NCBI GenBank assembly: GCA_009785215.1
Contig: WQWU01000023.1
Coordinates: 1-37,562 of the forward strand
From: Treponema sp.
GTDB lineage: Bacteria > Spirochaetota > Spirochaetia > Treponematales > Breznakiellaceae
Length of the DNA stretch: 37,562 nt
Reading direction: 5' to 3'
Positions within the stretch are counted from its first letter, which is position 1; every line of letters starts with the position of its first letter. Below are positions 1-37,562 of this stretch, piece by piece. The notes beneath the pieces are model-generated. The model was not told the DNA's origin. It saw only the letters and a program-made list of their open reading frames with translations, and searched no databases. A program made the translations under genes and the position numbers.

Positions 1-279
1 GTGAAGCGTTTTAGAGCTTTGCAGAATATTTCACAATTGAATCTTGCAAATAGCGCCGGACTTACACATAATTTTATTAATGATATAGAAAACGGCAAAA
101 AAGGCATTTCTGCAAGAACGCTTGCCAAACTTTCGATCGCATTAAAGGTAGAGCCGTATCAACTTTTTCTGCCTGAAAATATACTTAATAACGATGCGAT
201 GAGTTATGTAAAATATTTTAATGACTCGCTTCATAAGTTTGTAAACGAACTTACCCAGCAATATATCGGCAATAATTAA
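1..279 (+). CDS. XRE-family helix-turn-helix regulator, 5' end cut by window
   Basis: A Cro/C1-type (XRE) DNA-binding domain. The stretch ISQLNLANSAGLTHNFINDI followed by ENGKKGISARTLAKLS reads as the recognition part of an HTH_3 domain (helices 2 to 5, about residues 9-50). It is followed by about 40 residues without a recognisable domain. The first visible codon is GTG at base 1, but XRE domains usually have some 8 to 10 residues before this point, so the true start is probably upstream of the window. Likely a small transcriptional regulator; its target is unknown. A paired-hairpin element and a T-run follow its stop codon. Confidence 0.75.
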   Translation: MKRFRALQNISQLNLANSAGLTHNFINDIENGKKGISARTLAKLSIALKVEPYQLFLPENILNNDAMSYVKYFNDSLHKFVNELTQQYIGNN

Positions 280-290
280 AACAACAACTA

Positions 291-422
291 TTACAGCCGT
301 AGCGAAGAGCACTGGTAGGTGACATACGGCTGAGGTAGATAAATGCCACGTCAAAACGTGTGTTGACAGATGTCAGCCGTCCGGAACCTGCTAGGGCTAT
401 GCGTTACGGCTGATATTTTTTT
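291..422 (+). other. Paired-hairpin element, candidate small RNA or complex terminator
   Basis: Two long-loop hairpins use nearly the same stem: CAGCCGTA (294-301) pairs with TACGGCTG (325-332), and TCAGCCGT (373-380) pairs with ACGGCTGA (406-413). A T-run (416-422) follows. Because the arms are the same, an alternative nested fold is equally possible: 294-300 with 406-412, and 326-333 with 373-380, enclosing a small hairpin CACGT/ACGTG near 347-360. It may be only the terminator of the upstream regulator, or a structured RNA with its own terminator. I do not recognise it as 6S, SRP, RNase P RNA or tmRNA. Confidence 0.45.
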
Positions 423-462
423 GGTTTTATATGTCAAATAGTGTCAACTAATCGAGCGTATC

Positions 463-516
463 AAAAAAAAGCTGCTCAACCTGACGCTTTTTAGCAATCA
501 GGCGAACAGCCTTTTT
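463..516. terminator. Bidirectional intrinsic terminator, repeat family copy 1
   Basis: An A-run (463-470), a stem GCTG (471-474) with CAGC (507-510), an inner stem CCTGA (480-484) with TCAGG (498-502), and a T-run (512-516) form a terminator that works in either direction. It sits at the 3' end of the minus-strand xylanase gene. A closely similar copy lies at 8911-8963, also between convergent genes. Confidence 0.75.
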
Positions 517-535
517 CAGAATCAAACTGTTACTT

Positions 536-1765
536 TTAGTTAGCAGCTCTGATTTCTAAATGCTGAATATCTACGTCCCAAGTGTTGTTATCGTTAACAC
601 AGCGAAGCTCGACTGAAACAGTTCTGCCTCCCTGGTTATGCGAAACAGTAATTGACTGATCCCTTACAGTTGTTCCGGCAAAGTTTAAGATGCCAACGGC
701 TGTTCCGTTAACTCTAAGCTGAACCTGAGCTGTGTTATTATTGGTTGATCTTCCGCGAACTGTAAATGTGTGTCTGTTATTTGCAAAATATTGATTGTAG
801 GAAATTCTGTCGTCATTTGCATAAAGTCTTACGCCGTTAAATGGTGAGCTTATGTTACCTGTGTATTGTCCGCCTTTTGTCATGCTCTGAGCTGTAACAG
901 TTGTAACGCCATTATTAGTGGTTGTACCGCCGCCGTTGCTTGGAGGATTGTTATTTGCGGGAGGATTATTGTTTGCAGGAGGTGTTGTTGTTGTTCCGCT
1001 TCCGCCTAAAGTGGTGTTGCCGTATCTGAGTGTATAAGCAGTAATATTGTAAGTTCCGTTACTTGGAGCTTCCCAGCCTTCAACTTTAAGCATAACTTCT
1101 CTTAAGTTAGCGCTCATTCCGCCCCATCTTCTGTTCCATTCATTAAAGATTGATGTAACATCGATAGAACCGCTTGTTCTTCTTGACTGTCTTACTGCCC
1201 AATATTGTGTAAAATTGCCGCTTCCCTGTACGTGAGGGCCATTTACAGTTGTTCTATAAAGGTCGTATCCGTTAAATGTACCTGCAGATGTTCCTCCGGG
1301 TGGTCTAAAGTCTCCCCAGCTTTCTACAATGTAATACTCGATTAAAGGACTGCCCATAACCCAGCCGTAAACAGAAAGATAATTGTTCCTGTTGCCAGGG
1401 TTAAAATTATTTGCTGTATAATTAATTGTTATTTGTCCAACTTGAGTATGGTTTTGATTATTAAATCTTTTACCGACTCTTGCCAGGAAATTTCCATTTG
1501 GTCTTCCGGCATTCCATGATGCGCTGAATGTTCCGTTGTTGTTAACGGTCATTGTTCCATTGGAAACGCCGCTATTACTCTGCCAATACTCCCAATCCCA
1601 GCCATTGGTTGTTCCAGTTCTGTTTGATGTTACAGTAACATTCCTTGCACTTTCTTCTACGTCGTTTTCGAGCATGCCGTCAAGCTTGATGTCATCACAT
1701 CCCATGAGAACAAGCCCTGCTACCAAAAGCATTGGTAACAGAATAATCCAGAAACTTTTTTTCAT
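536..1765 (-). CDS. Lipoprotein endo-1,4-beta-xylanase, GH11 with C-terminal CBM36
   Basis: A secreted xylanase that would cut the beta-1,4-xylose backbone of xylan. Residues 1-22 are a lipoprotein signal peptide with lipobox LMGC, so Cys23 is probably lipidated and the enzyme anchored to the envelope. The GH11 jelly roll spans about residues 40-250. The nucleophile is Glu143 in PLIEYYIVESWG and the acid/base is Glu229 in KVEGWE. A T/P/N/G-rich linker (about 252-288) leads to a C-terminal domain (about 290-409) that resembles CBM36, a calcium-dependent xylan-binding module, from its GVRLYAND, HTFTVRG and TWDVDI stretches. The start ATG has a GGAGG site 13 nt upstream. It is monocistronic, with its own promoter and the terminator at 463-516. 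Confidence 0.92.
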   Translation of the reverse strand: MKKSFWIILLPMLLVAGLVLMGCDDIKLDGMLENDVEESARNVTVTSNRTGTTNGWDWEYWQSNSGVSNGTMTVNNNGTFSASWNAGRPNGNFLARVGKRFNNQNHTQVGQITINYTANNFNPGNRNNYLSVYGWVMGSPLIEYYIVESWGDFRPPGGTSAGTFNGYDLYRTTVNGPHVQGSGNFTQYWAVRQSRRTSGSIDVTSIFNEWNRRWGGMSANLREVMLKVEGWEAPSNGTYNITAYTLRYGNTTLGGSGTTTTPPANNNPPANNNPPSNGGGTTTNNGVTTVTAQSMTKGGQYTGNISSPFNGVRLYANDDRISYNQYFANNRHTFTVRGRSTNNNTAQVQLRVNGTAVGILNFAGTTVRDQSITVSHNQGGRTVSVELRCVNDNNTWDVDIQHLEIRAAN

Positions 1766-1820
1766 AATAATTCTCTATCCTCCACATTTTATTTTTGCAT
1801 CCATACAGATGCTTAAATGA

Positions 1821-1850
1821 ATTCTATCACGGGTTTTTAAATTCTGTCAA
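1821..1850 (-). promoter_or_regulatory. Promoter of the GH11 xylanase gene
   Basis: On the minus strand TTGACA (1850-1845) and TAGAAT (1826-1821) are separated by 18 nt, with an extended -10 TGA just before the -10. The leader of roughly 50 nt contains a short hairpin (GCATC and GATGC around 1798-1813) and the GGAGG ribosome site. Confidence 0.7.
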
Positions 1851-2042
1851 ATTTTTTTTCGCAAAAAAGCGAAAATTTTGCAAATTTTTTTCAAAATTTC
1901 ACGAAGCAGGTCAAAATTTGAAAATTTCGAAAAAAAACTGTGTTTTTTCGCCTTCATTGCTGAAATTTCATTTTTTTTAGGAAAAAATTTTAAAAATTTC
2001 AAAAAATTTCCGTAAAAATAAGGGTGAGATCAAAAAAAACTG
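1851..2042. other. Gene-free A/T-tract region, probably curved DNA
   Basis: About 190 bp made almost wholly of short A-runs and T-runs, with AAATTT-like steps repeated at short intervals. It lies upstream of the xylanase -35 and downstream of the DJ-1-like gene. One weak hairpin, TTTTCGC with GCGAAAA, sits near 1856-1876 next to the -35. Phased A-tracts usually bend DNA and can act as upstream promoter elements. I see no gene and no GC-rich terminator here. Confidence 0.5.
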
Positions 2043-2603
2043 TTAAATCAGGATAGTTTTTGCGATTTTTTCACTTTCGGTTTCGTCAACTAACGCTTTT
2101 ATGATAGAAATAGCCCACTCGCCAGCCGTTCCTGCAGATTTACTCGTAATTATGCTGCCATCTATGACTACACGGTCTGGAAAATGAGTACCTAACGAAC
2201 ATTTTTCTTCAAAACCAGGGTAACAAGTGTACTTTTTGCCGGAAATTAGCCCTAACGGAGCGAGTACAATTACGGGAGAAGCGCATATTGCACAGATAAA
2301 TTTGCCCGAAATTGCCATATTTTTTAAAAGTTCGCCTGTTTCCCTGGAGGCGGCAAGATTTTCTGCACCCGGAAGTCCGCCAGGAATAATTACAGCATCC
2401 CAATTATCGGCCTGTACGCCAAGGTCTGCCAGTGTCGTGTCTGCAATCAACTTGATTTTGCCCCACCTGCTGGTAACTGTTAAGCTGCCGGAAATGGAGG
2501 CAGTTGTCACTTCTATTCCCGCGCGGCAAAGGTAATCTATGGGGGTTATAGCTTCTACATCTTCAAAACCATCTGCAAGCAGAACAAGAGCTTTTTTATT
2601 CAT
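2043..2603 (-). CDS. DJ-1/PfpI family protein (YajL/ThiJ-like)
   Basis: A 186-residue protein of the DJ-1/PfpI superfamily, normal length for bacterial YajL-type members. The conserved acidic residue corresponds to Glu17 in GFEDVEA. The reactive nucleophile-elbow cysteine is Cys107 in ICAICASP. A glycine-rich PGGLPGAENL follows the central strand. Relatives act as redox sensors, chaperones or glyoxalase/deglycase-type enzymes, and the sequence alone does not choose between these. It starts 8 nt after the dksA-like stop with no clear Shine-Dalgarno site, so it is probably translationally coupled and in the same operon. Confidence 0.88.
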   Translation of the reverse strand: MNKKALVLLADGFEDVEAITPIDYLCRAGIEVTTASISGSLTVTSRWGKIKLIADTTLADLGVQADNWDAVIIPGGLPGAENLAASRETGELLKNMAISGKFICAICASPVIVLAPLGLISGKKYTCYPGFEEKCSLGTHFPDRVVIDGSIITSKSAGTAGEWAISIIKALVDETESEKIAKTILI

Positions 2604-2611
2604 TGGTTAAT

Positions 2612-3007
2612 TTAGCGGTTGCGCCGTTCATCTTCAGATTTACATTCAATACACATTAGAGCGTAGGGAATAGCTTCCAAACGATCCTGGGGAATCCATT
2701 TGCCGCATTTAATACAATGACCGTATTTACCCTGTTTAATGCGTGTAATAGCAGATTCAATCATTTTAAGGCGTTTTAATTCCTGAGCGCCAATTGCTTC
2801 GATCATCTTTCTGTCGATATCATCAGAAGCTATGTCGGCAAGGTCTTTGGGTTCTACACCGCCCATTATTTCTTTGAAATCTTCACTACTGGCAACTAAA
2901 TTATCTACAATTTCATTTCTTAAGACCACCAGAGCGGTTTCCATTTTTAAAAGGAAATCCTGATCAATTGGCTGGATTTTTTTCTTCTTTTTTGCTGGTG
3001 CAGCCAT
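2612..3007 (-). CDS. dksA: DksA/TraR-family C4 zinc-finger protein
   Basis: A 131-residue DksA/TraR-type regulator, which binds the RNA polymerase secondary channel and, in proteobacteria, works with ppGpp. The lysine-rich N-terminus (residues 2-10) is followed by a probable coiled-coil hairpin (about 15-90). The C-terminal zinc finger has four cysteines, CIKC then CIEC, separated by about 17 residues. The start ATG has a strong AAGGAGGGG site. It is first in a two-gene unit with the DJ-1-like gene. The exact role in this organism is inferred from the family; the DksA tip aspartates are not obvious by eye, so it could be a DksA-like paralogue. Confidence 0.85.
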   Translation of the reverse strand: MAAPAKKKKKIQPIDQDFLLKMETALVVLRNEIVDNLVASSEDFKEIMGGVEPKDLADIASDDIDRKMIEAIGAQELKRLKMIESAITRIKQGKYGHCIKCGKWIPQDRLEAIPYALMCIECKSEDERRNR

Positions 3008-3039
3008 TGTACCCCTCCTTAGCTACAAGAGTTTGGAGT

Positions 3040-3067
3040 ATTATAATATATTTTTCCAGCTTGTCAA
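3040..3067 (-). promoter_or_regulatory. Promoter of the dksA-like operon
   Basis: On the minus strand a perfect TTGACA (3067-3062) and a perfect TATAAT (3045-3040) have 16 nt between them. The predicted leader is about 25 nt and carries the AAGGAGG ribosome site, so this mRNA is not leaderless. Confidence 0.8.
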
Positions 3068-3115
3068 TTATTTTTTTTAGAGTATTTTGGAGTATATTTT
3101 CTGTAATTTGTATTT

Positions 3116-4183
3116 TTATCCTAATTTCAATATTGGGATAATAGGAGCTGTAAGCTCCAGCGCAGCAGGGAAGTCTTCCGGCTGTAAAAGGAAAGCCTCT
3201 CCGTCCATTTGGGCAAGAATTTCATGCTTGCCGGAAAATTCAACACGGTGAGCATTAAATAGGAAAGCATTAGGATTATTGGCATGTTTTCCCTTGGAAA
3301 CCTGTCCTTTTATTATCAATTTATTTATTAGAGACATCTGTTTTACGCTGCATACATTATAATTGTTGGGAAGAATCTGTTTTTGCGAGCCGTAAGTCCG
3401 GTTTCCTGTCGCTCCCATTGCTAAAAGAAGGAATTTTTCATTCATGGTGAAAAGTTCCTGGTTTTTTTCATCAAGAGCCCTCAAGTTGATATAATCCACC
3501 TTATATGCTTTATCATAAACCAGAGCAGCCATATCGACCCAGAATCCGTAGGAATCGCCGGGTTTTTTTCTTTTCATTTCGTTGGTTTTATGGGTAACAT
3601 ATGCATCCAAACCGACAGAAAGGATATTAAAAGCCAGGAAAGGTCCTTTCCAGTTTGATGGTCCGTCTTTTGCAGTTATTAACTGTACTGCCCGGGCATA
3701 CTCTATATGAGAAGGTTTAATAAGAAGATTCAGCGCATTTCCCAGATTTGGATGATCTGCGCCGTCATTACCAGTTCCCATTGGAAGCCTGAGTACTGCC
3801 ATATTAGAGCGGACATGAGCAGGCGCATTATAGACAGAATAAAGCACTTCGCAGTGAGTTCCATCTCCGCCTGCGCTTATTATCAGATAAAAGGGAACAG
3901 GATCTTTTACCGCTCTTTCAATAAAACCCTTGGTTATTTCCCCTGCAGATCCTTTGCCTTCGGTAATATTTACAATTACATTCTTGTAAATTGCTCTTTG
4001 CTGGTTAGCCATGGCTTTCTTTTTGTATTCGTTAAGAATGTTAACACGGTTTTCCCATTTAGATTCAATTGCGAATCCTCCGGCAACAGGGTTTACAATA
4101 ATCATGCAGCGAAGCGGACGATCTACCGATACCAAAGAGTGCTGGCAAATATCAGCAATTGCCTGTGCGAAAAAACAATCCAT
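3116..4183 (-). CDS. Diacylglycerol kinase-type lipid kinase (DAGK catalytic domain)
   Basis: An ATP-dependent kinase of the DAGK/YegS/sphingosine-kinase superfamily, probably acting on a membrane lipid. The family signature is present: IVNPVAGG, the nucleotide-binding ISAGGDGTHCEV, and LPMGTGNDGA. The frame is open up to a TTG at 4240, but I choose the ATG at 4183 (355 residues, MDCFFAQAIADIC) because a -10-like TATACT lies 6 nt before it and the longer start falls inside the palindromic promoter region. An ATG at 4201 is the alternative. Neither has a Shine-Dalgarno site. It is divergent from leuS. Confidence 0.82.
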   Translation of the reverse strand: MDCFFAQAIADICQHSLVSVDRPLRCMIIVNPVAGGFAIESKWENRVNILNEYKKKAMANQQRAIYKNVIVNITEGKGSAGEITKGFIERAVKDPVPFYLIISAGGDGTHCEVLYSVYNAPAHVRSNMAVLRLPMGTGNDGADHPNLGNALNLLIKPSHIEYARAVQLITAKDGPSNWKGPFLAFNILSVGLDAYVTHKTNEMKRKKPGDSYGFWVDMAALVYDKAYKVDYINLRALDEKNQELFTMNEKFLLLAMGATGNRTYGSQKQILPNNYNVCSVKQMSLINKLIIKGQVSKGKHANNPNAFLFNAHRVEFSGKHEILAQMDGEAFLLQPEDFPAALELTAPIIPILKLG

Positions 4184-4189
4184 GTTTAC

Positions 4190-4218
4190 AGTATAATGCA
4201 TAACAGTAAAATTTGAAA
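4190..4218 (-). promoter_or_regulatory. Candidate promoter of the lipid kinase gene
   Basis: TATACT (4195-4190) with a weak -35 TTTCAA (4218-4213), 17 nt spacer. It ends 6 nt before the ATG at 4183, so the mRNA would be leaderless. The weak -35 makes this a modest call. Confidence 0.45.
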
Positions 4219-4230
4219 GGTTTCCAGTAT

Positions 4231-4265
4231 CATGATGCAAGCATCATCATGATGCAGGCATCATG
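4231..4265. promoter_or_regulatory. Tandem palindromes between divergent promoters, candidate operator
   Basis: Two adjacent dyads with 2-nt centres: CATGATGC-AA-GCATCATC (4231-4248, last base mismatched) and CATGATGC-AG-GCATCATG (4248-4265, perfect). The second overlaps the leuS -35 (4263-4268). Either a repressor site serving both directions or a dispersed palindromic repeat. Confidence 0.5.
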
Positions 4266-4291
4266 ACACTATTAAAAAAATTCCCTATAAT
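4263..4291 (+). promoter_or_regulatory. Promoter of leuS
   Basis: ATGACA (4263-4268), a 17-nt spacer and a perfect TATAAT (4286-4291). The leuS ATG begins 8 nt after the -10, which leaves a leader of about 0 to 2 nt and no room for a Shine-Dalgarno site. Confidence 0.75.
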
Positions 4292-4299
4292 TCGGTATT

Positions 4300-6738
4300 A
4301 TGGCAAAATATCCTTTTGAAACAATCGAACCCAAGTGGCAGAAATACTGGGCAGAAAACAAGACATTTAAAGCAGAGGAAGATCCTGCTATTCCCAAAGA
4401 CAAACGTTTGTACGTGCTTGATATGTTTCCGTATCCGTCTGCTTCCGGGCTCCATGTAGGACATCCGGAAGGATATACGGCTACTGACATTTACTGCCGT
4501 TATCTTCGCATGAACGGCTATAATGTTCTTCATCCCATGGGTTTTGATTCCTTCGGACTTCCTGCAGAAAATTATGCGATAAAAACTGGAACTCATCCCG
4601 CAGTTACTACAGCAGCAAATATCGATCATTTCCGTAAACAGATAAAAGCGCTTGGTTTTTCTTATGACTGGGATCGCGAAGTTGATACATCCGCAGAATG
4701 TTACTATCGCTGGACACAATGGATATTTTTAAAACTTTATGAAAAGGGTCTGGCTTACGAAGCGGAAAGCCCCATAAACTGGTGTCCGTCCTGTCTGACA
4801 GGTCTTGCCAACGAAGAAGTAAAAGACGGCCTTTGCGACCGCTGCGGCGAAAAAGTTACCCGCAAGCGGATACGTCAGTGGATACTCAAAATAACAGAAT
4901 ATGCCGAACGGCTGCTGGAAGACCTTGATACCCTGGATTGGCCGGAGCCTGTAAAACTTATGCAGCGCAACTGGATCGGCCGCAGCGAAGGCGCAAATGT
5001 GTTTTTTAAAATCGATGGTAATTCAGATTCGATAGAGATCTATACAACACGCCCTGACACCCTTTTTGGCGCAACATATATGGTACTTTCGCCTGAACAT
5101 CCGCTTGTAGAAAAAATTACAACCCGGGAACAGAAACAGGCAGTAGCCGCGTATATTGAATCTGCAGCCAGAAAAAGCGATCTTGAACGTACAGACCTTG
5201 CAAAAGAAAAAACTGGCGTTTTCTGCGGTGCATATGCTATTAATCCTGTTAATGATCAAAAGATACCCATCTGGATAGCCGACTATGTTCTTATATCTTA
5301 CGGAACCGGAGCTATCATGTCAGTTCCGGCGCATGATGAAAGAGACTGGGAATTTGCCAAAACATTCGGGCTTCCTATAATTCAGGTTGTCGCTGATAAT
5401 TCTGGCGATACCGGCTCTTCCAGTGAACCTGCAGAATGTACAACAGGCGATGGTTATTCTGTAAACTCAGGTTTTATAACAGGGCTTCCTACTGCAGAAG
5501 CAAAAATAAAAATTACAACATGGCTGGAAGAAAAAAAACTTGGAAAAAAAGCTGTAAACTACAAATTGCGGGATTGGATATTCTCGCGCCAGCGGTACTG
5601 GGGCGAACCCATTCCAATTGTACACTGCGAAAAGTGCGGAATTGTACCATTGCCGGAAAGCGAATTGCCGTTAAAGCTGCCCGAAGTTAAATCCTATACG
5701 CCGACTGGTACAGGGGAGTCTCCGCTTGCCGGTATCGAAGAATGGGTAAATACTGTTTGCCCAAAGTGCAAAGGAAAAGCAAGAAGGGAAACAAATACAA
5801 TGCCGCAATGGGCAGGTTCATGCTGGTATTATATCCGTTACCTTGATCCAAAAAATGACAAATTATTTGCAGCCAAAGATAAAATTGATTATTGGCTGCC
5901 TGTAGACCTTTATGTAGGCGGCGCAGAACATGCAGTTTTACACTTATTGTACAGCCGTTTTTGGCATAAAGTTTTGTACGACTTTGGTCTTGTTAATACA
6001 GTTGAACCATTCCAGCGGCTTATTAATCAGGGAATGATTCTGGGCGAAGACAATCAAAAAATGAGCAAAAGCCGAGGTAATGTTATTAACCCCGATGATG
6101 TAATAAAAGAGTACGGGGCAGATTCCATGCGTGTTTATGAAATGTTCATGGGGCCGCTGGAAGTTAGTAAGCCGTGGGTGACTGCAGGCCTTGTTGGAGT
6201 TTCGCGGTTCCTGGAACGGTTATGGGTTATGAGCGAAAAATGCAGTTCTGCGCCGCATGACCAGGCAGATAATGACCTTGTTAAACTTTTGCACCGGACA
6301 ATTAAAAAGGTAAGCGAGGATACTAAATCCCTGAATTTTAATACAGCAATAAGCGCTATGATGATCTACTCCAACGAACTTGCAAAATTAACGGAAATCC
6401 CGCGTTTCTTGTGGGAACCGCTTGTTATTATGGCTGGTGCATATGCTCCTCATTTAGCGGAAGAACTCTGGGAAAAACTTGGAAACAAGGCATCTGTTTC
6501 AGGCTGTTCATGGCCTTTATATGATGAATCCTTAACGCGGTTTGATGAGGTTACTATAGTAGTCCAGGTAAATGGCAAAGTCCGTGATAAATTTACTGTT
6601 GCCGCCGGAACCAGTGCAGATGATTTGGAAAAAACGGCTCTGGCTATGGAAAGCATACAAAAATGGCTAACCGGGCAGACAATAAAAAAGATTGTAAGTA
6701 TTCCAGATAAACTGGTTAATATTGTGATTTTATGCTAA
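4300..6738 (+). CDS. leuS: Leucyl-tRNA synthetase
   Basis: Class I aminoacyl-tRNA synthetase that charges tRNA-Leu; 812 residues, within the family range. The HIGH signature is HVGH (residues 52-55) in [12 protein letters not shown], and KMSKS is at residues 587-591. Two cysteine clusters fit zinc-binding inserts: CPSC with CDRC near residues 160-185, and CEKC with CPKC near 445-495. The CP1 editing domain (about 220-420) contains the T-rich [14 protein letters not shown] and the [15 protein letters not shown] motif. The anticodon-binding region is C-terminal. The start codon directly follows a promoter and has no ribosome site, so the mRNA looks leaderless. Confidence 0.97.
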
Positions 6739-6741
6739 AAT
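6736..6741 (+). promoter_or_regulatory. Extended -10 of the GH10-like gene, overlapping the leuS stop
   Basis: TAAAAT (6736-6741) with TGC just upstream forms an extended -10 that includes the leuS stop codon. It is 6 nt before the ATG at 6748. The -35 is weak (TGGTTA, 6713-6718). This would give a leaderless mRNA independent of leuS. Confidence 0.5.
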
Positions 6742-6747
6742 AGTAAT

Positions 6748-8910
6748 ATGGCGTCTAAAAACGTGTTAAATGATCCATATTTCCGCGAAGACCCTGGAGC
6801 CGGAATACAGCGTGTATCGGTTCATGGGTTTGATCTGGAAAAAAACTTTTCCATATGGAAAGCCTGGCGTACAAACGACGGGCGGGTTCTTCCGAATGCA
6901 AACAGCGGTTATGAGCTTGTTAATGATCCGTTCGAAACTGGCAGTTTAATTAAACTTACCTCTTATTTTGATCCGTCTTTGGCTGGTAAAGCTTTTGGCG
7001 GATATGGCATGAGAGCATCAATTAATCCTGCTTTGGAAATTGATAATCAAACATTTGTAGAGTTTGATCTTTACTATCCAAAAAGCGCTGTTGGAAAATA
7101 TATGAGATTTGAAATCTGGTCAACATCTACAGGAGGCGAAGGTTTCCAGGGTGAGGCTGGCTTTCCCGGTAATAACAGAACCCAGGTTTATATAAGGACA
7201 TCGGACATTGAAAGTCTTGCGCAGATAAAACCTGAATGGATAGGGTTTCATAACGGCGAAACCTGGTATAAAAAAGCCATTTGTGCGATAACGCCTGTTT
7301 CATCGGGAAGCTGGGATTTTCTTAATATCGATTTACATACAGAGATGGGCATCAAACTTGAAAATGATCAGCTTTTAATCGGTAATATCCGGATTACAAA
7401 AGGAGACAAAAACGGCGTTCCGATACCCGATATTATAAATGAAAAAAATTATTCCGAAGTTGAACCTATCCGGAAAAAATATAATGCAGATAATGGTTAT
7501 TTTTTAATGGGTACTGTCAGGCCAAGAACCAAAACATCTGCACAATTTGATGTAAATTCTTTAATGGGGTATCACTTTGAAATTATTGTAGATGAAAATA
7601 ATTTAAAACCGGAATGTCATGTTAGGCCGCCTAAATGGCTCATGGAAGAATTTCCAAAATTTAAATTTAAATATGACGGCGAAGGTTCTGAATGGGATAT
7701 TCCTACTCAGATATTTACTGCAATAAGGGATGCAGGTGATTATAAAATACATGGTCACTGTCTTGCGTGGATTAATCAGTCTCCTCCATGGATGAGGCAG
7801 ATATTGCCTGAAAATGTAACATCGATGCAGTGGAATTCAGACGGTTTATATTTTACCGGCGGCACAAATGCAATAGGGCCGTATTTAAAGGTTAATAAAA
7901 ATACTGCAAGGCGCATTTATTTTAACCATATACTTTATGAAATGCGGCATTTAATGTCTACAGATGAAAGATACGGTTCAAGTAAGGAACGCGGTATAAT
8001 TCCGTTCCATTCATTCGATATTGCCAATGTAGAAATACATGAAAGCCGCCACAGCACAATTACCAAAGAGCATCCCAATGAATGGAAAGCTGCGCTTAGG
8101 CACGTTTCATGGCTTATGGCAATGTCAGATAACGAAATCGGAGACATAAGGCAGAATTACATTTACCTGCTTTATAAATTTGCGCATATTGCCGTTCCCA
8201 ATGCGCAGATGGCGGAAAAATACAAAGCCGGGTATAACGATCCGGAAATTGTTCCTGAATATATGAAGCTGGATAATCATGATGATAACGGTTGTATCGA
8301 TGCCTTTGTTCTGGAAAAACAGCCCATACTTGTTTACAACGATTACGAAATTAATGTTTGGTCAAAAATGAAAGTTGCCTACAACATGATCACAGAAGTT
8401 AACACAGCATGGAGAACAGATCCGCTGTATGACGGCAGAAACCTGATTGAATGTATGGGTATTCAGGGTCATAGTGTTGTTAATCCGACTATTGCAAGCC
8501 AGAATCAGCGTTCGGTTGCGCTGCTTGCAGACCTTATCGAAGACGGATTACTGGATTCAATCTGCTATTCAGAACTTGATATAAAGCAGCCGGACGGCGC
8601 TCCCGGCGGCGAAGCTCTTGCACCCTCTGTTTTGAATCAGAAACAGGCGGATGCAATCGGGTATCAGTATGCTCTTTTCTTTAAAATATTCGAAAAATAC
8701 AAAAAATATATTGACCATGTAATTATCTGGAGCCCCTTTGGTTCAAGCTGGATGAATAGTTATGTGTTTTTTGATCATGAACAAAATGCAAGCCAGGCTT
8801 ATTATGCAATAATGGAACCGGATAAATTTATCCAGGGGCATTCTTATCTGGATGAATATTTTGAAGGCGAATACGAAAGAATAAAAGCCGATCCTAAACC
8901 CGAAGTATAA
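6748..8910 (+). CDS. GH10-like xylanase without signal peptide
   Basis: A 720-residue protein with a C-terminal GH10 barrel. Family motifs seen are ENNLKPE, IHGHCLAWINQSPPWM (in place of the usual GHtLvWHsQtP.W), FDIANVEIHES, and the nucleophile strand ICYSELDIKQPDG (Glu609). The residue after the motif Asn427, normally the acid/base Glu in VVNEA, is Val428, with Glu429 one place later; the usual active-site His after the Trp is Ile. Residues 1 to about 230 form an extra N-terminal domain, possibly a beta-sandwich carbohydrate-binding module. No signal peptide is visible, so it may act in the cytoplasm on imported xylo-oligosaccharides, or be exported by another route. It ends at a bidirectional terminator. 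Confidence 0.85.
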   Translation: MASKNVLNDPYFREDPGAGIQRVSVHGFDLEKNFSIWKAWRTNDGRVLPNANSGYELVNDPFETGSLIKLTSYFDPSLAGKAFGGYGMRASINPALEIDNQTFVEFDLYYPKSAVGKYMRFEIWSTSTGGEGFQGEAGFPGNNRTQVYIRTSDIESLAQIKPEWIGFHNGETWYKKAICAITPVSSGSWDFLNIDLHTEMGIKLENDQLLIGNIRITKGDKNGVPIPDIINEKNYSEVEPIRKKYNADNGYFLMGTVRPRTKTSAQFDVNSLMGYHFEIIVDENNLKPECHVRPPKWLMEEFPKFKFKYDGEGSEWDIPTQIFTAIRDAGDYKIHGHCLAWINQSPPWMRQILPENVTSMQWNSDGLYFTGGTNAIGPYLKVNKNTARRIYFNHILYEMRHLMSTDERYGSSKERGIIPFHSFDIANVEIHESRHSTITKEHPNEWKAALRHVSWLMAMSDNEIGDIRQNYIYLLYKFAHIAVPNAQMAEKYKAGYNDPEIVPEYMKLDNHDDNGCIDAFVLEKQPILVYNDYEINVWSKMKVAYNMITEVNTAWRTDPLYDGRNLIECMGIQGHSVVNPTIASQNQRSVALLADLIEDGLLDSICYSELDIKQPDGAPGGEALAPSVLNQKQADAIGYQYALFFKIFEKYKKYIDHVIIWSPFGSSWMNSYVFFDHEQNASQAYYAIMEPDKFIQGHSYLDEYFEGEYERIKADPKPEV

Positions 8911-8963
8911 AAAAAGCTGCCCAATCTGACCGCTTTTAAGCGATCAGGCGGACAGCCCTTTTT
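8911..8963. terminator. Bidirectional intrinsic terminator, repeat family copy 2
   Basis: An A-run, GCTG (8916-8919) with CAGC (8953-8956), CTGA (8926-8929) with TCAG (8944-8947), an inner CGCT/AGCG around 8931-8942, and a T-run (8959-8963). It separates the convergent GH10-like and membrane-protein genes and closely matches 463-516. Confidence 0.78.
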
Positions 8964-8983
8964 GCAGTTAACTAATAAATTAA

Positions 8984-9385
8984 TTAGTTAGTATTTCTCG
9001 CTGATGTAATAAGTGCGCCGAGTACCATTAAGTGTGTTGCAACTGTTGCTAAGTACGTAAGACCAAACTGGTTGAAGTCTTTAAATAATCCAATAACATC
9101 AACAATAACAATGAAGACTGCATACACGATAATTACGATTAACATCAATAATTCGATTCTTGGAATTGCAATCTTAAATAATTTCAGTAATAATAATGCA
9201 CCTGCGATTACTCCAATGACTGCTAAAACGATGGTGAAAATAGGACCAAGTCCACTACTACTTGTTCCAAAAATCGCTACAGACATGTCGTTAAAGTCGC
9301 CTTTTTTGTCAAAACCCAATATCCCGTTTACAAAAAGATACAGGGCAGCCGCGATGTACAGTAAAAAATTACCAATTCTATCCAT
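8984..9385 (-). CDS. Small integral membrane protein, four predicted helices
   Basis: I do not recognise the function. The 133 residues contain four hydrophobic segments: about 6-24, 45-70, 76-100 and 108-128. A polar DKKGDFND loop follows the first. The start ATG has a good AGGAGG site 9 nt upstream. A promoter with TATAAT (9411-9406) precedes it and shares its -35 region with the divergent Nif3-like gene. The 3' end meets the bidirectional terminator. Confidence 0.75.
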   Translation of the reverse strand: MDRIGNFLLYIAAALYLFVNGILGFDKKGDFNDMSVAIFGTSSSGLGPIFTIVLAVIGVIAGALLLLKLFKIAIPRIELLMLIVIIVYAVFIVIVDVIGLFKDFNQFGLTYLATVATHLMVLGALITSARNTN

Positions 9386-9405
9386 AAATTAAATCCTCCT
9401 GCCTT

Positions 9406-9456
9406 ATTATACACTATTGCTGTTATATTGTAAGTAGGCGAAAAGTGTGATATAAT
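9406..9456. promoter_or_regulatory. Overlapping divergent promoters sharing one -35 region
   Basis: Rightward: TTGTAA (9428-9433), 17-nt spacer, TATAAT (9451-9456) with an extended TGA. Leftward: TTACAA (the complement of the same 9433-9428), 16-nt spacer, TATAAT (9411-9406). The two polymerase sites overlap, so they should compete. Confidence 0.7.
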
Positions 9457-9462
9457 CATTTT

Positions 9463-10236
9463 GTGAACACAGCTTTAACAACAGAAAAATTAGACACTTT
9501 TTTTAAAAGTTTTCTTGATCTAGATGGCTTGGCGTCTGCAGACAGTTCTTTAAACGGAATTCAGGTTGATAATGACGGCGCCCCTGTAAAAAAAATAGCC
9601 TTTGCTGTTGATGCAGCCATGGAAACATTTGAACAGGCAGCGGCTTTAGGCGCCGGTATGGTTTTTGTTCATCATGGGCTTTTTTGGGGTGCGCCGCTTA
9701 GGATAGCGGGAAATTTGCGGAAACGCATTAATTTCCTTTTAAAACATAATATTTGTTTGTATGCAGTGCATCTGCCTTTGGATCAGCACCCAAAGTTCGG
9801 GAACAATGCTGTTTTGGCAGAGCTTTTAGGGCTGGAAAATATCGAGCCTTTCGGCGCATATCACGGCAAAAAAATCGGTTACAAGGGAACTTTCCCCAAA
9901 CCTGTAACGATAGACGAAGTTGTAAAAAAAATCAGTTTTAACGGAAGACCGCCTGCTGGTTTTTTCCCTTTCGGAAAAAAAGAGTGCGCAACTGCAGCAA
10001 TAATGTCAGGCGGTGCTGCGGACAGCGCAAGGGATGCTTTGGAAGACGGCGTAGATTTGTTTGTTACAGGCGAACCCTCGCATAGTATTTATCATGACTG
10101 TCTGGAAGGAAAAATGAATATGGTCGCAGGCGGTCATTATTCAACCGAGGTTTGGGGGCTTCAGGCTGTCATGAATCATTGTAAAACAGAGCTTGGTTTG
10201 GATGCCGAATTTCTGGATATTCCTACCGGATTATAA
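9463..10236 (+). CDS. Nif3-like dinuclear metal centre protein
   Basis: A 257-residue member of the Nif3/YbgI/DUF34 family, toroidal hexamers with a two-metal site. Some members are annotated as GTP cyclohydrolase 1 type 2, but the cellular role is unsettled. Metal-ligand motifs are visible: VHHGLFWG near residue 70, VHLPLDQHP near 105, and GGHYSTE near 225. The start is GTG, chosen because it follows the -10 by 6 nt. There is no ribosome site, so translation is probably leaderless from a GTG. lspA follows 21 nt later with its own ribosome site and is likely cotranscribed. Confidence 0.88.
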   Translation: MNTALTTEKLDTFFKSFLDLDGLASADSSLNGIQVDNDGAPVKKIAFAVDAAMETFEQAAALGAGMVFVHHGLFWGAPLRIAGNLRKRINFLLKHNICLYAVHLPLDQHPKFGNNAVLAELLGLENIEPFGAYHGKKIGYKGTFPKPVTIDEVVKKISFNGRPPAGFFPFGKKECATAAIMSGGAADSARDALEDGVDLFVTGEPSHSIYHDCLEGKMNMVAGGHYSTEVWGLQAVMNHCKTELGLDAEFLDIPTGL

Positions 10237-10257
10237 TATTTTATTTGGAGTAAATAA

Positions 10258-10824
10258 ATGAAAATTTTTTCTAAAGAGATTTTTACCAAAGATTGTTTTC
10301 AAAAGCATAAGGTTTTGCCGTTGTCGCTTACTGCTTTTGTAATTCTTCTGGATCAGATTACCAAGGCAATTATTGTTTTATTAAAACCGGATTTTGGGTT
10401 AATAAAAGATGTATTTGATAACGGCTTTTTATGGATTTGGCATGTACGGAACAAAGCCATCGCTTTCAGCATCGGCGAAAACCTGCCGGAGGTAATTAAA
10501 CCTGTCCTTTTTATTATTGTTCCCATTTTGGTTTTGGTTTTTCTCATATGGTATTATTTTAGATCCGAAGAATTTACGCAATTACAGCGTTGGGCTGCAG
10601 CAGGTATTATAGGCGGCGGTCTTGGTAATATAACAGACAGGATTTTCAGGCCGGATGGAGTAGTAGATTTTATCAGCGTAAACTTTTACGGTTTTCTTGG
10701 GTTTGACCGCTGGCCTACTTTTAATGTCGCAGATTCTTCTGTTGTTGTTTGCTGTATAATACTGCTTGTCTCCATGTTTATTCCCGAAAAAAAATCTTTG
10801 GCAAAGGAAGAGATAAATGAATAA
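10258..10824 (+). CDS. lspA: Lipoprotein signal peptidase (signal peptidase II)
   Basis: Membrane aspartic protease that removes signal peptides from prolipoproteins after lipidation, fitting a window with several lipoproteins. Length 188. Family motifs are present: LLDQITKAII, VRNKAIAFSIG, GGGLGNITDRIFRPDGVVDF with the first catalytic Asp in TDR, and FNVADSSV with the second. Four membrane segments are visible. A TTGGAG site precedes the ATG. The stop overlaps the next gene by 8 nt. Confidence 0.95.
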   Translation: MKIFSKEIFTKDCFQKHKVLPLSLTAFVILLDQITKAIIVLLKPDFGLIKDVFDNGFLWIWHVRNKAIAFSIGENLPEVIKPVLFIIVPILVLVFLIWYYFRSEEFTQLQRWAAAGIIGGGLGNITDRIFRPDGVVDFISVNFYGFLGFDRWPTFNVADSSVVVCCIILLVSMFIPEKKSLAKEEINE

Positions 10825-11116
10825 AAAAGTAAACACCTTATTATTTATTCTTGGAGCTACTTTTTTTAATGTTATAATTGCCGTAATCAGCTTTATATTG
10901 CTGTTAATTCTTTATGCGTCTTTTATTGTTCCAAGGTTATCCGGCGGAGCTCAATCATGGGCTTTTTCACTTATATTTTTGTCTTCCATAGCTATTTCCA
11001 TTTTAGTTTACCGCATAGCGCTTAAATTCCTGCTTGCCAGGATAAATGTAGAAAAATATTTTGATCCTCTTTTTGTCAGAAGGAATATAAAAAAACCGCC
11101 TTCACGGCCTGAATAA
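10817..11116 (+). CDS. Small two- to three-helix membrane protein downstream of lspA
   Basis: A 99-residue protein I do not recognise. Hydrophobic stretches lie at about residues 7-36, 46-65 and possibly 60-72, followed by a basic tail (RRNIKKPPSRPE). It overlaps the end of lspA by 8 nt, with GAAGAG just ahead of the ATG, which suggests translational coupling. Its 3' end overlaps the end of the convergent Aat-like gene by 15 nt, so no terminator separates the two. Confidence 0.7.
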   Translation: MNKKVNTLLFILGATFFNVIIAVISFILLLILYASFIVPRLSGGAQSWAFSLIFLSSIAISILVYRIALKFLLARINVEKYFDPLFVRRNIKKPPSRPE

Positions 11117-11821
11117 TTGTACAAAGCGCTCAGGTGAAATATCTACAGCGCCGAAACCGGTTTTATAATCCAGAGGCATTCCAAGATCAAAAAAAGAAAA
11201 ACCGTTTTCTTTAAGATAATAAGCAGTTAATATGATCTGGACAGTTCCGGCATTATCTTCATCGTAAAACCCGGAATAACTGGTATAAACTTTCCCGCAG
11301 ACTACGCCGAATTCTCCTGCGGCAAATTTGCCGTTCCGGTATAGCGCAAAAGAAAAAGGATAGGGTTTTGAACAGGGAACGAGGGGCGAATTATGAGATA
11401 TGTCAGATATTTCTCTGATTTTTTTTATATTTTCCACCAAAGGAGGGGTAAGCCAGTCACAGCCGTGTTTTTCTACACATCGATCTATTATATAATCAAA
11501 ATCAGCATTAGCTCTTAATTCATAACGGTTTAACAGCCGTCGTATCGATTTTTTAACATGAAGATTTTCAAAAAACAGGGCAGATCTTACCAGGTGCAGT
11601 TTTGGTAAAAGAATGTAAAACGGGTCTTCGTCCTCCTGTGCCATGTTCATGGACATAACCAGAAACCCTGCTTCCATCAGATTTGCTATAAAATCGGGGT
11701 TAAAATCTCCGGCTAGACAAAATTCTTCGTTGTAGTTTGATGCCAGCATTGCATCTACGACCTTATGGCAATCGTCCTCCGGTGATATATATATGTATCC
11801 GGACGTATATTTTAACTCCAT
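11102..11821 (-). CDS. Divergent Aat-like leucyl/phenylalanyl-tRNA-protein transferase homologue
   Basis: A 239-residue protein resembling Aat, a GNAT-fold enzyme that adds Leu or Phe to the N-terminus of N-degron substrates. Matching parts are the N-terminal CLAGDFNPDFIANLMEAGF (compare the family's GLLAvGGDLsp..L..AY..G) and the C-terminal AAGEFGVVCGKVYTSYSGF, then FFDLGMPLDYKTGFGA (compare the family's D.Q..t.Hl.slGA). Several usual residues differ, so substrate or activity may have changed; a general aminoacyl-transfer role is also possible. A GAGG site lies upstream of the ATG. It is divergent from rpmH. Confidence 0.65.
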   Translation of the reverse strand: MELKYTSGYIYISPEDDCHKVVDAMLASNYNEEFCLAGDFNPDFIANLMEAGFLVMSMNMAQEDEDPFYILLPKLHLVRSALFFENLHVKKSIRRLLNRYELRANADFDYIIDRCVEKHGCDWLTPPLVENIKKIREISDISHNSPLVPCSKPYPFSFALYRNGKFAAGEFGVVCGKVYTSYSGFYDEDNAGTVQIILTAYYLKENGFSFFDLGMPLDYKTGFGAVDISPERFVQLFRP

Positions 11822-11858
11822 TCGTTAATACCTCATTAATATTTAAAGAGCCGGGCTA

Positions 11859-11887
11859 TTGACCATTTTTCATGTTTATTTTAAACT
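11859..11887 (+). promoter_or_regulatory. Promoter of rpmH
   Basis: TTGACC (11859-11864), 17-nt spacer, TAAACT (11882-11887). It gives a leader of about 65 nt containing the palindrome at 11918-11935 and the GGAG ribosome site. Confidence 0.65.
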
Positions 11888-11917
11888 AAAAATCGGTTTT
11901 TGTATTAAAAGAAACTT

Positions 11918-11935
11918 GATTTGCTAAAGCAAATC
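11918..11935 (+). promoter_or_regulatory. Perfect palindrome in the rpmH leader
   Basis: GATTTGCT (11918-11925), AA, AGCAAATC (11928-11935). In RNA it is a 7-bp hairpin about 12 nt before the ribosome site; in DNA it could be an operator. No T-run follows, so it is not a terminator. Confidence 0.5.
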
Positions 11936-11958
11936 TTAGATATATAGGAGAAGATACC

Positions 11959-12114
11959 ATGAAACGCACTTATCAACCCAGTAAAGTAAAGAGGAACCGT
12001 AAATTTGGGTTCCGTGCCCGCATGAAGACCAGGGGCGGACGGCTTGTATTAAAACGCAGAAGGGCAAAAGGACGCATAAAACTATCGGTTTCAGACGAGA
12101 AAAAGCCTTATTAA
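11959..12114 (+). CDS. rpmH: Ribosomal protein L34
   Basis: 51 residues starting [20 protein letters not shown], the diagnostic L34 sequence, followed by the basic LKRRRAKGR core. It is part of the large ribosomal subunit. The C-terminal [11 protein letters not shown] tail extends beyond the usual RKRLS end. The ribosome site is GGAG at 11947. It begins the conserved rpmH-rnpA-yidD-yidC-jag cluster. Confidence 0.97.
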
Positions 12115-12121
12115 AAATGAA

Positions 12122-12490
12122 TTGGCTTGTTATGCAAGCCTGGGCTCTTTGCGCTTTAGGCGGGAAGAGCATTTAAAGAGAAAGAAGGAGATTCGGGAGG
12201 TTTTTGGCAGGGGAAAACGGTACAGTTGTCAGGGAGCTAAACTTTTTGTTTTAAAGAATAACCTGTCATATAACCGTATTTGTTTTACTTTTTCCAAATC
12301 ATTTGGGAATGCTGTTTCCAGAAATCGAGCCAAACGCCTTGGCCGTGAAGCCTACAGGCTGATAAAAGCCGGACTTGCAGGGGGATACGATTTAATTTAT
12401 CTGGCCTATCCGGAAGATAAAAAGTCAACTTTTTCAGGCAAAAACGGACAACTTAAATTTCTTTTTACAAGAGCTGGTTTAATAAAATGA
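12122..12490 (+). CDS. rnpA: Ribonuclease P protein component
   Basis: Basic protein subunit of RNase P, which matures the 5' ends of tRNAs. Family features are [18 protein letters not shown] at the N-terminus and the RNA-binding motif [14 protein letters not shown] near residues 65-80. The start is uncertain: no ATG is in frame near the N-terminus and no Shine-Dalgarno site is seen. The annotated TTG at 12122 is the longest choice; CTG at 12140 or TTG at 12149 would give the lengths usual for the family. It is probably coupled to rpmH, which ends 7 nt earlier. It overlaps yidD by ATGA. Confidence 0.93.
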
Positions 12491-12762
12491 AGTATATAGC
12501 GCTTATTATTATTCGATTTTATCAATATGTTATTTCTCCGCATTTTCCGCCGGCTTGCAGGTATTATCCAAGCTGTTCGGTTTATGCTTACGAAGCTATC
12601 GGCAGGTTTGGGTTTTTGCATGGTTCTTTTTTGGCTGTAAAACGGATTTTGCGCTGTCATCCTTTTTATCGCGGCGGTTATGACCCTGTTCCCGAACAGA
12701 CTGTTCCTGAACAGACTGTTCATGGATTTAGATTAACAGAAAATTTATTGCTAAGGAAATAA
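12487..12762 (+). CDS. yidD: Membrane protein insertion efficiency factor
   Basis: A 91-residue YidD-family protein that helps membrane insertion alongside YidC. The family core is complete: [20 protein letters not shown], then CSVYAYEAI, and [15 protein letters not shown]. It starts within the rnpA stop (ATGA overlap). The C-terminal tail after DPVP is unusual: EQTV-PEQTV is encoded by a tandem array of palindromes at 12686-12721. Confidence 0.93.
12686..12721 (+). repeat. In-frame tandem palindrome array in yidD
   Basis: CTGTTC-CC-GAACAG-A-CTGTTC-CT-GAACAG-A-CTGTTC: two full dyads with 2-nt centres plus an extra arm. It encodes the repeated PEQTV in the dispensable tail of YidD. Confidence 0.75.
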
Positions 12763-12763
12763 A

Positions 12764-14671
12764 ATGGAAAGAAATACAATCATTGCTATAGTGTTATCCT
12801 GTGTTGTGCTGATTGCTTCATTTATGTATCAGAGTTATAGAATGACGCAGATTCAGGAAGCGCAGGCGAATGCAGCCGAATCAAACATTTCATCTGTTCA
12901 GGATGTATTGCAGGATTCACCTGCTGCGCAGGATGGGAACCTGTCCGGCAGCCGCCAGTCTGACATTGATACCCGTCAGGCGGAAATATTAGCGGCTGAA
13001 CTTCGTCAGGAAGAACTCAGGCAGGCGGAGCTTCGTAATGCCGCCGCACTAGAAGCGCAGATACCTTTACAGGATGTTATCATAGATACTGATTTATTTA
13101 CTGTTACCCTTACTAATATGGGCGGCGATATTACTTCTTTTAAATGGAAAGATGTCAGAAATAATACTAATGTAGAATTAATTTTAACAGGCGCGATGGA
13201 TGCGTCGATGCAAGCATCAGGGATGCAAGTTTCACGGGCTTTTTCTATCGCTTTTGGCGATCACAATGCAGAGCCAATTTCTTCCAACTTTAATGTAAAC
13301 CGTTTATCAAATTATTCTGTAGAATTTTACCGTGATTTTTCTTCGCCTGCTGCAAATGCAGGTACAGACGGAAGATTCCGTTTAACAAAACGTTATGATT
13401 TTATACCAAATGAATATATGTTCAGATTAACAGTAATTCTGGACGGCGGGTTCTCTGTTCCCGGATTTAATTTTGCAGGCAATGCCTATACATTGTCTTT
13501 TGGCCCTCAGATTGGCCCCAGTTTTATAAAACTTGATAACCTGTACGATTACCGTCATTATTTTACATTTACTAACGGCAAACGCAGAAATGCAAAAGTT
13601 AATGACATTATAGATAATCGTCCGGCATGGGCTGCAATCTCCGGCAAATACTTTGTTTTTATTGCAAGACCTTTGCTTGCACAGTACAGTTTTAATTTTT
13701 CAGAAAAAGCCGAACCCGGACTTGTTTCCGCTTCCCGGCTGAATATAATAAGACCTTCTGCCAATGTGTCAAAAGTAGAAGATGTTTATCAATTTTATTT
13801 GGGGCCGAAAACCCAGGAAACACTGGCTGTCTATAATACCGGCAGAAATGAATTCGGCATAAGCGATGCCAATATGGTAGAAGCCGCAAGCGCCCGCGGA
13901 TTCTGGGGAATTTTCTCTCCGCTGGAAAGAATCTTAAAATGGTTTTTACTTTTCTTTTATGGAATTGTTCATAACTACGGTATTGCAATTATTCTGCTTA
14001 CATTGTTAATTAAGATTCTTTTCTTCCCGTTAACAAAAAAAGGATCCGAAGCTACATTGCGGATGCAGGCGCTTGCTCCCAAGATTAAGGAAATTCAGGA
14101 AAAGTACAAAAGTGATCCGCAGAAGCTGCGCGTAGAAATGGGAAAATTTTATCAGCAGGAAGGTTATAATCCAATTTCCGGATGCCTCCCCATGCTGCTC
14201 CAGCTTCCAATATTTATTTCCATGTATCAGTTATTTAACAATCATTTCGATTTACGCGGAGCAGGATTTATTCCCGGGTGGATTCCGGATTTATCTGTGC
14301 CGGAATATATCGTGCAATTTGATAGTTTCACCGTGCCGATTTTTGGATGGACAGCGTTAAGGGCATTGCCGTTTATCTATGTAGCATCCCAATTGCTTTA
14401 CGGTAAAGTAACGCAAATGCCGGGGCAGCAGTCGAATACCCAAATGAAGATGATGTTATATGTTATGCCTATAATCTTCTTTTTCATTTTATATGATGTT
14501 CCGTCCGGACTGCTGATATACTGGATTTTCTCCAATATTCTTACGCTTGTTCAGCAGCTGATTATAAACAGATTTGTTATGGCAAAACGCGCGGCATTAG
14601 CGCAAGAGCAGGCACAATTAGCGCCGGAGCCGAAGATAGCCCCGGGCAAAAAGAAAAAGAAAAAATTTTAG
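12764..14671 (+). CDS. yidC: Membrane protein insertase YidC
   Basis: The 635-residue Oxa1/YidC insertase of Gram-negative type. An N-terminal membrane anchor (about 6-23) is followed by an A/Q/E-rich spacer and the large periplasmic P1 domain (about 100-370). The C-terminal insertase core begins at LERILKWFLLFFYG and includes YGIAIILLTLLIKILFFPLT, then LPMLLQLPIFISMYQLF and IIFFFILYDVPSGLLIYWI. The tail is lysine-rich (KKKKKKF), as in forms that contact ribosomes. A short in-frame repeat, DASMQASGMQ (residues 146-155), holds a palindrome. A good AAGGA ribosome site lies upstream. Confidence 0.96.
   Translation: MERNTIIAIVLSCVVLIASFMYQSYRMTQIQEAQANAAESNISSVQDVLQDSPAAQDGNLSGSRQSDIDTRQAEILAAELRQEELRQAELRNAAALEAQIPLQDVIIDTDLFTVTLTNMGGDITSFKWKDVRNNTNVELILTGAMDASMQASGMQVSRAFSIAFGDHNAEPISSNFNVNRLSNYSVEFYRDFSSPAANAGTDGRFRLTKRYDFIPNEYMFRLTVILDGGFSVPGFNFAGNAYTLSFGPQIGPSFIKLDNLYDYRHYFTFTNGKRRNAKVNDIIDNRPAWAAISGKYFVFIARPLLAQYSFNFSEKAEPGLVSASRLNIIRPSANVSKVEDVYQFYLGPKTQETLAVYNTGRNEFGISDANMVEAASARGFWGIFSPLERILKWFLLFFYGIVHNYGIAIILLTLLIKILFFPLTKKGSEATLRMQALAPKIKEIQEKYKSDPQKLRVEMGKFYQQEGYNPISGCLPMLLQLPIFISMYQLFNNHFDLRGAGFIPGWIPDLSVPEYIVQFDSFTVPIFGWTALRALPFIYVASQLLYGKVTQMPGQQSNTQMKMMLYVMPIIFFFILYDVPSGLLIYWIFSNILTLVQQLIINRFVMAKRAALAQEQAQLAPEPKIAPGKKKKKKF
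13207..13218 (+). repeat. Short palindrome inside yidC
   Basis: GATGC-AA-GCATC, flanked by two further GATGC copies (13199-13203 and 13222-13226). The same 12-mer occurs at 4234-4245 in the leuS promoter dyad. Confidence 0.55.
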
Positions 14672-14691
14672 TTCTTAAGGAGATATAATAG

Positions 14692-15528
14692 ATGGAATTT
14701 GAATTTGAAGGCCGTACAGAAAAAGAGGCAATTGACAGGGCGGCAGGTGAATTAGGTCTTGAAAAAGACGATTTTGATGTTGAAATTCTTGAAACGCAAA
14801 AAAGCAGTTTGTTCAAGAAAGGTTTAGTACGCATAAGAGTGCATGTTGGCAATTTTGGGAATTTTTCTAAACCTTCTGCGGCTCCGGCAGAAAGCGGTTT
14901 TTCCGGCGGAAAGGAAAGAAACCGGCAAAATACCGGACGGGCATATAACGATGGTAATCGTAACAACAGTTATCGTAATGATGGTAATCGCAGCGATGCC
15001 AATCGCAGCGATGCCAATCGCAGCGATGCCAATCGTAACGATGCCAATCGTACAGTTCTTGTTCCGCAGGATGAATTCGAAGAAAAAATGGTCGAGTTTA
15101 CAACCGGCGTAATTGAGCGTATGGGATATTCCGGCAAGGTCTCAATTTTATTCAGAGAAAAAAACAAACTTGGAATTAAAATCGATTCCAGCCATTCATC
15201 GATACTTATTGGCAAAAAAGGCAAAAACCTTGATGCATTGCAATTGCTTTTAAATATTTATGCAGGAAGACTTGGCAGGGAAGATACACGCGTAATTTTA
15301 GATACAGAAAATTACCGCATCCGCCGCGAAGAATCTCTTGTGCGCCTTGCTTACAATGTGGCGGAAAAAGTCCGCGAAACCCGTAATTCTGTTTTACTGG
15401 AACCAATGAATCCCTTTGACAGATGGTTAATCCACACAACATTAAATGATATCGGCGATATTGAAACCAAAAGCGAAGGAGATGGTTTATATAAGCAGGT
15501 ACGTGTGTTTTATAAAGGGCTGAAATGA
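14692..15528 (+). CDS. jag: RNA-binding protein Jag/KhpB (Jag-N, KH, R3H)
   Basis: A 278-residue KhpB/EloR-type RNA-binding protein, normally linked to YidC and cell-envelope growth. The Jag-N domain is residues 1-52 (FEFEGRTEKEAIDRAAGEL). Residues about 55-125 are a low-complexity linker with an NRSDA pentapeptide repeat. A KH domain (about 130-200) has the GxxG loop as GKKG, and an R3H domain (about 205-270) has the R-x3-H motif as RWLIH. The AAGGAG ribosome site is strong. It is the last gene of the rpmH cluster; a repeat arm of the dispersed element family follows within 12 nt. Confidence 0.92.
   Translation: MEFEFEGRTEKEAIDRAAGELGLEKDDFDVEILETQKSSLFKKGLVRIRVHVGNFGNFSKPSAAPAESGFSGGKERNRQNTGRAYNDGNRNNSYRNDGNRSDANRSDANRSDANRNDANRTVLVPQDEFEEKMVEFTTGVIERMGYSGKVSILFREKNKLGIKIDSSHSSILIGKKGKNLDALQLLLNIYAGRLGREDTRVILDTENYRIRREESLVRLAYNVAEKVRETRNSVLLEPMNPFDRWLIHTTLNDIGDIETKSEGDGLYKQVRVFYKGLK
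14947..15051 (+). repeat. 15-nt in-frame tandem repeat in jag linker
   Basis: About seven degenerate copies of AATCGCAGCGATGCC encode N-R-S/N-D-A/G. Three central copies are identical, suggesting recent slippage and possible length variation between strains. Confidence 0.85.
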
Positions 15529-15538
15529 GAAAAGACCT

Positions 15539-15591
15539 CTCGCAGAGACGCGGAGGCGTAACATTCCTATGGAATGTAGAGAACGCAGAGG
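15539..15591 (+). repeat. Solo arm of the CTCGCAGAG element, with internal palindrome
   Basis: Starts with the family's left end (AAAGACCTCTCGCAGAGACG from 15532) and ends GAACGCAGAGG. It carries a 20-nt palindrome, TAACATTCC-TAT-GGAATGTA (15559-15578). No opposite arm is present. It lies between jag and the next start codon. Confidence 0.75.
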
Positions 15592-15610
15592 TAAGAGTAA
15601 GGTTTTGATT

Positions 15611-16420
15611 ATGAAAACTGGCTATATATTAACAGTTATGTTGACACTTGTTACAACTGGTGCGTTTGCGGTGCCGTTGGAGACCCTTGTTTCCGCTGAT
15701 ACTGCAGCGCGGCTAAGGGCGAGTGATGAGCTTATTCTGGAAACCCAGTTAAGAAATCCTTCGCTTAGATTATTGCCGCAGAATGCCGAACTTAGGCAGT
15801 TTGTAAATACGGCTTCACAATCTCTAAACCCTGGAATGATGGTAGAAGCCCTTTATTTATACAGAAAACCTGCCGGTTTTCATACTTCGGCAAGCAATTG
15901 GGATGAAGGTCAGAAACTGCGGATTTTTAATCAATTAACAGCAATTAGCACCCTTGCAGGTATTCAATACTATTCATCCAGCCGAGGCGTCATGCGTACC
16001 TTTTATGAAAGCTCCGGTGTCATTGATAGCGCAACAAACAGAAACCCTTTGCCCGATCCGGTTTTTACCCAGATTCCGTTAATGCTGTCCTTGCACGCCC
16101 GACAGAAAGACCTAACCTTTGGTGATAATATTTATAATTACAATTATGTTAATACAAGAGATGCCCTGTTTTTTTCGCAGGAAAATGTTACCGCTTTATC
16201 TTATGGTATTATTCCTGCAATAGGAAGGGGAAATTTAAGATCGATTATATCGATATTTGACTGCGGGGATTCAATATTAGTGTATGCTGTTTCCATGGCA
16301 AGGGCTTCAACATTACCCGGAATGGGGGATAGAATCAGCAATTCTTTTGGAAACAGAGCAGATGCCGTGTTAAAATGGCTTTCTGGCAGGCTAAATAATG
16401 AAGTTTTTGGCAGAATTTAA
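15611..16420 (+). CDS. Secreted spirochaete protein, DUF6675-like
   Basis: A 269-residue exported protein with a classical signal peptide (MKTGYILTVMLTLVTTGAFA, cleavage after about residue 20). It resembles the treponemal family I know as DUF6675; its function is unknown. The frame is open from an upstream ATG at 15569, but that start lies in the palindrome of the repeat arm and would put 14 residues before the signal peptide, so I choose 15611, with TAAGG about 10 nt upstream. No membrane segment follows the signal, so it is probably periplasmic or surface-located. Confidence 0.75.
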   Translation: MKTGYILTVMLTLVTTGAFAVPLETLVSADTAARLRASDELILETQLRNPSLRLLPQNAELRQFVNTASQSLNPGMMVEALYLYRKPAGFHTSASNWDEGQKLRIFNQLTAISTLAGIQYYSSSRGVMRTFYESSGVIDSATNRNPLPDPVFTQIPLMLSLHARQKDLTFGDNIYNYNYVNTRDALFFSQENVTALSYGIIPAIGRGNLRSIISIFDCGDSILVYAVSMARASTLPGMGDRISNSFGNRADAVLKWLSGRLNNEVFGRI

Positions 16421-16450
16421 AGATTCCAAGCGGAATTAACAATAATTTCA

Positions 16451-16479
16451 TTTCCATATTACTCGGAATATGCTATAAT
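16451..16479 (+). promoter_or_regulatory. Promoter of the DHH phosphoesterase gene
   Basis: TTTCCA (16451-16456), 17-nt spacer, TATAAT (16474-16479) with an extended TGC. A dyad CATATT/AATATG (16455-16460, 16467-16472) fills the spacer. The leader is about 55 nt with an AAGGGTGG ribosome site. Confidence 0.65.
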
Positions 16480-16539
16480 TATAGAACATAAGTATTTTTG
16501 CCGAGACTTATAAAAGGAATTTTTAAGGGTGGTTTTAAA

Positions 16540-17448
16540 ATGAGGTTATTTACCAGATCTGACTTTGACGGCCTGGCTTGCGGAGCGCTTTTATCATATC
16601 TAGGGCTTATTGATGAGTGGAAATTTGTTCATCCAAAAGATATTCAGGATGGATTGGTAGAAGCAACCGATAACGATATTCTGGCTAATATTCCCTATAT
16701 AAAAGGCTGTAAACTTTGGTTCGATCATCATTCCAGCGAATCTGAACGGCTGGGAGCAGGCGCTTATTTTGAAGGTGTCTCTAAAGCCGCTCCAAGCTGC
16801 GCCAGAGTAGTATATGATTATTACGGCGGAGATGCAAAGTTAGGCAAATTTGCAGAAATGATCCATTTTGTGGATAAGGTAGATTCCGGCGACTTAACAT
16901 CGGAAGAAATCCTTGACCCAAGAGGCTGGGTACTTTTAGGATTTATAATGGATCCGCGCACTGGTCTTGGACGTTTCCGCAATTTTACAATCAGTAATTA
17001 CGATTTAATGATGAATCTTTCCAAAGCATGCGCAGAAAAATCAATTTATGATATTCTGGCGATGCCGGATGTTAAAGAACGCCTTGATTTTTACTATCAG
17101 CAGAAAGACCTTTTTGCAGAAATGGTAAAAAGTCATGCAAAAGTTGATAATAACGTAATAATGGTAGACCTGCGGGATGTAGAAACCATCTATGCAGGGA
17201 ATAGATTTGTTATTTATACCTTATATCCCGGCCAGAATATCTCTGTTTGGGTTGTAGACGGCAGAAATAAATCAAATGTTGCGATAACTGTAGGGCATAG
17301 TATTATTAATCGTACTTCTAATGTTGATGTCGGCTCATTATTGTTATTTTACGGCGGCGGCGGACATAAACAAGTTGGTACATGTCAGGTTTCTTATGAC
17401 GATTCAGACAGGATTATTTCTGAGATAATGGAGAAGGTCAAAGGCTAG
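16540..17448 (+). CDS. DHH/DHHA1-family phosphoesterase
   Basis: A 302-residue DHH-superfamily hydrolase, related to exopolyphosphatases, nanoRNases and cyclic-dinucleotide phosphodiesterases. Metal ligands are visible in FTRSDFDGLACG (residues 4-15) and WFDHHSS (the DHH motif, near residue 66). The C-terminal DHHA1 substrate motif is GGGGHKQVGTCQV. I choose ATG 16540 because it has an AAGGGTGG site, and the open extension upstream (to 16498) lies in the leader. The substrate cannot be told from the sequence. The HD-GYP-like gene follows after 46 nt with its own promoter. Confidence 0.85.
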   Translation: MRLFTRSDFDGLACGALLSYLGLIDEWKFVHPKDIQDGLVEATDNDILANIPYIKGCKLWFDHHSSESERLGAGAYFEGVSKAAPSCARVVYDYYGGDAKLGKFAEMIHFVDKVDSGDLTSEEILDPRGWVLLGFIMDPRTGLGRFRNFTISNYDLMMNLSKACAEKSIYDILAMPDVKERLDFYYQQKDLFAEMVKSHAKVDNNVIMVDLRDVETIYAGNRFVIYTLYPGQNISVWVVDGRNKSNVAITVGHSIINRTSNVDVGSLLLFYGGGGHKQVGTCQVSYDDSDRIISEIMEKVKG

Positions 17449-17458
17449 GTTTAATACC

Positions 17459-17486
17459 TTGTATAAAATTGGAAAAATTGTATAAT
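17459..17486 (+). promoter_or_regulatory. Promoter of the HD-GYP-like gene
   Basis: TTGTAT (17459-17464), 16-nt spacer, TATAAT (17481-17486). The ATG at 17495 is 8 nt after the -10, and no Shine-Dalgarno site is present. Confidence 0.6.
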
Positions 17487-17494
17487 ATTTTGAT

Positions 17495-18934
17495 ATGTCG
17501 GGAAAAGAAACGGTTATTTTACTTTCCAGAATATTAACACAGGAAAGTGTCAAAGGCAATAATCAAAGATATATCGATATAATCCTGCAGGAAGAGATCC
17601 CTGTTTTATGCATAAATCATGAATCTCAGAAGAAAAGGCTTATGCCTTTTAAGGTTCTATTTGATAATCACGAGGATTTCTGGCATAAAAAGGGAAGCTG
17701 GGCTTATTATTTTACCGGCGAAGGTTATAAAAAGCTAAAAGGTAAATTGTTTCTAAAGCAAAATAACTTTGAAAAACCCGAACCCTCTCCGGAAGAAAAA
17801 AAAGAAAATGAAATTATCGAAAAACACGGAGTCGAAGTAGGGTACGGCAGTGAATATCAGACTTTCGCTGAAATGCCCAATGAAAAAAAGATTGAATGGC
17901 TTAACAATGATAAAAAGCGCCTTAACGATATTCTTTCGCAGAAATATAAAAACGACGCCGAAGTTACAGAAGCCCTTGTAGAAACAACAAAAGATGCCGC
18001 ATATATTAACCATGCTACTCTGGAAGAAGCGCTTTTTCTTGCAGATGACGAAGCAAAAAAACTGACACAGGATCTTGTAGATACAACACATGATATGATA
18101 AGGGCATCCGCTTTGCTTATATCAGAAAATATTTTCAGCAATGAATTGATGAATACGCTTGTAGAAAAATCCAATGGTACGATTATCCAGCATATGACGC
18201 GCGTATATCTTAACGGAATAGCTTTTCTTTCCTATTATAACAATCTTGTTTCTACATCCAGCGCTATTCAAAAATTGCGCATTAAATTTGCATCGGAATA
18301 CCGTAAATTTTATCATGAACTTCTTCCTCATTTAGATATAGATGATGTTGTTCTGGAACGTGTTTTCTACGGCGGAATGAGAGCTATTCCTACAGACCTA
18401 TATTTTAAGTGGGCTGTCGGGTTTTTAATTCATGATATTGGCAAGGCAGGCGCCGTTGAGTATCACGAAGGTGAAGCAAGTTATGATCGCAAAATAGTTA
18501 TAGATCATGTTAAGCAGGGTTATAAATCGATTATGACCAAAACAAATTATCCTATGGAAGCAAGTTTGATAACCGGGTATCATCATGAATATTACGGCGA
18601 TGCCGATGGTTATGGATATTTCCGCGCTTATCTTGCACAGTATAAAAAACAAAATCCGGATGCAAAACAGGATTATTGCATAACATACGAACTGGAACCA
18701 ATTTTAGACTATCAGGCTATGGCTTATTTTCCTGCAAAAGTGCTGGAAATTATCGATATATATGACAGTGTTACAGACCCTCACCGAGTTTACCGTAAAT
18801 CCATGACACCGGAAGAAGCTCTTACCATGATGAAAGAACAATTTGTTGTTAAACACCATAAAATAGATTCTATTCTTTTTGACATCTTTGCAATGTACAT
18901 AAGAGAAAAAGAAAAAGTAAACAAGAAACGCTAG
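17495..18934 (+). CDS. HD-GYP-like phosphodiesterase domain protein
   Basis: A 479-residue cytoplasmic protein. The C-terminal half has an HD domain: HDIGKAG (His313, Asp314), HHEYYGDADGYG (His363-His364) and YDSVTDPHRVYRKSMTPEEA. This last matches the usual DALTs.RpYR tail of HD-GYP c-di-GMP phosphodiesterases, so such activity is likely. The canonical GYP is altered to GYG. The N-terminal half (1-200) has no domain I can name and includes a charged stretch KPEPSPEEKKENEIIEK. c-di-GMP breakdown is inference. A mobile-element arm follows the stop by about 25 nt. Confidence 0.82.
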   Translation: MSGKETVILLSRILTQESVKGNNQRYIDIILQEEIPVLCINHESQKKRLMPFKVLFDNHEDFWHKKGSWAYYFTGEGYKKLKGKLFLKQNNFEKPEPSPEEKKENEIIEKHGVEVGYGSEYQTFAEMPNEKKIEWLNNDKKRLNDILSQKYKNDAEVTEALVETTKDAAYINHATLEEALFLADDEAKKLTQDLVDTTHDMIRASALLISENIFSNELMNTLVEKSNGTIIQHMTRVYLNGIAFLSYYNNLVSTSSAIQKLRIKFASEYRKFYHELLPHLDIDDVVLERVFYGGMRAIPTDLYFKWAVGFLIHDIGKAGAVEYHEGEASYDRKIVIDHVKQGYKSIMTKTNYPMEASLITGYHHEYYGDADGYGYFRAYLAQYKKQNPDAKQDYCITYELEPILDYQAMAYFPAKVLEIIDIYDSVTDPHRVYRKSMTPEEALTMMKEQFVVKHHKIDSILFDIFAMYIREKEKVNKKR

Positions 18935-18950
18935 TGTCCTGTAATATTTA

Positions 18951-19470
18951 TTTTTTATCTCGCAGAGACGCAGAGGCGCGGGGAACGCAGAGAAGAGGTT
19001 ATGTTTTTAATTTTATAGATCATTTACAGTCCTAATTATTCCGTCTTTCATTAATCCAGCTCCAAAATTTAAGATGTAGCCAAGTTTTGTGTTTGTTAAT
19101 TTTAAGTATGTTAGCAATTGTTTTTTGTGAGCATCAGATATTTTTTCTATGGATTTTAATTCAATAATTACTTTGCCATTTACAAACAGATCAACCCTGA
19201 AACCTTCATCAAAACGCTCGCCTTCAAACTCTATTGGAATTGACACTTGTCTTTGAACAGATAATCCTTTTTTGGATAACATCTTCATCAGTATTACTTC
19301 ATACACACTTTCAAGTAAACCAGAGCCAAGTGTTTTATGCAAATTAACAGCGGTTTCAATAATTATATCACCAATTTCATTTTCTTTCATTTTTTCATTC
19401 CTTATCTTTAATAAAAAACTTATTTTCTCCTCCGTGATCTCTGCGCCCCCGCGTCTCTGCGAGAGCTCTT
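18951..19470 (-). mobile_element. Long form of the inverted-repeat element, carrying a GxxExxY gene
   Basis: Left boundary TTTTTTATCTCGCAGAGACG with arm 18959-18993. Right arm CTCTGCGCCCCCGCGTCTCTGCGAG (19439-19463 in two pieces), followed by AGCTCTTTTC. Read on the minus strand, the element runs from the AAGAGCTCTCGC end to the GCGAGATAAAA end, the same polarity as the short asd-lysA copy. The only gene inside is the GxxExxY gene. About 520 bp. Confidence 0.6.
19013..19390 (-). CDS. GxxExxY protein, PD-(D/E)XK nuclease-like
   Basis: A 125-residue protein with the family's motif as GLLESVY (residues about 24-30) after AVNLHKTLGSG. The later part, VDLFVNGKVIIELKS, has the D...ExK arrangement of PD-(D/E)XK nucleases, and LLTYLKLTNTKLGYILNFG is the conserved C-terminal block. 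The function of the family is not settled, to my knowledge; nuclease activity is inferred from the fold. An AAGGAA ribosome site lies upstream. It fills the space between two opposed repeat arms and is the only gene there, which makes it a candidate mobility gene for the repeat. Confidence 0.85.
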   Translation of the reverse strand: MKENEIGDIIIETAVNLHKTLGSGLLESVYEVILMKMLSKKGLSVQRQVSIPIEFEGERFDEGFRVDLFVNGKVIIELKSIEKISDAHKKQLLTYLKLTNTKLGYILNFGAGLMKDGIIRTVNDL

Positions 19471-19493
19471 TTCTTAAAAACTCTTTTAAAAAA

Positions 19494-19517
19494 CTCTGCG
19501 CCCCTGCGCCCCGCGAG
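19494..19517 (-). repeat. Extra solo arm of the same repeat family
   Basis: CTCTGCGCCCCTGCGCCC then CGCGAG, the same orientation as the right arm of the GxxExxY element and 30 nt beyond it. It lies 40 nt from the glyA stop codon and may be the remnant of an older insertion. Confidence 0.6.
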
Positions 19518-19557
19518 AACTTTTCTCTAAAAATTCTTTTTAAAATTTCCTACGCCG

Positions 19558-21084
19558 CTATGAAACAAAGTGTTGTTTTAGGAAATCCAGGTCAAGCTCA
19601 GGATAAACAGGGAAGCGTTCCATTAATGATTTAACCCGCGCCTGAACATCGTTTTTTACGGTTTCATCTATAATGTACTTTGCCTTGCTGTTTTTAGACG
19701 GCTCATTTTTTGTTTTTGCCTGTGTTGTACCCTTAATTACTGCGGCAATAAGCTTTCCAAGTTCTTCCATTTCTTCTTTGCCCATGCCAAGCGTAGTTAC
19801 TGCGGCAGTTCCCGCTCTAATTCCTGATGTATACCAGGGGCCGTTGGGATCACGCGGCAGGCTGTTGCGGTTTAGTGTTATGTGACATTCCTGCAGTGCG
19901 CTTTCCGCCTGCCTGCCTGTAATGCCCGCTTTATGAACATTTACCAAAAGCAGATGATTGTCTGTTCCGCCTGTTAAAACTTCCAGGCCGTTTTTAATAC
20001 ATGAATCTGCAAGCGCTTTGCAGTTATCTACAACTTTTTGCGCATACTGTTTAAAATCCAACGATGCAGCTTCGCGGAAAGCGACAGCTTTTGCGGCAAT
20101 CACATGAGGAAGCGGGCCGCCCATGGTTAACGGACAGCCTTTGTCCAATGATTCTGCAAATTCTTTTGTGCTTAATACAAGCCCCGCGCGGGGGCCACGA
20201 AGCGTTTTGTGAGTTGTGCTTGTTACAACATGAGCCCACGGAACAGGATCGTATTCGCCTGTAAAAACTTTTCCCGCAACAAGACCTGCAAAGTGCGCCA
20301 TATCTACCATAAATACAGCGTTAATTTTATCGGCAATTTCTCTTAAACGTTTAAAATTAATTTTTCTTGGATATGCGGAATAACCAGTTAATAAAATTAA
20401 CGGACGTAATTCCAATGCCTGTTTTTCGATTTCGTCATAATCAAGAAGCCCGTCTTTTTCAGAAACCGAATAACTGTAAACATCAAACATATGGCTGGAA
20501 ATATTGTAGCGGTAACCGTGAGTTAAATGGCCGCCCGAATAATAATCCAATGTTAACAAACGCTGATTCCCCATAGAAGTTTTTAATTCTTTCCATTGAT
20601 CATCTGTTAAATTATATAGATTTGTCTGCCCCCATTTTTCCAATGCCGGGTTTTCTATTCTTGTATTGATAATTGCCCAGTATGCAAGAAGATTTGCATC
20701 CGAGCCGCAGTGTGTTTGCACGTTTGCATATTCAGCGCCGAAAAGTTTGCACGCTTCTTCTGCAGCCAATGTTTCTATGGCATCGACATTTTCTGTTCCG
20801 CCGTAAAACCGGTGATACGGCATACCCTCGGCATATTTGTCCGTTAAAAGGTTGCCCATTGCAAGCTGAACTGCCATGGAGCAGTAATTTTCGCTTGCAA
20901 TTAATTTTACCCGTTTACGCTGATTTTCCAGTTCCTTTACAATTGATGAAGCAATTTCAGGCGTAACTTTGGAAATTTCGGATAAACTGCAGATATAAGC
21001 CAGCAGATTTGTGTCGATTTTTTCCGGCGATGTACCGCCGTTCATGGCGGCTGAAATGTATGCCGCAACCGGGTTTGTTTTCAT
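19558..21084 (-). CDS. glyA: Serine hydroxymethyltransferase
   Basis: PLP enzyme that interconverts serine and glycine and supplies methylene-tetrahydrofolate. Seen are KLIASENYCS, YAEGMPYHRFYGG, VDMAHFAGLVAG and the PLP-lysine motif TSTTHKTLRGPRAG. It is about 508 residues, longer than the usual 415-430. Extra sequence includes an N-terminal 45 residues, an insert around 155-200 (KWGQTNLYNLTDDQWKEL) and a K/T/N-rich segment before the C-terminus. I choose the ATG at 21084 rather than the upstream TTG at 21117, because that TTG is the -35 itself. The -10 is 5 nt before the ATG, so the mRNA is probably leaderless. Confidence 0.95.
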   Translation of the reverse strand: MKTNPVAAYISAAMNGGTSPEKIDTNLLAYICSLSEISKVTPEIASSIVKELENQRKRVKLIASENYCSMAVQLAMGNLLTDKYAEGMPYHRFYGGTENVDAIETLAAEEACKLFGAEYANVQTHCGSDANLLAYWAIINTRIENPALEKWGQTNLYNLTDDQWKELKTSMGNQRLLTLDYYSGGHLTHGYRYNISSHMFDVYSYSVSEKDGLLDYDEIEKQALELRPLILLTGYSAYPRKINFKRLREIADKINAVFMVDMAHFAGLVAGKVFTGEYDPVPWAHVVTSTTHKTLRGPRAGLVLSTKEFAESLDKGCPLTMGGPLPHVIAAKAVAFREAASLDFKQYAQKVVDNCKALADSCIKNGLEVLTGGTDNHLLLVNVHKAGITGRQAESALQECHITLNRNSLPRDPNGPWYTSGIRAGTAAVTTLGMGKEEMEELGKLIAAVIKGTTQAKTKNEPSKNSKAKYIIDETVKNDVQARVKSLMERFPVYPELDLDFLKQHFVS

Positions 21085-21089
21085 AATGT

Positions 21090-21117
21090 AATATAACATT
21101 TTTATTGTATCTGTCAA
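21090..21117 (-). promoter_or_regulatory. Promoter of glyA
   Basis: TTGACA (21117-21112), 16-nt spacer, TATATT (21095-21090) with an extended TGT. The start codon follows after 5 nt. Confidence 0.75.
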
Positions 21118-21163
21118 CAGTGAATCTGGTCAATTTTTTATAGTCATAAATTAAAAATAATGT

Positions 21164-21169
21164 TATCAT
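21164..21169 (+). promoter_or_regulatory. Candidate -10 of the envelope operon
   Basis: TGT-TATCAT, 10 nt before the ATG at 21180, leaving a leader of 3 to 5 nt. The -35 (TAGTCA, 21141-21146) is poor, so this is a modest call. Confidence 0.4.
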
Positions 21170-21179
21170 ATATGCAGGT

Positions 21180-21695
21180 ATGAATAAAAAAACAAAAATA
21201 AATTTAATTTTTATCAGGGCTTTTTTTGCTCTGTTCTTTTTGGCGGTTCCAGCATTTCTGCAGGCGTCTACAGCCGGAGAAATTGAAACGCTTTTAAATT
21301 CAAAAACAATTTCTTATGCGCAGGCTTCCCGCTTTGTACTGGAAGCGGCTGGTGTATTTGTTACTGCAAATAACGAGGAAGCTTTTAATTACGCAGTTCA
21401 GCAGAATTGGCTGCCGGAAAATACCGCTTCCGGCGATACTGCCCGTCTTGATCATGTCTCGCTTTTAATAATGGGTTCCTTTGATATAAAAGGCGGAATA
21501 ATGTATTCATTTTTCAGGAATTCTCATTATGCCTACCGCGAGCTGGCTTACCTGAATATTATCCAGAGCCGCTCTGATCCCATGATGCTGGTATCCGGCG
21601 AGAATCTGCTTTTGTACATTAACAGGATACTAACTCAGCAGGAAGCGCAAGTTTTAGCAGCTAACAGGCGCGCTGAAAATACAGTATTGGAGTAA
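21180..21695 (+). CDS. Exported protein of unknown function, first gene of envelope operon
   Basis: 171 residues with a signal peptide (about 1-30, ending FLAVPAFLQAS). The mature part is predicted mostly helical, with no domain I can name. SYAQASRFVLEAAGV and a later WLPENTASGDTARLDHVSLL resemble short treponemal periplasmic proteins. It is followed after 3 nt by the barrel-like gene, whose GGAG site lies at the end of this gene, so the two are coupled. It probably works with the downstream envelope proteins. Confidence 0.65.
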   Translation: MNKKTKINLIFIRAFFALFFLAVPAFLQASTAGEIETLLNSKTISYAQASRFVLEAAGVFVTANNEEAFNYAVQQNWLPENTASGDTARLDHVSLLIMGSFDIKGGIMYSFFRNSHYAYRELAYLNIIQSRSDPMMLVSGENLLLYINRILTQQEAQVLAANRRAENTVLE

Positions 21696-21698
21696 AAA

Positions 21699-22940
21699 AT
21701 GAAAAAGCTCTGCCAAAAAATAATTACAATAGTGTTTGTTTTTTTTATGCAGGCATTTATGCCGGCGTTTCTTCCGGCGTATGACTTTGGTCTTGTAACA
21801 AATATAAATACCGGATTCGGCAATTCTATTTATGAAGATAATGACTTTGATTTTGATTTAACACTTTGGCCGCGCTTTTCTTTTTTAATAGGCGATGATA
21901 GCGGGTTCATTGCAACTGCGGGGTTATCGTTCGGTGTTGATGATAATAATGATTTTTCCTTTGTACCGGAACTTCTTCATACCGAATTTTACAAACGTTT
22001 TGGAGTATCAGAAATAAAGGCTGGGCGTTTTAGTTATACAGACCCGCTGTCGTTTATTGTATCAGGATTATTTGACGGCGTTCAGTATTTATATACTTCC
22101 CATATTGGTAATTTTCATGCAGGTGTTTGGTATACAGGTCTTTTGTACAAAAAGAATGCAAGCATCACAATGACTTCAGATGACATGGTTGGTTTTCTGG
22201 CTTCTTTGGATTTTAATGATTTATCCAATACTTACTTTGCGCCAAAGCGTATATTTACATCATTCGGCTGGGAGCATCCGTCGCTTGGCGAGCTGGTTCA
22301 TTTAAATACTGCTTTAATTGCCCAGGTTGATTTAAGAAAAGCAGATTATCAATATAAATATAATAACCAGTATATTATTTTAAAAGCCGGACTTCCCGTT
22401 AATAATTTTCTTTTTGAATTTGGAGGCAGTTTGGAACTATCCCAAATTACCGGAGAAGAAAATGAAAACGGTTTTGCATTGGCTGCAGAAGCTGGTTTTT
22501 ACTGGCTGTTCCCCGGAATTTATAACAGCCGCCTTTCATTTACGGGCAGAATAACAAGCGGCAAATCCGAAGGTTTCTGCGAAGCGTTTAATCCCATAAC
22601 ATCAAAATACTATGGGTATATCTTAAAGAAAAAAATGTCAGGCATTTCTGTATTTACTGTTGATTATTCCAGGCGGTTAAATCCTTCTATGGGTGTTTCA
22701 GTTACAACAGCATATTTTGTGCGTAACGATTTGGGAACAATAGCAGGGTATCCGCTTGCCTTTGACAGCGATGGTTATTTTCTGGGCCCTGATATAATGA
22801 CGCGTTTGGTCTGGAGCCCAGCATCAGATTTACAGTTTAATCTTTCCGGCGGGATGTTTTTGCCTGCTCTTGGAAATGCAAACCCAAAAGAAAAAAGTTT
22901 ATGGCGTGCAGAACTTACTGTAGTAATGTCTGTATATTAA
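21699..22940 (+). CDS. Probable outer-membrane beta-barrel protein
   Basis: 413 residues with a signal peptide (about 1-28, ending AFLPAYD). The rest alternates amphipathic strands rich in aromatic residues and glycine (GFIATAGLSFGV, NSRLSFTGRITSG, FNLSGGMFLP), and ends with ELTVVMSVY, a C-terminal strand with a terminal aromatic as in outer-membrane barrels. I cannot name a family. It sits between a secreted protein and a FecR-domain protein in one operon, consistent with an outer-membrane assembly or transport role. A GGAG site is just upstream. Confidence 0.65.
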   Translation: MKKLCQKIITIVFVFFMQAFMPAFLPAYDFGLVTNINTGFGNSIYEDNDFDFDLTLWPRFSFLIGDDSGFIATAGLSFGVDDNNDFSFVPELLHTEFYKRFGVSEIKAGRFSYTDPLSFIVSGLFDGVQYLYTSHIGNFHAGVWYTGLLYKKNASITMTSDDMVGFLASLDFNDLSNTYFAPKRIFTSFGWEHPSLGELVHLNTALIAQVDLRKADYQYKYNNQYIILKAGLPVNNFLFEFGGSLELSQITGEENENGFALAAEAGFYWLFPGIYNSRLSFTGRITSGKSEGFCEAFNPITSKYYGYILKKKMSGISVFTVDYSRRLNPSMGVSVTTAYFVRNDLGTIAGYPLAFDSDGYFLGPDIMTRLVWSPASDLQFNLSGGMFLPALGNANPKEKSLWRAELTVVMSVY

Positions 22941-22951
22941 TGGAGGAAGAA

Positions 22952-23611
22952 ATGAAAAAAATATTCATTTTTGTTTTATTTTATATGTTTGTATTAAATT
23001 GTGTTTTTTCGCAGGCTGGAATTATTCGTGAATTGACAGGCGAGGTCGAGTTAAAACGCGCCGGTTCAACAGCATTTGTCCGCGCTTCTGCAGGTGATAC
23101 TGTTTCGGCAAATACAATTATTTCTACAGGTTTTAGAAGTACTGCTGTTATTGCAGTAGGAAGCGCATTAATTACAGTCCGCCCTCTTACTCGGCTTACA
23201 CTTGCAGAGATACAAAGTGCAGAAAACACAGAAAACATTAACGTAAATCTGCAGGCAGGAAGAGTGCGAGTAGATGTTAACCCCCCTGCCGGAACAAGAA
23301 CCAACATGTCGGTACAGAGCCCCAGCGCAACTGCTTCTGTGCGCGGAACCAGCTTTGAGATGGATATCGATAACGTAAGCGTTACAGAGGGCAGAGTGGT
23401 TTTTAATGGAACTGCAGGCCCTCCTGTTATGGTAACTGCGGGCAATGAAAGCATGGTAACTGCAAACGGAACTCCGGCTAATCCTCCGGAAGTTGCTGTT
23501 TCATCGCTGACACCGGCTTCTCCTGTGGGTGCTCCTTCGCCCGAAACGGTAACACAGGCTCCGGAAAGCGTTTCGGAAGGTGTTATTGTTTTAGATATGT
23601 TTTATGAATAA
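22952..23611 (+). CDS. FecR-domain exported protein
   Basis: 219 residues with a signal peptide (MKKIFIFVLFYMFVLNCVFS). The central region AGIIRELTGEVELKRAGSTA, then DTVSANTIISTGFRSTAVIA and SPSATASVRGTSFEMDIDN, is the FecR domain, a periplasmic beta fold common in spirochaete envelope clusters. The C-terminal tail is P/S/A-rich and ends LDMFYE. I choose the start at 22952 because it has GGAGGAAG; a longer in-frame start at 22901 lies inside the upstream gene. A signalling role as with E. coli FecR is not implied. Confidence 0.85.
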   Translation: MKKIFIFVLFYMFVLNCVFSQAGIIRELTGEVELKRAGSTAFVRASAGDTVSANTIISTGFRSTAVIAVGSALITVRPLTRLTLAEIQSAENTENINVNLQAGRVRVDVNPPAGTRTNMSVQSPSATASVRGTSFEMDIDNVSVTEGRVVFNGTAGPPVMVTAGNESMVTANGTPANPPEVAVSSLTPASPVGAPSPETVTQAPESVSEGVIVLDMFYE

Positions 23612-23623
23612 AAAGGTAATTAA

Positions 23624-25165
23624 GTGAAAAATTATTTTTTAAAACCTGCTTTTTTTTCTCTTTTGTTATTGTACATAACGTTTATTGTGTCATGTTTCAG
23701 CCCCTGGAAAGAAGACGAAGGTTTGCTTAGTATTAATTTTGGCGTTTCGGGCGCGAGTGATTCTTCGCGCTCCTTTGTAAATTTAGAAAGCGGCGAATTC
23801 AGAAACTTTACCAATACAGTTATACTTAAAAGTACTAACGGAAACAGAATAGAGCGCACTTTTTCCGGAGCAGCCGGATCGGTAAGTGTTCCTCCCGGTG
23901 TTTATACAGTTTCTATAAAGGCATCGGATAGTTCAGGAGTACGCGCATTTGGAATCCATAATAATACTGTTACAATCAGGGCAGGACAAAACGTTTCTGC
24001 AGGGTTAACCATGTATTCTGCTGTAGAAGTAACAAACGAAACTGAATTTAGAGCTGCCTTTGAATTGGCTAACCGCGGATCACCAGTTGGAGTAACTGGC
24101 GGCGAAACCGGCAGGCATTTGTATATTCTGATTGGAAGAAGTTTTGTGTGTTCTGGAAGTCATATTGATGTAAATGGCAGAGTAACACTTGTTTCTGAAA
24201 CTGATGCAGAAATTAATTATAATGGAAATAGTACAGATGCTTTTTTTCAAGTACGTGAAGACAGTGACCTTTCGCTCGGAGCGGAATATATGCCGGGAAC
24301 AATAATACTTAGCGGCAATAAGAACAATACATCGCTTTTTAATATTGCTGGTGGTATATTAAGAATGTATGAAGGTATAACTATTCAAGATTGCGGCTTT
24401 TTGGCAATAAGTATAAATGTAAATGGCATATTTAATTTATTTGGCGGAAGAATTACTGGTAATAATGGTGTCAACCCTGGCGGTGGCGGTGTGAATGTGG
24501 GAAGCGGTGGTACATTTAATATGTATAATGGTAGAATCTCCGATAATAGTACTATTGGCAGCGGTGGCGGTGTGTTTGTAGGAGGCGGTACATTTAATAT
24601 GTACGGCGGTATAATAACAGAGAACAGAGCAACTGGCGGCGGCGGAGTAACTGTTGCCTATTCTGCAACATTTAACATGTACGGCGGTACAATTTCGTTT
24701 AACATAGCTGATGGCAGTGGCGGCGGAATACATATATCAGGAGACGATAGTATATTAAATTTACATGACGGTTCTATTTTTAGTAATATCTCTGGTGCTA
24801 ACACTCCTGGCAGCGGCGGCGGAATAAATATGTATGGAGGTACTGTAATAATGTCTGGCGGTATTATTTCAAGAAATAATACTAATAACGGCGGCGGTGT
24901 AAATCTTTCTGGCGGTACATTCGAAATGCAAGGCGGAGAAATCTCTGGTAATAGTGCTGTTAATAACGGCGGTGGTGTGTGGGTTGGCGGTACAACTGGT
25001 ATTTTTAATATGAACGGTGGAATTATTTACGGCATGGATGCTAGTATTTCTCTTAGAAACACTGCTGGTCAAAATAGCGCTGCATTATTTGTTGATACCC
25101 ATGGAACAGCAAATGTTTTTGATTCTTCTTTCTCTGACAGTACTGATACCACCTTGTCGCGTTAA
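23624..25165 (+). CDS. Pmp-like lipoprotein with beta-helix repeats, copy 1
   Basis: 513 residues starting at a GTG with an AAGG site. Lipobox FIVSC gives lipid Cys24. The N-terminal domain (about 27-165) has a Transthyretin/PEGA-like look (SVPPGVYTVSIKASD). The C-terminal part (about 185-500) is a parallel beta-helix of roughly 20-residue repeats, such as GGGVFVGGGTFNMYGGIITE, resembling the polymorphic (Pmp-type) surface proteins. It is probably displayed at the cell surface as an adhesin or substrate-binding protein. It is tandem with a paralogue (25184-26302) whose N-terminal half is nearly identical. Confidence 0.82.
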   Translation: MKNYFLKPAFFSLLLLYITFIVSCFSPWKEDEGLLSINFGVSGASDSSRSFVNLESGEFRNFTNTVILKSTNGNRIERTFSGAAGSVSVPPGVYTVSIKASDSSGVRAFGIHNNTVTIRAGQNVSAGLTMYSAVEVTNETEFRAAFELANRGSPVGVTGGETGRHLYILIGRSFVCSGSHIDVNGRVTLVSETDAEINYNGNSTDAFFQVREDSDLSLGAEYMPGTIILSGNKNNTSLFNIAGGILRMYEGITIQDCGFLAISINVNGIFNLFGGRITGNNGVNPGGGGVNVGSGGTFNMYNGRISDNSTIGSGGGVFVGGGTFNMYGGIITENRATGGGGVTVAYSATFNMYGGTISFNIADGSGGGIHISGDDSILNLHDGSIFSNISGANTPGSGGGINMYGGTVIMSGGIISRNNTNNGGGVNLSGGTFEMQGGEISGNSAVNNGGGVWVGGTTGIFNMNGGIIYGMDASISLRNTAGQNSAALFVDTHGTANVFDSSFSDSTDTTLSR

Positions 25166-25183
25166 TATAAACAGGAGTAATTT

Positions 25184-26302
25184 ATGAAAAAAATAGTTTT
25201 TTTATCATTCGCGGCTCTTTGTATTATTTGTTTAAATTCATGCTTCAGCCCATGGAAAGATGACGAAGGTATACTTCTAATAAATTTTGGTGTTTCGGGC
25301 CGTTCATTTGTAAATTTAGAAAGCGGCGAATTCAGAAACTTTACTAATACAGTTATACTTAAAAGTACTAACGGAAATAGAATAGAACGCACCTTTTCCG
25401 GAACAGCAGGAGCGGTAAGTGTTCCTCCCGGTGTTTATACAGTTTCTATAAAGGCATCGGACAATTCAGGAGTACGCGCATTTGGAATCCACAATAATAC
25501 TGTTACAATCAGGGCAGGACAAAATGTTTCTGCAGGGTTAATCATGTATTCTGCTGTAGAAGTAACAAATGAAAATGAGTTAAGTGCCGCTTTAGAATTG
25601 TTATATAATGGTCAGGTTGTAAACAGCAATGCTGCTAGGCATTTATATGTTCTTGTTGGAAAAAGTTTTTCTTCGGAAGATTATTTTTTTATTGATGGCA
25701 GAGTAACTCTTGTTTCAGAAACTGATGTAGTCATTAATTTAATTAATGATAGTGATTGCTTTTTTTCTATAGAAGGCTTTCTTTCTCTTGGCGCAGAATA
25801 TATGCCGGGAACAATAACGATTAAAGGAAATAGAGAAATGGGTGCTCCGCTTTTCAGTGTTCATGGAACCTTAAGAATGTACGAAGGTGTTACCATTCAG
25901 GATAATGGCGGTTCAGCGGTAAAAGTGCGAGATGAAGCAGCCTTTTATATGTATGGCGGTAAAATTTCTGGTAATACAACAGACGACAATGGCGGCGGTG
26001 TGTATGTGGACGAAGGCGGAACATTTAATATGTATGGCGGAGAAATTTCTGGAAATACTGCTAATGAAAAAGGTGGCGGTGTGTATATAGACAATGCAAA
26101 CTTTTCTAAAACTGGCGGTATAATTTACGGTAACGATGGCGGAAGTAATAGTAATTGGGCTAATGCTTCAAGTGGTACAGGTCCAGGTCATGCAGTTTAT
26201 GTTGATGGTTATAACAATGGTCTTTTTAGAAATTCAACTGCTGGTAATAATATAAATTTATACTTTATTGATGGACAGCCAAGAGGTGATTGGGAAGATT
26301 AA
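25184..26302 (+). CDS. Pmp-like lipoprotein with beta-helix repeats, copy 2
   Basis: 372 residues with lipobox LNSC (Cys20) and an AGGAG site. It has the same FSPWKDDEG start and N-terminal domain as the preceding gene. The beta-helix (about 195-330) is shorter, with only two or three full repeats such as GGGVYVDEGGTFNMYGGEIS. Compared with copy 1 it has lost repeat units and ten residues near residue 40. It ends the envelope operon; no strong terminator follows, only a weak AT-only dyad at about 26301-26316. Confidence 0.82.
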   Translation: MKKIVFLSFAALCIICLNSCFSPWKDDEGILLINFGVSGRSFVNLESGEFRNFTNTVILKSTNGNRIERTFSGTAGAVSVPPGVYTVSIKASDNSGVRAFGIHNNTVTIRAGQNVSAGLIMYSAVEVTNENELSAALELLYNGQVVNSNAARHLYVLVGKSFSSEDYFFIDGRVTLVSETDVVINLINDSDCFFSIEGFLSLGAEYMPGTITIKGNREMGAPLFSVHGTLRMYEGVTIQDNGGSAVKVRDEAAFYMYGGKISGNTTDDNGGGVYVDEGGTFNMYGGEISGNTANEKGGGVYIDNANFSKTGGIIYGNDGGSNSNWANASSGTGPGHAVYVDGYNNGLFRNSTAGNNINLYFIDGQPRGDWED

Positions 26303-26323
26303 TAAAAATATTTATTCTTCCCC

Positions 26324-26352
26324 TTGAAATATTTTCTAAAAAATGGTAAAAT
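26324..26352 (+). promoter_or_regulatory. Promoter of the TvpA-like leader, copy 1
   Basis: TTGAAA (26324-26329), 17-nt spacer, TAAAAT (26347-26352) with an extended TGG. An ATG follows after 6 nt (26359), opening a 16-codon frame. The intergenic stretch 26303-26637 holds this promoter, the short frame with a TC repeat, and a short-form element; nothing else is seen. Confidence 0.7.
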
Positions 26353-26358
26353 GCGGCA

Positions 26359-26409
26359 ATGAGCGGAAAACCTTACATGAATTCAAATTCTCTCTCTCTC
26401 TTATTATAG
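26359..26409 (+). CDS. Candidate leaderless mini-ORF with (TC)6, copy 1
   Basis: 16 codons: MSGKPYMNSNSLSLLL then TAG. The ATG sits 6 nt after the -10. A microsatellite (TC)6 at 26389-26400 encodes Ser-Leu repeats. The paralogous leader at 28482 keeps the same frame and stop position although it has (TC)15. Translation is unproven; it could be a leader peptide for the TvpA-like gene about 230 nt downstream. Confidence 0.4.
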   Translation: MSGKPYMNSNSLSLLL

Positions 26410-26480
26410 AAGAAACTTTGAAATATTACCCCAAAACCACTTTTCAGGGGATAAATTTGCCTATTTAATCAAGAAGACCT

Positions 26481-26606
26481 CTCGCAGAGACGTAACATTC
26501 CTTCGGAATGTAGAGGACACGGAGAGTGCAGAGTACCTTGCAACGAAGCTTCTAGCAAGATTTCTAGTTACAGCTCTGCGTACTCAGCGGCTCAGCGCCA
26601 CTGCGA
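26481..26606 (+). mobile_element. Short-form inverted-repeat element in the TvpA-like leader, with palindrome
   Basis: Left arm CTCGCAGAGACG (26481-26492), a 20-nt palindrome (26493-26512), then GAGGACACGGAGAGTGCAGAG up to 26533. Right arm 26574-26606 begins CTCTGCGTACTCAGCG and ends CTGCGAG. The loop has an imperfect hairpin around GAAGCTTC. The element ends about 30 nt before the TvpA-like ATG, next to its ribosome site. Confidence 0.65.
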
Positions 26607-26637
26607 GAAAAAATTTGTAATAATAAAGGAGAAACGT

Positions 26638-27540
26638 ATGAAAAGAATGTTATTTGGTATTTTGGTAATGGTTGGACTTGTTTTGTTAACCTGCAGTGAG
26701 CCGCCTAGCGATCCACCCAGCAATGACGGCAATAATAATAAGCCGGATTACAGAGCAATGGTGCAGATTACAGGAACAGGCACTGGATCATTTCTTATGG
26801 GCAGCCCTGTAGGAGAGGTAAACCGTAATTCTGACGAAACCCAGTGGTTGGTAAAACTAAGTAATTTTAAGATTAGTAAATACCCTGTAACACAGGAATG
26901 GTTTCAGGATGTGATGGGGTATAATCCTAGTTTTTTTGTGGGAGCAAATCTTCCTGTGGAAGAAGTAACATGGTTTGATGCGATAGAGTTTTGTAATAAG
27001 CTGAGCGAATTACAAAATCTTGAGCCAGTTTATTACATAGATGTTATAACAAGGAACTCTTTCGGGAATATAACGAATGCTACGGTGACGGAATTAAGCT
27101 GGGATAATTCCGGCTACAGGCTGCCTACAGAAGCGCAGTGGGAATATGCATGCAGAGCAGGAACAACAACACCTTTTAACTGGGGAACAAACCAGATAAC
27201 ATCAGATCAGGCTAATTTTAATGCAACAGCTTCTCTTTATAATGGAAGTCCAGTGGGGGTATACAGAGCAAGAACAACGCCTGTAGACATATTTCCTGCA
27301 AATGCATGGAGACTACATGACATGCACGGTAATGTATTTGAATGGTGCTGGGATTGGTATGGTACATATCCTACAACAGTGCAATTAGATTACAAGGGAG
27401 CTTCCTCTGGATCTGGTCGCGTGTTACGCGGCGGGGGGTATTACAACGGCGGTGGTCAGCTCCGTTCTGCCTTTCGGGTTAGAAACGCTCCGTTTGACGT
27501 GGTCAGCCGTATCGGTGGCTTTCGTGTTGTTGCCCCCTGA
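26638..27540 (+). CDS. TvpA-like lipoprotein with FGE-sulfatase/C-type-lectin fold, probable DGR target
   Basis: 300 residues. Signal peptide and lipobox LLTC (Cys19), then a P/N/D-rich spacer (20-36). Residues about 40-300 are an FGE-sulfatase (SUMF1) domain: [56 protein letters not shown] and RVLRGGG. The C-terminal end, residues 261-300, has the layout of a DGR variable region, ending IGGFRVVAP. Treponema denticola TvpA is the known precedent: a surface lipoprotein of this fold, diversified by a retroelement. An AAAGGAG site precedes the ATG. Not an active formylglycine enzyme, as far as I can see. Confidence 0.85.
   Translation: MKRMLFGILVMVGLVLLTCSEPPSDPPSNDGNNNKPDYRAMVQITGTGTGSFLMGSPVGEVNRNSDETQWLVKLSNFKISKYPVTQEWFQDVMGYNPSFFVGANLPVEEVTWFDAIEFCNKLSELQNLEPVYYIDVITRNSFGNITNATVTELSWDNSGYRLPTEAQWEYACRAGTTTPFNWGTNQITSDQANFNATASLYNGSPVGVYRARTTPVDIFPANAWRLHDMHGNVFEWCWDWYGTYPTTVQLDYKGASSGSGRVLRGGGYYNGGGQLRSAFRVRNAPFDVVSRIGGFRVVAP
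27418..27540 (+). other. Candidate DGR variable region (VR) of the TvpA-like gene
   Basis: Codons 261-300. Conserved anchors RVLRGG, LRSA and IG-GFRVVAP alternate with positions where DGR templates usually carry AAC/AAT. At these sites the codons read TAT, TAC, AAC, GGC, GGT, GGT, TTT, GTT, AAC, GCT, TTT, GAC, GTC, AGC, CGT and GGT, nearly all ending in C or T, as expected when only the adenines of AAY codons were changed. No template repeat or reverse transcriptase is in this window. Confidence 0.6.
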
Positions 27541-27681
27541 GTTCATACAGTGAACAGTGAACAGGTAATAGAGAACACGATATACAGCGAACAGGTGCGC
27601 ACGGTTCCTGTTACCGCTTTACTGTAGTGGTGTGGAAAAACGCAAGACTGGCCTGCGTGGTTAGTTGATTAGTAGAGCTAA
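27541..27681 (+). other. Region after the VR: hairpin, CAGTGAA repeats and a duplicated 48-nt box
   Basis: Directly after the stop lies GTTCA-TACAG-TGAAC (27541-27555), then repeated CAGTGAA/CAGCGAA units. The box 27598-27645 (CGCACGGTTCCTGTTACCGC and so on, ending AAAAACGCAA) recurs at 30095-30143. The hairpin is where DGRs often have a cruciform, but it is short. No gene is seen. Confidence 0.5.
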
Positions 27682-28104
27682 TTATTCTTTTTCCTTTAGG
27701 AGAGTAATAAAGTCAGCCGGACTCATACAAGGAATATCGGAGGTTTGAAAATCATCCGCATTGCGAGTAATAATATAGTCTACTTCGTTTTCTTTTACAG
27801 ATATGTACTGAACAGCGTCTTCAAAATCTTTCCAGCGCAAAGCTAAAGCATTAGCGATGGTTGATTCGCTGATTGTAGCAACAGTAAAAAGAACCGCAAG
27901 CTTATCCATTATTTGATATACATCAGCTGTGCCTATTTTTGCTTTTCGCAGCAGATAAAATATATTAGTCATGGAAACGGCAGCCAAATATCCTTTGATA
28001 CTCCCACTGTTAGTAAGCTGGAAAATAATTATAGAATCCTTATAAAAAGGCTCTCTTTTCAGAAATACATCCAAAATAATATTGGTATCAACAAGAACTT
28101 TCAT
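27682..28104 (-). CDS. PIN-domain toxin of a VapBC-like module
   Basis: A 140-residue PIN-domain ribonuclease-type protein. Acidic active-site residues are visible: VDTNIILDVF with Asp6, the central DFEDAVQY, and ITRNADDF near the C-terminus. Such toxins cleave RNA (often tRNA or rRNA) when their antitoxin is lost. It starts inside the stop codon of the antitoxin gene (ATGA-type overlap, 28101-28104), the standard antitoxin-first order. Lies convergent to the TvpA-like gene. Confidence 0.88.
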   Translation of the reverse strand: MKVLVDTNIILDVFLKREPFYKDSIIIFQLTNSGSIKGYLAAVSMTNIFYLLRKAKIGTADVYQIMDKLAVLFTVATISESTIANALALRWKDFEDAVQYISVKENEVDYIITRNADDFQTSDIPCMSPADFITLLKEKE

Positions 28105-28367
28105 ATAGGATACTTTGTAAGCCTTTCTTCGCGGATTTCGTCAAGAGTGATATTGCCCAAATTGGCAGCTACTCCCAACAAAGAATCTGCTAAAGGCGTT
28201 TCTACGCCAATAAGGCATTTAAGAGGCGGCTCTGGTTTTTCCTCTTTTTTAAAAGGGATCACTTTAAGTTCAACCTGCGCTTTTCCAGCAGGTATTTCAC
28301 GAGGTACATCAAAATCAATGTGCAACCGCCGGCTGTCAGTAATATCAACAGTTTGTGTAATGGTCAT
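28101..28367 (-). CDS. Antitoxin partner of the PIN toxin
   Basis: 88 residues. The N-terminal half (MTITQTVDITDSRRLHIDFD, then VPREIPAGKAQVELKVIPF) looks like the small AbrB-unlike DNA-binding or beta-sheet antitoxin often paired with PIN toxins; I do not know a gene name. The C-terminal LGNITLDEIREERLTKY is a typical toxin-binding tail. The ATG is 6 nt after a -10-like TATGTT and has no Shine-Dalgarno site, so its mRNA looks leaderless, while the toxin relies on coupling. Confidence 0.78.
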   Translation of the reverse strand: MTITQTVDITDSRRLHIDFDVPREIPAGKAQVELKVIPFKKEEKPEPPLKCLIGVETPLADSLLGVAANLGNITLDEIREERLTKYPI

Positions 28368-28373
28368 ATGACA

Positions 28374-28402
28374 AACATAACATGGAAAAAATAAAAAAAC
28401 AA
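28374..28402 (-). promoter_or_regulatory. Promoter of the toxin-antitoxin pair
   Basis: TTGTTT (28402-28397), 17-nt spacer, TATGTT (28379-28374) with extended TGT. The -10 is weak but well placed. The gene-free stretch 28368-28753 holds this promoter, the second TvpA-type leader and its element. Confidence 0.5.
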
Positions 28403-28446
28403 GAAAAAAACGGAGTACACAAAGATAGTTACTTGCTGCTTTCCTC

Positions 28447-28475
28447 TTGAAATATTTTCATAAAAATGGTAGAAT
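28447..28475 (+). promoter_or_regulatory. Promoter of the TvpA-like leader, copy 2
   Basis: TTGAAA (28447-28452), 17-nt spacer, TAGAAT (28470-28475). Same spacing as copy 1, with an ATG 6 nt after it. Confidence 0.6.
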
Positions 28476-28481
28476 GCCATA

Positions 28482-28550
<69 letters not shown>

Positions 28551-28621
28551 AAGAAACTTTAAATTATTGCCCCAAAACCACTTTTCAGGGGATAAATTTG
28601 CCCATTTAATCATGAAGAGCT

Positions 28622-28730
28622 CTCGCAGAGACGCAGAGGACACGGAGAGCGCAGAGTACCTTGCAACGAAGCTTCTAGCAAGATTTCTAGTTACAGCTCT
28701 GCGTACTCAGCGGCTCAGCGCCACTGCGAG
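28622..28730 (+). mobile_element. Short-form inverted-repeat element, copy without palindrome
   Basis: Left arm from CTCGCAGAGACG (28622-28633), right arm ending CTGCGAG at 28730. Nearly identical to 26481-26606, but where that copy has the 20-nt palindrome this one has only CA (28634-28635). Confidence 0.65.
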
Positions 28731-28753
28731 AAAAAATTTGTAATAATAAAGGA

Positions 28754-29103
28754 AATATAACGAATGCTATGGTGACGGTAATAAGCTGGGATAATGATGG
28801 GTATCGCTTGCCTACAGAAGCGCAGTGGGAATATGCATGTCGTGCAGGAACAACAACACCTTTTAATTGTGGTACAAACCAGATAACATCAGATCATGCT
28901 AATTTTAATGCAACAGCTATTCTTTATAATGGAAGTCCGGCGGGGATAAGCAGAGGAAGGACAACACCTGTAGACATGTTTTCTGCAAATGCATGGGGAT
29001 TACATGATATGCATGGAAATGTGTGGGAGTGGTGTTGGGATTGGTATGGTACATATCCGGCGGCAGGTACAACGCTTTCGGCTTTCGTGTTGTGTTCCCC
29101 TGA
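28754..29103 (+). pseudogene. Broken paralogue of the TvpA-like gene, lacking signal peptide and VR
   Basis: Close to 27069-27360 of the intact gene ([20 protein letters not shown], then [18 protein letters not shown]). The first about 140 codons are gone: the ribosome-site region AAAGGA is joined straight to an internal GGAATATAACG-like stretch. A second deletion removes most of the VR; only GGCTTTCGTGTTGTG (29080-29094) remains, in another frame. A 116-codon frame from ATG 28769 to TAG 29119 is still open and could make a short protein, but function is unlikely. Confidence 0.8.
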
Positions 29104-29171
29104 TTTGGGCGTTGATTAGAATTATATTAAGAGCAGTTCCATTGTTGATTTTAACAGGTACCACTTTTTTG

Positions 29172-29918
29172 TTAAAATTTCTTCCCGATTTTATATAAGC
29201 CATAATCAATAAAGCCAGATGTGTCTTGTTTATAATTTTCTGTTTTATTTTTTATCTGCAAAAATAAATTATTCACCCATAATTCAAAAGGTTCGGTTAT
29301 TTTATCTTGAGGTATTAAGTCCAGTCCGTTTTCGTAATAATGCCGAATAATCCCTGCATATATATCCGCAATTTGAATTGCTGGCGTAACTTCGGAATTA
29401 ACAAAAAAAGGCATTTCCAGTATATGATTAAATCCTTTACCTAGTTTTGACATAAATAAAAAATTAGTTATACATTTTGCAACAACAAAATCTTCACCAG
29501 GATTAATTACATCAAAAACTAAAATTGCTTTTTCGTGATTATGTTTTTCACAAAAATATTCTACTCTTGATATAATCATTTTGTAATGTCTGGGAATTAA
29601 AGTTTTGGTTAAAGTAAAAGGAGTATCAGGTTTTTCCATAATAATAGCAAAAACTCTAATATCAAAAGAACAGGCAATCTTTACAAATTCATCTACATAT
29701 TGTTTGTTATTAGTCATATTCTTTGAAAGAATACGCCGTCTTATCAATGATGTTGATTTAACTTCGGTATCTTTCCCGAATATTTTCATTTTAAGATTAA
29801 ATATTTTTTGAGATAGCTGTTTAATATCCCGTTCTTTTATACAAACGGCGCACAAGACAGGATTTTCTGTGCTGTCTTTTGGATGAGGTTTACCGCTTTC
29901 GTCAATAAATACAAGCAT
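29172..29918 (-). CDS. DUF3800 protein
   Basis: 248 residues. The N-terminal MLVFIDESGKP and the C-terminal IQIADIYAGIIRHYYE are the family's two acidic motifs, consistent with an RNase H-like nuclease fold; the biochemical function is unproven. The family is common in accessory regions and near defence genes. I choose ATG 29918, with AGGGGAATT just upstream; the frame is open to 29978, but that part lies in a terminator-like hairpin of the leader. It has its own promoter at 30023-30051. Its 3' end overlaps a weak dyad (TTTTAAC/GTTAAAA, 29149-29177). Confidence 0.83.
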   Translation of the reverse strand: MLVFIDESGKPHPKDSTENPVLCAVCIKERDIKQLSQKIFNLKMKIFGKDTEVKSTSLIRRRILSKNMTNNKQYVDEFVKIACSFDIRVFAIIMEKPDTPFTLTKTLIPRHYKMIISRVEYFCEKHNHEKAILVFDVINPGEDFVVAKCITNFLFMSKLGKGFNHILEMPFFVNSEVTPAIQIADIYAGIIRHYYENGLDLIPQDKITEPFELWVNNLFLQIKNKTENYKQDTSGFIDYGLYKIGKKF

Positions 29919-29935
29919 AATTCCCCTAAAAAGGC

Positions 29936-29968
29936 AAAAAAAATGGCGGGATGACAATCCACCCCACC
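29936..29968 (-). terminator. Terminator-like hairpin inside the DUF3800 leader
   Basis: On the minus strand GGTGGGGTGG, loop ATTG, TCATCCCGCC, then A and a run of eight T. The stem has a few G-T pairs. It lies between the promoter (30051-30023) and the ATG (29918), so most transcripts would stop before the gene unless the hairpin is bypassed. Confidence 0.6.
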
Positions 29969-30022
29969 TTGCGGACAAAAACCAATTCCAGGACGGAATA
30001 AGTATTAAGTCTTAATAATAAT

Positions 30023-30051
30023 AATATATCAAAAAATACTCTTAATGTCAA
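30023..30051 (-). promoter_or_regulatory. Promoter of the DUF3800 gene
   Basis: Perfect TTGACA (30051-30046), 17-nt spacer, TATATT (30028-30023) with extended TGA. The leader is close to 100 nt and contains the dyad and the terminator-like hairpin. Confidence 0.72.
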
Positions 30052-30450
30052 TCGGAAAAAAATTCAAAGGAAATTACTTTTTGCTCATAGAATACGCACG
30101 GTTCCTGTTACCGCTTTTCTGTAGTGGTGTTGGAAAAACGCAACGCTATATGTAGCGGACTTTTTTCTTCTCCGTGTACTCAGTGGTATAATTCTTATCT
30201 TTCCGCGCTAATTCAGAGGGGGAAAACTTCACCTTTCAAGCTTAACAATAAAGGTATCTACCACTTTTTCGCAGTGTTGATCGAGCTGTAATATGCTCTC
30301 GCCTGAGTGATCGTTTTAGGTCAACAGCAGTATGCGCCGTCAGTATTTAAAAAACTTCTTTGCGAGAGCCTTATCAAATCACAGCCAGTCACGCACAAGT
30401 ACCTGGTGCCGTTTCTGTAAAGATAACTTCCGCTTTCCCTTAATTTATGA

Positions 30451-30456
30451 TAAAAT
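30451..30456 (+). promoter_or_regulatory. Extended -10 of the cyclase gene
   Basis: TGA-TAAAAT (30448-30456), 5 nt before the ATG at 30462. No clear -35 and no Shine-Dalgarno site. Confidence 0.5.
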
Positions 30457-30461
30457 AAATT

Positions 30462-33188
30462 ATGAAGAACTGGAAAAATCTCCTTATGGGTCTTGCTGCC
30501 GCTGTAATTTTTTCTTTATTTTATTTAGTTGGCGCGTTATCATCGCTCGAAGACCGGCTTTACGATTTCTTTCTTCGCTTTAGAGCAAACCGTGAACGTA
30601 CAGACAGCGTTGTTTTTCTCGATGTTGATGATCAGGCAATTGCTTTTTATGGATTTTTTCCGTGGCCGCGTTCCATTACAGCCGATGGGCTTTTACGCTT
30701 AAAAGAATATAATGCAAAAGCTGTAATTTTTGATATCGAATATATCGACCGCGGTCCGCAGGGAGTAGACAGCCTTTACCTTGAGCAGGGTCTTGGCCAC
30801 GATTTTGACCGCAGTTTTTCAGAAATCGATTCCATGATGCAGGATGTTTTATCCGCTTACGGCGCCGGCAGAATAGGACGCGGCGATTTGGCAAATTACA
30901 TACAACAGCTTTCCGGTTTTATAACAAGAGAAAAAAATACTCTTTACAATAAGGCTCAGGGAGTTGCGCGTGACAACGATATTTATCTTGCTCAGGCAAT
31001 AGCGCTTAACGGACGAAGCTGGTCAACTATCAATTTATGGAGTTACCCTTTAGACGGAGAACAGGCAGAACGCCGTTTAACTGCAGAAGATCGTTTTTCC
31101 TATCCTGTTAATGCTTCACCTAACGCTTTTACGGGAGAAGGCGCTGTTGATGTGTTACCTGCGCTTCCTATTTTTTCCAATGCCGCAAAAGGAGCAGGTT
31201 ATACAAATATAGTAATTGATAATGACGGAGTAAGAAGACGTGTTTTCCTAACGCAAAATGTTTACGACCACTGGTATTTACAATTGGCTTTTGCTCCTTT
31301 AGTTGATTTTTTCGGCAGTCCTGAAATTGTTCTGGAAAAGCGCAAGATGACAATTAAACAGGCAAAAATGCCGGACGGAGAAACAAGAGACATTGTTATT
31401 CCGCATGACAGCAGGGGAAGAATGCTGCTTGACTGGCCAAAGACAGATTATACAGAAAGTTATACTCACGTTTCTTTTTCCGATTTTAGCCTATTGGACA
31501 CAATAGAAGCGGAAATTATCAGATATACTCACGCATTGGAAGCTTCAGAGATTATTTACTTTTCTCAATTTGATACTTCATTAATTTTTATTCCGGTAGT
31601 ACTTCGTGAAATGATACAGCTTTTTGATGCATCGTATGAACTAAGAAACTTTGCCATGGAATATACCGATGATAATTCATTTGATCAATTTGTTAAATAC
31701 AGAAACATTGCTTATGAAATGTTAGGCGAAGTTCTTGCCGGAAATCCTGTAAAAGTTATTCAGGAATTATCTAATCAGTTAAAAATTGATTATCCTGAAT
31801 TGGCAGATCTTATAGAAGATGAAGCGGAATACATCAGTTTGCTTCTTTATACCCTGGAAACAAATTTAAACCGTTATTTGGAATTAAAGCAGTTTTTACA
31901 CGAAACATTACACGATAAATTTGTTATCATAGGCCGTGTAGATACAGGAACGACAGATTACGGAGCAAATCCGTTTTTTGGAAAATATATAAATGTAGGC
32001 ACACACGGCGTTGTTCTGGACACCATTCTTTCCGGTACATTTATTATTCCTGCAGATAACTGGATAAAAATAATTTTTATGTTAATTTTAATTCCATTTT
32101 TCTTTTTATTTACTGCAAAGCTTACTCCGGTTATCCGCGCTTCTGCAGGATTCGGCGCTGTATTAATAGTTTTTATAATAGCAGTTTTAATTTTCCGTTT
32201 TTCCGGTATTTTTATGGGGCCTCTTGGATTTACTCTGGCGATGATTTCTGCCATCATTATCCGCGAGATTATTTCTTATGCCAATTCTGAAAAAGAAAAA
32301 CAATTTATCCGTACTGCATTTTCTACCTATGTAAGCGGCGATGTTGTAAAAGAAATAATCGCAGATCCTTCGCGGCTTCAGCTTGGCGGAACCAAACATT
32401 ACATGACAGCAGTTTTTACCGATGTTAAAGGGTTTTCTACAATTTCAGAAAAACTCGGTGACCCTGCAAAACTTGTTAGCTTGTTAAATAAATACCTGGG
32501 TGCAATGAGTGATATTATTCTTGCCGAAAAAGGAACAATAGATAAATATATCGGCGATGCTATTGTTGCATTTTTTGGTGCGCCAATGCCAATGGAAGAT
32601 CATGCATTACGCGCATGCGTTTCTGCCATTGCAATGAAAAAGCTGGAAGTTGAATTAAATAAAACAATTATGGAACAGGAGCTTTCTCCTATTCCGCTTT
32701 TAACGCGCATTGGTATAAATACCGGTAATATGGTTGCAGGAAACATGGGAACTTCCAATAAGATGAATTATACAATTATGGGAAACGCTGTAAATCTTTC
32801 CGCGCGGCTGGAAGGCGTTAATAGTCAATACGGCACATGGATACTAACATCGGAAGAAACTGTAAAACAAACGGGAGATGCTTTGCTTTACCGCAAACTA
32901 GATCGTGTGCGTGTAGTCGGCATTAATGAACCTGTGCGTCTCTGCGAACTTATTGATATGGCGGACATTGCAAATGAACAGGATAAAAAAATGATTACAG
33001 TTTTTCACGAAGCACTGGATTATTTTGAAAAACGTGATTGGAAAAAAGCAATTGAAGGTTTTAATGAAGTTTTAGCTTTAAAACCGGGCGATGTACCTTC
33101 TACGATTTATCTTGACAGATTAAAGCAATTTTCTGTAACGCTGCCTAAAGAAAACTGGGATGGCGTTTATAATTTGACATCAAAGTAA
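30462..33188 (+). CDS. CHASE2-domain class III adenylate/guanylate cyclase
   Basis: 908 residues. An N-terminal membrane helix (about 7-28) is followed by a large extracytoplasmic CHASE2 sensor (about 30-540, with VVFLDVDDQAIAFYGFFPWPRS and KFVIIGRVDTGTTDYG). Three membrane helices follow (about 530-605). The cyclase catalytic domain is about residues 625-820: AVFTDVKGFSTISE with the first metal Asp, DKYIGDAIVAFFGAPMP with the second, and NYTIMGNAVNLSARLEG. A C-terminal tail has TPR-like helices (AIEGFNEVLALKPGDVPS). It should make cAMP or cGMP in response to an outside signal. Its stop lies between the asd -35 and start. Confidence 0.92.
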   Translation: MKNWKNLLMGLAAAVIFSLFYLVGALSSLEDRLYDFFLRFRANRERTDSVVFLDVDDQAIAFYGFFPWPRSITADGLLRLKEYNAKAVIFDIEYIDRGPQGVDSLYLEQGLGHDFDRSFSEIDSMMQDVLSAYGAGRIGRGDLANYIQQLSGFITREKNTLYNKAQGVARDNDIYLAQAIALNGRSWSTINLWSYPLDGEQAERRLTAEDRFSYPVNASPNAFTGEGAVDVLPALPIFSNAAKGAGYTNIVIDNDGVRRRVFLTQNVYDHWYLQLAFAPLVDFFGSPEIVLEKRKMTIKQAKMPDGETRDIVIPHDSRGRMLLDWPKTDYTESYTHVSFSDFSLLDTIEAEIIRYTHALEASEIIYFSQFDTSLIFIPVVLREMIQLFDASYELRNFAMEYTDDNSFDQFVKYRNIAYEMLGEVLAGNPVKVIQELSNQLKIDYPELADLIEDEAEYISLLLYTLETNLNRYLELKQFLHETLHDKFVIIGRVDTGTTDYGANPFFGKYINVGTHGVVLDTILSGTFIIPADNWIKIIFMLILIPFFFLFTAKLTPVIRASAGFGAVLIVFIIAVLIFRFSGIFMGPLGFTLAMISAIIIREIISYANSEKEKQFIRTAFSTYVSGDVVKEIIADPSRLQLGGTKHYMTAVFTDVKGFSTISEKLGDPAKLVSLLNKYLGAMSDIILAEKGTIDKYIGDAIVAFFGAPMPMEDHALRACVSAIAMKKLEVELNKTIMEQELSPIPLLTRIGINTGNMVAGNMGTSNKMNYTIMGNAVNLSARLEGVNSQYGTWILTSEETVKQTGDALLYRKLDRVRVVGINEPVRLCELIDMADIANEQDKKMITVFHEALDYFEKRDWKKAIEGFNEVLALKPGDVPSTIYLDRLKQFSVTLPKENWDGVYNLTSK

Positions 33189-33202
33189 ATTTTTGCTACT
33201 AT
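33174..33202 (+). promoter_or_regulatory. Promoter of the asd operon, inside the end of the cyclase gene
   Basis: Perfect TTGACA (33174-33179), 17-nt spacer, TACTAT (33197-33202) with extended TGC. The -35 is in the last codons of the cyclase gene. The leader is only about 13 nt and carries AAGGAG. Confidence 0.78.
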
Positions 33203-33221
33203 TGCTCATAAGGAGCAATTT

Positions 33222-34334
33222 ATGGCACAAGTACAAAAAATCCCGGTTGGAATACTGGGCGCTACAGGCATGGTTGGGCAGCAGTATATCACTCTTCTCA
33301 ATGATCACCCCTGGTTCGAGGTTCGCTTTGCGGCAGCCTCTCCAAGAAGCGCAGGAAAAAAATACTCAGAAGCTGTCGCAGGAAGATGGCAGTTAACTAA
33401 AACTTATGCTCCTCATGTCGGTAATATAATGGTAGAAGATGCCAACGATGTGAGCCGTGCAGCCGCGGCATTCAAAAAAGGCGAGTGCTCGTTTGTTTTT
33501 TCTGCGCTGGAAATGGGCAAAGACGAAACCAAAGCGCTGGAAGAACAATACGCCGCAGCAGGAATCCCTGTAATCTCGAACGCATCGGCTCACCGCTGGA
33601 CAGAAGATGTTCCTGTTTTAATTGCAGAGATCAATCCCGAGCATACCGATATTATCCCCATGCAGAAAAAATCGCGCGGATGGGATCGCGGTTTTATAGC
33701 CGTTAAACCTAACTGTTCGATACAAAGTTATATGAAGCCGATTCACGCACTTGCGCAGGCCGGTTACGAAGCAAAACGAATGTTTGTTAATACGATGCAG
33801 GCAGTTTCCGGCGCAGGTTATCCCGGCGTTCCAAGTTTAGATATGATCGATAATATCGTTCCATATATTGGCGGCGAAGAAGAAAAATCAGAAAAAGAAC
33901 CATTAAAAATATTTGGTTCGATAGATGGCGGCATTTTTAAAAACGCAGAGTTCCCAAAGATTTCGGCGCACTGTAATCGAGTGCCTGTTATCGATGGGCA
34001 TACAGCTTGTATTTCGCTTGAGTTTGGTGACAAAAAGCCATCATCAATGGAAGAAATCAAAAAAATCTGGGCGGCCTACAAGGGCTTGCCTCAGGATGCA
34101 GATTTACCATTTGCGCCGAAACAGCCAATCATCTACCGCGAAGAGGATAACCGTCCTCAGCCAAGAAAGGATCGTGATACCGACAAGGCTATGGCAGTAA
34201 CAATCGGACGCCTGCGTCCATGTAATTTATTTGATATCCGCTTTGTTGCGCTTTCGCATAACACTGTTCGCGGAGCAGCCGGCGGCGGGATCTTAAACGC
34301 AGAGTTACTAAAACACAAAGGATATCTTGTGTAA
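33222..34334 (+). CDS. asd: Aspartate-semialdehyde dehydrogenase
   Basis: 370 residues; the NADPH-dependent enzyme that converts aspartyl phosphate to aspartate semialdehyde, feeding DAP/lysine, threonine and methionine. Seen are the NADP-binding GILGATGMVGQQY, the catalytic Cys in VKPNCSIQSYM, and the His of VIDGHTACISLEFG. The length and NCSIQ motif fit the archaeal/fungal-type branch of the family. An AAGGAG site precedes the ATG. It is the first gene of asd-lysA-dapL; an element copy sits between it and lysA. Confidence 0.95.
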   Translation: MAQVQKIPVGILGATGMVGQQYITLLNDHPWFEVRFAAASPRSAGKKYSEAVAGRWQLTKTYAPHVGNIMVEDANDVSRAAAAFKKGECSFVFSALEMGKDETKALEEQYAAAGIPVISNASAHRWTEDVPVLIAEINPEHTDIIPMQKKSRGWDRGFIAVKPNCSIQSYMKPIHALAQAGYEAKRMFVNTMQAVSGAGYPGVPSLDMIDNIVPYIGGEEEKSEKEPLKIFGSIDGGIFKNAEFPKISAHCNRVPVIDGHTACISLEFGDKKPSSMEEIKKIWAAYKGLPQDADLPFAPKQPIIYREEDNRPQPRKDRDTDKAMAVTIGRLRPCNLFDIRFVALSHNTVRGAAGGGILNAELLKHKGYLV

Positions 34335-34339
34335 GACCT

Positions 34340-34450
34340 CTCGCGGAGACGCGGAGATCGCGGAGATCGCGGAGAAAAGAGAAGGTTGAAGAACACTTTC
34401 TCGTTCTTTCATTCCTCTCTGCGTTCTCTGCGCCCCTGCGCCTCTGCGAG
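34340..34450 (+). mobile_element. Empty short-form inverted-repeat element between asd and lysA
   Basis: Left arm from CTCGCGGAGACG (34340-34374, with ATCGCGGAG repeated), right arm 34416-34450 ending CTCTGCGAG, then ATAAAATGGAG. It has the same two distinguishable ends as the GxxExxY element but no gene. The arms would fold into a long imperfect hairpin in the operon mRNA, ending 17 nt before the lysA ATG. Confidence 0.7.
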
Positions 34451-34466
34451 ATAAAATGGAGATTAT

Positions 34467-35744
34467 ATGAACCAAAAGTATTTTCCACTGGATAAAGAAG
34501 CGCTGGAAGAAATAACTCAGCAGTTTCCAACTCCGTTTTATATTTATGACGAGAAGGCAATTATCGAGAATGTTCGCAGAATAAAAGCAGCGTTCTCATC
34601 TTTTCCTTCTTACAAAAATCATTTTGCAGTAAAAGCTTTACCTAACCCGTATATTCTTAAAATCTTTGCTGCAGAAGGATTCGGCGCAGACTGTTCAAGT
34701 TTGCCTGAACTTTTGTTAGCTGAAGCCGCAGGAATTAAAGGCGAAGACATCATGCTTACTTCCAACGAGACACCAACTGCGGAATATATAGCTGCAAAAA
34801 AAATGGGTGCAGTTATAAATCTTGACGACATTACCCACATTGATTTTCTGGAAAAAAATGTCGGCTTGCCGGAGTTAATTTCTTTTAGATATAATCCCGG
34901 CCCTTTAAAAGAAGGAAATGCCATAATCGGCAAGCCTGAAGAGGCAAAGTACGGTTTTACTCGTGAACATTTAATTAAAGGATACGCACTTTTAAAAGAA
35001 AAAGGCGTAAAACGTTTTGCCCTGCATACAATGGTGGCAAGTAACGAACTTTCTGTGCCGTACCATGTAGAAACAGCGCGTATGCTTTTTGAACTTGCGG
35101 TCGAGATTCACAGCAAAACCGGAGTGCGCTTAGAATTTATTAATCTTGGCGGAGGAATGGGTATACCGTATAAGCCGGATCAGGCTGCGATAGATTACGA
35201 AGCGTTAACTGCTGGAATTAAAAAAGCATATGACGAAGTTATTGTTCCTGCTGGTTTAGCGCCAATAGAAATTCGCACAGAATGGGGAAGGGTAGTAACT
35301 GGCCCCTACGGCTGGCTTGTAACACGCGCTGTTCACAAGAAAGAGATTTACCGCAACTTCATTGCTGTTGATGCATGTATGGCGGATTTAATGCGTCCTG
35401 CTTTGTATGATGCTTATCATCACATAACAGTACCGGGTAAGGAAGAAATGCCGTTATCGGAAGTGTACGATGTAGTTGGCAGTTTATGCGAGAACAACGA
35501 CAAGTTTGCGATTCAAAGGCAATTGCCAAAGATTGAAACCACTGCAGAGGGCGGTGATGATTTTGTTGTAATTCACGATGCAGGTGCGCACGGAAGAGCG
35601 ATGGGTTTTAACTATAACGGCAAACTCCGCTGCGGAGAACTGCTGTTACGTGAAGACGGAAGTGTGGTGGAAATACGCCGAGCCGAAACAATAGAGGATT
35701 ACTTCGCCACATTGGATATTAATGGCGTAAAGGATTTTAATTAG
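34467..35744 (+). CDS. lysA: Diaminopimelate decarboxylase
   Basis: 425 residues; the PLP enzyme that makes lysine from meso-diaminopimelate. It is a fold-type III alanine-racemase-like barrel plus a C-terminal beta domain. Seen are FAVKALPNPYILK with the PLP lysine, LGGGMGIPY, ETRTEWGR-like EIRTEWGRVV, and CENNDKFA with the substrate cysteine (VVGSLCENND). A GGAG site precedes the ATG at 7 nt; it is formed at the right edge of the inserted element. dapL follows after 9 nt. Confidence 0.95.
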   Translation: MNQKYFPLDKEALEEITQQFPTPFYIYDEKAIIENVRRIKAAFSSFPSYKNHFAVKALPNPYILKIFAAEGFGADCSSLPELLLAEAAGIKGEDIMLTSNETPTAEYIAAKKMGAVINLDDITHIDFLEKNVGLPELISFRYNPGPLKEGNAIIGKPEEAKYGFTREHLIKGYALLKEKGVKRFALHTMVASNELSVPYHVETARMLFELAVEIHSKTGVRLEFINLGGGMGIPYKPDQAAIDYEALTAGIKKAYDEVIVPAGLAPIEIRTEWGRVVTGPYGWLVTRAVHKKEIYRNFIAVDACMADLMRPALYDAYHHITVPGKEEMPLSEVYDVVGSLCENNDKFAIQRQLPKIETTAEGGDDFVVIHDAGAHGRAMGFNYNGKLRCGELLLREDGSVVEIRRAETIEDYFATLDINGVKDFN

Positions 35745-35753
35745 GAGAAAAAT

Positions 35754-36956
35754 ATGGTAACTAGAAATGCAAACATAGCTAATTTAAAAGCAGGGTATCT
35801 CTTTCCGGAGATTGCAAAGCGCAGGCGTGAGTTCGCTGCCGCTAACCCAGATGCAAAAATAATAAGCCTTGGTATCGGCAACACCACAGAACCAATTTTA
35901 CCTCATACTAATGCAGGTCTTGTAGAAGGTGCTAGAAAACTTGGCACAATAGAAGGCTATTCTGGTTATCAAGATGAAGGGCTTCCTGTGTTACGCGAAA
36001 AAATCTCAAAAGTTTTTTATAAAGGCAAGTTTGGTATAGACGAAATATTTATTTCTGACGGTTCAAAGTGCGACATTGGCAGATTGCAAGTACTTTTTGG
36101 AAGCGGCGTAAAAATTGCCGTGCAGGATCCTTCGTATCCTGTGTATGTAGACGGCTCTGTTATCGCAGGAGCAGCAGGTGGTTTTGCCGAAACTGGCTAT
36201 AAAGGCATTACGTATTTACCCTGCACGGCGGAAAACAATTTTTTCCCTAACCTTGATGTTATTCAGGCAAACAGCCTTATATATTTTTGTTCACCTAACA
36301 ATCCTACAGGAGCAGTCTCGGATCGCACTCAGCTTACGGCGCTTGTAAATACAGCAATAAATAAAGGCTGTATCATTATTTTTGACGCCGCGTACAGTGA
36401 ATTTATCCGTGACCCGTCATTGCCAAAATCAATTTACGATATTGAAAAAGCAGATCAGTGCGCTATCGAAACAAACTCGTTCTCAAAACCGGCAGGTTTT
36501 ACAGGCGTGCGTCTTGGCTGGGCAGTAGTGCCAAAGGCGCTCAAGTACGCAGGCGGCGAAAGTGTCAACGCAGACTGGGGGCGCATTGCAGGTACGATCT
36601 TTAACGGTGCATCGAACATTGCACAAGCTGGCGGTGTAGCAGCGTTAGACGAAGAAGGTTTAAAAGAAATGCGCGAATTAACAGATTTTTATTTAAGCAA
36701 CGCAAAACTGATAAGAGTAGCGCTTCAAAAACTTGATATACATTGCATTGGCGGCGATAACTCCCCGTACATTTGGGCGCACTTCCCCGGCAGAGACAGC
36801 TGGGAAGTCTTCGCAGAAATACTGGAAAAGTGCCATGTAGTTACTACACCTGGCGCAGGTTTTGGCCCTGCAGGACAAGGTTTTGTCCGCTTCTCGGCAT
36901 TTGGTCACAGAGCAGATGTAGAAGAAGCCTGCAGGCGGCTTAACACCCAGTTGTAA
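35754..36956 (+). CDS. dapL: LL-diaminopimelate aminotransferase
   Basis: 400 residues; a fold-type I PLP aminotransferase that makes LL-DAP directly from tetrahydrodipicolinate in one step, known in plants, chlamydiae and spirochaetes among others. Seen are LGIGNTTEPILPH, EGYSGYQDEGLPVLRE, FISDGSKCDIGRL, YFCSPNNPTGA and the PLP lysine in NSFSKPAGFTGVRLGW. An AGGAG site precedes the ATG. Together with asd and lysA it forms a compact DAP/lysine operon. No dapA or dapB is seen in this window. Confidence 0.95.
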   Translation: MVTRNANIANLKAGYLFPEIAKRRREFAAANPDAKIISLGIGNTTEPILPHTNAGLVEGARKLGTIEGYSGYQDEGLPVLREKISKVFYKGKFGIDEIFISDGSKCDIGRLQVLFGSGVKIAVQDPSYPVYVDGSVIAGAAGGFAETGYKGITYLPCTAENNFFPNLDVIQANSLIYFCSPNNPTGAVSDRTQLTALVNTAINKGCIIIFDAAYSEFIRDPSLPKSIYDIEKADQCAIETNSFSKPAGFTGVRLGWAVVPKALKYAGGESVNADWGRIAGTIFNGASNIAQAGGVAALDEEGLKEMRELTDFYLSNAKLIRVALQKLDIHCIGGDNSPYIWAHFPGRDSWEVFAEILEKCHVVTTPGAGFGPAGQGFVRFSAFGHRADVEEACRRLNTQL

Positions 36957-37106
36957 AAAGCTAACGTTTATCGGGTTGAAAAAAATTAAATTTCTTAAAA
37001 ACTTACTTGTTTTTCCCGTATTACTAGTTATAAGGCAAAATAAATATATTTGTCTTAAACTATTAAGTTTTTATAAAAAAATGTATTATTATAATTGGAG
37101 GAAAAG
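36957..37106 (+). promoter_or_regulatory. Promoter region of the MoxR-like gene
   Basis: 150 bp of AT-rich DNA with no terminator I can see after dapL. Candidate promoter: TTGTCT (37050-37055), 16 nt, TATAAA (37072-37077). Other -10-like matches are TATTAT (37084-37089) and TATAAT (37090-37095), so the exact choice is open. A GGAGG site precedes the ATG at 37107. Confidence 0.4.
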
Positions 37107-37562
37107 ATGGCAAAACAAAAAAATACTGCAATTTATGACTGGAACAAAAATCAATTGTACAAATTATTGTACGGTCTTTACCATACCAAAGTTCCTACAA
37201 TGATTTGGGGAAATCCCGGCGGCGGCAAGACAAGTACCGTCAATTTTATTGGAAAAAATTTAAATGTTCCAACTGTAATCCGATCCGGCAATAAGTCAGA
37301 TCCTGTCGATTTTTCTGGTATTCCTTATCTAATCGATTGTGTAAGTGCAGAAGGAGGAAAAGCTCTTAGGTATTCTGAGCCGAAATATGTTCAAATAATG
37401 AAAGAAAGTCCAAACGGCATTTTGTTTTTTGATGAGGTAACAACTTGTTCTCCTGTAATTCAAGTGGCTCTTTTGTCAATTATTCAGGATTGCCAATTTG
37501 GCGAGTTTGAAATACCTAAGTCGATTTTTAGAGTTGCTGCAGGAAATTATAACAATATAACA
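37107..37562 (+). CDS. MoxR-like AAA ATPase, 3' end cut by window
   Basis: 152 codons visible, MAKQKNTAIYDWNKNQLYKL at the start. An AAA-type ATPase domain: Walker A in WGNPGGGKTSTVNFIG, Walker B in GILFFDEVTT, and a sensor-1-like RVAAGNYNN at the edge. The layout fits the MoxR/AAA_5 group, chaperone-like ATPases that often act with a VWA-domain partner encoded next door; that partner would lie outside the window. A GGAGG site precedes the ATG. Confidence 0.8.
   Translation, partial: MAKQKNTAIYDWNKNQLYKLLYGLYHTKVPTMIWGNPGGGKTSTVNFIGKNLNVPTVIRSGNKSDPVDFSGIPYLIDCVSAEGGKALRYSEPKYVQIMKESPNGILFFDEVTTCSPVIQVALLSIIQDCQFGEFEIPKSIFRVAAGNYNNIT

Follow-up and report, generated by a model that had tools for sequence, protein, structure and literature searches.

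A small GxxExxY nuclease gene in mirrored, unit-built arms, with scattered gene-less copies, suggests an undescribed kind of jumping gene

Introduction

The GxxExxY proteins form a widespread family that has a name and, to our knowledge, no known job. In the Treponema sp. contig analysed here (the whole stretch of 37,562 nt, hereafter the window), a GxxExxY gene is flanked by inverted motifs that are also dispersed elsewhere, an arrangement of the REPIN/RAYT type. This raises the question of whether gene and flanking arms together form a mobile element, and whether the protein is what moves it. A preliminary description of the locus had read the layout as an autonomous element accompanied by MITE-like derivatives. 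The analysis reported here suggests an undescribed kind of jumping gene: a small nuclease gene in mirrored, unit-built ends, together with scattered gene-less copies.

Results

A single gene between opposed arms

The features of the window are collected in Table 1. The two arms of the gene-bearing element, 55 nt long and 76% complementary, are the longest inverted pair listed for the window, and CTCTGCGAG occurs 13 times in the window with at most one mismatch (3.3 expected; maximum of 8 in 100 shuffles). The gene is packaged alone between the arms, as the preliminary description had it, and its membership of the PD-(D/E)XK nucleases is well over the curated cut-offs: it scores 132.2 bits with TIGR04256 (GxxExxY; cut-off 35) and 134.9 bits with PF13366 (PDDEXK_3; cut-off 22). 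It matches only these families, and is not an HUH/Y1 transposase. The end sequences described earlier were found where they had been placed, to within a base, including the reversed AAGA motif that closes the gene-bearing copy at its 19470 end.

Just beyond the other end, at 18932-18948, TAGTGTCCTGT resembles one end of another miniature element family. A two-ended copy of that family lies in the jag-duf gap of locus L101, where the window has a half arm copy.

Table 1 Features of the window discussed in the text.
Feature	Coordinates	Strand	Basis or remark
Half copy without a gene, following the jag stop codon; nested small hairpin	15532..15600	+	Absent in 7 relatives shown
Left neighbour gene for the empty-site comparison	17495..18934	+	Flank comparison
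Gene-bearing element, measured between the outer motifs of its two ends	18953..19470	-	Insertion relative to 19 same-genus genomes
Arm 3' of the gene; CTCTGCG units; T-rich outer flank	18958..19012	.	Inverted-repeat search
GxxExxY protein, 125 aa, PD-(D/E)XK nuclease family	19013..19390	-	Profile matches and 41-sequence alignment
Arm 5' of the gene; outer AAGAGC motif reaches 19470	19410..19464	.	Inverted-repeat search
Additional half arm, between element and SHMT gene	19494..19519	.	By eye and pattern match
Right neighbour gene, serine hydroxymethyltransferase (SHMT), for the empty-site comparison	19558..21117	-	Flank comparison
Gene-less hairpin copy with nested small hairpin	26474..26608	+	Inverted-repeat search, element script
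Hairpin copy without a gene, inside a segmental duplicate of 26389-26630	28615..28731	+	Inverted-repeat search, element script
Gene-less hairpin copy between asd and lysA	34333..34456	+	Absent in 4 relatives shown

The arm-to-arm block is an insertion

The convergent neighbours of the element, the 17495-18934 gene and the SHMT gene, were found together in 19 of the 29 other same-genus loci fetched; the remaining 10, with no SHMT match within the stretch, were not used for the comparison. Measured between the last aligned residues, the gap is 629 bp in the window and 6-101 bp, with no such arms by eye, in 17 of the 19. Of the other two gaps, one (140 bp) holds a different hairpin and one (1351 bp) another gene. 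GxxExxY is present at this position in none of the 19, and the block of the window is thus an insertion. In one genome, G016, the window's site (L096, 890-2958) holds an arm of the same class together with about 2 kb of other DNA and lacks a GxxExxY gene, so the site may have been occupied before G016 and the window's genome split. Its ~2 kb insert includes an ORF that by eye resembles a helix-turn-helix protein.

Two gene-less copies of the window have empty counterparts as well: the copy between jag and the gene at 15611 in the 7 relatives shown, one of which holds a different MITE, and the copy between asd and lysA in the 4 relatives shown, one of which holds a half arm of another class. 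The complete genome G092 carries a GxxExxY gene between two whole hairpins. The adjoining flanks of G063, 88% identical to those of G092, are joined by 11 bp, which leaves about 640 bp extra in G092; in G060, whose flanks are 96% identical, about 2.8 kb of other DNA fills this element site. Other hairpins of G092, at 2245000-2264900 (L212), were rejected as evidence of mobility: they belong to an array in which eight copies of a hairpin stand between tandem paralogous genes of ~400-460 aa.

In Bacteroides finegoldii, the arms start at the radA stop and finish a few bases before the next gene; this site is a 13-nt spacer in Parabacteroides distasonis and is taken up by a different gene in Phocaeicola massiliensis. 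The unit of Sphingomonas parapaucimobilis separates fabD from fabG, a place where S. paeninsulae has ~30 nt. Empty sites were read in three phyla, all in comparisons between species, and the divergence of the sequences compared makes target-site duplications unreadable. The presence/absence polymorphism anticipated at the ends does exist at this between-species level, and the arm-to-arm block is very probably a genuine mobile unit.

Packaging is widespread among GxxExxY genes

We scored the local inverted repeat between the 300-nt flanks of each locus, a locus passing when its score exceeded those of all 100 shuffles. Around the window, 31 of 40 GxxExxY loci pass (26 of 35 in an earlier run). 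The 40 exclude L014 (short flank), the fragment L002, L035, which had failed in the earlier run, and L032 and L033, which, judged from identical flanks, are the same genes as L133 and L134. Ordinary ORFs pass the same test in 6 of 195 cases, and in 1 of 52 among those of 100-200 aa; these controls all come from 15 stretches of nine same-genus genomes on the spirochaete side. With a looser control (200-nt flanks, 50 shuffles), 6 of 51 and 17 of 139 ORFs pass in element-rich stretches, the 17 of 139 including four-helix-bundle genes, and 2 of 33 pass in the window, GxxExxY being one of the two.

The family is present in 36 of the 98 genomes searched around the window and in 69 of 145 genomes of a Verrucomicrobiota sample built around G098, the genome of a Methylacidiphilales record. 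In that sample 26 of 32 loci pass; the 32 comprise two G098 loci and 30 supplied by the family search, and one of them, L148, is the L036 gene also counted among the 40. Six plasmid records and one viral contig yielded seven loci, five of them with arms: those of the viral contig, Sphingomonas, Gemmatirosa, Bernardetia and Bacteroides pass, and those of Fusobacteria and Prevotella fail. Arm-packaged GxxExxY genes occur in five bacterial phyla, with few cases in Bacteroidota, Pseudomonadota and Gemmatimonadota, a breadth that comes from the genome-wide searches, the scan of genome contigs having given 5 loci only. Although short low-complexity repeats can pair randomly, the shuffle and real-gene controls, the replication in other phyla and the empty sites leave chance or an annotation artefact with a negligible claim to explain the layout.

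The expectation that GxxExxY genes sit between such arms holds for most loci: 9 of the 40 and 6 of the 32 fail, several of them (L015 and L151, for example) with arms that appear degraded by eye. What looks like a true exception is G042, in which loci L137-L140 have two adjacent GxxExxY genes in repetitive DNA with the usual arms absent, perhaps a different use of the protein.

The window protein returned no tblastn match in 50,697 phage records at 1e-5. A scan of viral contigs, insensitive because it used a single peptide pattern, gave one locus. A GxxExxY gene is reported from an algal virus genome (PMC12085832), and Arctic microalgae are reported to have an expansion of PF13366 (PMC9756366), so the family extends beyond bacteria.

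Arms are built of short units and follow the protein

The units of the arms are 8-10 nt long and mostly combine CRC with a tetranucleotide specific to the element; AGAG, GGAG, AAAG, GAAC, GAAG and GAAT are the commonest tetranucleotides, and the outer ends, by eye, are often AACCRC or TCTCGC. In 50 of 64 arm sets, CRC reappears at a spacing of 8-11 nt with its tetranucleotide almost unchanged, against a mean of 2.5 and a maximum of 8 in shuffles. The idea that all arms are CTCTGCG was rejected, as many relatives carry other units. A single-pattern search therefore undercounts, and general and type-specific patterns were used instead.

Within an element, the arms match each other with a median score of 35 (35 spirochaete loci) or 34.5 (32 loci of the Verrucomicrobiota set), compared with 15 and 16 for arms of different elements, and an arm's own partner is its best match of all in 16 of the 35 and 18 of the 32. 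A flank period of 8-10 nt is the best lag in 24 of the 35 and 13 of the 32, both analyses omitting L014, L029-L033, L035, L036, L136 and 6 of 26 four-helix-bundle loci; L029, L030, L031 and L136 had failed the arm test. Perfect tandem 8-mer runs (CTTCGCGG) are also seen on contigs C106 and C152 of G050, a genome with no GxxExxY match.

Arms and proteins were compared for those 64 of 84 proteins whose own arms score at least 28. A Mantel test finds arm similarity correlated with protein identity (r 0.234; 0 of 2000 permutations). Pairs with an arm score of at least 24 make up a fraction of 0.0 among the 457 pairs at 25-35% identity, 0.37 among the 46 pairs at 65-80% and 0.36 among the 11 pairs above 80%. 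On the protein tree, arm classes, which we defined by regular expressions, change 14 times against a shuffled mean of 28.9, with none of 200 shuffles as low. RRAG (7 changes against 21.6), AGGAT (2 against 5.9) and GAAC (1 against 3.9) are clustered, NNAT (6 against 7.7) is hardly so, "other" gives 10 against 12.2, and the AGGAT class spans spirochaete and Verrucomicrobiota rows.

Homologues of at least 50% identity from the other phylum (of the spirochaete and Verrucomicrobiota sets) have a median arm similarity of 14, with 57 of 138 pairs at 16 or more, whereas same-genome paralogues below 50% identity have a median of 10, with 1 of 27 at 16 or more, the pairs in both groups being non-independent and unmatched for identity. 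The arms therefore go with the kinship of the proteins and not with the host; even between phyla, arm type tends to agree with protein clade more than with host genome. G016, G220, G130 and G179 have several GxxExxY genes each, mostly with unlike arms. Paralogues in G130, G220 and G179 are 28-85% identical, and recent intragenomic bursts of gene-bearing copies are therefore not seen there. The Mantel test, the class clustering and the cross-phylum pairs all bear out the proposal that arm and protein vary together. This co-variation is loose, and is also expected from plain joint inheritance of a unit.

The protein keeps a nuclease active site

In an alignment of 41 sequences, Y30 and D67 are invariant and E27, E77, K79, Q91 and Y95 are at least 90% conserved, which provides the catalytic residues of a PD-(D/E)XK enzyme. 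The fold is tentatively predicted to be a minimal Cas4/RecB-like one, from comparisons in which a fold's absence from the results does not exclude that fold. Among solved structures the sequence search returned two matches only (E 0.57 and 0.74). Similarity to Cas4 is weak, and two of four proteins have a weak match annotated "CRISPR/Cas system associated" in PHROGs. Cas4 has four cysteines for an Fe-S cluster; the 125-aa window protein contains no cysteine and therefore no Fe-S cluster. The protein is under strong purifying selection, with dS saturated in 3 of 5 window comparisons, for which no ratio is therefore given.

So strong a purifying selection, the weak Cas4 similarity and the location of sites in operon gaps and between convergent genes are also what might be seen if GxxExxY were a host or defence gene passed between genomes, its arms being terminators or substrates for homologous recombination. 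Regulation or recombination alone, however, would not predict arms that mostly differ between same-genome paralogues and track protein kinship across phyla, and in Bacteroides the arms bound the insertion closely. We consider a passenger role of this kind improbable.

Four-helix-bundle genes in period-7 arms

Genes for four-helix-bundle proteins (TIGR02436, S23-like) from the same order as the window's genome exceed all shuffles for inverted arms at 16 of 26 loci, and the best lag is 7 in 15 of the 20 examined. The genes found in inverted arms, mostly of period 7, are those of L037-L042, L044-L049, L058-L060 and L062, and they apparently form a parallel element class.

This second family in parallel arms gives some weight to an RNA-level element resembling the 23S rRNA intervening sequences, in which a hairpin transcript would be excised or reverse-copied and the protein would be a helper that binds or processes nucleic acid. 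Read from the AAGA end, the opposite end of the elements in the window's genome tends to be A-rich, which points the same way. The GxxExxY protein nevertheless keeps a complete PD-(D/E)XK site, and no Rfam family was matched in the window, where the element is flanked by protein genes and does not lie in 23S rRNA; we regard an RNA-level origin as very unlikely.

Gene-less copies are dispersed, also beyond gene-carrying genomes

The gene-less copies listed for the window in the preliminary description stand in part: 15532-15600 is a half copy that lacks a second arm, and one segmental duplication contains both the 26474 and the 28615 copy, which are therefore not independent. That duplication (26318-26630 and 28441-28753) adjoins FGE-sulfatase-like genes at 26638 and 28769; the second gene copy is shortened, a CT run differs in length, and a PIN-domain gene lies between. 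The duplicated copies, compared at 26480 and 28621, differ by a nested small-hairpin insert. Small hairpins (TAACATTCCTNNGGAATGTAGAG and others) are nested inside arms at 15558-15580 and 26493-26515 of the window, and in L126 and L114. The single strand of 34339-34451 has a predicted folding energy of -60.7 kcal/mol.

In the 1.9-Mb draft genome of the window, CTCTGCGTCTCTGCG has 116 matches at up to two mismatches, against 37 for the reversed pattern, a control itself inflated by tandem repeats; the arm counts include arms of gene-bearing copies. In twenty stretches fetched from this genome, a script identified 12 complete gene-less hairpins, 79-200 bp long, whose paired arms enclose a variable loop; the other stretches contain single motifs or half copies. 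GxxExxY is represented in this genome by one complete gene and by a fragment at the end of a contig. Short, gene-less, with the same inverted ends and, for the two window copies checked, with sites empty in relatives, these copies are MITE-like. Of 16 complete elements (4 in the window and 12 in the 20 stretches), 13 carry the AAGA motif at a single end, 1 carries it at both ends and 2 lack it; the opposite end tends to be T-rich. The fixed polarity of ends proposed earlier accordingly holds in the window's genome, whereas by eye none was seen in the gene-bearing copies of relatives.

Over 98 genomes, the general arm pattern has a median of 49 matches in the 30 genomes with a full GxxExxY gene and 14 in those without (p 3e-4); within the genus the medians are 127.5 and 20 (p 1.5e-4). 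Carriers of AGGAT arms have 8, 60, 2 and 21 matches of that type and carriers of GAAC arms 25, 1, 5, 32 and 32, against a median of 0 in other genomes, the carriers including G013 and G087, which were assigned by eye. Nine genomes with a full gene have fewer than 20 general matches.

Arms are not confined to gene-carrying genomes, which tells in part against the preliminary reading. A full gene is present in 15 of the 24 genomes with at least 50 general matches and a fragment in 2, and in 7 no gene was detected; G024 (299 matches) and G032 (127) are arm-rich with no GxxExxY match. Among genomes with no GxxExxY match at all, 8 have at least 5 GAAC-type matches and 5 have AGGAT-type matches. Draft genomes, lost master genes or another mover could account for the arm-rich genomes without the gene. 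The reading as an autonomous element with MITE-like derivatives thus keeps its arm-packaged gene, its insertion and its gene-less copies, and is qualified by these 7 of 24 genomes and by the 9 of 40 and 6 of 32 loci that fail the arm test.

Hairpins could instead be spread by something else, with the nuclease gene homing into existing hairpins by cutting and being copied in. That gene-less arms are common, also in genomes without the gene, would fit, as would the genes that lie between complete hairpins (L003, L036, L228) and the same-class arm without a gene at the window's site in G016. Homing into a hairpin is harder to reconcile with readable empty sites that lack one (11 bp in G063, 13 nt in Parabacteroides distasonis, ~30 nt in Sphingomonas paeninsulae) and with the 6-101-bp gaps, free of such arms by eye, in 17 same-genus genomes, and seems to us unlikely.

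Discussion

A nuclease as the candidate mobility enzyme

The reading we favour is a mobile element of ~0.45-0.65 kb in which one gene, GxxExxY, for a putative minimal Cas4/RecB-like nuclease lies between unit-built inverted arms; we think this probable, and likewise think it probable that the GxxExxY protein is the mobility enzyme of the element. For arm recognition, cutting, transfer and mobilisation in trans, we infer the following course. The protein would bind the units of its own arms, probably while these are folded back into a hairpin or cruciform or are single-stranded during replication, and would cut at the element ends, after which host repair would copy or insert the unit into intergenic DNA. 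The gene-less hairpins would keep the recognised arms and be moved in trans, as REPINs are thought to be moved by RAYT.

A broader proposal is put forward tentatively. A Cas4-like nuclease working alone, unaccompanied in its element by a transposase, recombinase or reverse transcriptase, might move itself and gene-less hairpins through arms built of CRC plus a clade-specific tetranucleotide; enzyme and arms would change specificity together, several types would coexist per genome, and the S23-like genes in period-7 arms would be a second branch.

Tying GxxExxY to specific DNA ends makes the open question of its function directly testable. If the protein binds or cuts its own arms, a nuclease-only mobile element with co-evolving, readable target units would join the known routes of DNA movement. 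A class of hairpin repeats found between genes in environmental genomes might find its explanation here too.

Comparison with known systems

In a search of open-licence PMC, a collection with few subscription journals and without bioRxiv, none of the matches listed links GxxExxY to such arms. A gene-bearing form accompanied by gene-less hairpins is a known kind of arrangement (REPIN/RAYT, IS/MITE). The general layout is therefore already known, and what is not described in the open-licence literature searched is this enzyme family with unit-built arms that track it.

With Cas4/RecB-type nucleases and Hjc resolvases, GxxExxY appears to share the predicted fold and shares the active-site pattern D-ExK-QxxxY. 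Unlike the Cas4/RecB-type enzymes it is only ~125 aa long, and the window protein lacks cysteines and hence the Fe-S cluster. Bacterial MITEs are similarly short and intergenic, with inverted ends and small copies without a gene; the gene-bearing form here, however, has no recognised transposase.

The heptamer repeats of Xanthomonas and Nostoc are likewise arranged as short units in tandem, which in Xanthomonas often form paired inverted sites, but have a period of 7 (PMC4692102). The authors of that paper generally did not find them associated with mobile elements, and its main text has no occurrence of S23, four helix or nuclease. The period-7 arms of the four-helix-bundle genes recall both the heptamer repeats described there and the rRNA intervening sequences of PMC4990558. 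Those 23S rRNA intervening sequences with an S23 ORF also place a small gene inside a long hairpin, whereas the elements described here lie between protein genes and carry a nuclease.

The closest likeness in layout is to REPIN/RAYT systems (PMC3116915, PMC8266576), which also combine dispersed gene-less hairpins of paired short motifs with an associated gene. The two differ in the enzyme, a PD-(D/E)XK nuclease here and an HUH/Y1 transposase in RAYT systems, and in the arms, which here are runs of 8-10-nt units that mostly differ between paralogues of the same genome.
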